A stretch of 64,000 nucleotides of DNA from Maribacter sp. 4G9 (GTDB lineage: Bacteria > Bacteroidota > Bacteroidia > Flavobacteriales > Flavobacteriaceae): positions 62,001 to 126,000 of the forward strand of contig NZ_MDGL01000156.1 of assembly GCF_002742265.1 (NCBI RefSeq), read 5' to 3'. A program made the translations under genes and the position numbers. Below the pieces are notes generated by a model that was not told where the DNA came from, did no database searches, and was given only the letters and a program-made list of their open reading frames with translations. Positions within the stretch are counted from its first letter, which is position 1. Each line of letters begins with the position of its first letter. Of this stretch, positions 1 to 64,000 are shown piece by piece.

Positions 1-1190
<1,190 letters not shown>

Positions 1191-1287
1191 TTAATAAATT
1201 TGTTTGAAAATTGATGGATAAAGATACGAACGTTAGCACCACATTGCTAAAATGATTCTTTCTATTCCAGATAATATAACGATTTTT

Positions 1288-2415
1288 TTAAACTTCTGTG
1301 GATTGTTTTGAGGTTTTCTCGATCAACTTGAAAAAATCGTCAAAAAGATAGTCCGCATCATGGGGTCCAGGGCTTGCTTCCGGGTGATATTGTACGGAAA
1401 AGACATCCTTGTTTTTCATACGAATACCTGCCACGGTCTGATCATTTAGATGTACATGGGTGATTTCTAAATCCGTATTTGCTTCCGTTTCTTCCCGATT
1501 GATAGCGAACCCGTGGTTCTGGGAAGTGATTTCCCCTTTCCCTGTTAACAAATTTAAAATAGGATGGTTAATACCCCTGTGCCCGTTGTGCATTTTATAG
1601 GTTGATACCCCATTGGCCAGTGCGATTACCTGATGCCCTAAGCAGATTCCAAACAAGGGCCTATCCGTTTCAATGATTTCCTTGGCAACTGCGATGGCTT
1701 CTTTCAACGGTTCAGGATCTCCTGGACCGTTAGAAATAAAGTAGGCATCCGAATCCCAATCGGACATTTCAGCAAAAGTGGTGTTGTACGGAAATACCTT
1801 AATGTATGCTCCTCGTTTTTCTAAATTCCGAAGTATATTTCTCTTTATTCCAATATCCAAAGCCGCGATCTTGATTGGCGCGGAAGCATCTCCAAAAAAG
1901 TATGGTTCTTTGGTAGAAACTTTTGAGGCCAGTTCCAAGCCTTCCATACTGGGGACTTTTTCAAGTTGCTTCTTTAACTCGGGTATATTATCCACCTCAG
2001 TAGAAATGACGGCGTTCATCGCACCATTGTCCCGTATGTAACTGACCAACGCCCTTGTATCCACATCTGAGATCGCAAAAAGGTTGTTCCTATCCAAAAA
2101 TTCCTTTAGGCTTGCATCGGCTAAAGGACGGGAATATTCATAGCTAAAGTTTCTGCATATCAATCCGGCAATTTTTATTGTTTCGGATTCCACCTCATCT
2201 GAGTTTGTTCCGTAATTTCCAATATGGGCATTGGTTGTTACCATTAATTGCCCAAAATAAGAGGGGTCCGTAAAAATTTCCTGATATCCGGTCATACCAG
2301 TATTGAAACAGACTTCCCCAAAAGCGGTTCCATCTTTGTTTCCTACGGATTTTCCATAAAAAATGGTCCCGTCGGCTAATAAAATTAAAGCTTTCTTTTT
2401 GGCTTGATACTTCAT
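1288..2415 (-). CDS. carA: Carbamoyl-phosphate synthase small subunit
   Basis: Glutamine amidotransferase subunit (375 aa) that supplies ammonia to the large subunit CarB for pyrimidine and arginine synthesis. The N-terminal CarA domain (about 1-150) is followed by a class I glutaminase domain with the nucleophile in FGICLGHQ (Cys258) and the His/Glu pair in VQYHPEASPG (His344, Glu346). Full length for the family. carB is not in the window. The gene begins 39 bp past the terminator that closes the ribosomal cluster, so it is either served by read-through or by a promoter embedded in the AT-rich gap; I could not assign that promoter. Confidence 0.96.
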   Translation of the reverse strand: MKYQAKKKALILLADGTIFYGKSVGNKDGTAFGEVCFNTGMTGYQEIFTDPSYFGQLMVTTNAHIGNYGTNSDEVESETIKIAGLICRNFSYEYSRPLADASLKEFLDRNNLFAISDVDTRALVSYIRDNGAMNAVISTEVDNIPELKKQLEKVPSMEGLELASKVSTKEPYFFGDASAPIKIAALDIGIKRNILRNLEKRGAYIKVFPYNTTFAEMSDWDSDAYFISNGPGDPEPLKEAIAVAKEIIETDRPLFGICLGHQVIALANGVSTYKMHNGHRGINHPILNLLTGKGEITSQNHGFAINREETEANTDLEITHVHLNDQTVAGIRMKNKDVFSVQYHPEASPGPHDADYLFDDFFKLIEKTSKQSTEV

Positions 2416-2453
2416 GCTATTCCTTTACTTTTTATCCGTTCACAAAAAAACAT

Positions 2454-2486
2454 AAAAAAAGGATAGGCTGTAAGGCCTATCCTTTT
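2454..2486 (-). terminator. Intrinsic terminator closing the ribosomal cluster
   Basis: A perfect 12-bp inverted repeat (AAAAGGATAGGC, loop 2469-2474, GCCTATCCTTTT) lies between rplQ and carA. Read on the minus strand, the hairpin is followed by seven T residues (2454-2460 on the plus strand), the form expected of a Rho-independent terminator for the rplQ end of the operon. Confidence 0.85.
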
Positions 2487-2511
2487 ATAATTATCAATTT
2501 TTATTGACATT

Positions 2512-3099
2512 TTACTCTTTTGAATCATCCTCCTTTTTAACCTCGGCTTCAGGTTGTGATTCATTCTCCGGTTTTGCCTCAACTTCTGGAGCGGCTTCTT
2601 CGACAACTGTTTGCGTAACTTCAGTTTCGTCAGCTTTTGCAGCTTCAGAACCAGAACTTTTACCACCTCTTCTACTTCTTCTGGTGGACTTTTTCTTAGG
2701 CTTACCAGCGTTGTAAAGTTCATTGAAATCTACCAACTCGATCATTGCCATATCCGCGTTATCACCTAATCGGTTTCCTAGCTTGATAATCCTTGTGTAA
2801 CCACCTGGTCTATCCGCTACCTTTTCAGATACCACACTAAAAAGTTCGTTTACTGCATATTTATCGCGAAGGTTTTTGAAAACGATACGCCTATTGTGGG
2901 TACCCCTCTCGGCAGTTTGATTGTTTTCCGCCTTTGACTTTGTAATCAATGGCTCTACAAATTGCTTCAACGCCTTCGCCTTGGCTACGGTTGTATTAAT
3001 TCGCTTATGCTCGATCAAAGAACAAGCCATGTTTGCCAACATAGCCTTTCTATGGGCAGATTTTCTTCCTAAATGGTTAACTTTTTTTCCGTGTCTCAT
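2512..3099 (-). CDS. rplQ: 50S ribosomal protein L17 with long acidic tail
   Basis: L17 of the large ribosomal subunit, last gene of the alpha-operon block. The conserved core ([21 protein letters not shown] to about residue 120) is standard. Residues 120-195 form an extra tail that begins with a basic stretch ([15 protein letters not shown]) and then becomes Ala/Glu/Pro-rich and acidic to the end. The total of 195 aa compares with about 127 in E. coli; longer L17 tails are usual in Bacteroidota as far as I recall. The tail is low complexity and probably disordered. It is transcribed just after rpoA, with 74 bp between the genes. Confidence 0.96.
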
Positions 3100-3173
3100 G
3101 TTATTACAGTATCATCTTGCTACCAAATCCCAATCCCTTTCATTTTGATGGAGGGAGAGCAAAATATGATTAA

Positions 3174-4166
3174 TTAATCCTTATCTAATTTATATTTTGA
3201 CAAATCCATACCAAAGCTTAGACCTTTGTTGATGACTAACTCCTCTAGCTCCGTCAATGATTTTTTTCCGAAGTTTCTGAACTTCATCAAATCGTTCTTG
3301 TTGAAGGAAACCAAATCCCCCAAAGTATCTACCTCAGCAGCCTTTAAACAGTTCAAGGCACGTACCGATAGATCCATATCGACCAATTTAGTCTTCAACA
3401 ATTGTCTCATATGCAACGATTCCTCATCATAGGTCTCTGTTTGCGCAATTTCATCTGCTTCAAGCGTAATACGCTCATCGGAGAACAACATGAAATGATG
3501 TATCAAGACCTTGGCTGCCTCGGTCAAAGCGTCCTTAGGATGAATGGAACCATCGGATACGATTTCGAAAATCAATTTTTCGTAGTCGGTCTTTTGTTCC
3601 ACACGATAGTTCTCGATACTATATTTTACATTCTTGATCGGTGTAAATATAGAATCCACAGCTATCGTACCAATTGGTGCCCCGGATTTCTTATTTTCCT
3701 CTGCCGGAACATATCCCCTGCCTTTATCTATGGTAATTTCCATGTTGATGCTGATCTTGGGATCCATATTGCAAATTACCAAGTCTGGATTCAGCACTTG
3801 ATAACCTGAAATGAATTTTTGGAAATCCCCAGCTGTCAACTGTTCCTTTCCACTTACTGAAATGGATACAACTTCAGCTTCCGAATCTTCTATTTGCTTC
3901 TTGAAACGAACTTGTTTCAAGTTCAGGATAATTTCGGTTACATCCTCTACAACACCCGAAATAACGGAGAACTCGTGTTCTACTTTATCTATCCTCACGG
4001 ATGTAATGGCATGGCCTTCCAAGGAAGAAAGCAACACCCTTCTAAGTGCATTCCCAACAGTTAATCCATAACCAGGCTCCAAAGGACGAAATTCGAATTT
4101 TCCTTCGAAGTCTGAGGAATCGATCATTATTACTTTATCGGGTTTCTGAAAATTAAATAATGCCAT
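3174..4166 (-). CDS. rpoA: DNA-directed RNA polymerase subunit alpha
   Basis: RNA polymerase alpha subunit (330 aa). The N-terminal dimerisation domain (about 1-230, with [20 protein letters not shown]) nucleates assembly of beta and beta-prime. The C-terminal domain (about 250-320, helix-hairpin-helix region [20 protein letters not shown]) contacts UP elements and activators. Placed between rpsD and rplQ as in the standard alpha operon. Confidence 0.98.
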
Positions 4167-4185
4167 AATTGGATCAGTGTTGTTT

Positions 4186-4791
4186 TTATTTAGAATAAAG
4201 CTCGACGATTAATTGTTCTTTGATGTTTTCAGGAATCTGAAGTCTTTCAGGAACGGAAACAAATGTTCCCTCCTTCTTCTCACTGTTCCAAGTTATCCAT
4301 TCGTAAACACTACTGTTTGCCGAAAGGGAATCTTGAATGCTCTGTAAAGACTTGGATTTTTCCCTAACACCCACAACGTCACCTGCTTTTAATGTATAGG
4401 AAGGAATATTTACAATATCACCATTAACCGTAATATGTCTATGGGAAACCAGTTGTCTCGCGCCACTTCTAGATGGGGAAATTCCCATCCTAAACACCAC
4501 GTTGTCCAAGCGGCTTTCGCACAATTGCAAAAGAATCTCGCCCGTAACTCCCTCTTTTCTCTTAGCGGTTGCGAAAAGGTTTCTGAATTGCTTTTCTAGT
4601 ATACCGTAGGTATATTTAGCTTTTTGTTTTTCCATCAACTGAACGGAATACTCAGACTGCTTTCCTCTACGTCTGTTACTTCCGTGTTGTCCTGGAGGGT
4701 AATTTTTCTTTTCAAAGGACTTGTCGTCCCCGAATATCGCCTCACCAAATTTACGGGCGATTTTTGATTTAGGTCCTGTGTATCTTGCCAT
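4186..4791 (-). CDS. rpsD: 30S ribosomal protein S4
   Basis: Primary 16S rRNA-binding protein of the small subunit (201 aa). N-terminal S4 region [17 protein letters not shown] and the S4 RNA-binding fold around [20 protein letters not shown] are clear. No N-terminal zinc Cys cluster is present, so this is the zinc-independent form. In many bacteria S4 represses its own alpha operon; no such mRNA pseudoknot was identified here. It lies 19 bp before rpoA. Confidence 0.97.
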
Positions 4792-4884
4792 TTTCTAAAA
4801 TTATGAAGGTGGGATTATGAATTAAGGCTTATCCTTCGATAATCGTAATTACACCTTCGGTGAAATTTATTTATACTTGTTCGA

Positions 4885-5277
4885 TTAAACTCTTCTTCTT
4901 TTTGGAGGCCTACACCCATTGTGCGGCATTGGCGTAACGTCGATAATTTCAGTAACCTCGATTCCTGAATTGTGTATGGAACGTATAGCGGATTCCCTTC
5001 CATTTCCAGGCCCCTTAACATATACCTTCACTTTACGCAAACCTGCTTCATGTGCAACTTTTGAACAATCTTCAGCTGCAACCTGAGCCGCATATGGGGT
5101 ATTCTTCTTGGAGCCCCTAAATCCCAATTTACCTGCTGATGACCAAGAAATAACATCACCCTTCTTATTCGTCAAAGAAATGATAATATTATTGAATGAA
5201 GCATTTATGTGTGCCTCTCCCACGGAATCAACAATAACTTTACGCTTTTTAACTACTTTCGTATTTGCCTTTGCCAT
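4885..5277 (-). CDS. rpsK: 30S ribosomal protein S11
   Basis: S11 of the small-subunit platform (130 aa), with the conserved [13 protein letters not shown]-terminus and the [12 protein letters not shown] motif. The start ATG is at 5275-5277 and is preceded in the mRNA by four degenerate heptanucleotides plus one AT-rich heptad, listed separately, rather than by a Shine-Dalgarno sequence. The 112-bp gap to rpsM is larger than most gaps in the cluster. Confidence 0.97.
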
Positions 5278-5284
5278 ATTAAAT

Positions 5285-5312
5285 TTTAGTTTCTAGTTGT
5301 TAGTTTTTAGTT
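5285..5312 (-). repeat. Four degenerate 7-bp tandem repeats in the rpsK leader
   Basis: On the minus strand the sequence reads AACTAAA, AACTAAC, AACTAGA, AACTAAA, four consecutive heptads. They are followed by one more heptad-length block (ATTTAAT) and then the rpsK ATG, so the repeat register runs exactly to the start codon. The unit is related to the TAGTTGT tract at 53279-53337. Confidence 0.7.
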
Positions 5313-5389
5313 ATTGGAATCCTAGACTTTTACATTTCAAACAGATTCTTCTAACGTCTAAATACTAATGACTACTATTCTATTTCTTA

Positions 5390-5764
5390 TTATTTAGTAG
5401 CTTTCTTCTTGTTAGCAACTGTTTTTCTCTTACCTTTTCTTGTCCTAGAGTTATTCTTGGTACGTTGGCCTCTTAATGGTAAGCCAGATCTATGACGTAT
5501 ACCTCTGTAACATCCAATATCCATTAATCGCTTAATATTCAATTGAATTTCTGAACGTAACTCACCTTCAATTGTATAGAAAGAAACGGCTTCCCTAATA
5601 CGACCTATTTCATCATCGTTCCAGTCAGAAACCTTTGTATCTTCACTAACTTGGGCCCTCCCCAAAATTTCCTTGGCCCTGCTTCTTCCTATTCCGTAAA
5701 TGTAGGTCAAGGCGATTACGCCCCTCTTTTGTTTTGGTATATCTATACCCGCGATTCTTGCCAT
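5390..5764 (-). CDS. rpsM: 30S ribosomal protein S13
   Basis: Small-subunit head protein contacting 23S rRNA and the P-site tRNA (124 aa). It opens with [20 protein letters not shown] and has the conserved [16 protein letters not shown] segment and a basic Lys-rich tail reaching the P site. It follows rpmJ by 2 bp, the usual rpmJ-rpsM-rpsK-rpsD order. Confidence 0.97.
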
Positions 5765-5766
5765 AA

Positions 5767-5883
5767 CTACCCTTGTCTTTGTTTAAATCTAGGATTCTTT
5801 TTGTTGATTACGTACAATCTGCCTTTTCTGCGAACAATCTTGCAGTCGGCACTTCTCTTTTTTACTGATGCTCTTACTTTCAT
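5767..5883 (-). CDS. rpmJ: 50S ribosomal protein L36 (zinc-ligand-poor form)
   Basis: A 38-residue open frame reading [19 protein letters not shown] and ending NPRFKQRQG, recognisably L36. The classical zinc-ribbon ligands are mostly lost: the CDKC-type pair is reduced to SADC, and the Cys before ENP and the His in the KHKQ position are replaced (NKKNP, RFKQ). It is therefore a C-minus type L36 that should not hold zinc. Start ATG at 5881-5883 and stop at 5767-5769, 2 bp before rpsM. Confidence 0.95.
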
Positions 5884-5976
5884 GTGTTAGTCTTTATTAT
5901 CTCTATTGTCACATGTAACCTCCTTTAACCAAGCCTAAAATTGAGCTAAGAAAATAGTAGGTTTCATCTTACTGTC

Positions 5977-6192
5977 TTAGTATCTATAAGTAATTCTTGC
6001 TTTACTAAGGTCGTACGGACTCATTTCCAATTTAACCTTGTCTCCAGGCAACAACTTTATATAATGCATGCGCATCTTACCTGAAATGTGCGCCGTAACT
6101 ACATGTCCATTTTCTAATTCCACCCTGAACATTGCATTGGACAATGCTTCAATAATGGATCCATCTTGTTCTATCGCTGCTTGTTTAGCCAT
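5977..6192 (-). CDS. infA: Translation initiation factor IF-1
   Basis: A 71-aa OB-fold factor that occupies the ribosomal A site during initiation. Family residues [21 protein letters not shown] and the C-terminal [14 protein letters not shown] are intact. It sits 3 bp after secY on the same strand and before rpmJ. There is no map or adk gene between secY and infA, unlike many bacteria. Confidence 0.97.
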
Positions 6193-6195
6193 AAA

Positions 6196-7539
6196 CTATG
6201 CTACTTTTCTATTTTTTCCGGTTTTCATCAATCCGTCATAATGCCTATTCAAAAGGTATGAATTCACCTGTTGTACAGTATCAATTGCCACACCTACCAT
6301 AATCAACAAAGAGGTACCACCGTAAAAAAGCGCCCATCCAGCCTGTACATCCAATAATTTCACCACAATTGCCGGTAAAACGGCCAGCAAAGCTAAAAAT
6401 ATAGATCCAGGTAACGTAATTAAAGACATTATTTTATCTAAATAATCACCAGTTTCCTTTCCAGGTCTAATTCCTGGAATAAAACCGCCACTACGTTTCA
6501 AATCATCTGCCATCTTATTGGTAGGTACGGTAATAGCTGTATAGAAATAGGTAAATATGATAATAAGGAAGGCGAACAATAAATTATAGGCCCATCCAAA
6601 AATATCGGCAAATTGTACTTGCATCCACTGACCAAACGACGTATCGTCAAAAGATTGACCTATCAAGCCAGGAACGAACATAATAGCCTGTGCGAAAATT
6701 ATGGGCATTACTCCTGAAGCATTAAGCTTTAAGGGGATATATTGCCTAGCTCCCATCACATTTTTTTCATAGCCACCAGATGCCGTTCTCCTAGCATACT
6801 GTACAGGTATTTGGCGCGTTGCCATAACCAACAGAACACTGGCCAAAATTACCAGGAACCATACGATTACCTCAATTAGTATGAACATTAATCCTCCATT
6901 ATTGTTGGTTGTCCTTGAAACGAATTCCTGAACAAATGACTGTGGCATGGTCGCTATAATGCCTATCATTATCAATAATGAGATACCGTTACCAATACCT
7001 TTATCCGTAATCTTTTCTCCCAACCACATTGCAAAGACACAGCCCGATACCAATATGATTACCGCTGGTATCATAAAGTCCAATCCCTTCCCAAGTACAA
7101 AAGCGGTATCAGGAACACCAAATGCCCCTAAACCGTATAGGTAAGCAGGAGCTTGAACAATAGAAATACCAATGGTCAACCAGCGTGTAATTTGATTGAT
7201 TGTCTTCCTACCACTCTCTCCCTCCTTTTGTAATTTTTGCAGGTAAGGAATTGCAATACCCATTAATTGGACTACGATTGAGGCCGATATATATGGCATG
7301 ATACCCAAAGCGAATATGGAAGCATTGGCGAAAGCCCCTCCCGTAAATGCATTTAAAAGACCAAAAATACCTTGGTCCGTACCATCAGCCAATCCGCCCA
7401 ACTGCGTGGAATCTATACCGGGAAGAACAATTTGACAACCAAATCTATAAACCAATAGAAGGCCTAGAGTTATAATAATTCTATTCCTAAGCTCTTCTAT
7501 CTTCCAAATATTGGATATTGTATCGATAAATTTCTTCAT
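6196..7539 (-). CDS. secY: Preprotein translocase subunit SecY
   Basis: The protein-conducting channel subunit of the inner-membrane Sec translocon (447 aa). About ten hydrophobic transmembrane segments are visible. Hallmarks include GLLLVYRFGCQIVLPGID in TM1, LGIMPYISASIVVQLM and the cytoplasmic loop YARRTASGG, plus the late GIRPGKETGDYLD segment. It carries the exported and membrane proteome, including the lipoproteins and SusC/D proteins of this window. Located after rplO as in other spc operons. Confidence 0.98.
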   Translation of the reverse strand: MKKFIDTISNIWKIEELRNRIIITLGLLLVYRFGCQIVLPGIDSTQLGGLADGTDQGIFGLLNAFTGGAFANASIFALGIMPYISASIVVQLMGIAIPYLQKLQKEGESGRKTINQITRWLTIGISIVQAPAYLYGLGAFGVPDTAFVLGKGLDFMIPAVIILVSGCVFAMWLGEKITDKGIGNGISLLIMIGIIATMPQSFVQEFVSRTTNNNGGLMFILIEVIVWFLVILASVLLVMATRQIPVQYARRTASGGYEKNVMGARQYIPLKLNASGVMPIIFAQAIMFVPGLIGQSFDDTSFGQWMQVQFADIFGWAYNLLFAFLIIIFTYFYTAITVPTNKMADDLKRSGGFIPGIRPGKETGDYLDKIMSLITLPGSIFLALLAVLPAIVVKLLDVQAGWALFYGGTSLLIMVGVAIDTVQQVNSYLLNRHYDGLMKTGKNRKVA

Positions 7540-7553
7540 GTTCCCACTTATAC

Positions 7554-8006
7554 TTATAAACTTATTGCTTCACCACCCGCAGCTTCAATAGCAGCTTTTG
7601 CCGAAGCAGTAAATTTATGTACAGATACTTTAAGGGCAGTTTTTATTTCACCACCTCCTAAAATCTTAACCAAATCGTTTTTACCCACGGCACCTATCTC
7701 CACTAGGGTGACAAAGGAAACTGTATCCTTAATTACTTTGGCATCTACAAGCTCCTGCAATTTATCAAGGTTAATTCCTTTATATTCCTTTCTGTTAATA
7801 TTGGTAAAACCAAACTTGGGAACTCGTCTTTGCAATGGCATTTGTCCTCCTTCAAATCCGATTTTCTTTGAGTAACCAGATCTAGATTTTGCACCTTTAT
7901 GCCCTCTAGCAGCTGTGCCTCCCTTTCCAGAGCCTTGTCCTCTACCTAAACGTTTACCATCCCTATTTACGGAACCTTCTGCAGGTTTTAGATTACTTAA
8001 GTTCAT
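7554..8006 (-). CDS. rplO: 50S ribosomal protein L15
   Basis: Large-subunit assembly protein (150 aa). The Gly/Arg-rich N-terminus (RLGRGQGSGKGGTAARGHKG) and GFEGGQMPLQRRVPKFGF motif identify L15. It lies between rpmD and secY with short gaps. Confidence 0.97.
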   Translation of the reverse strand: MNLSNLKPAEGSVNRDGKRLGRGQGSGKGGTAARGHKGAKSRSGYSKKIGFEGGQMPLQRRVPKFGFTNINRKEYKGINLDKLQELVDAKVIKDTVSFVTLVEIGAVGKNDLVKILGGGEIKTALKVSVHKFTASAKAAIEAAGGEAISL

Positions 8007-8017
8007 TATATAGATAT

Positions 8018-8197
8018 TTAAGCTTCTTCAGTTGAAACTAAATGTTTAACTTTATTTATCATTCCAAGAATATTAGGTGTTGCATCATGCTCCACAACCT
8101 GACCTATCCTTTTTAGTCCAAGAGCCGCCAAAGTCCTTTTCTGGTTCTGAGGTTTTTTAATACCGCTCTTCACTTGTTTTACTTTAATCTTTGCCAT
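8018..8197 (-). CDS. rpmD: 50S ribosomal protein L30
   Basis: A 59-residue frame between rpsE and rplO. It starts MAKIKVKQVKSGIKKPQNQK and contains TLAALGLKRIGQVVEHDATP, the L30 signature, then a short acidic end (VSTEEA). Start ATG is at 8195-8197 and stop TAA at 8018-8020; the gaps to its neighbours are 11 bp on each side. Confidence 0.95.
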   Translation of the reverse strand: MAKIKVKQVKSGIKKPQNQKRTLAALGLKRIGQVVEHDATPNILGMINKVKHLVSTEEA

Positions 8198-8208
8198 AAT
8201 AAACTCTC

Positions 8209-8733
8209 TTAACCTTTAAATACCTTCTCCAAGGAAATCCCTCGTTGTTCTGAAATTGTCTTGGCGTCCCTTAATTGCAATAAAGCGTCAAATGTTGCCT
8301 TTACCACATTATGCGGGTTAGAAGACCCTTGAGATTTAGATAATACATCATGTACACCAACGGCTTCCAATACGGCTCTTACAGCTCCACCGGCTATTAC
8401 TCCGGTACCATGCGAAGCTGGCTGTATATAAACACGTGCTCCACCATATTTACCCTTTTGCTCATGTGGCAAGGTACCTTTGTTCAGGGGAATGCGAATC
8501 AAGTTCTTTTTTCCGTCTTCGATTGCCTTTGCGATTGCCGTTGCAACTTCTTTAGACTTTCCAAGACCATGACCTACAACACCATTCTCATCACCAACAA
8601 CTACTATAGCAGAAAAACCAAATGCCCTACCACCTTTCGTAACTTTGGTAACACGCTGAACGCCTACCAATCTATCTTTTAAATCTAAACCCCCTGGTTT
8701 GACTGTTTCTACGTTTTTGTACTTTTGGAACAT
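8209..8733 (-). CDS. rpsE: 30S ribosomal protein S5
   Basis: Small-subunit accuracy and mRNA-entry protein (174 aa). The double-stranded-RNA-binding-like N-terminal part contains [21 protein letters not shown] and the loop [13 protein letters not shown]; the C-terminal part has [20 protein letters not shown]. Complete, in the normal rplR-rpsE-rpmD order. Confidence 0.97.
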
Positions 8734-8742
8734 ACCTTTTAT

Positions 8743-9099
8743 TTAGAATTTTAAACCTGCTTCCCTTGCACCATCGGCCAAGGACTTTACCCTACCATGG
8801 TAGAGATTTCCACCCCTATCAAATGCAACCTTTTCTATTCCGGCAGCCTTTGACTTTTCTGCTATGGCCTTTCCTACCAAAGCGGCAATCTCGGTCTTGT
8901 TTCCCTTTGTGGAAGCTATATCCTTATCCCTTGAGGAAGCGGCCGCCAAAGTAACTCCTTTTTCATCGTCTATCAACTGCGCATAGATTTCACTGTTACT
9001 TCTAAAAACTGACAATCTTGGCCTTTCGGCGGTCCCATTGGAAACCTTACGGATTCTCCTTCGAATTCTATACTTTCTTTGTGTTTTTGATAATCCCAT
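8743..9099 (-). CDS. rplR: 50S ribosomal protein L18
   Basis: 5S rRNA-binding protein of the central protuberance (118 aa). The basic N-terminus ([20 protein letters not shown]), the [18 protein letters not shown] strand and the C-terminal [19 protein letters not shown] segment are conserved. Confidence 0.97.
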
Positions 9100-9109
9100 A
9101 ATACTTTTA

Positions 9110-9652
9110 TTAAGCCGATTTACCTGCTTTTCTTCTTAATTGTTCACCAACAAATTTGACCCCTTTACCTTTGTAGGGTTCAGGCTTACGGAAGGATCTA
9201 ATCTTCGCCGCTATGTGCCCAACCAACTGCTTGTCGTGAGAAGTTAATTTAACTATAGGGTTCTTTCCTTTTTCCGAAATTGTTTCGACCTTAACCTCAG
9301 GGGCTAGATTAAAAACGATATTGTGCGAAAAACCTAAGGCCAAATCCAGTTTTTGACCTTGATTACTGGCACGGTAACCTACACCTACCAATTCCAACTC
9401 CTTGGTCCATCCTTGGGAAACCCCTTTGACCATATTCAATATCAAAGCTCGGTAAAGACCGTGTTTTGCTTTATGCTCCTTAGAATCAGATGGTCTTGTT
9501 ACCCAAGCTTGCCCGTCTTCTATTTTAACTTCGACACCAGAGAAATCTTGGGTCAATTCTCCCAACTTACCTTTTACGGTAATTTCGTTGTCCCTGACCT
9601 CTATGGTTACTCCTTCTGGAATCGCTATCGGATTATTTCCTATTCTAGACAT
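9110..9652 (-). CDS. rplF: 50S ribosomal protein L6
   Basis: Large-subunit protein near the factor-binding site (180 aa) with the usual duplicated fold. It begins [15 protein letters not shown] and ends with the [20 protein letters not shown] signature. Gap of 10 bp to rplR and 20 bp from rpsH. Confidence 0.97.
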
Positions 9653-9672
9653 CTTCTAACTCTTTAATTCTA

Positions 9673-10071
9673 TTAATATACGTAGCATAAAACCTCACCA
9701 CCAACATTCTCAGCCTTGGCTTGCTTACTTGTCATTACACCATGCGACGTTGAGACAATTGCAATACCCAATCCATTAAGGACCCTAGGCAAATTATCGT
9801 TAGAGGAGTATTTTCTTAAACCAGGCTTACTGATACGTTGTATCTTTTTAATTACAGGTTCCTTCGTCACCTTATCATATTTCAAGGCTATTTTAATGGT
9901 ACCCTGAACCTTGTCCTCCTCAAACTTGTAACTTAAAATATACCCTTGATCGAATAATATTTTAGTAATTTCCTTTTTTAGATTGGACGCTGGGATTTCA
10001 ACAACCCTGTGCCCTGCCCTACTTGCGTTCCTAACTCTCGTTAAATAATCTGCTATAGTATCTGTTACCAT
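9673..10071 (-). CDS. rpsH: 30S ribosomal protein S8
   Basis: 16S rRNA central-domain binder (132 aa) starting [20 protein letters not shown] and ending with the conserved [20 protein letters not shown] region. In E. coli S8 is the feedback repressor of the spc operon; whether that holds here cannot be judged. A 68-bp gap separates it from rpsN upstream. Confidence 0.97.
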
Positions 10072-10139
10072 TTATATATAATTCGGTGACGGTTTTTAGC
10101 TTCATGCTAAACCTGAAACCAGTTATTAATCCTATTATT

Positions 10140-10409
10140 CTACCAGCTGGCCTTTTTAACACCGGGTATCAAACCTTGGTTTGCCATTTCCCTGAACATT
10201 ACCCGAGAGATTCCAAAAGTCCTCATGTAACCTTTTGGTCTTCCAGTTAGCTTGCATCTATTGTGCATACGTACTGGAGAGGCATTTTTTGGCAATTTCT
10301 GTAATGCCTCATAATCGCCAGCTTCCTTTAAAGCTTTGCGTTTTTCAGCATATTTAGCTACAGTCTTCGCCCTTTTTCTCTCGCGGGCCTTCATTGATTC
10401 TTTAGCCAT
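10140..10409 (-). CDS. rpsN: 30S ribosomal protein S14 (zinc-free long form)
   Basis: S14 of 89 residues. It is the long C-minus type: the zinc CxxC pairs of the short form are absent and the N-terminal helix [18 protein letters not shown] is extended. The C-terminal [20 protein letters not shown] motif is conserved. It lies 1 bp after rplE. Confidence 0.97.
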
Positions 10410-10410
10410 T

Positions 10411-10962
10411 CTAGTTCTTTTTAAAAGGTAATCCTAATTCTGTTAATAATGATTTTGCTTCCTTGTCTGTTTCGGCAGAGGTAACAAATGTCACGTCCAT
10501 CCCGTTAATTCTATTGATTTTATCAATATTGATCTCTGGGAAGATAATCTGTTCTGTAATTCCAAGGTTATAATTACCGCGTCCATCAAAACCGGTAGCC
10601 TTGATACCTTGAAAATCCCTAACCCTAGGAAGTGCAGAAGTAACCAACCTATCCAAAAATTCGTACATACGATCTCCTCGTAATGTAACCTTGGCTCCAA
10701 TTGGCATTCCTTTTCTTAGTTTAAAAGCAGCAACGTCCTTCTTAGAAATTGTTGCTACAGCTTTTTGACCTGTAATCATAGTCATCTCGTCCACAGCATG
10801 GTCAATAAGCTTTTTATCGGCAACAGCGGCACCAACACCTCTACTTACCACAATTTTTTCCAATTTTGGAACTTGCATTACGTTTTTGTAACCAAATTCT
10901 TCGGTCAAGGCCGCTATAACACGGTCCTTATATTCTTTCTTTAATCTTGCAACGTAAGCCAT
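10411..10962 (-). CDS. rplE: 50S ribosomal protein L5
   Basis: 5S rRNA-binding protein (183 aa). Conserved segments are [34 protein letters not shown] and [18 protein letters not shown]. Located between rplX and rpsN with 2- and 1-bp gaps, indicating translational coupling. Confidence 0.97.
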
Positions 10963-10964
10963 AA

Positions 10965-11279
10965 CTAAATTACTTCATTTGATTTCTTGGAAACCCTAAC
11001 TTTTTTTCCATCCCTAACCTCGAAACCTACTCTTGTAGTCTCACCAGATTTTGAATCGATCAATGATAGGTTGGAAATGTGAATTAAAGCTTCCTTTTTC
11101 ACGATTCCACCCTGAGGGTTTTGTGCACTAGGCTTCTCATGTTTGGAAACAACATTGACACCCTCTACAATCGCTTTATTTTTTTCAAGATTTACGGACA
11201 TTACTTTTCCCTCGGAACCTTTATGGTCTCCAGAAACAACCCTTACCGTATCTCCTGTCTTTATCTTTAACTTCTTCAT
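10965..11279 (-). CDS. rplX: 50S ribosomal protein L24
   Basis: Assembly-initiating large-subunit protein (104 aa) with a KOW motif at the N-terminus ([20 protein letters not shown]) and the conserved [14 protein letters not shown] loop. Confidence 0.96.
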
Positions 11280-11291
11280 CTTATCAACTAA

Positions 11292-11660
11292 TTATAGTAC
11301 CTCAGGGGCCAATGAAACAATTTTCATGAACTGCTTATCCCTAAGCTCTCTTGCTACAGGACCAAAAACACGTGTACCGCGCATTTCTCCAGCAGGGTTC
11401 AATAACACACATGCGTTGTCATCGAAACGGATATAAGAACCATCAGGCCTTCTAACCTCCTTTTTGGTCCTTACGACCACAGCAGTAGAGACAGCACCTT
11501 TCTTGATACCTCCATTTGGAGTAGCTTCCTTTACAGTAACTACTATCTTGTCACCTATAGAAGCATATCTCCTTTTTGTACCACCAAGAACACGGATAGT
11601 CAAAACTTCCTTGGCTCCGGTATTATCTGCAACCTTTAATCTAGATTCTTGCTGTAACAT
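11292..11660 (-). CDS. rplN: 50S ribosomal protein L14
   Basis: Subunit-interface protein (122 aa), beginning [18 protein letters not shown] and containing [18 protein letters not shown] and [20 protein letters not shown]. It lies 3 bp after rpsQ. Confidence 0.97.
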
Positions 11661-11663
11661 AAC

Positions 11664-11921
11664 TTATTTGGCTCTTTCTAAGATTTCTACTAACCTCCAA
11701 CACTTGGTCTTGCTCATAGGACGTGTCTCCATAATCTTTACGGTATCACCGATATTACAATCGTTCTTTTCGTCATGGGCAACATATTTCTTTGTTTTCA
11801 AAACGAACTTACCGTACATAGGGTGTTTTACTCTCTTAACTTCAGAAACAACAATGGACTTTTCCATTTTGTCACTGGTTACAACCCCAATTCTTTCCTT
11901 TCTTAAGTTTCTTTTTTCCAT
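11664..11921 (-). CDS. rpsQ: 30S ribosomal protein S17
   Basis: OB-fold small-subunit protein (85 aa) with [14 protein letters not shown] and the [18 protein letters not shown]-terminus. In the normal rpmC-rpsQ-rplN order. Confidence 0.96.
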
Positions 11922-11934
11922 AAAGCAGAACCAA

Positions 11935-12126
11935 TTATTGGTTTTCCCTTTTAGTTAATTCAGTAGCCAATCTTGCAACCGTTCTTCTCACCTTTCTGAT
12001 CTGAAGAGGGTTTTCCAATGGAGTCACAAAATGAGCCATTTTTAAATCTGCATGCTGCTTCTTATACTCTGCAAGTTTTTCCGTAAGTCCATCAACAGAC
12101 AATTCCTTAATTTCCTGATTTTTCAT
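11935..12126 (-). CDS. rpmC: 50S ribosomal protein L29
   Basis: Small two-helix protein at the peptide exit tunnel (63 aa) that helps dock SRP and trigger factor. [18 protein letters not shown] and the [19 protein letters not shown] motif are diagnostic. Confidence 0.96.
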
Positions 12127-12138
12127 AATTTCCTACGA

Positions 12139-12564
12139 TTAATTGTCAACTGTATAATCTCTTGCAACAATAAATTTTGTTCTAACCGGAAGTTTTTGAG
12201 CCGCTAGCCTAAGTGCTTCCTTTGCAATATCCATGGACACCCCGGCAATTTCAAACATTACTCTTCCCGGTTTTACAACGGCCACAAAGTATTCTGGAGC
12301 ACCTTTACCTTTACCCATACGTACCTCCAAAGGTTTTTTGGTAATAGGCTTGTCCGGGAATATTTTTATCCACAATTGACCTTCCCTTTTCATGTACCTA
12401 GTAGCAGCGATACGAGCAGCTTCAATTTGACGGGAAGTCAAAAAAGAAGAGTCCATAGATTTTATTCCGAACATACCATTAGAAAGTTGATGCCCTCTAC
12501 CGGCAATTCCTTTCATCCGGCCTGTCTGCATTTTTCGGAACTTCGTTCTTTTTGGTTGTAACAT
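12139..12564 (-). CDS. rplP: 50S ribosomal protein L16
   Basis: Large-subunit protein next to the A-site tRNA elbow (141 aa). It starts [19 protein letters not shown] and contains [20 protein letters not shown]. Followed by rpmC with a 12-bp gap. Confidence 0.97.
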
Positions 12565-12585
12565 TTTTCTCTACTTCTTTAATTA

Positions 12586-13305
12586 TTACTTTCTACGACG
12601 TGGCTTTCTTGCCCCGTCTTGCTTTCCAGGTTTGGTGGCCTGCCCTTTTTGCATCCCAATTAATGGGGAAAGCTCCCGTTTGCCATAAACCTCACCCTTC
12701 ATAATCCAAACCTTGATTCCTAATTTTCCATAGGTGGTCTGAGCTTCTTGCAATGCATAGTCGATATCCGCCCTAAAAGTGGACAAAGGAATTCTTCCTT
12801 CTTTGTAAGACTCTGATCGTGCCATTTCAGCGCCGTTCAATCTTCCTGAAATCTGAACTTTTATTCCTTCGGCGTTCATTCTCATTGCAGCAGCAATGGC
12901 CATCTTGATAGCCCTTCTAAAGGAAATCCTACTCTCGATTTGTCTAGCAATACTTGCAGCTACAAGATTTGCGTCCAATTCCGGTCTTTTAATCTCATAA
13001 ATATTGATCTGAACCTCTTTATTGGTAATCTTCTTGAGCTCCTCTTTCAATTTATCAACCTCTTGACCTCCCTTACCAATGATAATACCTGGTCTGGCAG
13101 TGGTTACGGTAACCGTAATCAGTTTTAAGGTTCTTTCAATAATAACCCTTGAAACACTTGCCTTGGAAAGCCTAGCATGGATATATTTTCTAATCTTATC
13201 GTCTTCTGCAAGCTTATCGCCATAATCCTTTCCTCCATACCAGTTAGACTCCCATCCCCTGATAATTCCTAGACGATTCCCTATTGGATTTGTTTTCTGT
13301 CCCAT
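12586..13305 (-). CDS. rpsC: 30S ribosomal protein S3
   Basis: mRNA-entry-tunnel protein (239 aa). The type II KH domain carries the [16 protein letters not shown] loop, and the C-terminal domain carries [19 protein letters not shown]. It starts 2 bp after rplV. Confidence 0.97.
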
Positions 13306-13306
13306 T

Positions 13307-13714
13307 CTAGTTCTCTATATTATTGTTAGATCCCAAAACCAAGGTTACATGGTTTGAACGTTTTCTTATCCTATGTGCTCTTCCCTGTGGTGCCGGACGC
13401 AATCTCTTTAGCATTGTACCGCTATCCACACGAATCTCGGAAACTATCAAGTCAGCATCTTCCAAACTTGCATCCTCATTCTTCGCCTGCCAATTTGCCA
13501 AGGCCGAAAGCAACAATTTCTCTAGTTTTCTGGAAGCTTCCTTAGGATTAAATCTTAATATAGCTAGCGCCTTTTCAACCTTTTCACCTCGTACCAAATC
13601 GGCCACAAGCCTCATTTTCCTAGGTGAAGTAGGACAATTGTTCAATTTAGCGAAAGCTACTTTCTGCTTTTCAGCCTTAATTCTTTCGGCCATCTGTTTT
13701 TTACGAACTCCCAT
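13307..13714 (-). CDS. rplV: 50S ribosomal protein L22
   Basis: Exit-tunnel protein (135 aa). [20 protein letters not shown] and the C-terminal hairpin [20 protein letters not shown], which lines the tunnel and the macrolide site, are present. Confidence 0.97.
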
Positions 13715-13717
13715 AGC

Positions 13718-13996
13718 TTACTTCTTTCCTTTATTCTTTGCACCTGCATGACCCCTAAAAGATCTTGTAGGTGAAAATTCCCCTAATTTATGCCCAACCA
13801 TGTTCTCCGTTACGAAAACAGGTACGAATTGTTTCCCATTATGAACAGCGATAGTCAGTCCAACAAAATCAGGTGTAATCATTGATGCCCTTGACCATGT
13901 CTTAATAACTGATTTCTTACCAGAAGAAACACTGTCCTGTATTTTCTTCTCTAAACTGTAATGAACGTAAGGTCCTTTTTTTAGTGAACGTGCCAT
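13718..13996 (-). CDS. rpsS: 30S ribosomal protein S19
   Basis: Small-subunit head protein (92 aa) starting [19 protein letters not shown], with [20 protein letters not shown] near the end. It lies 3 bp before rplV. Confidence 0.97.
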
Positions 13997-14009
13997 TTCT
14001 TTCTACTTT

Positions 14010-14834
14010 TTATTTCTTTCTACGTTCTATTATATACTTGTTGGTACTCTTGGTCTTGGAACGAGTCCTGTACCCTTTGGCTGGAATACCTTTTCTAGAT
14101 CTTGGATGACCACCGGAAGCCCTACCTTCACCACCACCCATTGGGTGATCCACAGGGTTCATGGCTACTGGCCTAGTCCTTGGTCTTCTGCCCAACCATC
14201 TGCTTCTACCCGCTTTACCGGACACCAACAATTGGTGGTCAGAATTAGAAACTGCACCTATAGTCGCCATACAAGAAGACAAAACCAATCTTGTTTCACC
14301 TGATGGCATCTTAACCGTTACGAATTTTCCATCTTTTGCCATTAATTGTGCAAAAGTACCTGCACTCCTTGCCATAACCGCACCCTGACCAGGACGCAAT
14401 TCGATACAAGAAATAATAGTACCCAATGGAATTTCGCTTAGAGGCAACGCATTTCCAATCTCAGGCGCAGAACCTGCACCGGCAGAAACTTGTTGGTCCA
14501 CCTTTAATCCATTTTGGGCAACAACGTATCTTTTTTCGCCATCAACGTACTCCAAAAGCGCTATAAAAGCCGTTCTGTTTGGATCGTATTCGATAGACTT
14601 TACCGTAGCGGCAACATCCTGCTTATCTCTCTTAAAATCGATAACACGGTACCTTCTCTTATGCCCACCACCTTTTTGGCGTATGGTCATCTTTCCTTGA
14701 CTGTTTCTACCTCCCGACTTTTTTAACGGAGCAAGCAAGCTTTTTTCCGGCTTATCAGCAGTAATGGCGTCAAACCCGTTTACTACTCTAAAACGCTGTC
14801 CAGGAGTGATTGGTTTTAATTTTCTAACTGACAT
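14010..14834 (-). CDS. rplB: 50S ribosomal protein L2
   Basis: Universally conserved large-subunit protein needed for subunit joining and peptidyl transfer (274 aa). The RNA-binding N-terminal half includes [20 protein letters not shown]; the C-terminal part has [20 protein letters not shown] with the functionally important His. Confidence 0.98.
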
Positions 14835-14843
14835 TTCTTGTCT

Positions 14844-15134
14844 TTATAGATTACTGTAAAAATCAATTATATCACCTTCCACAACATCAACAATCGCCTT
14901 CTTAGTTGCGTTTGTCTTCCCATGCTGTACACCAGTTTTCGTAAATCTGGTCTTTCTTGTCGGCCCATAATTCATCGTTCTAACTTTCTTGACCGAAACA
15001 CCATAAGTAGCCTCAACAGCATCTTTAATCTGAATCTTGTTGGCCTTCGGATCAACTAGGAAACCATAACGGTTATTCAACTCGCCCTCGGCAGTCATTT
15101 TTTCCGTTATAATTGGTTTTATCAACACACTCAT
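14844..15134 (-). CDS. rplW: 50S ribosomal protein L23
   Basis: Exit-tunnel docking protein for trigger factor and SRP (96 aa). Starts MSVLIKPIITEKMTAEGELN and contains YGVSVKKVRTMNYGPTRKTR. Gap of 4 bp from rplD. Confidence 0.97.
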   Translation of the reverse strand: MSVLIKPIITEKMTAEGELNNRYGFLVDPKANKIQIKDAVEATYGVSVKKVRTMNYGPTRKTRFTKTGVQHGKTNATKKAIVDVVEGDIIDFYSNL

Positions 15135-15138
15135 GATA

Positions 15139-15771
15139 CTACTTATTAGTTAAATTTGATTCGATTCCTTCCAGAGAGCCTTCCAACAATACCACATTTG
15201 ATGCATTAAGTATTTTGTAAGTGCTTAATTCTGAATTAGTTATAACATCGGAACCCTTGAAATTTCGAGAAGACAAATATACACCTTTATTTGAACCGCC
15301 CAACACTATTAAAGACTTTTTGTTTTCCAATCCCAATGACTTTAAAACATTTACAAAATCCTTGGTCTTCGGTGTGTCAAAATCGAAGTCTTCTACTACC
15401 ATTATCGCATTGTCCTTGGACTTGATGCTCAATGCAGATTTTCTTGCCAAACGCTTTAGGTTCTTATTCAGTTTTTGGGTATAATCCTTGGGTCTTGGCC
15501 CAAATATCCTACCTCCACCTCTAAAAACCGGAGACTTAATACTACCAGCCCTGGCGGTACCTGTACCTTTCTGCTTTTTAATCTTTCTTGTACTACCGGC
15601 TATTTCTCCGCGCTCCTTTGCCTTGTGTGTACCTTGTCTTTGATGGGCCAAATATTGTTTAACATCCAGATATACTGCATGCTCATTAGGCTCTATTGCG
15701 AATACGCTATCAGAAAGCTCAGCTTTTCTTCCCGTATCTTTTCCATTTATATCTAATACTGCTACCTTCAT
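15139..15771 (-). CDS. rplD: 50S ribosomal protein L4
   Basis: Exit-tunnel protein (210 aa from the chosen start). The conserved loop [19 protein letters not shown] and [18 protein letters not shown] are clear. Two in-frame ATGs exist, at 15780 and 15771. I prefer 15771 because it overlaps the rplC stop as TAATG and gives the usual family N-terminus [19 protein letters not shown]; starting at 15780 would add MAV. In E. coli L4 represses the S10 operon; no leader resembling that was found. Confidence 0.95.
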
Positions 15772-16394
15772 TACTGCCATCTTTGAATAGTTACATACCC
15801 ATTTTTATGACCAGGAACACATCCTTTTAGAACTAAAAGGTTTTTCTCCGGAACTACCTTCAAAACCCTAAGATTTTGCACGGTAACTTTTTCACCACCC
15901 ATTCTTCCTGCCATTTTCATTCCTTTGAAAACCCTAGCTGGATAAGAAGCGGCACCAATAGATCCTGGAGCCCTAAGCCTGTTATGTTGACCATGGGTCG
16001 ATTGACCAACACCGCCAAAACCGTGTCTTTTAACAACACCTTGGAAACCTTTACCTTTGGATGTACCTATGACATCCACAAATTCTCCTTCTACAAACAG
16101 GTCAACACCTAGGGTGTCTCCCAATTTATACTCTCCTTCAAAACCTTGGAACTCAACGACTTTTTTCTTGGGAGAAGCACCTGCCTTTTTAAAATGACCA
16201 GATTCGGCCTTATTAGCACGTTTTTCTGCCTTGTCATCGAAACCAAGTTGAAGGGCATTATACCCGTCTACCTCTTCGGTTCTGACTTGGGTAACTACAC
16301 ATGGTCCAGCCTCGATAACGGTACATGGAATGTTCTTTCCATTCTCGTCAAAAATGCTGGTCATGCCTACTTTCTTTCCTATTAACCCAGACAT
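15771..16394 (-). CDS. rplC: 50S ribosomal protein L3
   Basis: Large-subunit assembly protein near the peptidyl transferase centre (207 aa). It starts [19 protein letters not shown] and has the central extension [20 protein letters not shown]. It is separated from rpsJ by an unusual 225-bp spacer and its stop overlaps the rplD start by one base. Confidence 0.97.
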
Positions 16395-16510
16395 ACTTTA
16401 ATTATTAATTAATATTTATTAAAAACTTTTCAAAAAAATAGGGCCAAAAATAATTCAACCCTGAAATTATTTTATCTCCGTTTTTCCCTCGCCCGCAGCT
16501 TAGGACATGT

Positions 16511-16535
16511 ATATTCCGAATTTTTTTCGGAATAT
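16511..16535. repeat. Perfect 10-bp inverted repeat, 5-nt loop
   Basis: ATATTCCGAA, five T, TTCGGAATAT. On the minus (transcribed) strand the loop is A-rich and no T-run follows, so it is not a classical terminator for the ribosomal transcript. On the plus strand TTTTAG follows only weakly. Confidence 0.75.
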
Positions 16536-16552
16536 TTTAGACATTGGCACAG

Positions 16553-16574
16553 ACACTTCGACTATGCTCAGTGT
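16553..16574. repeat. Repeat-like element with ACACT/AGTGT ends
   Basis: A 22-bp element with core CACTTCGACTATGCTCAGTG bounded by a 5-bp inverted repeat (ACACT / AGTGT). It resembles the CTTCGACTnCGCTCAG-type short interspersed element that I associate with intergenic regions of many bacterial genomes. Only this copy was found in the window, so the assignment rests on memory of the motif. Confidence 0.4.
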
Positions 16575-16586
16575 TTGTTCGGCTAG

Positions 16587-16612
16587 CGATTCTCCTTAAA
16601 CAAAGAGAATCG
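16587..16612 (-). repeat. 8-bp hairpin immediately after rpsJ
   Basis: CGATTCTC and GAGAATCG separated by 10 nt. It begins 8 nt past the rpsJ stop. No T-run follows on the minus strand, so an mRNA-stabilising or processing role is as likely as termination. Confidence 0.5.
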
Positions 16613-16619
16613 AGTCTCA

Positions 16620-16925
16620 CTAAACCTTGATCTCTACCTCAACACCACTAGGAAGCTCGAGCTTCATAAGAGCATCGATAGTTTTAGAAGAGGAGCTATA
16701 TATATCCAACAACCTCTTGTAAGAACTAAGTTGAAATTGCTCTCTCGACTTTTTGTTTACGTGCGGAGAACGCAATACGGTAAATATCTTTTTGTGTGTT
16801 GGCAAAGGAATTGGTCCCGTTACAACAGCACCGGTAGTCTTTACCGTTTTTACGATTTTCTCAGCAGATTTGTCCACCAAATTATGATCGTAAGACTTAA
16901 GCTTTATTCTAATTTTCTGACTCAT
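16620..16925 (-). CDS. rpsJ: 30S ribosomal protein S10 / NusE
   Basis: Small-subunit head protein and NusE antitermination/NusG-coupling factor (101 aa). [20 protein letters not shown] and [20 protein letters not shown] are conserved. It starts 9 bp after fusA, so the str and S10 blocks are joined, and it is followed by the structured spacer before rplC. Confidence 0.97.
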
Positions 16926-16934
16926 TTCCTTAAA

Positions 16935-19064
16935 TTATGCTGTTATACCTTTTGCTGCTTTTATAACCTCTTCGGATATGTTGGCAGGCGTTTCCGCGTA
17001 ATGTGAGAACTCCATGGTAGAAGTTGCCCTACCGGAAGAAAGGGTTCTTAATGATGTTACATAACCGAACATTTCGGACAAAGGTACCGTCGCCTTAACG
17101 ACCTTAGCTCCAGCACGGTCAGACATATTGCTCACCTGACCTCTTCTTCTGTTCAAATCGCCAACGATATCACCCATGTTTTCTTCTGGGGTGATTACTT
17201 CCAATTTCATGATTGGCTCCAACAACACCGCCCTTGCAGCTTTTGCGGCAGCTTTATAACCCATCTTTGCAGCCAATTCGAAAGATAATGAATCGGAATC
17301 CACAGCATGGAAAGAACCATCCTTAAGGGTTACCTTCATGCTATCCATTTCAAAACCGGCCAATGGGCCATTTTTCATAGCCTCCCTGAATCCTTTTTCT
17401 ACAGCAGGTATATATTCCTTGGGAACGTTACCTCCTTTAACCTCGTTTACAAATTCAAGGCCTGATTTTTCTTCATCAGTAACGGGCTCCATAGTAAAGA
17501 CAATATCTGCAAACTTACCACGTCCACCAGATTGTTTCTTGTAAACTTCCCTATGGTCAGCAGCCCTGGTAATAGCTTCCTTGTACTCAACCTGAGGTTG
17601 GCCTTGATTCACTTCTACCTTAAATTCCCTTCTCAAACGATCCACGATAATATCCAAGTGAAGCTCACCCATACCGGAAATAATCGTTTGACCAGAAGCC
17701 TCGTCCGTTTTTACTTGGAAGGTTGGATCCTCCTCGGCCAATTTCGCCAAAGCCATTCCTAACTTATCAACATCCGCCTTGGTTTTTGGTTCCACAGCGA
17801 TACCGATCACAGGGTCAGGGAAATTCATACTTTCCAAAACAATGGGATGCTTCTCATCAGACATGGTATCCCCTGTCTTGATATCCTTGAATCCCACTGC
17901 TGCACCAATATCCCCAGCTTCGATAAAATCGATAGCATTTTGTTTATTGGAATGCATTTGATATATACGAGAAATACGTTCCTTTTTTCCAGATCTGTTG
18001 TTCAATATATAAGAACCTGCTTCCAATCGACCGGAATACGTCCTAAAAAACGCCAATCTTCCCACAAAGGGATCCGTAGCAATTTTAAAAGCCAAGGCAG
18101 CAAAAGGCTCTTTGGCATCCGGTTTACGAATAACAACCTCTCCCGTATCTGGATTAGTTCCTTCTATGGCATCCTTATCCAAAGGAGAAGGCAAATACCT
18201 ACAAACAGCATCCAACAAGAATTGAACACCTTTATTTTTAAAGGAAGAACCACAAATCATAGGTATTATGGCCCTATCCATAACGGCAGCCCTCAAAGCG
18301 GCGTGCACTTCATCTTCAGTAATGGATTCCTCATCCTCAAAGAATTTCTCCATCAATGCTTCATCATATTCCGCAACAGCTTCAATCAAGGCAGCTCTGT
18401 ACTCCTTAACCTCCGCCTTCATTTCTTCAGGAATATCGATTACATCAAATGTAGAACCAAAGTTATCTTCATGCCAAACAATAGCCCTATTTTTAGCCAG
18501 GTCCACTATTCCTTTAAAGTCCGCTTCATCACCGATCGGTAAAACAATTGGTACGGCATTCGAACCCAACATTTCCTTCACCTGATTACAGACTGCTAGG
18601 AAATTAGCGCCCTGACGGTCCATTTTGTTCACAAAACCAATTCGCGGCACCTTATAGTTATCGGCCAATCTCCAGTTAGTTTCAGACTGAGGCTCAACAC
18701 CATCAACCGCACTAAACAAAAAGACCAGTCCATCAAGCACTCGTAAAGACCTGTTCACCTCAACGGTGAAGTCAACGTGACCCGGTGTATCAATAATATT
18801 AAAGTGATAACTATTTGCATCCTCAGTAGGCTCCCCATCTACTCTAGGAAAAACCCACTCACAAGTGGTAGCGGCTGAAGTAATGGTAATTCCACGTTCT
18901 TGCTCTTGCTCCATCCAGTCCATTGTGGCAGCACCATCATGAACCTCACCTATCTTATGACTAACACCTGTATAAAAAAGTATACGCTCGGTAGTCGTTG
19001 TTTTACCGGCGTCAATATGCGCGGCAATCCCAATATTTCTTGTTAATCTTAAATCTCTTGCCAT
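16935..19064 (-). CDS. fusA: Elongation factor G
   Basis: Translocation GTPase (709 aa). G-domain motifs are [12 protein letters not shown] (P-loop), DTPGHVDFT (G3) and NKMD (G4); domains II-V follow, including [14 protein letters not shown] (domain III) and the domain IV/V region [20 protein letters not shown]. It lies 5 bp after rpsG in the str block. tuf is not adjacent; in this window rpsJ follows directly. Confidence 0.98.
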
Positions 19065-19069
19065 TTTAA

Positions 19070-19546
19070 TTAGAATCTAAAGTGGGAAAATGCTTTGTTC
19101 GCCTCTGCCATCTTGTGGGTGTCGACCCTCTTTTTAACAGCAGCACCTTCTTCCTTAGCCGCAGCCAAAATCTCGGCAGCCAATTTTTGGGACATTCCTT
19201 TCTCGTTACGCTTTCTAGAGTAACTTATCAACCACTTCATTGCGGTAGAAATTTTTCTGTCCGGTCTAATTTGCATGGGTATTTGAAACGTTGCACCTCC
19301 AACCCTTCTACTCCTTACCTCTACATGGGGCATTACATTGCTCAATGCATCCTTCCATAACTCAAGTGCAGTTTTCTCGTCATCTGTCTTTTTTGCCTCG
19401 ACAATATCGATTGCATCATAAAAAACACTAAACGCTACTGACTTTTTACCATCCCACATCATCATATTCACAAATCTTGTTACCAATTGGTCATTGAATC
19501 GTGGATCTGGTAAAAGTGGTCTTTTCTTTGCCTGTCTTTTTCTCAT
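19070..19546 (-). CDS. rpsG: 30S ribosomal protein S7
   Basis: 16S rRNA 3' major-domain assembly initiator (158 aa). [20 protein letters not shown] and [20 protein letters not shown] are diagnostic. It is co-transcribed after rpsL with a 23-bp gap. Confidence 0.97.
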
Positions 19547-19569
19547 TACTTCTTTTTAAAAAGTGTTAA

Positions 19570-19944
19570 CTACTTCTTGGGACGTTTTGCACCATATTTA
19601 GACCTACGTTGTGTTCTACCGGCCACCCCTGCTGTGTCCAATGCCCCACGAACGATATGGTATCTAACCCCTGGTAAGTCCTTTACTCTCCCGCCTCTTA
19701 CCAATACTATCGAGTGCTCTTGCAAATTGTGACCCTCACCAGGAATATAGGCATTAACCTCTTTCCCGTTAGTCAACCTAACCCTTGCAACTTTTCTCAT
19801 TGCAGAATTCGGTTTTTTAGGAGTAGTCGTATATACCCTAGTACATACACCCCTTCTCTGAGGACACGAATCCAAAGCAGCCGATTTACTCTTCTTGGTA
19901 ATTGTGGCCCTTCCTGTTCGTACTAATTGTGAAATTGTTGGCAT
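19570..19944 (-). CDS. rpsL: 30S ribosomal protein S12
   Basis: Decoding-site protein (124 aa), first gene of the cluster. [19 protein letters not shown] and [17 protein letters not shown] are intact; the lysines in these loops are the positions where streptomycin-resistance changes usually occur, so the allele looks wild type (inference). A consensus promoter lies 45 bp upstream. Confidence 0.97.
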
Positions 19945-19988
19945 ACTATATAAATATGTATAAAATTTACCCTTTGTTTAAGGGTCGG

Positions 19989-20019
19989 CAAATGTAGTGA
20001 TATTTCACTATAAAACAAA
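19989..20019 (-). promoter_or_regulatory. Promoter of the str-S10-spc-alpha cluster
   Basis: On the minus strand TTTG (20016-20019) is followed after exactly 19 bp by TACATTTG (19989-19996), a perfect match to the Bacteroidota housekeeping promoter TTTG-N19-TAnnTTTG recognised by the primary sigma factor. Transcription would start about 40 nt before the rpsL ATG. Confidence 0.88.
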
Positions 20020-20285
20020 CCCTACTTTAAATATTTTGGAAACTTTTTTATGAATCCTTTTCTTCTGCGTTCACAAATCAAAAAAATGCCCTTATAAGTG
20101 TTCCAAAACTTCAGAACTTTTGAATATTCTTGAAAAAACTTTCTTTTTCCCTCTTTTCAGAATTATAAATAATTACAGAATTCTCAATATTTGAGCTGTT
20201 ATATTACATTATATAAAATCCACTTAGTGTTTAATCTATAACTCCTAAGAATACTTAGGCTTCTTAAAGTTTTATTAAAATTCCC

Positions 20286-20316
20286 TTGGATTATTAACGC
20301 CATTTTGTGATTTTTG
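20286..20316 (+). promoter_or_regulatory. Candidate promoter of the susCD-like pair
   Basis: TTG (20286-20288), a 20-bp spacer and GATTTTTG (20309-20316), one mismatch to TAnnTTTG. It lies 27 bp upstream of the SusC-like ATG. Weaker than the rpsL and mpl promoters. Confidence 0.4.
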
Positions 20317-20343
20317 CTGCTAGCTAATTCAAATAATTAAAAA

Positions 20344-23300
20344 ATGAGAACAAAACTAAATGGATTGTTGACGCTATTACTAGCGTTAATTGTGCATATT
20401 ACTTATGCACAAGAAAAAACAGTTTCCGGTACGGTTACTGACCAGGATGGTTTACCCCTCCCTGGGGTTAACATCGTGGTCCAAGGAACTACCACTGGTA
20501 CCCAAACTGATTTTGATGGTAATTACTCTATTTTGGCCTCTCAAGGTCAAACTCTAGTTTTTACGTATATAGGTCAGAAAACTGTAAGGAACGTTGTAGG
20601 TGCTAGCTCAACTGTGAATGTAACCATGGAAGACGATGCCCAAGCACTAGAGGAAGTAGTTGTTTCAGCATTAGGTGTAAAAAAAGAAGCACGAGCTTTG
20701 GGTTATGCGGTACAGACGGTAGGTACCGAAACCATCACCAAGTCTAATGCTACCGACGCACTTTCCGCTTTAACCGGGCAAGCCGCTGGTGTTCAAATCA
20801 CCAATACTTCAGGTAACGCTGGAGCTGGTAGCAGAATTGTAATTAGAGGGCAAACATCCCTTTCTGGTAATAACCAAGCTTTGTTAATTGTGGACGGTGT
20901 TCGAATTAACAACGATCAATTTGCTAGCGAAGCGAGAACTGCTGGTGTAGCGGGCTCAAACAGAGGAATGGACATTAACCCAGCTGACATTGAATCTATA
21001 AACGTACTTAAAGGTGCTGGTGCTGCCGCACTTTACGGTGTTGAAGGTGGTAACGGTGTTATTGTAATTACTACGAAGAAGGGTAAGGCCGGAAAATTTG
21101 TAGTTAATGTAAGATCGAACGTCACCCTTACCGAAGCAAACAAATTTCCAGACCTACAAAACGAATGGGTTCAAGGATTCAATGGCGAATGGCTAGGGCC
21201 TGAAACCGGTACTTTTGGTAGTTGGGGGCCCAGCAGTGAAAATCTATATTGGGACGGCTCTGACTACGCCTACGATAAAAATGGTAGAATTGTTGTTGGT
21301 GATACTGGAGGTCTGAAAAAATATCAACCTTACGACCCTTTTGAAGTTTTTACAACAGGTGTTACTACAGAAAATACTTTTTCAATTTCAGGAGGTGGCG
21401 AGAAGACTACTTTTAGAATGTCTTACGGTAAACTTTCTGAAAAAGGGATTATACCAAAGAATGACTTTGATAGAAATACCTTGAATTTTTCAGGTTCTGC
21501 CCAAATAAGTGAAAGATTTAATGTAAACATGTCTGGAACTTATACTAATTCCCAAGCTTACAGGATACAACAAGGTAGTAATATTTCAGGATTTATGTTG
21601 GGTTTGTTAAGAACGCCTCCATCATTTGATAATAGCAATGGTAACGGCAACCAAGCCGTAAATGATCCCTCAACATATGAATTTGCAGATGGTTCGCAAA
21701 GAAACTACCGGGGTGGTGGTGGTTATGACAACCCGTATTGGATTATCAATAATACCCCGCGCACCGATGAAGTAAATCGTTTTGTAGGTAGTGTTGGTTT
21801 TACCTATAAAATTGCGGATTGGTTGAATTTGGCGGGGAACATAGGTATAGATACCTATGCCGACGATAGGGTACAGTTTTTTGATATTGGTTCAAGAACT
21901 AACCCAGCCGGAACTGTAATTTACGACAACTACAATTATAGGCATACCGACAATTACTTTAACGTGAACGGAAATATTGACATCACCGATGATTTTAGTT
22001 TTGGTTATTTGCTAGGTACGAATATCTATTCTGAAAGATATACCAACACTTATACACAAGGTGACCAATTAGGTATAAAAGGTTTTAACAATATTACTAA
22101 CGCGTCTATTGTACAAGGTGATTATGATATCACTAGAGAGAAAAACATTGGTTTTTATGGGCAATTGGATTTTGAATACAAAAGAATGTTATATCTAACA
22201 TTGACAGGTAGACAAGATTATCTTTCAACCTTGGAAGATCCTGTGAACTATCAGCTATCTGATTTGGCCTTGTTTTACCCATCAGCAAATTTAGGTTTTG
22301 TATTTAGCGAATTGACAGGTACGGGTGATTTTCTTTCTTTTGGTAAGTTAAGAGCGTCATGGGCACAAGTAGGAGCCGGTGCTCCCGATGCTTATGCCAC
22401 TTCTACTACTTACGAAGTAGCTGATATAGGTGATGGATGGACAACGGGTGTAACTTTCCCATTTCAAGGTAATGCAGGTTTCCAGATTAATGATGATTTA
22501 GGTAACAATACTTTAGTACCTTCTACCATTACCTCTCAGGAGATTGGTTTAGACCTTCGTTTGTTCAAAAACAGATTGTCATTTGATTTGGCCTGGTATC
22601 ACAGGTTGGCGGAAGACCAAATTCTTGCCGTGCCGATTGCTCGTTCCTCTGGATCCAATTCCAGTTTTTTAAATTCGGGAGAATTGGAAACCAATGGATA
22701 TGAAGCTACCGTAAATGCTAAAATTATTGACGGAGAAAACTTTAAATACAATTTAGGAATCAACTTTGATAAAAGTGAAACAATTGTAAATGCATTGGCA
22801 CCGGGCGTTAACACACAATCTCTTGGTGGTTTTGTTATCTCGAACATTCCTGGAGAGCGTTTTGGGCAAATCTATGGCGGAGCCTTTCTTAGAGATGATG
22901 CAGGAAACATCATTATTGACGATAATCCCGATAGTGCGAACTTCGGTTATCAAATTCAGGACCCACAACAGCGCGTTATAGGAGACCCAACACCAGATTT
23001 CACCATAGGTTTCAACAATACCTTTACTTACAAAGATTTAACATTGAATTTCCTATTTGAATGGAAAGAAGGGGGTGATATGTGGAACGGAACCGATTGG
23101 GCCCTAACCTGGGCAGGTACTTCTTCGGTAACCGAAGATAGAGGTACTACAAGAGTCATTACAGGTGTAAAACAGTCTGACGGTTCTGTCAACGATATTC
23201 CTGCTGAGATTAACGAATATTTTTATCGTTCGAGTGGGTTGAATGGTTTTGGTAATGTTGACGAACATTTTGTACAAGATGCCTCATGGCTTCGTTTGAG

Positions 23301-23523
23301 AACTTTGAATCTTACTTATGATTTAACCAACACTATCAAAAGTGATTTCTTTTCGAACATTAGTGTCTCTTTTACCGGTAATAATCTATGGTTAGACACT
23401 CCGTATACAGGGGTCGATCCAGAAACTAGTTTGACTGGTGCAGGTAGTAACGCTCAGGGGGTAGACTATTTCAACAATCCAGGTACAAAATCTTACGGTT
23501 TTGGTGTTAATTTAACATTCTAA
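20344..23523 (+). CDS. SusC/RagA-family TonB-dependent receptor
   Basis: Outer-membrane transporter (1059 aa) that imports a macromolecule-derived ligand using TonB energy. A signal peptide (about 1-22, ending ITYAQ) precedes a carboxypeptidase-D-like regulatory domain (about 26-105, DQDGLPLPGVNIVVQGTTTG). The plug follows (about 115-230, with LTGQAAGVQITNTSGNAGAG and the SusC signature NVLKGAGAAALYGVEGGNGV), then a long beta-barrel ending in the aromatic GFGVNLTF. It is followed after 10 bp by its SusD-like partner. No glycoside hydrolase, peptidase or regulator flanks the pair, so the substrate cannot be inferred; this is an orphan SusCD locus. Confidence 0.95.
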   Translation: MRTKLNGLLTLLLALIVHITYAQEKTVSGTVTDQDGLPLPGVNIVVQGTTTGTQTDFDGNYSILASQGQTLVFTYIGQKTVRNVVGASSTVNVTMEDDAQALEEVVVSALGVKKEARALGYAVQTVGTETITKSNATDALSALTGQAAGVQITNTSGNAGAGSRIVIRGQTSLSGNNQALLIVDGVRINNDQFASEARTAGVAGSNRGMDINPADIESINVLKGAGAAALYGVEGGNGVIVITTKKGKAGKFVVNVRSNVTLTEANKFPDLQNEWVQGFNGEWLGPETGTFGSWGPSSENLYWDGSDYAYDKNGRIVVGDTGGLKKYQPYDPFEVFTTGVTTENTFSISGGGEKTTFRMSYGKLSEKGIIPKNDFDRNTLNFSGSAQISERFNVNMSGTYTNSQAYRIQQGSNISGFMLGLLRTPPSFDNSNGNGNQAVNDPSTYEFADGSQRNYRGGGGYDNPYWIINNTPRTDEVNRFVGSVGFTYKIADWLNLAGNIGIDTYADDRVQFFDIGSRTNPAGTVIYDNYNYRHTDNYFNVNGNIDITDDFSFGYLLGTNIYSERYTNTYTQGDQLGIKGFNNITNASIVQGDYDITREKNIGFYGQLDFEYKRMLYLTLTGRQDYLSTLEDPVNYQLSDLALFYPSANLGFVFSELTGTGDFLSFGKLRASWAQVGAGAPDAYATSTTYEVADIGDGWTTGVTFPFQGNAGFQINDDLGNNTLVPSTITSQEIGLDLRLFKNRLSFDLAWYHRLAEDQILAVPIARSSGSNSSFLNSGELETNGYEATVNAKIIDGENFKYNLGINFDKSETIVNALAPGVNTQSLGGFVISNIPGERFGQIYGGAFLRDDAGNIIIDDNPDSANFGYQIQDPQQRVIGDPTPDFTIGFNNTFTYKDLTLNFLFEWKEGGDMWNGTDWALTWAGTSSVTEDRGTTRVITGVKQSDGSVNDIPAEINEYFYRSSGLNGFGNVDEHFVQDASWLRLRTLNLTYDLTNTIKSDFFSNISVSFTGNNLWLDTPYTGVDPETSLTGAGSNAQGVDYFNNPGTKSYGFGVNLTF

Positions 23524-23533
23524 AAAAAAAGTA

Positions 23534-24865
23534 ATGAAGAAAAATATAATATTCAAAGGATTTTTAATATCCCTGTTAAGTTTGAGCTTTTCTTGCGAGA
23601 ACTTCTTAGAAGGCACGAACGAGAACCCAAACGATCCCGTTGCAGTTTCACCAGGAGCCTTATTAGCTCCAGCGGAGTTAACCTTGGCTTATGCCTACAA
23701 TTCTAACCTTTCTCGCTGGTCTGGACTTTTTACCCAGCATGTAAAAGGTGTTGCTAGACAACAATCTGGTTTCGACGGCTATAATTTTACGGCCTCTAAC
23801 TTTGATACAGATTGGGCTAACCTATATGTTGATGTACTTCAGAATTTAGAAATAATTATTACAGATTCTCAAGCGAATGGTTACAATCATTATTTGGGCG
23901 CTGCGCAAACACTTAAGGCTTATACCTTAATGCTGATGACCGATTATTGGAACAGTATTCCTTACACCGAGGCTTTTCAAGGTGTGGGGAATTTACAGCC
24001 TGCCTTTGATAGCCAAGCTTTAATCTATGATGAGGTGCATAGCTTGTTGTCGTCAGCTAGAACTAGTTTTAGTGGGACAAACGGTGCATTATCGTTTGAT
24101 GCCGATCTTATCTATGGTGGTGACGTTGCGCTATGGATAAAAGCTTCCCATGCCATTGATGCAAGAGCATACCTTCATCAAGCACCGCTTAGCGATGCAA
24201 ATTACACCGCAGCTCTAAACTCTGCTAGCCAGGCTTTTGACTCTTCAGCAGATGATATGACTTTCCAATTTGGAGATGCTGCAACTACAGCAGCACCATG
24301 GTATCAGTTTAATAGAGATCGAGGTGATATTGGCTTTAACTCTACTTTTGGAGACGCTTTGGATGCTGTTAACGACCCAAGGCGAGACATCTATGATGGT
24401 GATGCTGACATTGACAATTTTGGCGATGTTGTTGATACTCATGAGTATTTTGTTATAGATCAGGCAGTAGAATTAACTTCGTACAGAGAAATGTTGTTCT
24501 TAAGAGCTGAAGCACTACTTGCAACTGGGGGCTCTCAGGCAGACATTCGAACAGCCTACTTGGCAGCCATTGAAAGTTCTTTTGCAAGGGTAGGTTTAGA
24601 AGCCGAGTATGCTGCTTACATTGCGCAACCAGCTGTTGCTCCTGCAACCATAACGTTGGAAGATGTAATGACACAAAAGTGGTTTGCTTCATATGGTGAA
24701 CCAGAATCATTTACTGATTGGAGAAGAACCGGAATACCAGTGCTTGAACCCAACAATGGGGTTTCTATACCTAGAAGATGGCTTTATCCACAAACTGAAA
24801 TTGAGTTGAATTCTAATACACCTGATGCAACATTAACTGACAGGGTTGATTGGGATGTTAATTAA
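23534..24865 (+). CDS. SusD/RagB-family outer-membrane lipoprotein
   Basis: Surface lipoprotein (443 aa) forming the lid over the SusC-like channel. A lipoprotein signal peptide ends at LSFSC (Cys21). The sequence fits the SusD-like_2 branch (PF12771 type): NPNDPVAVSPGALLAPAEL, a tetratricopeptide-like segment with LGAAQTLKAYTLMLMTDYWN and IPYTEAFQG, and the C-terminal TDWRRTGIPVLEPN motif. A clear terminator follows, so susC-susD form a two-gene unit. Ligand unknown. Confidence 0.92.
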   Translation: MKKNIIFKGFLISLLSLSFSCENFLEGTNENPNDPVAVSPGALLAPAELTLAYAYNSNLSRWSGLFTQHVKGVARQQSGFDGYNFTASNFDTDWANLYVDVLQNLEIIITDSQANGYNHYLGAAQTLKAYTLMLMTDYWNSIPYTEAFQGVGNLQPAFDSQALIYDEVHSLLSSARTSFSGTNGALSFDADLIYGGDVALWIKASHAIDARAYLHQAPLSDANYTAALNSASQAFDSSADDMTFQFGDAATTAAPWYQFNRDRGDIGFNSTFGDALDAVNDPRRDIYDGDADIDNFGDVVDTHEYFVIDQAVELTSYREMLFLRAEALLATGGSQADIRTAYLAAIESSFARVGLEAEYAAYIAQPAVAPATITLEDVMTQKWFASYGEPESFTDWRRTGIPVLEPNNGVSIPRRWLYPQTEIELNSNTPDATLTDRVDWDVN

Positions 24866-24891
24866 CATTTAATATATTAATTTATATTTTG

Positions 24892-24923
24892 ACCCTGTGG
24901 ATTTTTAATTCACAGGGTTTTTT
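24892..24923 (+). terminator. Intrinsic terminator after susCD-like genes
   Basis: ACCCTGTG, an 11-nt loop, CACAGGGT and a T-run (24918-24923). Perfect 8-bp stem placed 26 bp after the SusD-like stop. Confidence 0.9.
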
Positions 24924-25192
24924 AATTCCTTCAACTTCAAAAAGTCGAGTTAATCTCCTAATTCAGAAGCTAATGGCTTGTTATTACGAACATGTGTAAT
25001 CTTTAAACCCTTTTTCGCTGTGCATGCCTGGCATCTTCCCCAAACTACACAACCGTCTACACTAGTAGGGTTAACAACTACAATTTAGTTTTTCGTAATA
25101 GTCTCTTTGAATTGTTTTTTGTGTTAAATAAAGAAAGAATAGTTTAAAATCCAAATAGTTTCCAACCTAATATTTAAATATATCTTTGTTCA
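24924..25192. other. Intergenic region with a possible relict reading frame
   Basis: Together with the preceding terminator this gap spans 327 bp. On the minus strand 24950-25084 is an open frame of 44 codons with no ATG, GTG or TTG start, containing VDGCVVWGRCQACTAKKG and ending NKPLASELGD. Its composition looks protein-like, but upstream frames do not extend it. It may be the 3' remnant of a decayed gene or chance. The right end holds the rlmB promoter. Confidence 0.35.
25159..25188 (+). promoter_or_regulatory. Probable rlmB promoter
   Basis: TTTC (25159-25162), 18 bp, then TATCTTTG (25181-25188), a perfect TAnnTTTG box with a near-consensus -33 element. The box ends 4 bp before the ATG, implying a very short or absent 5' leader. 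Confidence 0.6.
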
Positions 25193-25933
25193 ATGGAAAA
25201 AACTACTCAAATCTACGGCATAAGAGCTATCATCGAAGCTGTAAATTCTAATGAAGAAATTGACAAAGTCTTTCTACAAAAAGGATTAAAAGGTGATTTA
25301 ATCCGAGATTTGGAAAATCTTCTCCGTAAAAAAGAGATTACAATTGCCTATGTACCTGTTGAAAAACTAAATAGACTCACAAAAAACAACCACCAAGGTG
25401 CCGTTGCTAACATATCTCCTATTACTTTCTATACGTTAGAGGAACTCGTAGAAAAGTCAGAAGGCAAAGAGAAACCCGCTTTATTTTTACTTCTAGACCA
25501 ATTATCAGATGTTCGCAACTTTGGTGCTATCATCCGCACCGCAGAATGTACGGGAGTAGATGGTATTATCATTCAAAAAAAAGGTGCTGCACCTGTAACA
25601 GCGGATACAGTAAAGACCTCTGCAGGTGCCGCCTTTAAAGTTCCCATTGCAAAAGTGGGCCACATTAAAGATGCCATATTCTTTTTACAAGCTTCAGGGG
25701 TTAAAGTTGTATCTGCAACTGAAAAAACCAATGACTTAATTTATGACATTTCGTTGAAGGAACCTTTGGCAATCGTTATGGGAGCGGAAGATCAAGGTAT
25801 ATCCCCTTCCATTCTAAAAGCTTCGGATCATTGCGCCAAACTGCCTTTACTGGGTGAAATCGAATCGCTGAACGTCTCCGTCGCCTGTGCGGTTTTCCTT
25901 TACGAGACCGTTAGACAACGAACAAGAAATTGA
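25193..25933 (+). CDS. rlmB: 23S rRNA (guanosine-2'-O)-methyltransferase RlmB-like
   Basis: SpoU/TrmH-family SPOUT methyltransferase (246 aa), predicted to methylate the 2'-OH of a 23S rRNA guanosine (G2251 in E. coli) using SAM. The N-terminal substrate-binding domain (about 1-80, IYGIRAIIEAVNSNEEIDKV) precedes the knotted domain. Family motifs are LLLDQLSDVRNFGAIIRTAE (motif 1), IVMGAEDQGISPSIL (motif 2) and LLGEIESLNVSVACAVFLYE (motif 3). Its stop directly abuts that of the convergent rhomboid gene. Exact rRNA target is inferred from family only. Confidence 0.9.
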   Translation: MEKTTQIYGIRAIIEAVNSNEEIDKVFLQKGLKGDLIRDLENLLRKKEITIAYVPVEKLNRLTKNNHQGAVANISPITFYTLEELVEKSEGKEKPALFLLLDQLSDVRNFGAIIRTAECTGVDGIIIQKKGAAPVTADTVKTSAGAAFKVPIAKVGHIKDAIFFLQASGVKVVSATEKTNDLIYDISLKEPLAIVMGAEDQGISPSILKASDHCAKLPLLGEIESLNVSVACAVFLYETVRQRTRN

Positions 25934-26689
25934 TTACTCTTCTTCCCGCTCATTTTTTTCAGAAGATTTGTAGATATACCGTATTGTGATTTTGCTATTT
26001 TCTTCCTGCTCCTCCTCTGGATGCTGAGGGTTTTCTATAAAATTCCCTTCAGCATCAAAATGTTTTAAAAAAGGATCATCGGCTTCGTTATAATCCTCCC
26101 GCTCCCAATCGTATTTTTTAGGTTTGGGGACCTTGGAGTCGAAAACAAGTGCGAATATCAATCCAGTTAAGAAGCCTGCCAAATGTCCTTCCCAGGAAAT
26201 TCCTTCCTTTACAGGGAAAATATACCATAGAAGACTCCCATAAATAAATACCACTACAAGAGATAGTGCGATGAGTCTGTAATGTTTGGCAAAAACACCT
26301 TTAAAAAAAATAAAACTTGCCAAAACATAAATCAGTCCACTTGCGCCGATATGATAGGAAGGTCTACCAATACTCCAGGTAATCATACCTGATAACACAA
26401 TACCCAAAAGAACGACCCGCAACGCAATACTTCTGTAGAAATAGAAAAGGGCAGCCAATAATATGGCCAAAGGTATGGTATTATTGTACAAATGCTCCAA
26501 AGAACCGTGTATGAAGGGACTGAATACAATCCCTTTAAATCCTGCCAAACTTCTAGGGTAGATCCCAAATTCGTTATAATTGGTCTTATTCAATAATTCC
26601 ATCCAATACACAGACCAAATGGCCAGTACTCCAAGGAGTGGAGCCAGCAAAACGGAATTGGAAAATTTGAAATGTTCTGAATCGGACAT
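25934..26689 (-). CDS. Rhomboid-family intramembrane serine protease
   Basis: Six-helix inner-membrane protease (251 aa) that cleaves transmembrane substrates. The catalytic dyad is visible as GASG (Ser117) and WEGHLAG (His169). The preceding HGSLEHLYNN segment (His61, His66, Asn70) matches the conserved HxxxHLxxN loop. The last 60 residues are hydrophilic and acidic (EDYNEADDPFLKHFD and onward), a cytoplasmic tail. It is convergent with rlmB with no intergenic DNA. Substrate unknown. Confidence 0.9.
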   Translation of the reverse strand: MSDSEHFKFSNSVLLAPLLGVLAIWSVYWMELLNKTNYNEFGIYPRSLAGFKGIVFSPFIHGSLEHLYNNTIPLAILLAALFYFYRSIALRVVLLGIVLSGMITWSIGRPSYHIGASGLIYVLASFIFFKGVFAKHYRLIALSLVVVFIYGSLLWYIFPVKEGISWEGHLAGFLTGLIFALVFDSKVPKPKKYDWEREDYNEADDPFLKHFDAEGNFIENPQHPEEEQEENSKITIRYIYKSSEKNEREEE

Positions 26690-26822
26690 AGAAACAAAAT
26701 AACAATTAATCGGCCAAAAATGGGAATCGGTTAAATTGTCATTTCTAGGTCAACTCCCAAAAAGTAGTATATATTGTACCCTTTCCAAATTAATTTCCTC
26801 CAGTTTATTCTATTTTTACATC

Positions 26823-28100
26823 ATGAACGAGCCTTTAGCAGAACGAGTACGTCCACAAAACCTGGAGGAATATATTAGCCAGAACCACTTGGTTGGCGAA
26901 CATGGTTCCTTAACACATCAGATAAAAAAGGGTGTTATTCCTTCCTTGATTTTATGGGGACCACCGGGCACCGGCAAAACGACCTTGGCCAATATCATTG
27001 CCAAGGAGAGCGGGCGCCCATTCTACGTTCTCAGTGCCATAAACAGCGGGGTAAAGGATATTAGGGAGGTCATTGAAAAGGCAAAGCAAGCAGGCGGTCT
27101 GTTCACTGCCAAGAACCCAATTCTGTTTATAGACGAGATCCACCGCTTTAGCAAGTCGCAACAGGATTCGCTGCTAGCTGCCGTTGAAAAAGGATGGGTG
27201 ACTTTAATAGGCGCTACCACGGAGAATCCAAGTTTTGAGGTAATTCCTGCACTTCTGTCAAGGTGCCAAGTTTACGTTCTGAATCCCTTTGGGAAGGAGG
27301 ACTTGGAACTTCTTCTAAAACGCGCCATAGAAAATGATGCCGTCCTTAAAAAGAAAAAGATTATCCTCAAGGAAACCGAGGCTCTTTTGCGACTTTCCGG
27401 TGGGGATGGAAGAAAATTACTGAATGTCTTTGAACTCGTAATCAATTCCGAACCAACCGAAAATATTGTAATCACGGACGACCTGGTCCTATCCAAAGCA
27501 CAGAAAAATACCGTTTTGTACGACAAGACCGGGGAGCAGCATTATGACATTGTATCCGCGTTCATTAAATCGATCCGAGGAAGCGACCCCAATGGGGCCG
27601 TCTATTGGCTGGCCCGAATGATCGAAGGCGGTGAAGATGTAAAATTCATTGCCAGAAGAATGCTGATCTCTGCTTCGGAGGACATCGGACTTGCCAACCC
27701 AACGGCCCTTGTCATTGCGAATACCACTTTCCAGGCCGTAACCACTATTGGATACCCTGAGGCCCGTATTATCCTAAGCCAGTGCGCCGTCTATTTGGCC
27801 ACCTCACCAAAGAGCAACGCTAGTTACATGGCCATTGGTAAGGCACAGCAAACGGTACGCCAAACGGGAAATCTTTCGGTTCCTTTACATTTAAGAAATG
27901 CCCCCACCAAACTAATGAAGGACCTGGGCTATGGTGAAGACTATAAGTATGCGCACGACTTCGAGAATAATTTTGTCAACGAAGAATTCCTCCCAGAGGA
28001 ATTGTCAGGGACCACGTTTTACCAGCCTGGTAAAAATCAAAGGGAAAATGCACTGACCGACTTTTTGAAAAAACGCTGGAAGGACAAGTATGATTTTTAG
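26823..28100 (+). CDS. rarA: Replication-associated recombination protein A (MgsA/RarA)
   Basis: AAA+ ATPase (425 aa) acting at stalled replication forks. It begins MNEPLAERVRPQNLEEYISQ; the frame is open upstream to 26736 but those residues (FLGQLPKSSIY and on) have no family match, so the ATG at 26823 is preferred. Walker A is GPPGTGKTTLAN, Walker B LFIDEIHRFSKSQQD, sensor 1 GATTENPSFEV. The C-terminal oligomerisation domain follows (SIRGSDPNGAVYWLARMIEGG, PEARIILSQCAVYLA). Its last four bases interlock with the stop of the next, convergent gene. Confidence 0.94.
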   Translation: MNEPLAERVRPQNLEEYISQNHLVGEHGSLTHQIKKGVIPSLILWGPPGTGKTTLANIIAKESGRPFYVLSAINSGVKDIREVIEKAKQAGGLFTAKNPILFIDEIHRFSKSQQDSLLAAVEKGWVTLIGATTENPSFEVIPALLSRCQVYVLNPFGKEDLELLLKRAIENDAVLKKKKIILKETEALLRLSGGDGRKLLNVFELVINSEPTENIVITDDLVLSKAQKNTVLYDKTGEQHYDIVSAFIKSIRGSDPNGAVYWLARMIEGGEDVKFIARRMLISASEDIGLANPTALVIANTTFQAVTTIGYPEARIILSQCAVYLATSPKSNASYMAIGKAQQTVRQTGNLSVPLHLRNAPTKLMKDLGYGEDYKYAHDFENNFVNEEFLPEELSGTTFYQPGKNQRENALTDFLKKRWKDKYDF

Positions 28101-29035
28101 AACTTGATGTTCAACGATTTTTGAACCAAGTTTTCTCCCTCATAATATTCAAAAATCCATTGGCCATCTTTTTGGTAGACCATCCCACTTTTTTGATCGG
28201 ATTGGGCCATAAACATATTTTCGTTGGAACTTTTGAACAATAACATTCGAACTTTTGGGGTATTGTCCACCAATTGATAGCCGTTGGCAATTTCCTGGGC
28301 GTACCAAATTTCCTCGTTTTCCGAAACTTGTGATTCATTCTTTGAGCCGATGTTAGAAGGAACGGGCTCCAAACTTTTATAGGATTGGTTTTCGGTCGTA
28401 GCCTCCTGTATTACCACAGGATTCTGGTTTTTGGGAGCCTTTCGCTGTACCTTATCGGTATTGATACCCTTTGGTTCCATTCTTTCAGCTATTTCCTTGT
28501 TCTTCAAACTTCTAACATCGTTCTTAAAATTCAATGTCAATGTCTCTTTGGTCTCTTGGCCTCCAGAGTAGGTATACGCTACGCCATCCAAACTTTGCAT
28601 GGCCTCTCCAATTGCCTCATTGTAGGCCGACTTGTATTCCTTAATCTTGCTCTTGCCTTGCTGGGTTTCAAAAACATCCAGACCATTGCAATCTTTAAGC
28701 ACCAAGGTAGTTTTAGTGGTAAACATGGAGGAGTCATCTAAAAGATCCACCCATAGGCCCAGACACCTATCAATAGCAAGGTCCTTAGGAAGTACATCTT
28801 CATAGACCGTATTGAATCCCCTTTCAGAAAGCAGGTATTTAATCAAAGTACTGGTTTGATGCTGATTCGCTTCCCTAAAAGCATCAAAACGCTTTGGAAC
28901 GACAATATATTTGTAATCGTTCAAATTTATCTGAGCTGAAATTAGATTTCCACATGAAATCGCTAGGACTAATATAAAGGTTCTCAAAATAAAGGGTATT
29001 TTAATTTGTGAAAGTAAATGAAAAAAGCATGCCAA
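28097..29035 (-). CDS. Secreted protein of unknown function
   Basis: A 312-aa protein with a hydrophobic N-terminal segment (about 15-33, FILRTFILVLAISCGNLISAQ-like) consistent with export, ending in the frequent flavobacterial SAQ cleavage region. The mature part starts NLNDYKYIVVPKRFDAFREA, a segment I associate with conserved flavobacterial proteins that lack an assigned function. A polar Lys/Asn-rich linker (about 175-235) separates it from a C-terminal region with YQLVDNTPKVRMLLF and WIFEYYEGENLVQKSLNIKF. It is the last gene of the mpl-radC run and follows the porin-like gene by 12 bp, suggesting an envelope role. The first methionine may not be the real start. Confidence 0.75.
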   Translation of the reverse strand: MACFFHLLSQIKIPFILRTFILVLAISCGNLISAQINLNDYKYIVVPKRFDAFREANQHQTSTLIKYLLSERGFNTVYEDVLPKDLAIDRCLGLWVDLLDDSSMFTTKTTLVLKDCNGLDVFETQQGKSKIKEYKSAYNEAIGEAMQSLDGVAYTYSGGQETKETLTLNFKNDVRSLKNKEIAERMEPKGINTDKVQRKAPKNQNPVVIQEATTENQSYKSLEPVPSNIGSKNESQVSENEEIWYAQEIANGYQLVDNTPKVRMLLFKSSNENMFMAQSDQKSGMVYQKDGQWIFEYYEGENLVQKSLNIKF

Positions 29036-29047
29036 AAAACTACCGAC

Positions 29048-30481
29048 TTACTTTCTGCCCCAAGATATAATATTTAATCCTAACTGAAAAGATGCATAAT
29101 TGCTTGCCGCAATGTTACGGTAGGATAGTAAATTATCGGCCATAGCATAAAGATTTACGGGGCCTGCCTGGAGATTAAGTCCAAATCCAAGGTTGGTATA
29201 GCTAAATTTATCAGCGGTATAGGTCGCCTTAAGGGCCAGAATATTACCAAATCTTCGCATGTAAAAACCGGTAATCGCCGCTTGGGGTCCTCGCGGCCTG
29301 TTTATTAAAAATAGATGGGCTCCTACTGAGTTCCTGTATGCTATTCTAGGCTCATTACCACCCGATGCGTCAATGGTGCAGTCACAATTTTCCGATGACC
29401 CCATAGGTTGTCCAAAATCATATCGTAAGGAAGCATTCACTTTCGTAGGCCTAAAGGTCAAATAGGCCGAATTATTCTCTTCAAAAGGCACTAATTCCTC
29501 GATTTCATCAACGAGATCCTGCCAATAATCCCGATTCAAATTCGATAGCTCACGCAATACATTAATCTGGATTCCCTCTGAGCTGGCGGTTCCGTCCAAG
29601 GAATAATTTTGGGTATCCCCACTATGATATATAAAACCTAGATCCAAAACACTGGCCGTAAATAAGGTTTGTTCGTTAAGCCGATACGAAAATCCCAAAT
29701 CCACACCTAGGCCTAAGTCCCCTCCAAAGAGGGCCCTTTTTATAAGAGTATTCCCAGTTGTTCCATTGTCCGATGCCTCGTCCAATTGCCCGAAACCGGA
29801 TGATCTAAGTTGCAAATCTGCATTTAAGGTAGTATTGAGAATGTTATTTTGGCCTTCCGTATTGACCAAATAACCACTGTTTCTGGTGGAGTTGTAATCC
29901 ACAATACCCGAATATATTTTTCCCCGGGCTCCAATAGTCAGGTTTTTGTCCACCTTCTTGTTCACGCCCAAATGATAAACGGTCACCAAGGAACCCCGTG
30001 TTTTTAGATCGCCCAGATTAAACCTTCTATTCAACTGATCGGCATTGCCATCAAAGATCAACTGTGCGTAATCCCTGGGCCAATAGGTAATATTATCAAA
30101 CTCCACATAGGCCCCTCCGGAATAAAAAAGGCTGGGATTGCCACTTCTAAATCCAATATTGAGAATTTCAAGTTGAACATTCCCACTGAATTCGTCCCTT
30201 CGGCTCATGCCATTTACCATTCTATCCCGAATCTTATCGTTGATATCCAGACCGTCCTCGGCAAAAATATCGTTGACGGAAACCCCATTGGAGCCCGCAT
30301 ACCCAGAAATCCCTGAAATCATTGGAATTCCTGAATACCACTTAAAATCGCTCTCCACTCCAGGGTTCACCATCAGCGATTGGGGAATTTCGTTAAAATC
30401 ATAGAGGATTTGCTTATTCTGGGTCCATAGAAAATTGCATACCAATACGGTAAAAAAAGATATGGATAAGGATCGCTTCAT
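29048..30481 (-). CDS. Porin-like outer-membrane protein, DUF5723 type
   Basis: A 477-aa protein with a signal peptide (MKRSLSISFFTVLVCNFLWTQ) and a beta-rich, aromatic-alternating sequence typical of outer-membrane barrels. Recognisable family segments are DFNEIPQSLMVNPGVESDFK, WYSGIPMISGISGYAGSNG and the later LGFGLNLQAGPVNLYAMADN. This fits the DUF5723 family, for which I know no proven function. Its ATG overlaps the stop of the upstream lipoprotein gene (ATGA), so the two are translationally coupled and probably act together at the outer membrane. Confidence 0.8.
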   Translation of the reverse strand: MKRSLSISFFTVLVCNFLWTQNKQILYDFNEIPQSLMVNPGVESDFKWYSGIPMISGISGYAGSNGVSVNDIFAEDGLDINDKIRDRMVNGMSRRDEFSGNVQLEILNIGFRSGNPSLFYSGGAYVEFDNITYWPRDYAQLIFDGNADQLNRRFNLGDLKTRGSLVTVYHLGVNKKVDKNLTIGARGKIYSGIVDYNSTRNSGYLVNTEGQNNILNTTLNADLQLRSSGFGQLDEASDNGTTGNTLIKRALFGGDLGLGVDLGFSYRLNEQTLFTASVLDLGFIYHSGDTQNYSLDGTASSEGIQINVLRELSNLNRDYWQDLVDEIEELVPFEENNSAYLTFRPTKVNASLRYDFGQPMGSSENCDCTIDASGGNEPRIAYRNSVGAHLFLINRPRGPQAAITGFYMRRFGNILALKATYTADKFSYTNLGFGLNLQAGPVNLYAMADNLLSYRNIAASNYASFQLGLNIISWGRK

Positions 30482-31023
30482 TTAACCCTTACCATGAATT
30501 TAGCACTGGAACGAAGTTCAACGGCAGCATCCGGCAATCCGGATGTACTGGTATTGTCCCCAAGATTTCGGGCACTTAACCTAATTTGCGAGGTGTTCCT
30601 GAGAATATCCAGGCTCTTATCGGTACCGCCATAGGCAACCACTCGGGTCAAAAGGGCCGTTGGTGCGGCATCCATCCGAAAAAACTCACTATCCAAAACA
30701 TCACCGTTTTCATTTAAAAATTCTATAGTGATCTCGATGTCCTTACTGGTTGTGTTTTCCAATTCATAGGTTATGGAACCTTCCAAAACCCTTTCCGCAA
30801 AAAGGTCCTCCTCAAAGGCGTCAAAATTAAAATCCTGGGTAAAGAAACTTATCCCCGTAACCCGGTTGATAATCGACTCCTGCGTCTTTACATAGAAAAT
30901 ACTGGTTTCGAAAGTGGGGGTAATGGTCAGGTCGTCATATTGACCAAAGTCCTGTTTATCGGAACAAGATAACAGGAGCGCAATCCCTAAAAAGAGTAGA
31001 ACTACATTTCTTTTTACTGACAT
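30478..31023 (-). CDS. Predicted lipoprotein of unknown function
   Basis: From the ATG at 31023 it gives 181 aa starting MSVKRNVVLLFLGIALLLSC, a clean lipoprotein signal peptide with lipobox LLSC. An upstream in-frame ATG at 31047 would add eight polar residues before the signal, which is less likely. The mature protein is beta-rich with TSKDIEITIEFLNENGDVLD and ends RSSAKFMVRVK; no domain recognised. It overlaps the start of the porin-like gene by 4 bp and follows the HAD phosphatase by about 54 bp. Confidence 0.75.
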   Translation of the reverse strand: MSVKRNVVLLFLGIALLLSCSDKQDFGQYDDLTITPTFETSIFYVKTQESIINRVTGISFFTQDFNFDAFEEDLFAERVLEGSITYELENTTSKDIEITIEFLNENGDVLDSEFFRMDAAPTALLTRVVAYGGTDKSLDILRNTSQIRLSARNLGDNTSTSGLPDAAVELRSSAKFMVRVK

Positions 31024-31077
31024 CCTCTGGAAATAATTATCGGGCATTTAAACCCGTCCTATCTAAAGGATATAACT

Positions 31078-31767
31078 CTATAAATAGGTTTTTATTTCCC
31101 TAAGCTGCGTGATAATGGGGGCATGGTCATGAACGGGATCACCGTGGGCATTGAAATGTAAGGTATGCAGACCAACGGATTTGGCACCCAGTATATCCGC
31201 TTCCAGACTATCGCCTATCATAAGGGATTTCTGTGGATGGACTTTTGCCCTATCCAAGGCAAGTTCAAAAATGATGGGATTGGGCTTTTTGACCCCCGCC
31301 ATCTCTGAATCCACAATGTGTTCAAAAAAATGGTGAATGCCGGAGTTCCTCAATTTCTTTTCCTGTATTTCCTGAAACCCGTTCGTAATGATATGGAGCC
31401 GATACCTTGGCCTTAGGTACTTCAGCACGGCTACGGTATCCGGAAACAAATGGGTATATGAGGATAAATGATTGATGTATTCCCTGGACAAACTGTGGAT
31501 GACCTCATCTTCAACGCTTAGGCCTAATTTGTCGAATACCGTTTTCAACCGTTGATATCTCAAAGCCTCCTTGGTTATTTTCTCCTCCCGATACAGTTTC
31601 CAGAAAGCCAAATTCGTAGGAACATATACCGCTAAAAATTCCTGAAGCGAAATTTTGATGGCATGTTCCGCCAATATTTTCTCAAAGGTCAGGGACGAGT
31701 TCCTCTCAAAATCCCAAAGGGTATGATCCAGGTCAAAAAATACGTCGGTAACCAGATTCTTAAACAT
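31078..31767 (-). CDS. YjjG-family HAD phosphatase (noncanonical nucleotidase)
   Basis: HAD-superfamily hydrolase (229 aa). Motif I is DVFFDLDHTLWDF (Asp12 nucleophile, Asp14 acid/base), motif II IITNGF, motif III Lys in VKKPNPIIF, motif IV MIGDSLEADILGA. The arrangement and length match YjjG-type pyrimidine 5'-nucleotidases thought to clear noncanonical nucleotides. The start overlaps the end of the upstream polysaccharide-deacetylase-like gene by 8 bp. Substrate is inferred from family. Confidence 0.87.
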   Translation of the reverse strand: MFKNLVTDVFFDLDHTLWDFERNSSLTFEKILAEHAIKISLQEFLAVYVPTNLAFWKLYREEKITKEALRYQRLKTVFDKLGLSVEDEVIHSLSREYINHLSSYTHLFPDTVAVLKYLRPRYRLHIITNGFQEIQEKKLRNSGIHHFFEHIVDSEMAGVKKPNPIIFELALDRAKVHPQKSLMIGDSLEADILGAKSVGLHTLHFNAHGDPVHDHAPIITQLREIKTYL

Positions 31768-33055
31768 GGTACTTGGTTATTAATTGATGATACACTTCCT
31801 TCCAATCGAAGGTATGGTCAGATCCCAACAATTCGTTTGAAAAAATTGAGATGAACGTACCCTTCACCAGTTTTATTTCATTGTAAATGGCGTCCATTCG
31901 CCGTTCCAATTCCCTTATCTTCCCAATTTCCCTAAGGGCATAATCATGCAGCACGAAAGGAAAAACCTTTATTGGTTGCTGTACTTCCAGTGGAATATCA
32001 TAGAATTGGAAGGGCGTACAGGTACCTGCCCTAAACCCAATTTGATGGCTATACCCCATGGTGAAATCATCCGTGAATTCTGCTGCGATAAGATTTCTGT
32101 AGGTTTCGGGAACGTCCACACGATTGTACCGCATCCTGGAATAGTTTACAGGTCTATTGACCACATCCTCCAGATTTTGCTTTTCGTCTTTCAAAAGCTC
32201 AATATTGTTGAAAGAGCTATAGGAGGCGGCCAAAGCCACTGTGGAATAATCTCCTATGTACTTTATCAAGGACCTAAAATTATTGCTGTTGGTGGATACG
32301 TTTTTATCGTATTTGGAATAGTTGGCGAACTGAAAAAAGAAGATACTATTGATTTTCAGCTTTTTGTGCCATTCGATCAAGGTGGAAAAATTGTCAAAAG
32401 GGTCTTTTCTAATATTCAATCCCACGGCAATCCGTTCCACAAGTCTTTTAATCCTAAAAGTGCCCAAATCCAATAAAAAGCCGGCAGCTCCCCGTATGAC
32501 TCCCCTATTCGCATAACAGTGGGAAGTGGTCACATCGATCAGCGATAGATACTTGTATTTTCTTGGGCCCTGGACCAAACTAGGGAACCTTTCCTTTAAA
32601 ATTACAAAAAGTTTCATTGCCCAGATATCCACCACAGGGCGTTCCAAAAACTTGTGCTCATAGGCCAAACTTGCCTTGGACGGAAAACGTCCATGGGCAT
32701 CCTTTACATGAGGCAAATATTCCTCATACCGACTTATCAGGTAAAAAGAGGCAGCAAAAATATCAAAAGGCAAATTACTTCGTTCCCCTGCGAAGAAGAA
32801 ACAGGGCACATTGTCCCAACTCATAACGTTGATTTCAACATCGTTGACACCCTGTTCGAACAACAGCTCGTGACTACGCACAAAAAACTCGTTCTGTAAG
32901 GGTTGTTTAGTGTAGGTTATCTTTTCATTCTTGTGTTTTATGAAATCCTCCACCTTGGTGGTAAAACCGATTTCTATACCCAAGATCTTGGTAAATACCT
33001 GCTTCATAGTATAGGTTAAGCGGGGCGTAATTTTATGGGTATAGATCAATAACAT
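31760..33055 (-). CDS. Polysaccharide-deacetylase-like protein
   Basis: A 431-aa protein opening MLLIYTHKITPRLTYTMKQV, the start seen in a family of Bacteroidota proteins annotated as DUF7033 plus a polysaccharide-deacetylase-like domain. The N-terminal half contains LPFDIFAASFYLISRYEEYL; the C-terminal half has YKYLSLIDVTTSHCYANRG and the terminal GYSHQIGFRAGTCTPFQFYD. The strand that carries the metal-binding Asp pair in active deacetylases reads DVTTSH here, so activity is uncertain. Nestled between radC (0-bp gap) and the HAD gene (8-bp overlap). Confidence 0.75.
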   Translation of the reverse strand: MLLIYTHKITPRLTYTMKQVFTKILGIEIGFTTKVEDFIKHKNEKITYTKQPLQNEFFVRSHELLFEQGVNDVEINVMSWDNVPCFFFAGERSNLPFDIFAASFYLISRYEEYLPHVKDAHGRFPSKASLAYEHKFLERPVVDIWAMKLFVILKERFPSLVQGPRKYKYLSLIDVTTSHCYANRGVIRGAAGFLLDLGTFRIKRLVERIAVGLNIRKDPFDNFSTLIEWHKKLKINSIFFFQFANYSKYDKNVSTNSNNFRSLIKYIGDYSTVALAASYSSFNNIELLKDEKQNLEDVVNRPVNYSRMRYNRVDVPETYRNLIAAEFTDDFTMGYSHQIGFRAGTCTPFQFYDIPLEVQQPIKVFPFVLHDYALREIGKIRELERRMDAIYNEIKLVKGTFISIFSNELLGSDHTFDWKEVYHQLITKYHV

Positions 33056-33754
33056 TTACAACAACTGATTATCGGCGAAACTAAAATATTCCTTTTGTGT
33101 GATAATAAGGTGGTCCAGTACACGAATGTCCAAAGAAGTGGAGGCATTTTTTATTTTTTGGGTGATTTCCTTGTCGGCCTGACTCGGTTTTAACGTTCCC
33201 GAAGGATGGTTATGAGCCAAAATCAAGGCAACGGCACCCAACTCCAAGGACCGCCTCATGAGCAAACGAACATCCACCAAAGTACCTGTAATCCCGCCCT
33301 TGCTCAACTGCGCCTTGTGCAAGATTTTATTGGAATTGTTCAAATATAAAATCCAAAATTCCTCGTGCTGCAATTCGCCCATGATGGGCTGTAGGACTTC
33401 AAAGGCATCCTGACTACTGCCAATTTTCTCGATCTTTAGGGAATCCTCCCCTCTTCGCCGCCTTCCCACTTCCAAAGCTGCGGCAATGCTTATGGCTTTT
33501 GCCTCTCCAATACCCTTGAACTTCATCAATTGTTGAATGGAGAGCTTTCCCAATTCGTTCAGGTTATTGTCCACGGAAGCCAGAATTCTTTTTGAAAGTT
33601 CCACGGCACTTTCGTTCCTACTTCCAGACCCAATAAGAATGGCAATCAACTCGGCATTGGACAAGGCCGTACGCCCCTTGTTCAAGAGCTTTTCCCTAGG
33701 CTTGTCATCATCGGACCAATTTTTTATTGAAAAAGAAACAGGTTTTTCTTCCAT
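33056..33754 (-). CDS. radC: RadC family JAB-domain protein
   Basis: A 232-aa protein with an N-terminal helix-hairpin-helix region (LSNAELIAILIGSG, KFKGIGEAKAISIAAALEV) and a C-terminal JAB/MPN domain. The metal motif HNHPSGTLKPSQAD (His181, His183, Asp194) is complete, so it should bind zinc. Named RadC historically as a DNA-repair protein; its biochemical role is unsettled. Tightly packed with the next gene. Confidence 0.92.
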   Translation of the reverse strand: MEEKPVSFSIKNWSDDDKPREKLLNKGRTALSNAELIAILIGSGSRNESAVELSKRILASVDNNLNELGKLSIQQLMKFKGIGEAKAISIAAALEVGRRRRGEDSLKIEKIGSSQDAFEVLQPIMGELQHEEFWILYLNNSNKILHKAQLSKGGITGTLVDVRLLMRRSLELGAVALILAHNHPSGTLKPSQADKEITQKIKNASTSLDIRVLDHLIITQKEYFSFADNQLL

Positions 33755-33812
33755 ATCCCAAATATACTGAACTAATTATTTCAACGTTCGGTTTGGGATT
33801 AGGGTTACCCAC

Positions 33813-34001
33813 CTAATTCTCTTCCTCCGTTTGGTCCTGGTGCTTTTCTATTTTAAACCGGGTATCATGGATCGTTCTATCCTCTTGATTAATAATATTG
33901 GATATGCCCAACATAAAAGCCACCAAAAAGGTATAACACAATTTGGCCAAAGCGCCCCTGTACTTTTTAAAGGTTTCCTGCCAAGTTGAATTTGTATGCA
34001 T
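33813..34001 (-). CDS. Small single-pass membrane protein
   Basis: A 62-aa protein: polar N-terminus with ETFKKYRGALAKLCYTF, one hydrophobic segment (about 19-37, LAKLCYTFLVAFMLGISNII) and a charged C-terminus ending EEEN. It lies between mpl and radC on the same strand. I do not recognise a family beyond small flavobacterial proteins of similar shape. Confidence 0.65.
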   Translation of the reverse strand: MHTNSTWQETFKKYRGALAKLCYTFLVAFMLGISNIINQEDRTIHDTRFKIEKHQDQTEEEN

Positions 34002-34069
34002 TGCAACAGTAAGTCAATAGGCGTACCAAATTGAACACAACTGCCAAAACGACATTAATTACCTGTATT

Positions 34070-35428
34070 TCAAAGCTCTACAATCCTTTTTACCTCTACC
34101 AAATCCAAACCACCATAATTTCCAGAACTCATCAATAAAAGCGTGGTACCGTTGTAGTCCAGAGTACGAATGAAGTTTTGAAAGGAATCTGAATCCGTGA
34201 ATACTTTTAGGTCCTCTCTTGCAAAGGCTTCCATAATTTGTTGCGGTGACACTTCCTTCAATTTTTTTATGGCTACGGATTCCGGTAGATAGAATATAAT
34301 GGCCTCGTCCGCAGCGTCCAAAGCTCCATTGTATTCCTTTAAAAAATCTGGATTGAAACTACTGTAGGTATGCAGTTCCAAACAGGCAACCAGTCTGCTA
34401 TCAGGATATTGCTCCTTGACCGCTTGGGTGGTTGCCATCACCTTACTGGGCGAGTGTGCGAAATCCTTAAAAGCGATGCAATTCCTTCCTTCGGCAATTT
34501 TTTCCAAGCGTTTGGAGGCCCCTTTAAAAGATGCTATCGCTTCATAAAAGTCTTCCTCGTCCACGCCCATATTCTGACAAATCCATTTAGCTCCCGCTAG
34601 ATTGCTCAGATTGTGTTTGCCAAATACGGCAATGGGCATGGGGCCTTCCGGTGTGGACAAAAGCGTTTCTCCCTCCATAACATCATATTCTGGCGTACGG
34701 TAAGGCAGTTTCCTGATTTGGTTTTCCGATGCTTCCACAACCTCTTTAACTACGGCATCCTCTTCATTGTAGGTAATACTTCCGCCCTCCACAATGCTAT
34801 CCACAAAAATCCGAAACTGCTCTACATAATTTTCAAAAGTTGGAAACACGTTGATGTGGTCCCATGCAATACCGCTCAACAGGGCAATATTCGGTCTATA
34901 TAAATGGAATTTTGGCCTCCTATCAATGGGAGAGGACAAATATTCGTCCCCTTCCAAAACGATAAAATCATTGTCCTCCGTCAAATGTACCATTCTATCG
35001 AAACCGTCCAACTGGGCTCCCACCATGTAATCCACGGGTATCTGATGGTAGTTTAGCACATGCAAGATCATGGAAGTAATGGTCGTTTTGCCGTGACTAC
35101 CTCCAATAACGACCCTCGTTTTGTTCTTGGATTGCTCATATAAAAATTCAGGATAGGAATAAATCGTTAAACCGAGCTCTTGGGCTTTTAACAATTCTGG
35201 ATTGTCCCCTTTGGCGTGCATGCCAAGCACAACGGCATCCAATTCGTTATGAATTTTTTCCGGGAACCATCCGAACTCTTTTGGAAGGAGACCTACAGCT
35301 TCCAGTCTGGACTTTGAGGGTTCAAAAATAACATCATCACTCCCGGTTATGTGGTATCCCTTGTGTGCCAAGGCCAAGGCCAGGTTGTGCATGGCACTAC
35401 CGCCAATGGCAATAAAATGAATGTTCAT
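34070..35428 (-). CDS. mpl: UDP-MurNAc:tripeptide ligase Mpl
   Basis: Mur-ligase family enzyme (452 aa) that recycles L-Ala-gamma-D-Glu-meso-diaminopimelate onto UDP-N-acetylmuramate. The N-terminal UDP-binding domain starts MNIHFIAIGGSAMHNLAL, the AMP-forming P-loop is GGSHGKTTITS (109-119), followed by the central LEGDEYLSSPIDRRPKFHLY and SGIAWDHINVF. Length and the HAKGDNPEL segment distinguish it from MurC. It heads the minus-strand run to 28097 and has a consensus promoter. Confidence 0.93.
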   Translation of the reverse strand: MNIHFIAIGGSAMHNLALALAHKGYHITGSDDVIFEPSKSRLEAVGLLPKEFGWFPEKIHNELDAVVLGMHAKGDNPELLKAQELGLTIYSYPEFLYEQSKNKTRVVIGGSHGKTTITSMILHVLNYHQIPVDYMVGAQLDGFDRMVHLTEDNDFIVLEGDEYLSSPIDRRPKFHLYRPNIALLSGIAWDHINVFPTFENYVEQFRIFVDSIVEGGSITYNEEDAVVKEVVEASENQIRKLPYRTPEYDVMEGETLLSTPEGPMPIAVFGKHNLSNLAGAKWICQNMGVDEEDFYEAIASFKGASKRLEKIAEGRNCIAFKDFAHSPSKVMATTQAVKEQYPDSRLVACLELHTYSSFNPDFLKEYNGALDAADEAIIFYLPESVAIKKLKEVSPQQIMEAFAREDLKVFTDSDSFQNFIRTLDYNGTTLLLMSSGNYGGLDLVEVKRIVEL

Positions 35429-35446
35429 GTTTGGTGTTTAGGCCCA

Positions 35447-35477
35447 CAAAGATACTGATTGCACAGGGTAGGACAAA
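35447..35477 (-). promoter_or_regulatory. Promoter of mpl
   Basis: On the minus strand TTTG (35474-35477), exactly 19 bp, then TATCTTTG (35447-35454): a perfect Bacteroidota promoter. The box ends 18 bp before the mpl ATG. Confidence 0.85.
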
Positions 35478-35527
35478 TCATTTCAAAAAGAGCGTTATTC
35501 TTTTTACCTTAGGCCTAAATTTTGTGT

Positions 35528-35845
35528 ATGAACTTAAAACTATCCGAAATCGCACCCAAAGAAATCATGCCCGGTTACCATGGGAAAATGGTGCATGCCC
35601 AAAACATGAGCATCGCCTTTTGGGAAGTTGAAAAAGGTGCCCAAGTTCCTGAACACGCCCACATGAACGAACAGGTCATGCATGTATTGGAAGGAACCTT
35701 TGAGTTTACCTTGGATGGCACAACCCAAATTTATAACCCTGGTGATATCGTAATAATCGGCCCGCATAAAAAACACAGCGGAAAGGCATTAACACCCTGC
35801 AAGCTTATGGATGTATTTTGTCCGGTTAGGGAGGAATATCGATAG
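35528..35845 (+). CDS. Single-domain cupin protein
   Basis: A 105-aa cupin from the ATG at 35528 (a TTG two codons upstream is in frame). Cupin motif 1 appears as PEHAHMNEQVMHVLEGTFEF with metal-ligand His/Glu residues, motif 2 as GDIVIIGPHKKHSGKAL. Function could be sugar isomerisation, dioxygenation or ligand sensing; nothing in the sequence decides. It is divergent from mpl and 78 bp before the SDR gene. Confidence 0.85.
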   Translation: MNLKLSEIAPKEIMPGYHGKMVHAQNMSIAFWEVEKGAQVPEHAHMNEQVMHVLEGTFEFTLDGTTQIYNPGDIVIIGPHKKHSGKALTPCKLMDVFCPVREEYR

Positions 35846-35881
35846 GTTGGATTTTGGTTGTTGTTTGTTGTTAAAGAAACT

Positions 35882-35923
35882 ACTTTTAACTATTAACTTT
35901 TCACTTTTCACTTTTCACTCATA
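35882..35923 (+). repeat. Six heptads abutting the SDR start codon
   Basis: Consecutive 7-bp units ACTTTTA, ACTATTA, ACTTTTC, ACTTTTC, ACTTTTC, ACTCATA end exactly at the ATG at 35924. The three middle copies are identical. No Shine-Dalgarno-like sequence is present. Confidence 0.7.
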
Positions 35924-36709
35924 ATGAACATATCCCTTCAAGGAAAAAAAGCCCTCGTTGGCGGAAGTAGCGCTGGTATAGGCAAGGCCATTGCGACCCA
36001 ATTGGCAGAAAGCGGGGCCAGTGTTACCCTCATGTCCAGAAACAGGGATAAACTCAATAATATAGTCTCCCAATTACCTACAGACCAAGGTCAAAAGCAT
36101 CAATTCCTTACTGTGGATTTCTCTGATTTTCCCGTCTTTCAAAAGACTATGGAAGATTACTTCATTGCCAACACCGTAGACATTCTTGTTAACAATACGC
36201 AGGGGCCACCTGCAGGCAGTGCCCTGGAAAAAAATGTAGCCGATTATCAAACAGCTTTCGACCTACTTTTTAAAACCGTAGTATGGACCACGGAGCTCGC
36301 CCTTCAAGGGATGATAAAAAACAAGTGGGGTCGTATCATCAATGTGGCCTCCATTTCTGTAAAGGAGCCCCTGTCCTATTTGGCATTGTCCAATTCCATT
36401 CGCGCAGCGGTAGTCACTTGGGCCAAGTCCTTGGCTACGGATGTTGGCAAATACCAAATTACCGTCAACAGTGTCCTTACCGGTTATTTTGATACCGACC
36501 GTATCGCCCAGCTCAACGCCAAAAAAGCGGAACAAATGGGCGTTCCAGAAAGTCAGGTTCGCACGGAAATGGAACAGAAAGTTCCCCTTCATCGTATTGG
36601 CGACCCAAAGGAATACGGCTATTTGGCTACCTTTCTAGCTTCGGATAAGGCCGCATTCATCACCGGAACGAATATCCCCATTGATGGCGGACTCCTAAAA
36701 TCGCTTTAG
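35924..36709 (+). CDS. Atypical short-chain dehydrogenase/reductase
   Basis: SDR-fold protein (261 aa). The nucleotide-binding motif is GGSSAGIG (13-20), and VDILVNNTQGPPAG replaces the usual NNAG. In the catalytic segment (about 143-160, SISVKEPLSYLALSNSIRAA) the positions aligned with the YxxxK pair are Leu153 and Asn157, so both catalytic residues are missing. This matches the BKR-like SDR subgroup (cd05344 type) known for an imperfect cofactor motif and tetrad. The C-terminus GTNIPIDGGLLKSL is typical of FabG relatives. Likely cytoplasmic; activity uncertain. Confidence 0.88.
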   Translation: MNISLQGKKALVGGSSAGIGKAIATQLAESGASVTLMSRNRDKLNNIVSQLPTDQGQKHQFLTVDFSDFPVFQKTMEDYFIANTVDILVNNTQGPPAGSALEKNVADYQTAFDLLFKTVVWTTELALQGMIKNKWGRIINVASISVKEPLSYLALSNSIRAAVVTWAKSLATDVGKYQITVNSVLTGYFDTDRIAQLNAKKAEQMGVPESQVRTEMEQKVPLHRIGDPKEYGYLATFLASDKAAFITGTNIPIDGGLLKSL

Positions 36710-36824
36710 CATATTTATCGGTTTAAGAGGACAAATCAATCATAGGCTAACCCAAAAGGTCTGTTCGCTCATTTTTCATTGATAGCTCAATCAGTTTGGC
36801 ACACTTTTGTTGTGTAAATTTAGC

Positions 36825-39800
36825 ATGATGAAAAAAATTTCTATAATCCTAAGTATACTTCTGTTCTCACAAATAATGAACGGTCAAGAAGCCAATATGT
36901 CCTATAATGAACTTTGGAACCAGGTTCTGAAGTTGGAAAAAGACCAACTTACCCGTAGTGCCTACGATCTGGTCCAAAAAATCTACCAAAAAGCGGATAA
37001 AGAAAGTAACGACGTTCAACGTACAAAAGCATTGTTGTTCTCCTCCAAATACGTGCTCATCCTGGAGGAAGAAGCGCAACTTTCCGTACTAAACAGGTTT
37101 AAAACCGAAATTGAAAAGACGGCTTTTCCAACTAAAAACATCTTGGAAAGCTATCTCGCCAATCTCTATTGGCAGTATTTTCAGCAAAACCGCTATCAAT
37201 TCTATAACAGAACGGCCACTGAAACCAAAGTCGATACCGTCGATTTTAGGACTTGGGACCTCACCACCCTATTCAAAGAAATAGACAGCCATTTTCAAAA
37301 CGCTTTGTCGGATTCAAAAGCGCTCCAAAAAACCAACCTTAAGGAATTTAAGGAATTGATGGAGACCGAAGAAGGTTCTGAAGTGTATAGACCGACATTG
37401 TACGATCTTCTGGCACATGATGCGCTGAATTTTTACAAATCCGATGAAAACAGCATAACCAGACCAGCCGATAAATTTGAAATCGATTCTTCAGACTATT
37501 TGTGTGATGCCTATTCTTTCACACAACTGAAAATACCTTCAAAAGATGCCACTTCACTGTATTCCAAGGCGATGGGGATATATCAGGAACTGATCGGCTT
37601 TCACTTTTCGGACCCAAAGTTGGATGCCTTGACCTTGGTCGATATAGAACGCTTGAATTTTATATTTTCCAAAGCTGTTTTCTCGGATAAAGACGACGTT
37701 TTAGAGAAAGTCCTTATCGAAAGTGCAGAAAACATTCGGCATCATGAAACTTCCGCCCTTTATTCTTACGAGTTGGCCAAACTTTATAAAAACCAAGGTG
37801 ATAGGTTTACGCCGGATGCCCCCCAACACCGATGGAAATTAAAGAAGGCCATAGAACTATGTGATCAGGTCATAGGCCAATATCCAGGTACAAGGGGTGC
37901 TCAACAATGTGCATATCTCAAATCACAGATCCAAACCCCGTCCCTGCAGCTGCAAACGGAGAAATATATTCCCGTAGAAAAGCTAGCAAAGCTATTGGTG
38001 AATTACAAAAATAGGAGGTTGTTGGATTTGCGAGCCTACCCTATTTCGGCCAAACAGTGGGAAGACCTGAACAACCTATATCCAGAATCCGAAAAACTGG
38101 AATTCATTCAAAAACTACAGCCATTAAAGGAATGGTCGGTCAACTTGATAAACGAGGGCGACTATCAGCTGCACAGCATAGAAATTCCCATGCCGGAACT
38201 CCCAAATGGCCAGTATTTGATTTTTGCCCTTCCCAAAGAAGGCAGTGGTGAAAGCTTCGCCTACAGCGAGGTTCAGGTAACCAATTTGGCTTTGCTACAA
38301 TCCGCTACGGATAAAGAGCATATTTTTCAAGTGGTGGACCGAAACAACGGGGCCGTTAAACCGGGTGCCAAAGTAACCTTGTACCACTGGGGGAACCGTA
38401 TGGGACAGAACAGTAAAAGTTATATTTCGGACAAAAACGGTTTTGTCCAAATACCCCTTGCCAACAAAAGCCTTTCCGTAGAATTTGTAAAGGTGGCGCA
38501 TGGGGGTGATGTGGCGCAATTCGGAAATACCTACATCCGGCAAAAAAATAAGCAAAACAACGGGCCGGATGTGGTCCTTAAAAGCTTTTTGTTCAAGGAC
38601 CGAAGCATTTATAGACCAGGGCAACCACTGTACTTTAAAGGTGTGCTCATAGAGCAGCGGGAAAATAAATCCGCCCTGGTAACGGAGGAAAATTTAACAG
38701 TGGAACTATACGATGTCAATGGCCAGAAAGCATCCGAAATGGAAGTTAGGACAAATGACTTTGGTTCCTTTAAGGGCGAGTTTGTGATACCAAGTACAGG
38801 ACTTACGGGACAGTATTATCTATCGGTCACCGGTCCCGCCAACCTGGTTAGGGAATACAGTTATTTTTCTGTAGAGGAATATAAAAGACCCAAATTCGAG
38901 GTCGGTTTTGAACCCGTTACAGCAGTCTTTAAAGTAAACGATTCCGTCACCGTAAAGGGCAGTGCCAAATCATTTTCGGGTAGCAACATCACGGATGCCA
39001 AGGTCAGCTATAGGGTGGAAAGAAGCGTCAATTACCCAATTTGGTATTCTTGGCGACGCGGCCCAATGTACTGGGGAGCAAATCAGGAAATAGCCCACGG
39101 GGATCTTCAAACCGATGCCGAAGGAAATTTTAGCATTGATTTCAAGGCCATTCCAGACCTAAAAGTTGTGAAAGAGGACCTACCTGTTTTTTCTTACTTG
39201 ATACATGCCAATGTAACGGATCTTAACGGCGAAACCAGAACTGCGACCACCACGGTCAATGTTGGCTACCATGCCATGACGGCCAACATTCTTGTGGACG
39301 GACCCTTGAACAAAGCCACTGACGAAAATACGATCACCGTCATTACCCAAAACCTCAATGGACAAAAAGTATCCGCCAAGGGAATACTGAAAATGCACAA
39401 ATTGCAGGCCCCCGAACATGTGCTCAGGCCCAGGCCATGGGAAGCGCCGGATTATCAATATTGGAGCAAATCTGATTTTAAGAAACTTTTCCCCCACGAA
39501 GCCTATGGGCAGGAACATTCGGTCGAATTCTGGCCGAAGGGAAAATTGGTCTTCGAAACGGATTTTGACACCAATAATAACGATACCATTACTATTTCCA
39601 ACCTTAAAAAATGGGACACAGGTAGTTACCTCATTGAAGTGGAAAGTGTGGATACATTTGGTCAACAGGTGACCGCCAAGACCAACACACAATTAATGGA
39701 TACCAAGGAAAAGTCGCTTCCGGACAATCAACTGTTTCGCTTAGAGACCGATAAAGAACAGTACAATGCAGGTGACCTAGCCGAGATTACCTTTTACAGC

Positions 39801-42800
39801 AATGCCAAGGATTTGTATGTCACCTATTGGGTGGAAAAAGAAGGCAATCGTATCCAAACCGAAGTTTTAAAAATAAAAAAGGACCATGAATCCATTCGTG
39901 TTCCCGTAACCAAGGACGACTTGGGTGGTTTCGCCGTGGGCTACAGTTTTACGGTCTTCAATTCCTTCCATACCGGCAATCTTTCCATCTCCGTACCCTA
40001 CCCCGATACCGATTTGAAGATAGAGACTTTGACGTTTAGGGACAAGATGGCCCCGGGGACGGACGAGACTTGGAGCTTTAAAATTAAAGGCCCGAAGGGC
40101 GAAAAGGTTACGGCAGAATTGTTGGCCAGTATGTACGACGCTTCGTTGGATCAATTCGTTTCCCATAATTGGTATTTCAATCCCTTATTAAGACCCAATT
40201 ACTATTCCCGGTCCTATGTAAATGCCTATCTGAGCTTTGGCACGGAAAATTTCAGGAATTATTTTGAAGACAATAATTCTTTGGGACAGGCACCTAATTT
40301 ACAGTTTGACCAATTGGAGTGGTTTGGGTTGAATTTTGAAAATAATATAGCCCAAGTTCTAAGAGGTCGTGTTGCTGGCTTATCCATTAAAAGTAAATCG
40401 GAAGCTCCTATGGCCATGAGCGATGCTATGGCCGCCAATGCGAGTTTTGAAGGGGAGGTTCTGGAAGAAAGTGTAGCATTTGCCCAAAACAACCCGGAAA
40501 CCTCAAAACCGAGAGAGGAAAACGACGGCGAGCCAGACTTTGGCGATGTGATAATTCGTAAAAACCTTAAAGAAACGGCCTTTTTCTTTCCGCAATTGAC
40601 TACGGATGCTGAAGGGAACGTCTCCTTTAACTTTAATTCGCCCGAGGCTTTGACCCGTTGGAACCTCCAATTATTGGCGTATACAAAGGATTTGAAATCG
40701 GTAGTCAAAACCCTATCTACCGTTACCCAAAAAGAGCTGATGCTACTGCCCAATCCTCCCAGATTTCTACGTGAGGGCGATACGATTACCCTCAGCACCA
40801 AAATCGCCAACCTATCCGAGAATTCATTGGAAGGGTTTGCGCAATTGGAACTAACCGATGTACTTACCGGAAAATCCATCGACTCGGAACTTGAAAACAA
40901 TGAAAAACAAAAACCGTTCAGTGTTGGAGCACAAGGAAATACCCAAATATCCTGGAGGTTATTAATTCCCAAGGGCATACAAGGCGTTGAGTATAAAATT
41001 ATTGCAAAATCCGGCACTTTTAGCGATGGCGAGCAAGGTGCATTACCCGTGCTTACCAACAGGATGTTGGTAACGGAAACCTTGCCCATGTGGGTGCGGA
41101 GCAATGAAAACAAGACCTTTGTTTTGGACAAATTGAAGAATGTGTCTTCAACCACCTTGGAGAACCACCAACTCACTTTGGAAATCACCTCCAATCCGGC
41201 ATGGTATGCCGTTCAGGCCCTGCCCTACCTCATGGAATATCCGTATGAATGCAACGAGCAGACCTTTTCAAGATATTATGCCAATACCTTGGCAAGCCAC
41301 ATTGCCAATTCCAATCCAAGAATCAAGGAAGTGTTCGACCAATGGGCCAACTCCGATGCGCTTTTGAGCAACTTGGAAAAAAACCAGGAACTCAAGTCAC
41401 TTTTGATCCAGGAAACGCCTTGGCTCAGGGATGCACAATCGGAAACCGAGCAGAAGAAACGAATCGGACTTTTGTTCAACCTCAACAATATGAGAAATGA
41501 ACAGGAGATGACCTTACGAAAGCTTGAAGAAAACCAATTAGCATCGGGCGGGTGGCCCTGGTTTCAAGGTGGTAGGGAAAATAGGTTCATCACCCAGCAC
41601 ATTGCCATCGGTTTTGGGCATTTGGATAAACTCACCAGTTCAAATTCAAATACAAGTTCAAGTGCAAACTCAAATTCAAGTGGAAGTGCAAGTGCAAGTG
41701 CAATGTTGGAATCGGCTATTTCGTATTTGGATGCCGAATTTGTATCCGAGTACGAGCAGATGAAGAAGTACGCCTCTGACCTTTCCAAGGACCATTTAAG
41801 CCCCAATCAACTCCATTTTCTCTATATGCGAAGCTTTTTTAAGGACCTGAAAACCTCCAAAAAAGTGCAAGACATCATGGAATACTATTTGGGCCAGGCG
41901 CGGACCTATTGGACCAATAAAAATTTGTACTCCAAAGGTTTGATTGCGCTCACGTTATATCGGTCCGGAGATGAAACTACGGCAAAAAAAATACTGCGTG
42001 CTTTGGAGGAAAACAGCGTGCAATCAAAGGAATTGGGCATGTACTGGAAGGAAAACATTCCTTCATGGTATTGGCATCAGGCGCCCATAGAAACGCATTC
42101 ACTATTAATAGAAGCCTTTTCAGAAATTGGGAAGGATACCCAAGTCATTGACGAACTAAAAGTATGGCTATTGAAAAATAAACAGACCAATCAATGGGAA
42201 ACCACAAAGGCCACAAGCGATGCCGTATATGCCCTATTGTTACAAGGTAGCGATTGGCTATCGGTCACCGATGCGGTTGACGTCAAAATTGGCACGGAGA
42301 CCATCGACCTTAAAAACCAAAAGAAAGTTCAAGTGGAGGCCGGAACCGGTTATTACAAAACTTCATGGAACAAGCAAGAAATAACCCCCGCAATGGCCAC
42401 GGTAAACATTCAGAAGCAGGGCGAAGGAATTGCTTGGGGAGCCCTTTACTGGCAGTATTTTGAGGATTTGGATAAAATCACCTCCGCAGAAACTCCCTTA
42501 CAATTGAAGAAAAAGTTATTCCTAAAAAAGAATACGGATACCGGAGAGGCGCTTTCTGAAATCAGGGAAGGGACCCAAGTTAAAATTGGCGACTTGGTAA
42601 GGGTGCGCATTGAGCTTCGGGCGGACCGCGATATGGAGTTCGTGCATATGAAAGATATGCGTGCGGCAGGATTTGAGCCGATCAATGTGCTGTCCCGCTA
42701 CAAATGGCAGGATGGATTGGGCTATTATGAAAGTACCCGGGATGCCAGCACCAATTTTTTCTTTGACTATCTGCCCAAAGGCGTTTATGTTTTTGAATAT

Positions 42801-42914
42801 GACCTACGTGTGAATAATACAGGGAATTTCAGCAATGGCATCACCACCATACAGAGCATGTACGCCCCAGAATTTAGCAGTCATAGCGAAGGAATTAGGG
42901 TTCAGGTCGATTAA
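36825..42914 (+). CDS. Giant alpha-2-macroglobulin family protein
   Basis: Exported bacterial alpha-2-macroglobulin (2029 aa from the ATG at 36825; an upstream TTG at 36807 is in frame but precedes the signal peptide MMKKISIILSILLFSQIMNG). The first 500 residues are helical and repeat-like. The MG2-type region follows (around 600, FKDRSIYRPGQPLYFKGVLI), with VEEYKRPKFEV after it, then the A2M core SPEALTRWNLQLLAYTKDL. The thioester motif reads YECNEQTF (Cys1476), compatible with an active CxEQ thioester that traps proteases. Unusual parts are a TonB-plug-like segment near 1178-1190 and a Ser/Ala/Asn tract at 1605-1626. No pbpC neighbour is present, unlike proteobacterial type. Probably periplasmic or outer-membrane associated. 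Confidence 0.92.
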   Translation: MMKKISIILSILLFSQIMNGQEANMSYNELWNQVLKLEKDQLTRSAYDLVQKIYQKADKESNDVQRTKALLFSSKYVLILEEEAQLSVLNRFKTEIEKTAFPTKNILESYLANLYWQYFQQNRYQFYNRTATETKVDTVDFRTWDLTTLFKEIDSHFQNALSDSKALQKTNLKEFKELMETEEGSEVYRPTLYDLLAHDALNFYKSDENSITRPADKFEIDSSDYLCDAYSFTQLKIPSKDATSLYSKAMGIYQELIGFHFSDPKLDALTLVDIERLNFIFSKAVFSDKDDVLEKVLIESAENIRHHETSALYSYELAKLYKNQGDRFTPDAPQHRWKLKKAIELCDQVIGQYPGTRGAQQCAYLKSQIQTPSLQLQTEKYIPVEKLAKLLVNYKNRRLLDLRAYPISAKQWEDLNNLYPESEKLEFIQKLQPLKEWSVNLINEGDYQLHSIEIPMPELPNGQYLIFALPKEGSGESFAYSEVQVTNLALLQSATDKEHIFQVVDRNNGAVKPGAKVTLYHWGNRMGQNSKSYISDKNGFVQIPLANKSLSVEFVKVAHGGDVAQFGNTYIRQKNKQNNGPDVVLKSFLFKDRSIYRPGQPLYFKGVLIEQRENKSALVTEENLTVELYDVNGQKASEMEVRTNDFGSFKGEFVIPSTGLTGQYYLSVTGPANLVREYSYFSVEEYKRPKFEVGFEPVTAVFKVNDSVTVKGSAKSFSGSNITDAKVSYRVERSVNYPIWYSWRRGPMYWGANQEIAHGDLQTDAEGNFSIDFKAIPDLKVVKEDLPVFSYLIHANVTDLNGETRTATTTVNVGYHAMTANILVDGPLNKATDENTITVITQNLNGQKVSAKGILKMHKLQAPEHVLRPRPWEAPDYQYWSKSDFKKLFPHEAYGQEHSVEFWPKGKLVFETDFDTNNNDTITISNLKKWDTGSYLIEVESVDTFGQQVTAKTNTQLMDTKEKSLPDNQLFRLETDKEQYNAGDLAEITFYSNAKDLYVTYWVEKEGNRIQTEVLKIKKDHESIRVPVTKDDLGGFAVGYSFTVFNSFHTGNLSISVPYPDTDLKIETLTFRDKMAPGTDETWSFKIKGPKGEKVTAELLASMYDASLDQFVSHNWYFNPLLRPNYYSRSYVNAYLSFGTENFRNYFEDNNSLGQAPNLQFDQLEWFGLNFENNIAQVLRGRVAGLSIKSKSEAPMAMSDAMAANASFEGEVLEESVAFAQNNPETSKPREENDGEPDFGDVIIRKNLKETAFFFPQLTTDAEGNVSFNFNSPEALTRWNLQLLAYTKDLKSVVKTLSTVTQKELMLLPNPPRFLREGDTITLSTKIANLSENSLEGFAQLELTDVLTGKSIDSELENNEKQKPFSVGAQGNTQISWRLLIPKGIQGVEYKIIAKSGTFSDGEQGALPVLTNRMLVTETLPMWVRSNENKTFVLDKLKNVSSTTLENHQLTLEITSNPAWYAVQALPYLMEYPYECNEQTFSRYYANTLASHIANSNPRIKEVFDQWANSDALLSNLEKNQELKSLLIQETPWLRDAQSETEQKKRIGLLFNLNNMRNEQEMTLRKLEENQLASGGWPWFQGGRENRFITQHIAIGFGHLDKLTSSNSNTSSSANSNSSGSASASAMLESAISYLDAEFVSEYEQMKKYASDLSKDHLSPNQLHFLYMRSFFKDLKTSKKVQDIMEYYLGQARTYWTNKNLYSKGLIALTLYRSGDETTAKKILRALEENSVQSKELGMYWKENIPSWYWHQAPIETHSLLIEAFSEIGKDTQVIDELKVWLLKNKQTNQWETTKATSDAVYALLLQGSDWLSVTDAVDVKIGTETIDLKNQKKVQVEAGTGYYKTSWNKQEITPAMATVNIQKQGEGIAWGALYWQYFEDLDKITSAETPLQLKKKLFLKKNTDTGEALSEIREGTQVKIGDLVRVRIELRADRDMEFVHMKDMRAAGFEPINVLSRYKWQDGLGYYESTRDASTNFFFDYLPKGVYVFEYDLRVNNTGNFSNGITTIQSMYAPEFSSHSEGIRVQVD
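41637..41702 (+). repeat. Degenerate 6-bp coding repeat in the macroglobulin gene
   Basis: A 66-bp run built from hexamers of the type TCAAAT, TCAAGT and GCAAGT encodes 22 residues that are nearly all Ser, Asn, Ala, Thr and Gly. The repeat unit is a multiple of three, so length changes would keep the frame. Confidence 0.75.
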
Positions 42915-43016
42915 AATTGGACGGTTCCCTCAGTCAGAAGGGTGTTTGGCTAAAGGGTGGTTTTAATTCTCATGCAATGAACATAGTTTAGGGTCAAACC
43001 TTAAAACTATATCCGT

Positions 43017-43745
43017 ATGAAAAAGTCATTACACATCTCCGTCAAACAACCTTGTTCAGAAAATTTTGCTAACTTTAAAAGAACCGAACGAGGTGGTTTT
43101 TGCAACAGTTGCCAAAAGGAAGTCGTCGATTTTACCAAATTATCGGATTTGGAAATCGTAGAGCACTTTACAAAAGAAAATGGCAGAACCTGTGGCCGAT
43201 TTAAGACCTCTCAACTCAAGAAGTATGAAATTGATTCCGTAGCTAGTATGAATATGAATATATTCCCTAAAAGTTTGGGTATCGCCAGTTTCTCATTGTT
43301 GGCACTTTGCGCGACCGTTCCAGTACAATCCCAAGAAGTAGCCGAAGCAATACCAGCCATGGAAATGGTCGTTGGACGGGTAGCAAGTAAAAAAGTGCTT
43401 CCCTTGGCCGATTCTTATACCGTAAAGGGCACCGTTTTGGATGAGACCGATTTACCGCTGCCAGGCGTCAATGTTGTTCTTAAAGGGACTTCCGTGGGTA
43501 CTACGACCGATTATGACGGGAAATTCGAGTTTCCCATAAATCTTGAGATCAACGACGTTTTGGTATTCAGCTACATTGGTTATGACACCAAGGAGTATAA
43601 GATTGAGGCAAGTGAAACCGATATCATCGATATTACCATAGTCTTTGATGCTACCGATATTGAACTTATGGGAGACGTGGTGGTAGGCGGAGCGTACAAA
43701 TCCAAAAGAAACATTTTCCAGAAATTCTTCGCACTATTCAAGTAA
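43017..43745 (+). CDS. Cys-motif / membrane / carboxypeptidase-regulatory-like protein
   Basis: A 242-aa protein with three parts. Residues 1-70 hold a Cys-rich module (Cys13, Cys29-x2-Cys32, Cys59) with GGFCNSCQKEVVDFTKLSD and RTCGRFKTSQL, a pattern I have seen in many Bacteroidota proteins but cannot name. Residues about 84-104 are a transmembrane segment (SLGIASFSLLALCATVPVQS). Residues 135-215 form a carboxypeptidase-D-like regulatory domain (DETDLPLPGVNVVLKGTSVG, FSYIGYDTKEY), the same module as at the N-terminus of the SusC-like protein. The topology implies a cytoplasmic Cys module and a periplasmic beta-sandwich. The stop overlaps the transglutaminase ATG (TAATG). Confidence 0.82.
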   Translation: MKKSLHISVKQPCSENFANFKRTERGGFCNSCQKEVVDFTKLSDLEIVEHFTKENGRTCGRFKTSQLKKYEIDSVASMNMNIFPKSLGIASFSLLALCATVPVQSQEVAEAIPAMEMVVGRVASKKVLPLADSYTVKGTVLDETDLPLPGVNVVLKGTSVGTTTDYDGKFEFPINLEINDVLVFSYIGYDTKEYKIEASETDIIDITIVFDATDIELMGDVVVGGAYKSKRNIFQKFFALFK

Positions 43746-44761
43746 TGCGACCCATGTTATTCTTTCTCCTTTTTTGCCATGCTATCAGTTTTGGACAAAG
43801 CATCGATTCAAAAGATTTCGACTTTGCCAAGGCCGATAGCATTGCGTTTTCCAAGAAAGGGAAAAGTCTTGAGAACCTGCCCTTTTTGACCCACGAACTT
43901 ACTTCCAATTTACCTACGGATATAGAAAAATTTAGGGCCATTTATACATGGGTCTGTACCAATATTGAAAATGATTACCAATCCTACCTAAAAACCCGTA
44001 AAAAAAGGAAGAAAATACAAAAGGACAGAGCGGGTTTTTTGCAATGGAACCAAAGCTTTACACCCAAGGTATTTGAAAAACTGATCTCTGAAAAGAGGAC
44101 CGCTTGCACGGGGTATGCCTACCTCATCAAGGAAATGGCAAACTTGGCCGGATTCCAAAGCGAAATCGTGAACGGATATGGCAGAACGCCCACCTTGCTT
44201 TTAGAGGAAAATGACCCGCCCAACCATTCCTGGAATACGGTAAAACTGGATGGTCAATGGTATTTATGCGATGCCACTTGGTCCGCAGGAAAGATCATGA
44301 TCGATGACACGGGACCCAGATTCGAAGCGGACTATGATGATGTCTACTTCTTACCAGAGCCAAATTTGTTTGCAAAGAACCACTATCCGTTGGAACCTGA
44401 AATGTCGCTTTTGGAAAGCATACCCAGTATACAGGATTTTAGGATGGGACCGGTAGTCTATAAGTGGGCATTTACCCATGGCATTGTTCCAGAAAATCCA
44501 CAAAATATGAACGTGGAAGCCGTACGGAATGAAAAGGTTGCCTTTGAATTGAAGCTAACCCATCAAACGGATATCAATAAGTTTAAGGTTACGTTGAACA
44601 AAGGAGGCAAGGATCTGGAAGTTATGCCCAAAATAACCCTCCTAGAACCCCAAAGGATTCGTTTGGAATTTGTTTTTAATGGAACAGGATTGTACGATAC
44701 CCATATTAGATATGGAGAAGAAATCATCACTACCTATGTGGTAAAGGTGTACAGAAACTAG
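43745..44761 (+). CDS. Secreted transglutaminase-like protein
   Basis: A 338-aa protein with a signal peptide (MRPMLFFLLFCHAISFGQ) and a transglutaminase-like cysteine-protease fold. The catalytic triad is readable: ACTGYAYLIKE (Cys121), NHSWNTVKLDGQWYLCDATW (His161 and Asp176). The C-terminal 100 residues look like a beta domain. Such proteins act as peptidases or crosslinkers; the substrate is unknown. Translationally coupled to the preceding Cys-motif protein and convergent with the LytTR regulator, whose stop interlocks with its own (CTAG). Confidence 0.86.
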   Translation: MRPMLFFLLFCHAISFGQSIDSKDFDFAKADSIAFSKKGKSLENLPFLTHELTSNLPTDIEKFRAIYTWVCTNIENDYQSYLKTRKKRKKIQKDRAGFLQWNQSFTPKVFEKLISEKRTACTGYAYLIKEMANLAGFQSEIVNGYGRTPTLLLEENDPPNHSWNTVKLDGQWYLCDATWSAGKIMIDDTGPRFEADYDDVYFLPEPNLFAKNHYPLEPEMSLLESIPSIQDFRMGPVVYKWAFTHGIVPENPQNMNVEAVRNEKVAFELKLTHQTDINKFKVTLNKGGKDLEVMPKITLLEPQRIRLEFVFNGTGLYDTHIRYGEEIITTYVVKVYRN

Positions 44762-45489
44762 AGGCTCATTTTATCCTTAAAAAGGTAGGATTGCCTTCTG
44801 GAAACCTCTACTTCTTCCCCGTTCATCATGGTGAGTTTCAGTTTCCCATTGAACCAGGGCACTACATTGGCAATAAAATTGGTGTTGATGACCTGTTGCC
44901 TGTTGGCCCTGAAAAAATACCTTTCCGGTAGTTTCTCCTCCACTTGGTTCAAGGACTTGTACAACAGGGGCTTTTCATCTTGGAAAAAGACCCGGGTATA
45001 ATTGCCCACAATCTCAAAATGGGAAATATCCCCCACTTTTATAAGCCAGCATTTCTCGCCGTCCTTAATAAAAATCTGACTATTACCGGTCAATCGTTCT
45101 GTGTTTTCCTTTGTAGCCTCCCTATTCTTGCTTAGTTTTTCCTCCACTTTTTCTATCGCCTGTGCAAAGCGCCTTTCATTGATGGGCTTTAGCAAATAAT
45201 CCAAGGCATTATACTCAAAGGACTTTATGGCATATTCATCAAAAGCAGTGGTAAATATCGTAATGGGAACTTCGTCCAACATTTCCAAAAGTTCAAAACC
45301 GTCCTTTTCGGGCATATTGATGTCCAAGAAAAGTAAATCGGGATTGTGCTCGTTTATTAGGGCAAAACCATCATCTACATTCTCGGCTTCGGCAATGATC
45401 TCAATTTGGGAATATGCCTTAATAAGTTCTTTCAGCTCATTACGGGCTAAACGGGAATCCTCTACTATAACAGTTCTAATTTGGCTCAT
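44758..45489 (-). CDS. LytTR-family response regulator
   Basis: Two-component regulator (243 aa). The receiver domain (1-120) has the acidic pair at 10-11 and the phospho-acceptor in LLFLDINMPEKDGF (Asp56), with TTAFDEYAIKSFEYNALDYL and the following Lys-Pro. The LytTR DNA-binding domain (about 140-243) includes GDISHFEIVGNYTRVFF, PERYFFRANRQQVINTNFI and VEVSRRQSYLFKDKM. It overlaps the histidine kinase gene by 4 bp (ATGA). Two repeats matching the LytTR consensus occur at 47538-47567, a plausible target. Confidence 0.93.
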   Translation of the reverse strand: MSQIRTVIVEDSRLARNELKELIKAYSQIEIIAEAENVDDGFALINEHNPDLLFLDINMPEKDGFELLEMLDEVPITIFTTAFDEYAIKSFEYNALDYLLKPINERRFAQAIEKVEEKLSKNREATKENTERLTGNSQIFIKDGEKCWLIKVGDISHFEIVGNYTRVFFQDEKPLLYKSLNQVEEKLPERYFFRANRQQVINTNFIANVVPWFNGKLKLTMMNGEEVEVSRRQSYLFKDKMSL

Positions 45490-46556
45490 GACAAGGGTAT
45501 ATTTATGGTTGCCATTACTTCGTTATCGATTTCCACAATATCAAAACGGGCTTGGTTTCCATACAATAGACGTAACCTTTGCTTGATATTCTGGAGTCCC
45601 AATTGTGTAGAATCTTCCGCAATTTGCAAGGTTCCCGTATTTAGGACCTTTATAATCAAATCCTGATTCTCAATGGCAGTAACGAGTTTTATGGTCCCAC
45701 CCGCTTTGAGTTTGGATATACCATGTTTGGTGGCATTTTCGACCAACAACTGAATAATCATGGGCGGTATCTTAATTTCCAACGTTTCACTTTGGACCTC
45801 CTTTAAAAATTGTAGCCTATCCTCAAATTGAATCTTGGATAGTGCTATATAGTTATCCACCATTTCCAACTCTTCTACAAGTTTGATCGAGTTGATATTG
45901 TTCTTGGTAAGGGAGTATCGAAGCATTTCTGAAAGCTTTGTCAGCATATCCCTTGACTTCTCAACATCCTCCAACATCAGCCCACGGATATTATTCAGGC
46001 TATTGAACATAAAATGTGGGTTGATCTGTCCTTTTAAAGTGTTCAATTGGGCCTGTCTAAGGCTGGCATTGAGTTCGGCGCGTTCCACCCTATTTGCGTT
46101 GAGCTTTGCTGCAATCTTTACGGATAAATAAAAAATGGTCCAGCCAAAAATCGTTATAAAGGAATTGATCAACATCAATCCCAAACCAAATTCCTTGTAC
46201 ATTTCCGGCACTTTTACATCCTCTTCCCCAAATTTCCCCATGTAATATCCCGCACCATAGGACAAACCAAAGTAGATCAAGGCCGTTACAGAAATTCCAA
46301 CTAGGATCTTAACGATTTGGCCGGACTCGAACGAGTCAAAATTTATGATTCCCTTTAAAAAATATCTAAGAAGACTTGTAGTAAAAACACCTATCAAAAA
46401 AGTGGACAAAAGACCATACTTAAAAGTGTATGATGCCTTATATCCATCGGCGTCAGGTGTAAAGGCATAGGCAATGAACACCAATCCTCCCCAGGACATG
46501 ATTTGGACCAACCAAAAGGATAATGCCCATCTATGCTTTTTAATGAAGGTTGCCAT
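45486..46556 (-). CDS. LytS-type sensor histidine kinase
   Basis: Inner-membrane kinase (356 aa). Four hydrophobic segments lie in residues 10-150. The His_kinase domain has the phosphoacceptor motif GQINPHFMFNSLNNIRGL (His181), followed by an ATPase domain with PPMIIQLLVENATKHGISKL and GLQNIKQRLRLLYG. No separate sensor domain is present, so the signal is probably sensed within the membrane. First gene of the pair with the LytTR regulator; an 11-bp inverted repeat lies just upstream. Confidence 0.93.
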   Translation of the reverse strand: MATFIKKHRWALSFWLVQIMSWGGLVFIAYAFTPDADGYKASYTFKYGLLSTFLIGVFTTSLLRYFLKGIINFDSFESGQIVKILVGISVTALIYFGLSYGAGYYMGKFGEEDVKVPEMYKEFGLGLMLINSFITIFGWTIFYLSVKIAAKLNANRVERAELNASLRQAQLNTLKGQINPHFMFNSLNNIRGLMLEDVEKSRDMLTKLSEMLRYSLTKNNINSIKLVEELEMVDNYIALSKIQFEDRLQFLKEVQSETLEIKIPPMIIQLLVENATKHGISKLKAGGTIKLVTAIENQDLIIKVLNTGTLQIAEDSTQLGLQNIKQRLRLLYGNQARFDIVEIDNEVMATINIPLS

Positions 46557-46592
46557 TTTTATCGTTTACGGGTAAATATAGGGGAACGAAAG

Positions 46593-46625
46593 ATTTTAGT
46601 TTCTGAAAAAAATCGAAACTAAAAT
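46593..46625 (-). repeat. Inverted repeat upstream of the histidine kinase gene
   Basis: ATTTTAGTTTC, 11 nt, GAAACTAAAAT: a perfect 11-bp inverted repeat ending 37 bp before the kinase start. A TATATTTA box, one mismatch to TAnnTTTG, lies between it and the ATG on the minus strand, so the repeat overlaps the expected -33 region and could be an operator. Confidence 0.55.
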
Positions 46626-46780
46626 AATATTTGAATTACCAAAACCATAATGAACTTTATAATTGCTATCATTGGTGTATTCTTTTATAGGTATAAAAAT
46701 AGAATTCGTGTTTTACAATTTAAACCGATTTATGAAGAGCGGTAAAATTGTTTTGTTGAGTGGTTTCCCAAATGCCAAAA

Positions 46781-47110
46781 TTAGTTTTTCGCCACGTTAC
46801 AGTTGGAAAATGTTAGTTGTTGGCCTCCTTCAAAATCGATGATAATGAATGCATTATTACAGAATCCCTTCTTTTCAAAATCCTCTAACAAGACCGCTGT
46901 AAGGGTATCAAAATCATAATCAGGGCAATCACCGGCCAAAAACTCATAGCGTGCACCGGAACTATTGGGGCTATCCTTGGAAAACGTAATTCCAAAACTT
47001 GATAAGCTCAACTCCACGTTGGAACAATTACTTTGCTTTTGTATACTGGCCTTTAACCCATCGATATCCTTATGGTTCCCTGAACAAGATGTAAGGACTA
47101 TCATAATCAC
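46781..47110 (-). CDS. Small lipoprotein with interrupted signal peptide
   Basis: From the GTG at 47110 the frame gives 109 aa (MIMIVLTSCSGNHKDIDG, lipobox LTSC), a signal peptide far too short and lacking a basic N-region. Reading the same frame upstream gives ATG at 47140 and MKNFLKGLS, then TAA (47111-47113), then VIMIVLTSC. The intact ancestor was therefore probably a lipoprotein starting at 47140. The stop lies in a perfect 14-bp palindrome. The mature part has four Cys (NCSNVELSL, AGDCPDYDFD, KGFCNNAF, FSNCNVAKN), no family recognised. Either a recent pseudogene, a recoded or reinitiating gene, or a sequencing error. Confidence 0.6.
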   Translation of the reverse strand: MIMIVLTSCSGNHKDIDGLKASIQKQSNCSNVELSLSSFGITFSKDSPNSSGARYEFLAGDCPDYDFDTLTAVLLEDFEKKGFCNNAFIIIDFEGGQQLTFSNCNVAKN

Positions 47111-47124
47111 TTATGATAGTCCTT
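47093..47124. repeat. Perfect 14-bp palindrome with 4-nt loop
   Basis: AAGGACTATCATAA, TCAC, TTATGATAGTCCTT on the plus strand. It covers the signal-peptide codons of the small lipoprotein gene, including its in-frame stop and the downstream GTG and ATG codons. A T/A-rich run follows on the plus strand. Confidence 0.85.
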
Positions 47125-47167
47125 TTAAAAAATTTTTCATAGGTACTGCTTTAATGTTCTTTTTGGA

Positions 47168-47365
47168 TTAACCTATGACACTTTCGGTTTCCTTTTTCAC
47201 GTTTCCCTTATTCAATAGGGACACTCCCATGAGGGTTAAACCGGCGTATAAAGGAAAAAAGTAGTTTATCAAGTTTAAATCCCTTAAGGCCCCTATCAAG
47301 GATACCAATACGGTTATAGTTCCAATAGCTAATACAGTTACTTTTGTTTTGTCGATTGTTTTCAT
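47168..47365 (-). CDS. Small two-helix membrane protein
   Basis: A 65-aa protein with two hydrophobic segments (VTVLAIGTITVLVSLIGAL and YFFPLYAGLTLMGVSLL) and a basic/acidic C-terminal tail ending ETESVIG. No family recognised. It precedes the interrupted lipoprotein by 57 bp on the same strand, and upstream carries a long leader with a hairpin and two LytTR-type repeats, so it may be part of the LytTR regulon. Confidence 0.65.
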   Translation of the reverse strand: MKTIDKTKVTVLAIGTITVLVSLIGALRDLNLINYFFPLYAGLTLMGVSLLNKGNVKKETESVIG

Positions 47366-47408
47366 GTGTTTGTTTGTTTTTTGAATTGTTACATGTAGCC
47401 TTTGATAA

Positions 47409-47449
47409 TTAAAATAATCCTTGTTTTGAATTATTAAGGATTATTTTAA
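47409..47449 (-). repeat. 14-bp perfect inverted repeat in the leader of the small membrane gene
   Basis: TTAAAATAATCCTT (47409-47422), 13-nt loop, AAGGATTATTTTAA (47436-47449). It ends 44 bp before the ATG of the 65-aa membrane protein. The stop codon of a 7-residue frame on the same strand lies inside its first arm. Confidence 0.7.
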
Positions 47450-47537
47450 ATATGTCGGTTTCATGATGTTGTTTTTTAATTGTTAGTAATACGATGTAAA
47501 ACTAGGGAGCTATTTGGAGGAAACTAAAAGGTTTATG

Positions 47538-47567
47538 ACGAACGGTAGAAAGACATGACCGAACGGA
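47538..47567 (-). promoter_or_regulatory. Predicted LytTR binding site (two direct repeats)
   Basis: On the minus strand TCCGTTCGG (47559-47567) and ACCGTTCGT (47538-47546) both match the published LytTR half-site pattern [TA][AC][CA]GTTN[AG][TG] at every position. They are separated by exactly 12 bp, the spacing expected for a LytTR dimer on one DNA face. The site lies about 170 bp upstream of the small membrane protein and about 2 kb from the LytTR regulator gene. Confidence 0.65.
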
Positions 47568-47630
47568 AGTTTTTCCTAACTAAATTGTAATGTATTGATA
47601 ATCAATTTTTTATATTGATTTTTTTCAAAT

Positions 47631-47660
47631 AAAACCTATGCTAAAAGCCCTTAGCATGGG
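47631..47660 (-). terminator. Probable terminator of the DUF4136 gene
   Basis: On the minus strand CCCATGCTAA, a 6-nt loop and TTAGCATAGG form a stem of nine pairs plus one mismatch or wobble, followed by TTTTATTTG. It lies 47 bp past the DUF4136 stop. Confidence 0.65.
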
Positions 47661-47707
47661 GTCTGGCAGGGAAAATAGGGGTATTTGGAAAAGTGCTTTT
47701 AAGAAGG

Positions 47708-48235
47708 TTATTTCCTAGTTTTGGGCGGGTATCTTTCAAATATTTTAGCAACCAGTTCTTGCATTTTTTCTTCTTTTATGGTGGGTGGGGCACCCTCTTT
47801 ATATGGCTGTGTACCTATGGCCTGCCAAACCAATACATCCTTTCTGGCATCGATGAAGTTAATTTCAATTTCCCGAGTAAGATTGGGACTCCCAACAGGA
47901 ATCCCCACGGATACACCACCACCAAGGCCCCCATTGCCACCACCAAGTCCAACGCCAATGGTTTTACCTGATTGGCCTTCAAAAATCAAGCTTTTTACAT
48001 CTATTAGGATGTCTGGTTCTTCAGAAAATTTTAAGCCCTTGGATTGGAGTGTTATATCCATGGCCCTAAAGAAGCGTTTTTCGTCCAGTTCTGGAATACC
48101 GGTCTGCATATCCCCAAAATAATTATAGGTGTTATAGCCGGAAAAATCCGATTCCCGCTCAAAATCATAGTTAACTTTTATTGTGCTGCACGATACAAAA
48201 AGTACCATCAGCACTAGTATATTTAAATATTTCAT
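47708..48235 (-). CDS. DUF4136-family lipoprotein
   Basis: A 175-aa protein with lipoprotein signal MKYLNILVLMVLFVSCS (lipobox FVSC). The mature start VNYDFERESDFSGYNTYNYF and the DEKRFFRAMDITLQSKGLKF segment are typical of DUF4136 proteins, which have no established biochemical role. A glycine-rich stretch (about 97-117, VGLGGGNGGLGGGVSVGIP) precedes the terminal EEKMQELVAKIFERYPP. Single-gene unit with its own terminator. Confidence 0.85.
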   Translation of the reverse strand: MKYLNILVLMVLFVSCSTIKVNYDFERESDFSGYNTYNYFGDMQTGIPELDEKRFFRAMDITLQSKGLKFSEEPDILIDVKSLIFEGQSGKTIGVGLGGGNGGLGGGVSVGIPVGSPNLTREIEINFIDARKDVLVWQAIGTQPYKEGAPPTIKEEKMQELVAKIFERYPPKTRK

Positions 48236-48356
48236 CCTGAATATTTTACTCGATAATCGAGATTTGAATGCTCCGAAACTTACCTCTCATTCAAACTTTT
48301 GTTCCCTTGAATGCTTTGTGTGCTTGCTTCGAAGTTACCTTAAGATAGTAAAAAAA

Positions 48357-49067
48357 TCAATCCTCCTCTTTCTTGTCCACACTTTTTGTAAGCGCAGAGG
48401 AAATAATTCCGGTTGGAATCGCCACGATACCCAAACCGATCATCAGAATAAAAAAAGTAAAGATCCTACCACCTACCGTTATTGGGTACACATCCCCATA
48501 ACCAACCGTAGTAAGTGTTATGATGGCCCACCACAGGCTATCAAAAACCGAAGAAAAATGCTCTGGCTGGGCCTGATTCTCAAAATAATAGATTCCCACC
48601 GCGGAAAAGTAGATCAAGATAAGCGTAACAAACAGAAATAGTAAAATTTCCTCCTTGGCCAGTACAATAGCCCTGGTGAAATGTTTTATGGCCCTATTAT
48701 AGCGCATTAATTTTAGCATTCTGAACAGGCGAAGGAACCTCAAAGCCCTTAATGACCTAAGGTCGACACCTAGGGCAAGGTAAAAAGGCAAAATTGCCAA
48801 GAAATCTATAATGCCAAAAAAGCTGAAAATGAACTTGGTTTTTTTATCGGCTACATAAATACGTAACAGATATTCCAAAGTGAAGACTATCACACAGAAA
48901 ATCTCGATGCCCCGTAGTAAACTCCTCGTTTTGGGCTCCAAATCAGGAACGGTCTCAAAGGAAAAGGAGACAATGGAAACAAAGATTAAAATTTGGATGA
49001 AGTAGCCGAAAAACCGACTCTTTGGATTATCATTCAACTCAACAATATTTTTTAGATACTGTTTCAT
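48357..49067 (-). CDS. Voltage-gated-type potassium channel
   Basis: Six-helix cation channel (236 aa) of the inner membrane. The S4-like helix has regularly spaced Arg (RSLRALRFLRLFRMLKLMRY). The pore has WWAIITLTTVGYGDVYPITV with the K+ filter TTVGYGD. No cytoplasmic RCK domain follows; it ends in a short charged tail (KSVDKKEED). Predicted role in K+ flux and membrane potential. Confidence 0.9.
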   Translation of the reverse strand: MKQYLKNIVELNDNPKSRFFGYFIQILIFVSIVSFSFETVPDLEPKTRSLLRGIEIFCVIVFTLEYLLRIYVADKKTKFIFSFFGIIDFLAILPFYLALGVDLRSLRALRFLRLFRMLKLMRYNRAIKHFTRAIVLAKEEILLFLFVTLILIYFSAVGIYYFENQAQPEHFSSVFDSLWWAIITLTTVGYGDVYPITVGGRIFTFFILMIGLGIVAIPTGIISSALTKSVDKKEED

Positions 49068-49166
49068 CTTTGAAAATTTATTGTTTATTAAGCATCAGAT
49101 GTAATTCTTCGACAATAATTCTGGTAGAAATCAACAGAAATTGGCTCATTTCAACAAATAAATGTT

Positions 49167-50168
49167 TTAATCGTTCAACATTTGCCAAAGCTTGTCCTTG
49201 AGTTCCGTGATGCCCATTTGTGCTACGGAGGATATAAACATGTAAGGGGTTCCCTTGAAATCCACATCCAATTCCTGTTTCATTTCGTCCATCAATTCGG
49301 CATCCAACATGTCACATTTTGAAATGGCGATGAGTCGTTCCTTGTGCAACATTTCTGGATTATATCTTCTTAGTTCATCCAATAAAATGGCATACTCCTG
49401 ACTGATGTCCTTGCTATCGGCAGGAATCAAAAATAATAAGGTAGCATTTCGTTCTATATGTCGTAAGAAATAATGTCCCAGACCCTTTCCCTCGGCGGCA
49501 CCTTCTATGATACCCGGAATATCTGCCATGACGAAACTTTGAAAATCCCGGTATTCCACGATTCCCAAATTGGGTTTAAGCGTGGTGAACTCATAATCGG
49601 CGATTTTGGGCTTTGCCGAAGTTATCACGGAAAGTAAAGTGGATTTTCCCGCGTTTGGAAAACCTACCAGCCCCACATCCGCCAGAATCTTCAGTTCCAA
49701 AAGAAAATACCCCTCCTGCCCGGCAATCCCTGGCTGGGCATATCTAGGCGTTTGGTTGGTGGATGTCTTAAAATGCCAGTTTCCGAGTCCGCCCATACCG
49801 CCTTCCAAGGCAATTTTCTCCTCGCCATGTTCCGTTATCTCGAAGAGAACCTCATCGGTATCAGGGTCCTTTACCACAGTCCCCAGGGGTACGTCCAAAT
49901 ATACATCTGCACCATCTGCACCGGTACTTCTGTTTTTGCTCCCATGCTCCCCATGACCGGCCTTAAAATGTTTTTTGAATTTGAAATTCACCAAGGTCCA
50001 AAGATTCTCGTTACCCCTGATGATGACATGACCTCCACGTCCACCGTCCCCTCCATCCGGACCTCCTTTGGCCACATATTTCTCGCGATGAAGGTGCATG
50101 GATCCCTTACCTCCGTTGCCTGATGCCAAGTGCACTTTTACATAGTCTACAAAATTACCTTCGGTCAT
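49167..50168 (-). CDS. obgE: Obg GTPase
   Basis: Ribosome-associated GTPase (333 aa) acting in late 50S assembly and stress control. The glycine-rich Obg domain (1-155) includes [20 protein letters not shown] and [10 protein letters not shown]. The G domain has [15 protein letters not shown] (P-loop), [17 protein letters not shown] and SKCDMLD. No C-terminal extension. A TAGCTTTG box (minus strand, 50196-50203) lies 28 bp upstream and may be its promoter. Confidence 0.96.
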
Positions 50169-50235
50169 CTTAAATGGATTAATTTAAATTGAGTACAAAG
50201 CTACACAATTAAGAAGGAAGGAAGGACAAAGGATT

Positions 50236-50373
50236 TTATGACAAAGGATCATAAAAATAAAACAGATATACCAAATAGCCTATAGCAATAAGTATCATTG
50301 CAAGCATGGAACCGCAACCAATAAAAAAACAGCTTTTGAGCGCGTCTTTTGGTCTTATGACCTCCTCTGCCAT
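50236..50373 (-). CDS. 45-residue single-pass membrane protein
   Basis: An ATG-initiated frame of 45 codons between hpt-adk and obgE. It starts MAEEVIRPKDALKSCFF and continues with a 25-residue hydrophobic segment (about 16-40, containing IGCGSMLAMILIAIGYLVY), ending YFYDPLS. The acidic-basic N-terminus followed by a clean transmembrane helix and the tight fit of the gap argue that it is real. Function unknown; no homologue can be named from memory. Confidence 0.55.
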   Translation of the reverse strand: MAEEVIRPKDALKSCFFIGCGSMLAMILIAIGYLVYLFYFYDPLS

Positions 50374-50427
50374 TTGGTATCTATTTTTATTCCCGATTTA
50401 ATCGAGAGAAATCCTAAAAAATGGTCG

Positions 50428-51534
50428 TTATAATGAATCTATGACCTTTGTCAAGCGTTGGGTAATCTCATCGATGCTTCCAATTCCATTAACGCTATGA
50501 AATTTATGTTGCTCCTCATAGTAATCTTTTAAAGGTGCCGTCTTTGAACTGTATTCCTCAAACCTGTTCCTAATTTTGGATACATCTTGATCATCAGACC
50601 TACCGCTATTCTTCCCTCTTTCCAAAAGGCGCTCTATAAGGATATCATCGTTTGCTTCCAGCGCTATGGTGGCATCCACTTTCATATCCTTGGATTCCAA
50701 GAAGTTATCCAAGGCTTCCGCCTGTGCGGTTGTTCGAGGAAAACCGTCGAAAATAAATCCATCGGCATCCGGATTTTTATCCACTTCGTCCTCCAGCATT
50801 TTTATGGTTACCTCATCGGGCACCAATTCGCCTTTATCAATATAGGATTTTGCCAAGGTTCCCAATTCCGTACCGTTTTTAATATTATATCGGAACACAT
50901 CTCCCGTAGAAATATGTTTCAGATTATACTTCTCCTTTAAAAATTGGGCTTGTGTGCCCTTGCCCGCCCCTGGTTTTCCAAACAGTACAAGATTGATCAT
51001 ATATTTTTGGTTTAATTGGTATACTTCCCTAAGATTCCTTCCTAATTCCTTGTAATCCAGCCCATACCCTACTATAAATTTATCCGGAATCTCAAGCCCT
51101 ACATAATCGATGGCATATTCGCCATTATAGACTTCTGCTTTATAAAATAGGCTCGCAATCTTAAATTCCTTGACCTTGGTATTGCTGAACAAATGCACCA
51201 GTTTTTGCAGTGTGCGTCCTGTATCGATGATATCCTCCAAAATAATGATACTGCGACCTTCAATATTGTCCGGCACATCCAACAAGGTTTCCACGATACC
51301 TGTAGAGGTAAGCCCTTGGTAGGAGCTTAATTTAACGAACGAGACTTCACATGAATGGGGATACTCCTTTAGAAAATCAGATACAAACATAAAGGCCCCG
51401 TTGAGAACCCCTACAAAAATGGGCGTATCGTCCTTGTAGTCCACGGCAATTTCCTGTGCCATTCGCTGAATGGCCCCCAGGATTTGCTTTTCACTAAGAA
51501 AAGGTTTGAAATATTTGTCGTGTAACCGTATCAA
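50428..51534 (-). CDS. Hypoxanthine phosphoribosyltransferase-adenylate kinase fusion
   Basis: Single frame of 368 aa joining two nucleotide enzymes. Residues 1-178 are an HPRT-type phosphoribosyltransferase with the PRPP loop ILEDIIDTGRTL (99-110) and FVGVLNGAFMF. Residues 179-368 are adenylate kinase: P-loop FGKPGAGKGTQ (185-195), HISTGDVFR, FDGFPRTTAQAEAL and a short LID (ERGKNSGRSDDQD) without zinc Cys. The kinase begins at Met179, so an internal start could also yield free kinase. It would couple purine salvage (hypoxanthine or guanine to nucleotide) with AMP phosphorylation. adk is absent from its common place after secY. Confidence 0.93.
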   Translation of the reverse strand: MIRLHDKYFKPFLSEKQILGAIQRMAQEIAVDYKDDTPIFVGVLNGAFMFVSDFLKEYPHSCEVSFVKLSSYQGLTSTGIVETLLDVPDNIEGRSIIILEDIIDTGRTLQKLVHLFSNTKVKEFKIASLFYKAEVYNGEYAIDYVGLEIPDKFIVGYGLDYKELGRNLREVYQLNQKYMINLVLFGKPGAGKGTQAQFLKEKYNLKHISTGDVFRYNIKNGTELGTLAKSYIDKGELVPDEVTIKMLEDEVDKNPDADGFIFDGFPRTTAQAEALDNFLESKDMKVDATIALEANDDILIERLLERGKNSGRSDDQDVSKIRNRFEEYSSKTAPLKDYYEEQHKFHSVNGIGSIDEITQRLTKVIDSL

Positions 51535-51634
51535 TTTAAAAAATTAGTAAGGTTGGCAAATATAGGGTTTTGAGGTGTGTTTTTGAATATCGGGGAATCA
51601 GATTCTAAGATTTAAGCGTATTTTTGCAGTGCGT

Positions 51635-52789
51635 ATGAACTATTTTTCTTCTGATTTTAAACTAGGAATCCTTGGAGGGGGCCAACTGGGCAAAATGATG
51701 CTCTATGAGACCCGAAAGTGGGATGTCTGGACCAAGGTTTTGGATGCCTCACCAGAGGCTCCCTGTAAAATTTCATGTGACCAATTTGTCCAAGGCGAAT
51801 TGCTTGACTTTGAAACGGTCTATAATTTTGGCCAAGGCTTGGACGTCCTTACCATAGAAATCGAAAATGTAAACCTAGATGCTTTGGAGCGTTTGGAAAA
51901 GGAGGGTTTAAAAGTATTTCCTCAGCCCAGAGCGTTACGTATAATCCAAAATAAGGCCAAACAGAAGCTTTTTTATGTGGACCATGATATCCCCACTTCA
52001 GAATTTCAACGTTTTGCCTATTTGAGCGAAATTGAGGACAGCATCAACAATGGCGGATTGAAACTACCCTTTGTATGGAAAGTGGCTCAATTTGGCTATG
52101 ATGGTCAAGGTGTAAAAGTGGTTAGGTCGCTTGCCGACCTTCAAGGCCTGCCCACAGGAGAGTGTATCGCTGAAACGATGATTCCCTTCAAAAACGAACT
52201 GGCGGTCATTGTTGCACGGAATTCAAAGGGCGAAACAAAGACCTACCCTGTCGTGGAAATGGAATTTCACCCCGAAGCCAACCAAGTGGAATACGTTATC
52301 TGCCCGGCAAGAATCGATGATAAAGTTGCGACCAAGGCAAGGGAACTTGCGTTACATGTTGCTGAAAAAATTGGCCTTACGGGTTTATTGGCCGTGGAGA
52401 TGTTCCAGACCCAAGACGATCAAATACTGGTCAACGAAGTAGCCCCAAGACCCCACAATAGCGGACATTACAGTATTGAAGCAAGCTTTACGAACCAATT
52501 TGAACAACACATTCGCTGCATCCTGAACTTACCTTTGGGCGCTACGGAAAGTAAAGTTGCAGGTATCATGGTGAATTTGGTAGGTGCCGAAGGCCATACC
52601 GGCGATGTGGTGTATGAAAACATGGAGGACATTTTAAAACTTGAGGGTGTTACGCCCCACATCTATGGAAAAAAACAGACGAGGCCTTTCCGAAAAATGG
52701 GCCATGTGACCATAGTGAACCCAGATATTGACCAAGCCAGAAAAACAGCGCAACAGGTAAAGGAAACAATTAAAGTAATCAGTAAATAA
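51635..52789 (+). CDS. purK: N5-carboxyaminoimidazole ribonucleotide synthase
   Basis: ATP-grasp enzyme (384 aa) of de novo purine synthesis that carboxylates AIR at N5 using ATP and bicarbonate. The N-terminal fold has LGILGGGQLGKMMLYE; ATP-grasp features are FVWKVAQFGYDGQGVKVV and the metal-binding VNEVAPRPHNSGHYSIEA. The ATG at 51635 is preferred over the GTG at 51629. A TATTTTTG box (51619-51626) ends 8 bp before it, implying a very short leader. purE follows after 3 bp. Confidence 0.95.
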   Translation: MNYFSSDFKLGILGGGQLGKMMLYETRKWDVWTKVLDASPEAPCKISCDQFVQGELLDFETVYNFGQGLDVLTIEIENVNLDALERLEKEGLKVFPQPRALRIIQNKAKQKLFYVDHDIPTSEFQRFAYLSEIEDSINNGGLKLPFVWKVAQFGYDGQGVKVVRSLADLQGLPTGECIAETMIPFKNELAVIVARNSKGETKTYPVVEMEFHPEANQVEYVICPARIDDKVATKARELALHVAEKIGLTGLLAVEMFQTQDDQILVNEVAPRPHNSGHYSIEASFTNQFEQHIRCILNLPLGATESKVAGIMVNLVGAEGHTGDVVYENMEDILKLEGVTPHIYGKKQTRPFRKMGHVTIVNPDIDQARKTAQQVKETIKVISK

Positions 52790-52792
52790 GTT

Positions 52793-53281
52793 ATGAGTAA
52801 AGTAGCCGTAGTAATGGGAAGTACCAGCGACCTTCCGGTAATGCAGGACGCCATAGATATACTAAATGGTTTTGATATTGAAGTGGATGTGGATATCGTT
52901 TCCGCCCACAGAACTCCGGAAAAACTGTTCGACTTCAGTAAAAACGCCCACAAAAATGGCTACTCAGTGATAATTGCGGGCGCAGGTGGCGCAGCGCACT
53001 TACCGGGTATGGTCGCTTCCATGTCCCCTTTACCGGTCATAGGTGTGCCCGTAAAAAGCAGCAACTCAATAGATGGTTGGGATTCAATATTATCGATTCT
53101 TCAAATGCCGGGTGGCGTCCCCGTTGCCACGGTAGCCCTAAATGGTGCCAAAAATGCCGGAATCCTCGCAGCCCAGATTATAGGCAGTTCGGACAAATGC
53201 GTTCTGGACAAAATCATCCTGTATAAAGAAGGCCTGAAACAAAAGGTAATCGAGGGAGCCAAATCCGTGAATGGTAAATAG
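52793..53281 (+). CDS. purE: N5-CAIR mutase, class I PurE
   Basis: Catalyses rearrangement of N5-CAIR to CAIR, the step after PurK (162 aa). Motifs are VVMGSTSDLPVMQDA, DIVSAHRTPEKLFDF with the catalytic His, GAGGAAHLPGM and LQMPGGVPVATVALNGAKNAG. Its TAG stop is also the first triplet of an 8-copy heptanucleotide tract, so the repeat begins within the gene's last codon. Confidence 0.96.
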   Translation: MSKVAVVMGSTSDLPVMQDAIDILNGFDIEVDVDIVSAHRTPEKLFDFSKNAHKNGYSVIIAGAGGAAHLPGMVASMSPLPVIGVPVKSSNSIDGWDSILSILQMPGGVPVATVALNGAKNAGILAAQIIGSSDKCVLDKIILYKEGLKQKVIEGAKSVNGK

Positions 53282-53337
53282 TTGTTAGTTGTTAGTTGTT
53301 AGTTGTTAGTTGTTAGTTGTTAGTTGTTAGTTGTTAG
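53279..53337. repeat. (TAGTTGT)8 heptanucleotide tandem repeat
   Basis: Eight perfect copies of TAGTTGT plus a partial TAG, starting at the purE stop codon. The unit contains TAG, so each plus-strand frame is closed within three units. It lies 59 bp before the M3 peptidase ATG. A perfect 7-bp microsatellite of this length is prone to slippage. Confidence 0.95.
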
Positions 53338-53396
53338 TAAAAAACAAACTTTCCGTCAGTGAAATCAAGAAAACTGAAAAAATAGTAAAACAAAGA

Positions 53397-55415
53397 ATGA
53401 ATCCCTTATTAGAAACCTTCGATACCGCCCCTTTCTCAAAAATAAAAAACGAACATTTTAAACCGGCCTTTCTTCAAGCGATTGAGGATGCACGGGCCGA
53501 AATACGTGCTATTACGAATAATCCGGAGAAGCCTACCTTTGAAAATACCATTGAGGCCCTGGAATTTGCCGGACAGCAATTGGATCGTATTTCCAGTACT
53601 TTTTTTAATCTAAATTCTGCCGAAACCAACGATTCCATTCAGAAAATCGCACAAGAGGTATCACCCCTATTGTCTGAGTTCGGTAACGACATCACCCTAA
53701 ACGAAGCCTTGTTCAAAAGAATAAAGGATGTATATCAAAAAATGGATTCCTTGGACCTGGATGTGGAACAAAGGACCTTATTGGAGAAAAAATACAAAAA
53801 TTTTAGTCGGAACGGCGCCAACCTTCCAGAGGAAAAGAAAAAAAGACTACGGCAGATCGATGCCGAGCTTTCCAAGCTTACACTGAAATTTGGGGAAAAT
53901 GTCCTGGCGGAAACCAACAAATATCAAATGTACCTCACGGATGAAAAGGATTTGGAAGGACTACCCGAAGGTGAAAAGGAAGCCGCGGCCCAGTTAGCAC
54001 TGACAAAAGGAAAAGAGGGAGGTTGGATGATTACGCTGGATTACCCAAGCTATATCCCTTTTATGAAATATGCCAAAAATAGGGAGTTGCGAAAGGAGCT
54101 TTCCATTGCCTTTGGCAGTAAGGCCTTTCATGATGATGCACTTGACAACAAGGAATACGTTCTAAAGATAGCATCTTTACGATTTGAAAGGGCTCAAGTC
54201 TTGGGATATAAGACCCATGCCCATTTTGTCCTCGAGGAACGAATGGCAGAAAGTCCTGAAAAGGTGCACGATTTTCTAAGGGAAATTTTGGAAAAGGCCA
54301 AACCCGCTGCGGAAAGGGAGTTTCAACAGTTGGCGAATTTCGCCAAAAATCTTGATGGTATAGCCGTTTTGGAAAAATGGGACGGCAGTTATTATTCCGA
54401 AAAACTGAAGCAAAAGTTGTTCGATTTGGACGACGAAAAGCTAAAGCCCTATTTCAAACTGGAGAATGTCATTGACGGTGTTTTTAAGGTTGCAGAAAAG
54501 TTGTTCGACCTCAATTTTGAAGAGGTATTCGATATCGACAAATACCATGACGATGTAAAAACGTACAAGGTGTACGATGGGGACGGAAACTTCATTTCCC
54601 TTTTCTATGCCGATTTCCACCCACGACCCGGAAAACGTGGTGGCGCTTGGATGACCTCCTATAAATCCCAATGGAAAAAGAATGGTGAAAATGTGCGTCC
54701 GCATATAAGTAATGTGTGCAACTTTACACCTTCCACCAAAAGCAAACCTTCCCTATTAACGTTCAATGAGGTGACGACCTTGTTCCATGAATTCGGACAT
54801 GGTCTGCACGGGATGTTGGCGGACACCAAATACCCTAGCCTTTCAGGAACCTCCGTCTACTGGGACTTTGTGGAACTGCCTAGTCAGGTAATGGAAAATT
54901 GGTGCTATGAAAAAGAAGCTTTGGAGTTATTTGCAAAACATTACGAAACCGGGGAGGTAATTCCCATGGAACTGATTACCAAAATAAAGGAATCCGCAAC
55001 CTTTCAGGAGGGTATGCAGACCTTGAGACAACTAAGTTTCGGTATGTTGGATATGTCCTGGCATGGAGTAGACCCTAGCAATATCACCGATGTAAAAAAA
55101 CACGAGGACGAGGCTTTTGAAGGCACAAAACTATATCCAGATACGCCCGAGACCTGCATGAGCACATCGTTCTCCCACATCTTTCAAGGCGGATATTCCT
55201 CTGGTTACTACAGTTACAAATGGGCCGAGGTCCTCGATGCCGATGCGTTTGCCTACTTTAAGGAACAAGGAATTTTCAATAAAGAAGTGGCCAATAAATT
55301 TAGGGAGCATGTCCTATCAAAGGGCGGAACGGAAAACCCTATGGTCCTCTATAAGCGTTTCCGGGGAGCGGAGCCCAAAGTTGAGGCCCTTCTGGAGAGG
55401 GCCGGATTACTATAA
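53397..55415 (+). CDS. M3-family oligopeptidase (Dcp/OpdA-like)
   Basis: Zinc metallopeptidase (672 aa) of the thimet family that degrades peptides, probably in the cytoplasm since no signal peptide is seen. The active site is LFHEFGHGLHGMLAD (HExxH), with a downstream region FVELPSQVMENWCYEKEAL carrying the third ligand Glu. The C-terminal FSHIFQGGYSSGYYSYKWAEVLDADAF motif is family-typical. The start at the ATG at 53397 gives MNPLLETFDTAPFSKIKNEH, which fits the family; the frame is open upstream only back into the heptanucleotide tract. Confidence 0.93.
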   Translation: MNPLLETFDTAPFSKIKNEHFKPAFLQAIEDARAEIRAITNNPEKPTFENTIEALEFAGQQLDRISSTFFNLNSAETNDSIQKIAQEVSPLLSEFGNDITLNEALFKRIKDVYQKMDSLDLDVEQRTLLEKKYKNFSRNGANLPEEKKKRLRQIDAELSKLTLKFGENVLAETNKYQMYLTDEKDLEGLPEGEKEAAAQLALTKGKEGGWMITLDYPSYIPFMKYAKNRELRKELSIAFGSKAFHDDALDNKEYVLKIASLRFERAQVLGYKTHAHFVLEERMAESPEKVHDFLREILEKAKPAAEREFQQLANFAKNLDGIAVLEKWDGSYYSEKLKQKLFDLDDEKLKPYFKLENVIDGVFKVAEKLFDLNFEEVFDIDKYHDDVKTYKVYDGDGNFISLFYADFHPRPGKRGGAWMTSYKSQWKKNGENVRPHISNVCNFTPSTKSKPSLLTFNEVTTLFHEFGHGLHGMLADTKYPSLSGTSVYWDFVELPSQVMENWCYEKEALELFAKHYETGEVIPMELITKIKESATFQEGMQTLRQLSFGMLDMSWHGVDPSNITDVKKHEDEAFEGTKLYPDTPETCMSTSFSHIFQGGYSSGYYSYKWAEVLDADAFAYFKEQGIFNKEVANKFREHVLSKGGTENPMVLYKRFRGAEPKVEALLERAGLL

Positions 55416-55487
55416 ATATATTTTGGAAGATCAGGCCCTAACAATTTTCAAAAGCAACAATACACAACATTTTTAAAACGGTTGACC

Positions 55488-55503
55488 ACATAAAATTTTA
55501 TGT
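55488..55503. repeat. 16-bp perfect palindrome upstream of metalloprotease gene
   Basis: ACATAAAATTTTATGT, 52 bp before the ATG of the metzincin-like lipoprotein gene. Possible operator; AT-rich sequence makes a chance origin plausible. Confidence 0.35.
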
Positions 55504-55555
55504 ACGGGAAGATGAGACTACTTTGTGGGCTTAAACCGCAAACCATTGGTCACAG

Positions 55556-56560
55556 ATGAAAAAAATCAGCTTTGTTATTTCCATTTTACTTTTAGCTTCA
55601 TGTAGCAAGGATTCCTCTACCACACCAGAAGAAAACGGCAACAGTTTGCCATCAATCACTTTAAAATCCTTTAGCGTTGAAGAACATGCTCCTGCCGGAA
55701 CTTCCATAGGATCCGTATCGTCAACGGACGCGGATGGCGATACGCTAACCTTTACCATGGAATCCCAAAATGGCCTGGACATTAACGAGGTAACCGGCGA
55801 AATTACCATTGGGGCCGGGATGGTATTGGACTTTGAAGAAATTCAAAGCCTTCCGTTCACCGTATCAGTATTCGATGGAAAATCTATTGTTGAGCAGTCA
55901 TTTGATCTCACCATAAACAATATTGACGAGTATGCACTGCTTACCGCCGCAGAAAAGGAATTCATTGACTATTTTCAATATTTGACCCTTTGGAAGGCCC
56001 CTACCCATGGAACACCTTTGGAATTTTCAAGCCGATGGACCGAACCTATCAAACTCTATCTGGACGGAAATTTCAACAATGAATTTAGGTCCAATGTGGT
56101 AGTAGCCTTAGGAGAATACAATGAAATATTCCAAAATAGTGATTTTAGCGTATCCTTGGTCGAAACCTTGGAGGAGTCCAATGCACATCTGTTCTTTGGA
56201 CAAACGTCTGATGTTGAGACAGTTTGGCCCGATATGTTCGAAATCATAAATGGGGGAACCTATTCCGGATATGCAATGACATCCAACAATGCATCGGTCC
56301 TTAGCAATGCCAGATTGTGGATATCCAACCCCGCAACGGTCCTGTTCAAGCACGAGTTAGGACACGTTCTCGGCTTTGGACATTCCGATAAATGTGAGGC
56401 TGAAAAAAGCTTTTTATGTTCCAGCATCGCCTTGGATAACGACTTTTTGGAGGATGAAAAGGACATCATGGGATTTGCGTACGACAATGAATTCCCTGCT
56501 GGTTTAGCCGCAGAAGATATCCAGCTATACGTGGCCAATTTAATCTACCTATCAAAATAG
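55556..56560 (+). CDS. Metzincin-like lipoprotein with cadherin-like domain
   Basis: A 334-aa lipoprotein (MKKISFVISILLLASCSKD, lipid-modified Cys16). Residues 33-125 look like a cadherin/PKD-like repeat (HAPAGTSIGSVSSTDADGDT, SLPFTVSVFDGKSIVEQ). The C-terminal protease domain (about 130-334) has KHELGHVLGFGH (His266, Glu267, His270, His276) and a Met-turn candidate DIMGF (Met304), the metzincin pattern. It probably acts at the cell surface. Flanked by a cytoplasmic peptidase and a convergent rhodanese gene. Precise family not named. Confidence 0.82.
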   Translation: MKKISFVISILLLASCSKDSSTTPEENGNSLPSITLKSFSVEEHAPAGTSIGSVSSTDADGDTLTFTMESQNGLDINEVTGEITIGAGMVLDFEEIQSLPFTVSVFDGKSIVEQSFDLTINNIDEYALLTAAEKEFIDYFQYLTLWKAPTHGTPLEFSSRWTEPIKLYLDGNFNNEFRSNVVVALGEYNEIFQNSDFSVSLVETLEESNAHLFFGQTSDVETVWPDMFEIINGGTYSGYAMTSNNASVLSNARLWISNPATVLFKHELGHVLGFGHSDKCEAEKSFLCSSIALDNDFLEDEKDIMGFAYDNEFPAGLAAEDIQLYVANLIYLSK

Positions 56561-56704
56561 GAATGCATCTCATTTAGACATTGACAATCCTTTGTCCAAA
56601 AGTCATTGGCTACCCTTGGAAGCTATTGGATAAATGGCTTTGAAGTGACCAGGATTTAAAAACACCAAGTATTGGGATTTTGATATCTCCCCCACAACCC
56701 CATT

Positions 56705-57067
56705 TTATTTTTTTTGTTTGTAAGCATCATACCCACCTTCAAGGTTGACTACATTTTTATACCCCAAGGATTGTAATTTTTGTTGCGCCTTGGCACTCCT
56801 GCCACCAACCTTACAATACACATAAATGATTTCATCCTTGTCGATTCCCTCCACCTGTTGGGCAAAATCAGTATCGAACCAATTAATGTTCAAAGAGTTG
56901 TCAAGATGGCCTTGGGCATATTCCTCTGGAGTGCGTACATCCAACAAGACTACATTTTTTAACTCATCCGCAGATACACTGGTAATGGGCCTTGAGGTAG
57001 GTGTCTGTGTTTGGGCACAGGATAGGTTCAAAAGCAGGGAAAGGAGTAAAATCATTGGATACTTCAT
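56705..57067 (-). CDS. Rhodanese-domain lipoprotein
   Basis: A 120-aa single rhodanese domain behind an export signal (MKYPMILLLSLLLNLSCAQ; Cys17 in lipobox NLSC). Domain motifs are VVLLDVRTPEEYAQGHLDNS and the active loop YCKVGGRSAKA with Cys85. Predicted sulfur-transfer or thiol-related function in the periplasm or at the outer membrane; the substrate is unknown. Confidence 0.88.
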   Translation of the reverse strand: MKYPMILLLSLLLNLSCAQTQTPTSRPITSVSADELKNVVLLDVRTPEEYAQGHLDNSLNINWFDTDFAQQVEGIDKDEIIYVYCKVGGRSAKAQQKLQSLGYKNVVNLEGGYDAYKQKK

Positions 57068-57240
57068 GACGTTTTATTTTTTAATGAACTGGCAACAGAC
57101 CCTAAAAATTACTTATAAATACGGATTTGTAAGCTAAGATGCCTTGCACCAAAAATACATTAATTTCCATTTTAAGTAAAATATATACTGGATATAAGCC
57201 GTAATGGAAAATTCTATTACTTTTACAACAACGATGAACA

Positions 57241-57801
57241 ATGGCAGAAAATCAACTACATCCTAATTCCTGGGTAGACCAGTATGCCGATTACCTATTC
57301 AACTACGCCATAGGCAAGGTAAGTGATGTAGAAATCGCCAAAGATTTGGTTTCGGAGACCTTTTTGGCAGGTTTAAAATCGGCCAAGAACTACAAAGGCG
57401 AAGCAGCTGAACGTACTTGGTTGATAGCGATCCTCAAACGTAAGGTCATAGACTACTATCGTAAATCCAACTCCAAAAAGGGAAAGGCGGAGGTCCGCAT
57501 GAATTTTAGCTACCATGATGAAAACGAAGGGGATTGGCTAGAAGAAAAAGTGGCGGACCCCAATGGTAATTTGGGAAGCGAAACCATAGAAAACGAAGAA
57601 CTGGGCCTTGCCCTACAGCTTTGTATCGACAGGCTTCCCCAAAAACAATCACAGGTATTTACCATGAAGACCATTCAAGGCATTCCTACGGAAGAAATTT
57701 GTAATGAATTGGGAATTAACCCGTCTAATCTGTGGGTAATGATTCATAGAGCCAGAACGGCCTTAATGGAATGTTTAAATCAAAAATGGTTCAACGCATG
57801 A
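57241..57801 (+). CDS. ECF-type RNA polymerase sigma factor
   Basis: Sigma-70 family group IV factor (186 aa). Region 2 spans about 12-80 (ADYLFNYAIGKVSDVEIAKD, GEAAERTWLIAILKRKVIDY) and region 4 about 125-180 (LCIDRLPQKQSQVFTMK, TEEICNELGINPSNLWVMIH, RARTALMECL). Coupled by ATGA to a zinc anti-sigma gene. The start ATG GCA GAA at 57241 follows a nearby out-of-frame ATG. The regulon is unknown. Confidence 0.92.
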   Translation: MAENQLHPNSWVDQYADYLFNYAIGKVSDVEIAKDLVSETFLAGLKSAKNYKGEAAERTWLIAILKRKVIDYYRKSNSKKGKAEVRMNFSYHDENEGDWLEEKVADPNGNLGSETIENEELGLALQLCIDRLPQKQSQVFTMKTIQGIPTEEICNELGINPSNLWVMIHRARTALMECLNQKWFNA

Positions 57802-58025
57802 TCTCTTGTGAAAAAGCGGCGGATATTTGTACAAAGGCTCAATACAATGAGGCTACCTTTGTGGAACGGCTTAAATTAAAATTCCATCTTATCTATTGTA
57901 AGGTATGTGCTGCTTACGCGAAGCAGAATACAAAACTTACCTCCCTTTGCAGCAAGGCAAATCTTCATTCCTTTTCAAAAATGGAAAAGGAGAAAATGAA
58001 GGAGCGTATCAGGAGGCATGCCTAA
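57798..58025 (+). CDS. Small zinc anti-sigma factor
   Basis: A 75-aa protein from the ATG that overlaps the sigma stop (ATGA at 57798-57801); longer in-frame starts exist at 57771 and 57786 but lie inside the sigma gene. The zinc anti-sigma motif HLIYCKVC (His30-x3-Cys34-x2-Cys37) is present after MISCEKAADICTKAQYNEAT. No transmembrane segment, so it is a soluble anti-sigma, plausibly redox or metal sensitive. Its stop interlocks with the convergent UbiA-like gene. Confidence 0.85.
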   Translation: MISCEKAADICTKAQYNEATFVERLKLKFHLIYCKVCAAYAKQNTKLTSLCSKANLHSFSKMEKEKMKERIRRHA

Positions 58026-58846
58026 AACAATTCGAGACACAGAGCGAGAACAATATACCAGGCTATCGGGATAGCTTCCACCCAAAAAGAAGCGAAATAT
58101 TTACCCTGCTTTTTACCAAATGAAAACATCATTATTGTAAGACCTAGGAAAAGTAGGGTCTTTACAAGGAGTTCAGCTTCCTGTAAATCATCCTTCATAA
58201 ACGTTGCCGTATAAAAAAGGAACACAAATATTGCCCCTATAATTTTTGTCCAAAGTACCCCAAACCGCTGTGGAAGAGTCCTGAGATCAGGATCATCATA
58301 CGCGAGGTCCCTTATCTCAAAGGGAACCAACAAAGCTAGGACGAAAAAAAATCGTTGAATGGTTTCCACCCAAATATCCCAAGAAATGGATTTGAATGAA
58401 CCCAATGCCGGAAGCACGACCGTTGCCCCGGCCCAGACCATGGCTACCATAAAAATTTTTAGTCCTCCTAAATTCCGAAGGTTTTTAGCATTTGGCAAGA
58501 CGGGTATTGCATAGAGCCCTGTTATAAAAATCAGGATAAGGATTCCCAACCAAATATCACTATTAAGGAAATAAGCATGATAACTCCCAATGAGAGCGGC
58601 TAAAAAACTAATTATCTGAATATTCTTTTGATATGGGGACGCCACTATTATATACTTTTTGGCTTCCACCCCGTATTTTATAAAGTTGTAACAAGCTATG
58701 GTGCCAAAAAAAAGAAACCAGGCCAAATGTTCGTCCTTTTGAAAATCGAAAGTTTTGATGGTAACATGGGTCAATGCAAATACACTCCACGAAACATGGA
58801 TGCTTGCATTGATATAGAAATCAAAAAGGCGCTGAAGTTTCCCCAT
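58022..58846 (-). CDS. UbiA-like integral membrane protein
   Basis: A 274-aa protein with about eight transmembrane segments in an arrangement like UbiA prenyltransferases. The second Asp-rich region is FEIRDLAYDDPDLRTLPQRF, close to the family DxxxD-type motif. The first motif (normally NDxxD) is replaced by ACYNFIKYG, leaving only Asn. It may be a prenyltransferase with altered substrate or a non-catalytic homologue. Divergent from gcvP and convergent with the anti-sigma gene. Confidence 0.7.
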   Translation of the reverse strand: MGKLQRLFDFYINASIHVSWSVFALTHVTIKTFDFQKDEHLAWFLFFGTIACYNFIKYGVEAKKYIIVASPYQKNIQIISFLAALIGSYHAYFLNSDIWLGILILIFITGLYAIPVLPNAKNLRNLGGLKIFMVAMVWAGATVVLPALGSFKSISWDIWVETIQRFFFVLALLVPFEIRDLAYDDPDLRTLPQRFGVLWTKIIGAIFVFLFYTATFMKDDLQEAELLVKTLLFLGLTIMMFSFGKKQGKYFASFWVEAIPIAWYIVLALCLELF

Positions 58847-58972
58847 AAAACAAATGTACCCAAACTGTTTATAACCCCGGTTTTCGGTTAAAAACTTTCC
58901 TAAGGAAGCCGGTACACAACTGTTTTTTGATATAATTAATCCCTAATTTTGCACGACTAATTTTTTCAAATC

Positions 58973-61822
58973 ATGAAGACTGACGTGTTTGCATCCCGCC
59001 ATATTGGTATACGAGAAGAGGACCTTGACCATATGCTCAAAACTATTTCTGTAGATAGTTTGGATCAATTGATATTTGAAACCATTCCCGATGATATTCG
59101 GCTTAAAAATACGTTGGATTTGGGTGCTCCAATGAGCGAGCATAAATTTTTGGCCCATTTGGAGGAACTTTCAAAAAAGAACAAGGTTTTTCGTTCCTAT
59201 ATTGGCTTGGGATATCATGAGAGCCTAACACCGTCCGTCATTAAAAGGAATATCCTTGAAAACCCTGGTTGGTACACCGCCTATACGCCCTATCAAGCGG
59301 AAATTGCCCAAGGTAGATTGGAAGCCCTTTTAAACTTTCAAACGGTTATTTCAGACCTAACTGGCATGGAACTCGCCAATGCGTCCCTTTTGGATGAAAG
59401 TACGGCAGCGGCAGAGGCCATGACAATGCTTTTTGAAGTGAGAACCAGGGAGCAGAAAAAAAACGATGTCAAAAAGTTCTTTGTTTCGGAAGAGGTATTG
59501 CCGCAAACAATGGCGCTATTGGAAACCCGGGCCAATCCTTTGGGCATAAAATTGGTCATTGGCAATCATGAGGAATTTACTTTTGACGATACATTTTACG
59601 GTGCATTGCTTCAATATCCCGGTAAATTCGGTCAGGTTCATGACTACAAGGGCTTCGTGCTCAAGGCCAAGGAAAAGGATATTAAAATAGCGGTTGCCGC
59701 GGATATTTTAAGCTTGGCCCTTCTGACCCCTCCTGGTGAATTTGGGGCGGACGTGGTCGTTGGCACCACGCAAAGATTCGGTATCCCCCTAGGATATGGT
59801 GGCCCCCATGCAGCGTTTTTCGCCACCCGCGAAGAATACAAACGAAATATTCCCGGAAGAATTATTGGGGTAACCAAGGATCGGGACGATAGACCTGCTT
59901 TGAGAATGGCCCTTCAAACCAGGGAACAACATATAAAAAGGGACAAGGCAACCTCAAATATTTGCACGGCACAAGTACTATTGGCCGTTATGGCCGGCAT
60001 GTATGCCGTATATCATGGTCCTAGAGGGCTAAAATATATCGCGCAAAAAGTACATACCACGGCATTTACTTTGGCCGATTCCCTCGAAAAGCTTGGATAT
60101 TATCAAAGCAATACTGCCTACTTCGATACCGTTCAAGTAAAGGCAAGCGCCAACATAATACGCACCATTGCGGAACGCGAAGAGGTGAACCTTTTATACC
60201 CTAGTTCTGATTCCGTTGTTATTGCAGTAAACGAGGCGACCTCCATAAAGGACCTGAACCAAATCATTGGTATCTTCTCCGAGGCCATGGATAAGGAAAC
60301 GACCCAAGTCACACAACTTTTGGACCATTCGTCCATTCCTCAAAATATCCAAAGAACGTCTTCCTATCTTGAAAACAAGGTATTCAATAGCTATCATTCC
60401 GAAACGGAACTGATGCGATATATCAAAAAATTGGAACGCAAGGATCTGTCCCTTAACCATAGCATGATATCCTTGGGAAGTTGTACCATGAAATTGAACG
60501 CAGCCTCTGAAATGTTGCCCCTTAGCAATGGCAACTGGGGAAATATACATCCGTTCGTACCTGTGGAACAGGCAGAAGGCTATCAAATTGTATTGAGGGA
60601 GTTGGCGAAGGATTTGACGACCATTACAGGCTTTGCGGGTACTTCCTTACAGCCAAATTCCGGCGCCCAGGGGGAATATGCGGGTTTAATGGTCATACGG
60701 GCCTATCATGAGGCCAATGGTGAAGGACATAGGGATATTTGCCTGATTCCTGCCTCCGCCCATGGAACCAATCCTGCTTCCGCCGTAATGGCGGGAATGA
60801 AGGTGGTTGTGACCAAAACGGACGATAAAGGCAATATTGACGTGGAGGACTTGGAAGAAAAGGTAAAAACACAGGCCGATAATCTTTCGGCCTTAATGGT
60901 AACCTATCCTTCTACCCATGGGGTGTTCGAATCCTCCATAAGAAAAATAACGAAATTGATTCATGACCATGGAGGTCAAGTCTACATGGACGGGGCCAAC
61001 ATGAACGCACAAGTGGGATTGACCAATCCTGCTACCATAGGTGCGGATGTTTGTCATCTTAATTTACACAAAACTTTTGCCATTCCACATGGTGGCGGGG
61101 GACCTGGAGTAGGCCCAATATGTGTCGCCCCGCAATTGGTCCCATTTTTACCTGGCAACCCGGTCATCAAAACAGGCGGTGAAAAAGCCATTTCGGCCAT
61201 CTCTGCGGCTCCTTGGGGCAGTTCCCTGGCCTGTCTTATTTCCTATGGCTACATCAAAATGTTGGGACAAGAAGGATTGACGAATTCCACTAAAATTGCC
61301 ATCCTCAATGCCAATTATATCAAACATCGGTTAAGTGGAAAATATGATGTTCTTTATACGGGGGAAAAAGGAAGGGCCGCCCATGAGATGATCATCGATT
61401 GCAGACCCTTTAAACAACATGGTATCGAAGTAACGGATATTGCCAAAAGACTTATGGATTATGGTTTCCATGCGCCAACGGTTTCATTCCCGGTGGCAGG
61501 TACTTTGATGATCGAACCTACCGAAAGTGAAAGTTTGGAGGAATTAGATCGTTTTTGCGATGCCATGCTCTCCATTCGTAAGGAAATCGATGTTGCACAG
61601 GAGGACAATCCTAACAACGTATTAAAAAATGCGCCACATACCCTGCGGATGGTCACAAGCGATACTTGGGATTTTCCGTATTCAAGACAACAGGCTGCAT
61701 TTCCGTTGCCCTATGTTGGCGATAACAAATTCTGGCCTGCGGTCCGCAGGGTGGACGATGCTTATGGAGACCGTAATTTAATTTGCACGTGCGCTCCCAT
61801 TGAAGCCTATGCAGAAGCCTAA
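58973..61822 (+). CDS. gcvP: Glycine dehydrogenase (P-protein of glycine cleavage)
   Basis: PLP-dependent glycine decarboxylase of the glycine cleavage system (949 aa, fused alpha-beta form). The N-terminal half includes [19 protein letters not shown] and the C-terminal half carries the PLP lysine in [17 protein letters not shown] (Lys700). SHGTNPAS-like [15 protein letters not shown] is present. It hands the aminomethyl group to GcvH, which is not in the window. A TAATTTTG box (58944-58951) lies 21 bp upstream and may be its promoter. Confidence 0.97.
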
Positions 61823-61834
61823 AAACGTAGCCCA

Positions 61835-61858
61835 AAACCAGCAAAACAGGACTGGTTT
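61835..61858 (+). terminator. Weak terminator-like hairpin after gcvP
   Basis: AAACCAG, a 10-nt loop, CTGGTTT, then AGGTTTT. A 7-bp stem 12 bp past the gcvP stop; the T-run is short. Confidence 0.45.
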
Positions 61859-61917
61859 AGGTTTTAACAAAAATTAATGCCCCTCGTGATTTAAAGATTT
61901 TTGGGGTCTGAACATCG

Positions 61918-61949
61918 TAAAGCTTATTATGCGCGCATAATAAGCTTTA
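61918..61949. repeat. 32-bp perfect palindrome between gcvP and the ketosynthase gene
   Basis: A continuous, loopless palindrome centred at GCGC (61933/61934), with arms TAAAGCTTATTATGCG and its complement. It starts 96 bp after gcvP and ends 39 bp before the next ATG. It could serve as a bidirectional terminator (TTTATGTTTT follows on the plus strand) or as an operator for a dimeric regulator. Confidence 0.85.
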
Positions 61950-61988
61950 TGTTTTGAAGTACCTTTTAAAAAAAATCCAATAACATAA

Positions 61989-63044
61989 ATGGGCGTTAGT
62001 ATCATAGGTACAGGGAGTTATATACCCGAAAACCAAGTAAAGAATATAGCATTCTCCAAGCAGGAATTTCTGAACAGTGACGGAAGTCCTTTCCAAGCTA
62101 CCAATGAGGTCATTATAGAAAAATTTAGAGCCATTACCGGAATCAATGAAAGACGATATGTTGGTAAGGATTTGAATACATCGGATATCGCGTTTTTCGC
62201 CGCTGAAAATGCAATATTGGATGCAAACATAGACAGGGAGGATATTGATTATATCATTCTTGCCCATAATTTTGGCGATGTTTCCTGGGGCAGTTCCCAA
62301 GGAGACACATTGCCTAGTCTTGCCTCACGAGTCAAAAACAAACTTAGGATAAAGAATCCAAAATGCGTTGCCTATGATATCCTATTTGGATGCCCAGGCT
62401 GGATAGAGGGTGTTATTCAGGGACATGCCTTTATAAAAAGTGGCATTGCAAAAAAATGCTTGGTCATAGGTGCGGAAACCTTGTCCAGAATAGTAGACCC
62501 CTATGATAGGGATTCCATGATATATGCCGATGGTGCAGGTGCGGTCATCATTGAGCTTACCAATGACAGTAACGGCATCCTTGCACATAATAGCGCGTCA
62601 TATACCTATGAGGAGGCCTATTTCCTATTTTACGGAAAAAGCTACCATAAGACACAAGAGGAAACGAGATACATTAAAATGCTTGGGAGAAAGATTTATG
62701 AATTTGCCGTAACCCATGTTCCCAAGGCAATGGCCGCCTGTTTGGAGAAAAGTGGCATAGATATTACGGAGGTAAAAAAAATTCTTATCCATCAAGCCAA
62801 TGAAAAGATGGACGAGGCCATCATCTCAAGGTTTTATGCACTTTACCATATGGATGTTCCAAAACATTGCATGCCTATGACGATTGGAGAGTTTGGAAAT
62901 AGCTCGGTAGCAACCATTCCAACATTATTGGATTGCCTGTTAAAGGGAAAAATTGAAAATCATAACTTGACAAAAGGCGATGTTGTTATCTTTGCAAGTG
63001 TTGGTGCGGGAATGAACATCAACGCCATGGTATATAAACTTTGA
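61989..63044 (+). CDS. 3-oxoacyl-ACP synthase III-family ketosynthase
   Basis: FabH-fold condensing enzyme (351 aa). The catalytic residues are Cys135 (LFGCPGWIEG, unlike the AACAGF of housekeeping FabH), His268 (LIHQANEKMDE) and Asn304 (EFGNSSVATIP). The N-terminus VSIIGTGSYIPENQVKN is typical. The altered Cys environment and the following methyltransferase and glycosyltransferase suggest a specialised pathway rather than general fatty-acid initiation (inference). The next gene begins 1 bp after its stop. Confidence 0.9.
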   Translation: MGVSIIGTGSYIPENQVKNIAFSKQEFLNSDGSPFQATNEVIIEKFRAITGINERRYVGKDLNTSDIAFFAAENAILDANIDREDIDYIILAHNFGDVSWGSSQGDTLPSLASRVKNKLRIKNPKCVAYDILFGCPGWIEGVIQGHAFIKSGIAKKCLVIGAETLSRIVDPYDRDSMIYADGAGAVIIELTNDSNGILAHNSASYTYEEAYFLFYGKSYHKTQEETRYIKMLGRKIYEFAVTHVPKAMAACLEKSGIDITEVKKILIHQANEKMDEAIISRFYALYHMDVPKHCMPMTIGEFGNSSVATIPTLLDCLLKGKIENHNLTKGDVVIFASVGAGMNINAMVYKL

Positions 63045-63045
63045 A

Positions 63046-63576
63046 ATGTACGAGAACACCTTTCCAAGCAAACGTTTTAGATACACCCTAGAATTTTTAA
63101 AAAAGCATGTACCTACCAACGAATCCATTTTAGACTTGGGTGTGGAAAACCCCTTTTCCAAGATTATGTCAAAGGAAGGCTATCAAGTAGAAAACACCAA
63201 GGGCGAAGATTTGGATTTGGATTTCTCGTCCATTGTAAACTCCAATGCAAACGTAGCAACCGCCTTTGAAATTTTTGAACACCTTTTGGCCCCCTTGAAC
63301 GCGCTTTCCAAAATAAAGGCCGATACTTTGGTTGCGAGTGTCCCCCTTAGACTTTGGTTTTCCCCGGCCTATAGAAGTAAGACCGACCCTTGGGACCGAC
63401 ATTATCACGAGTTTGAGGATTGGCAATTCGATTGGCTTTTGGAGAAAGCTGGATGGGAAATCCAGGATTCGAAAAAATGGGCCCACCCCGTTAAAAAAAT
63501 AGGTCTTAGGCCCATTTTAAGACTGTTCACACCTCGATACTACATAGTTTACGCCGTTCGAAAAAAAAGTTCTTAA
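63046..63576 (+). CDS. SAM-dependent methyltransferase-like protein
   Basis: A 176-aa protein with a Rossmann-type start: ESILDLGVENPFSKIM corresponds to motif I, where the usual DxGxGxG glycines are lost after the first. VATAFEIFEHLLAPLNAL matches the post-motif region of class I methyltransferases, and VASVPLRLWFSPAYR plus DRHYHEFEDWQFDWLLEKAG resemble the C-terminal part of Methyltransf_11/23 proteins. Short and with a degenerate SAM site, so catalysis is uncertain. Packed between the ketosynthase and glycosyltransferase genes. Confidence 0.75.
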   Translation: MYENTFPSKRFRYTLEFLKKHVPTNESILDLGVENPFSKIMSKEGYQVENTKGEDLDLDFSSIVNSNANVATAFEIFEHLLAPLNALSKIKADTLVASVPLRLWFSPAYRSKTDPWDRHYHEFEDWQFDWLLEKAGWEIQDSKKWAHPVKKIGLRPILRLFTPRYYIVYAVRKKSS

Positions 63577-63585
63577 AACCTACTC

Positions 63586-64000
63586 GTGGAATATTATGTC
63601 ATCATACCGGCCCATAACGAGGAAGCCTTTATTTCTTTGACCTTGGAGTCCGTTATACTACAAACCCTTCCCCCCAAGAAAGTGGTGGTGGTAAATGATC
63701 ATTCAAACGATGGGACCGAAACCATTGTTGCGGAGTTCGCAGCAACCGTACCCTATGTCGAACTTCTCAACACCAAATCCTCTGGCAGTCATATGCCAGG
63801 TAGCAAGGTCATAAATGCCTTTAATAAGGGACTCGGGTCATTGGATACCAATTTCGACTTTATTGTAAAGCTCGATGCCGATATCGTTTTGCCGAAACAT
63901 TATTTTGAATCAATTTCAAATATCTTCAATAAAACGCCCAAGGTAGGTATCGTAGGAGGTTTTGCCTATGAGCAGGACGAACAAGGAAAATGGCAATTGA
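63586..64000 (+). CDS. Family 2 glycosyltransferase (partial, C-terminus outside window)
   Basis: GTG-initiated frame (63586) that is open to the right edge, 138 codons seen. It begins MEYYVIIPAHNEEAFISLTL with the GT-A nucleotide-sugar fold; VVVVNDHSNDGTETIV is the first Asp motif and FIVKLDADIVLPKHYF holds the DxD. VGIVGGFAYEQDEQGKW follows. No ATG occurs near the start, and homology begins right at the GTG codon. It follows the methyltransferase by 9 bp, forming a three-gene unit with the ketosynthase. Confidence 0.88.
   Translation, partial: MEYYVIIPAHNEEAFISLTLESVILQTLPPKKVVVVNDHSNDGTETIVAEFAATVPYVELLNTKSSGSHMPGSKVINAFNKGLGSLDTNFDFIVKLDADIVLPKHYFESISNIFNKTPKVGIVGGFAYEQDEQGKWQL

Follow-up and report, generated by a model that had tools for sequence, protein, structure and literature searches.

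Genes and features at the locus

The window, by which we mean the whole 64-kb stretch of DNA that was analysed, contains on its minus strand a small lipoprotein gene with a stop codon inside its signal peptide. The gene was compared with its counterparts in two relatives, G007 and G023, and the surrounding DNA also with a third, G002. The features considered here are as follows.

45486..46556, minus strand: downstream gene, mosaic, which we take from its sequence to be histidine-kinase-like
46400..47350, minus strand: approximate tract of likely recombinant origin, 86-96% identical to G007 per 100-nt bin
46781..47140, minus strand: disrupted small lipoprotein gene, identified by reading of the frame and comparison with relatives
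47093..47124, minus strand: perfect inverted repeat of 14+14 bp with the loop GTGA; both relatives have it with a single T-T mismatch
47108..47110, minus strand: GTG following the TAA, in the hairpin loop; also GTG in G007, GTA in G023
47111..47113, minus strand: in-frame TAA, with base 47112 differing from the Leu codon of G007 and G023
47168..47365, minus strand: ORF65, an intact membrane-protein-like ORF of 65 aa, 27 nt ahead of the lipoprotein ATG
47360..47464, minus strand: copy of a dispersed structured element, found also at loci L066-L087 and L148-L181

The lipoprotein frame starts with an ATG at 47140 and reads MKNFLKGLS, the TAA (47113-47111), VIMIVLTSC and then 100 residues with four further Cys; its final stop ends at 46781. 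Thus, the frame, its stop and the intact mature part are as the original prediction described them. In the intact relatives the product is a protein of 119 aa, consisting of MKNFLKGLSLVIMIVLTSC and 100 aa, and the interruption comes early, at codon 10. Like the lipoproteins processed by signal peptidase II, the intact relatives share a basic n-region (Lys2/Lys6), a hydrophobic core and the lipobox Cys of LTSC, whereas the window allele is broken within the hydrophobic core; the signal was judged by eye from the translations. Two alternative starts follow the stop, the GTG in the loop (47110-47108) and an ATG in the right arm (47104-47102), both inside the inverted repeat as had been claimed. 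Products started there (MIMIVLTSC... and MIVLTSC...) have no Lys or Arg ahead of the lipobox Cys. A second copy of the lipoprotein was not found in the same genome at E<=0.001. The window frame read from the GTG reached no curated cut-off in Pfam, and the G007 lipoprotein had no match in NCBIfam. Elsewhere in the window, an ordinary S4-Flavobacteria ribosomal protein leader was detected at 4813-4844 on the minus strand (52.5 bits).

The inverted repeat

The arms of the repeat, 47093-47106 and 47111-47124, pair at 14 of 14 positions around a loop of 4 nt, in agreement with the earlier description. As RNA, the 32-nt hairpin folds with -18.3 kcal/mol (z -7.4). As to the claim that such palindromes are rare in coding DNA, perfect inverted repeats of at least 14 bp (loop 3-10) occur twice in the 64-kb window and never in 30 dinucleotide shuffles. 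The other one (61918-61949, loop CGCG) sits between two long ORFs and has a 16-bp counterpart ahead of the same downstream gene in G002 and G007.

G007 and G023 already carry the repeat at the lipoprotein gene with a single mismatch (13 of 14 pairs). The G023 version folds as a stem of 12 bp with an 8-nt loop; the stem comparison is made with G023, the folded stretch of G007 having ended short within the right arm. The arm pattern was searched in 36 genomes of the genus and was present solely in the three that have the lipoprotein gene, at no other place, and a role of the palindrome as a shared operator was rejected on this result. Judged from these sequences, the repeat itself is not new and the unusual part is one substitution.

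Comparison with relatives at the stop

The lipoprotein is present in three of the 36 genus genomes at E<=0.001; besides the genome of the window, these are G007 and G023. The reading frame runs uninterrupted past the site in both relatives, with upstream MKNFLKGLS and a Leu codon in place of the TAA. The original prediction had asked for the alignment of these codons, and homologues that begin at the GTG or ATG would have spoken against it; neither relative is of that kind. Along these codons of the signal peptide, one base separates the window from G007 and two separate it from G023, the second being a silent A/G difference. The GTG was rejected as a newly arisen start because G007 has it too, as an ordinary Val codon.

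The base that differs from the relatives is the sole mismatched pair of their quasi-palindrome (T-T in the relatives, A-T in the window). Therefore, one T-to-A change would have both made the stop and perfected the repeat. In the G007 allele, 54 single substitutions can create a stop, of which 15 are T>A; by inspection and in a post hoc count, one of the 54 restores the missing pair, and this is the one observed.

Homologues were also searched in the family. A profile of four rows found 17 matches at E<=0.01 in 299 family genomes, some of them weak; twelve, the window's included, reached E<=3.5e-5, and in the other 11 of those a hydrophobic N-terminus and a C-x-C motif can be made out by eye. 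The window's is the only one of the 17 with an internal stop. One row of the profile was itself a weak match (G308, E 0.006), so G308, a distant homologue that emerged when a weak protein match was followed up, is found partly by construction. Two further weak protein matches (G278 and G428) were discarded, the matched DNA having its long open frame on the opposite strand. A search of contigs for further copies of the gene gave one locus, apparently that of G023 itself (100% identity).

A mosaic tract carries the gene

The flanks of the locus are nearest to G002, with 94% identity in the channel-like and DUF4136 genes and 91-98% outside the tract (45600-46199 and 47800-48999). G007 and G023 are the nearest (89-92%) for ORF65, for the lipoprotein gene and for the intergenic DNA that follows it. 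In ORF65 the identity to G002 is about 80%, and G002 lacks the lipoprotein gene. The kinase-like gene is itself mosaic; it is G002-like at 45600-46199 and G007-like where it adjoins the lipoprotein gene. The bins at 46200-46399 and 47500-47799 fit the rules for both G007 and G002 poorly. The DUF4136 assignment was made for the window's gene, and the neighbours are presumably channel-like and histidine-kinase-like.

At E<=0.01, ORF65 is matched in 14 further genomes of the genus, weakly in two of them. ORF65 loci were read in nine other genomes of the genus; all have the order DUF4136-like gene, ORF65, histidine-kinase-like gene, and at seven the channel-like gene keeps its place as well. Between ORF65 and the kinase, these nine loci contain no same-strand, ATG-started ORF of at least 55 codons. 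A tract of about 1 kb that resembles G007 and G023, lies in a G002-like background and carries a gene of only three of the 36 genus genomes is likely recombinant, and the simplest reading of the sequences is that it entered by homologous recombination.

Selection and sequence quality

The mature part is conserved between the window and the relatives (dN 0.060 and dS 0.290 against G007; dN 0.081 and dS 0.358 against G023). With dN/dS of about 0.2 against both and no indels, the hallmarks of a pseudogene, that is, relaxed selection and further lesions, were not seen. A mature part that is constrained and free of indels suggests that the stop is recent; less likely, the low dN/dS may mean that the protein is still made.

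Elsewhere, the sequence of the window is clean. From 102 non-overlapping ORFs (at least 60 codons) in 100 kb of G007, 67 usable matches to the window (17,682 aa) were obtained, and only the lipoprotein gene had a stop or a split frame. The same number of usable matches (17,935 aa) came from 117 ORFs in 120 kb of G002; there, the one stop found precedes the called start of a radC-like gene.

How the stop arose

We consider it quite probable that the small lipoprotein was recently lost through a nonsense change, by whichever route. The locus is most likely a recently broken gene and not a new control device, because the one-base stop also completes the near-perfect palindrome of the relatives. 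The stop would be the derived state; this polarity rests on the two intact relatives because no outgroup has the gene at the locus.

We propose the following course of events. A segment like that of G007 and G023, with ORF65 and the lipoprotein gene, would have come in by homologous recombination, already carrying the quasi-palindrome of 13 of 14 pairs in its signal-peptide codons. During replication, the nascent strand may then have copied its own other arm, which is template switching at a quasi-palindrome. The resulting T-to-A change at 47112 would have replaced Leu10 by TAA and removed the last mismatch of the repeat. Translation would then give a peptide of nine residues and no exported protein.

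Template switching at quasi-palindromes is described as making repeats more perfect, with hot spots in E. coli that include a natural site in thyA, and quasi-palindrome (QP) reporters in lacZ have been used for such mutations (PMC7202029). The lipoprotein gene is alike in that an imperfect repeat in coding DNA appears to have been perfected with the other arm as the source of the base. It differs in being a single base deduced from a comparison of three genomes. In yeast, template-switch changes that make the arms of inverted repeats alike inside protein-coding genes are reported (PMC8604942). The likeness of the arms is shared with our case, but in the yeast study the changes are of several bases and are found by comparing strains with ancestors (PMC8604942), whereas here one base changed and the outcome is a stop. 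Related work on template switching concerns RNA genes (PMC8794818).

Both signatures expected of a quasi-palindrome mutation are found here: the repeat was imperfect before the change (13 of 14 pairs, on the assumption that the relatives show the older state), and complementarity was raised by a base that the other arm supplies (T-T to A-T). The original prediction of such a mutation thus stands insofar as the one base that differs from G007 is the single mismatched pair. As to mechanism the prediction is weaker, since one base does not prove template switching and no general excess of hairpin-making changes was found over 55 kb. Given that the stop is real, we lean towards template switching as its route.

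The excess was sought among 1,870 window-derived substitutions in 55 kb, which gave 13 distinct hairpins of at least 8 bp against 10.2 in matched controls, 3 against 2.8 at 9 bp or longer, and 0 against 0.6 at 10 bp or longer. For 2,208 G002-derived substitutions, the corresponding figures were 8 against 11.8, 4 against 3.5 and 2 against 1.1. These numbers describe the lineage at large; the lipoprotein gene is outside the aligned set because G002 does not have it. An apparent general excess (18 against 8.45 at 8 bp or longer) was discarded; it had counted several bases per hairpin and vanished when distinct hairpins were counted with matched trinucleotides. In the ORF of 2035 aa, three window-specific substitutions (39260, 39263 and 39287, within 39250-39300) jointly form a 9-bp hairpin, and so do two adjacent ones (41060-41061, within 41045-41075). 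These two clusters could be multi-base template switches, although the overall count is not above chance.

The main competitor of template switching shares everything with it except the route: an ordinary random T-to-A change made the stop, and the repeat was completed by coincidence. That 15 of the 54 possible nonsense substitutions are T>A, and that the window lineage makes no general excess of hairpins, are in its favour; just one of the 54 would perfect the repeat, however, and quasi-palindromes are described as hot spots (PMC7202029). We regard coincidence as a serious candidate, if a somewhat less probable one than template switching.

It is unlikely that the stop is an error of sequencing or assembly at the hairpin, although one wrong base might still be behind the TAA. 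The assembly consists of 196 contigs, and strong hairpins can provoke polymerase switching during library preparation. Against an error, the comparisons with G007 and with G002, of 67 ORFs each, turned up the lipoprotein stop and the one ahead of the radC-like start, and the remaining window is clean.

We hold it very improbable that the quasi-palindrome is a recurrent hot spot at which template switching turns the lipoprotein off, with a polymorphic population and a contingency-like loss switch. More doubtful still is regulated expression, in which translation would stop at the TAA and resume at the GTG or ATG under control of the hairpin, or read through. The GTG directly after the TAA and within the loop, the stem of 14 bp against 12 in G023, and the low dN/dS are consistent with it; continued production of the protein would indeed keep dN/dS low, and to that extent the low value counts against a recent loss. 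However, neither close relative has the stop, the GTG is a Val codon in G007, and the single stop among the 17 profile matches is the window's own, so that the stop is not conserved. Moreover, known lipoprotein signals need Lys or Arg before the Cys, which the reinitiation products do not have, and TAA is usually not leaky. Hairpin-controlled reinitiation or read-through, as originally suggested, was rejected on the comparison with the relatives and the profile matches. Equally improbable is an intrinsic terminator or attenuator inside the gene: a consensus scan calls the hairpin terminator-like (1 found against 0.6 expected from shuffles), but only four pairs of the stem are G-C, the tail ACATCTTGTT falls short of a clean run of T and the arms are limited to the three genomes with the gene among the 36.

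A structured element at start codons

Upstream of ORF65, 99 nt that directly precede the gene are absent from the four aligned relatives (G007, G002, G013 and G023). The sequence at 47363-47464 begins with ATGAAACC, ends on the start codon of ORF65 and is followed by AAA. It belongs to an element of about 90-108 nt that is inserted exactly at an ATGAAA start codon. At three loci, filled sites read ATGAAA, roughly 90-100 nt, ATGAAA, and empty sites have a single ATGAAA. The ORF65 locus is filled in one genome and empty in four, a sixth locus not having been caught by the motif used. At a locus with a gene that we take to be citramalate-synthase-like, two sites are filled, five are empty and one (G009) has a different insert; at one presumably etfB-like, two are filled and six empty (eight of 34 matched genomes aligned in each case). 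The different insert in G009 (L092) begins ATGAAAC and ends on the gene's GTGAAA start, and it possibly represents a second family of start-codon inserts.

A covariance model built from six copies gave 22 matches in seven of the 36 genus genomes, and 15 of these end on the start of an ORF. In the family it matched 31 of 149 genomes (E<=0.001 per genome), many of them weakly. G041 alone has 25 matches, and ten of its copies, picked from 11 of equal score, are identical over 94 nt and then have ATGAAA followed by differing sequences; eight of the ten open a frame of at least 77 codons or one that runs to the end of the stretch, and two a short frame. Among 46 distinct copies, 43 end as ATGAAA on the 3' side and 38 begin with ATGAAA on the 5' side, counts that arise partly by construction because the model includes both ATGs; neither the AAA behind the second ATG nor the gene is built into the model. 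In 36 of the 46, the ATG opens a frame of at least 60 codons or one that extends to the end of the locus. One genome has two tandem copies that share an ATGAAA.

Two helices covary, and the second holds the start codon. The structure was tested on an alignment that was not fitted to it, with 35 of the 46 copies and the structure taken from one of them. In this alignment, 84% of cells pair against 21-43% when the structure is slid, and both sides have changed in 39 cells, where shuffles give 13.8. The signal is weaker for pairs that show double changes (7, where shuffles gave 5.2 and 22 of 500 reached that number) and for additional pair types (17, where shuffles gave 15.0 and 78 of 500 did so). 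In the first helix, the three inner pairs do not form in 15-19 of the 35 copies. In the model-fitted alignment, 93% of cells pair.

Rfam searches, with gathering scores for the window and E<=1 for ten loci, returned no family that matches the element, and nothing on it was found in open-licence PMC papers. An autonomous or protein-coding version was not found at five further sites that were read. These comparisons suggest a structured, non-autonomous mobile leader, apparently undescribed so far, with ATGAAA start codons as its targets.

Biological meaning

The lipoprotein gene offers a natural example, in three genomes, of a near-palindrome that loses its one mismatch at the cost of a stop codon. 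It is probably a real and recent case to be added to the known gene-breaking substitutions at quasi-palindromes. It suggests that hairpin-prone coding sequence can inactivate genes, and that a striking palindrome around a stop codon need not be a control element. By itself, a broken lipoprotein gene changes little. The element upstream of ORF65 could matter more, as an apparently mobile, structured leader that sits precisely on the start codons of unrelated genes.
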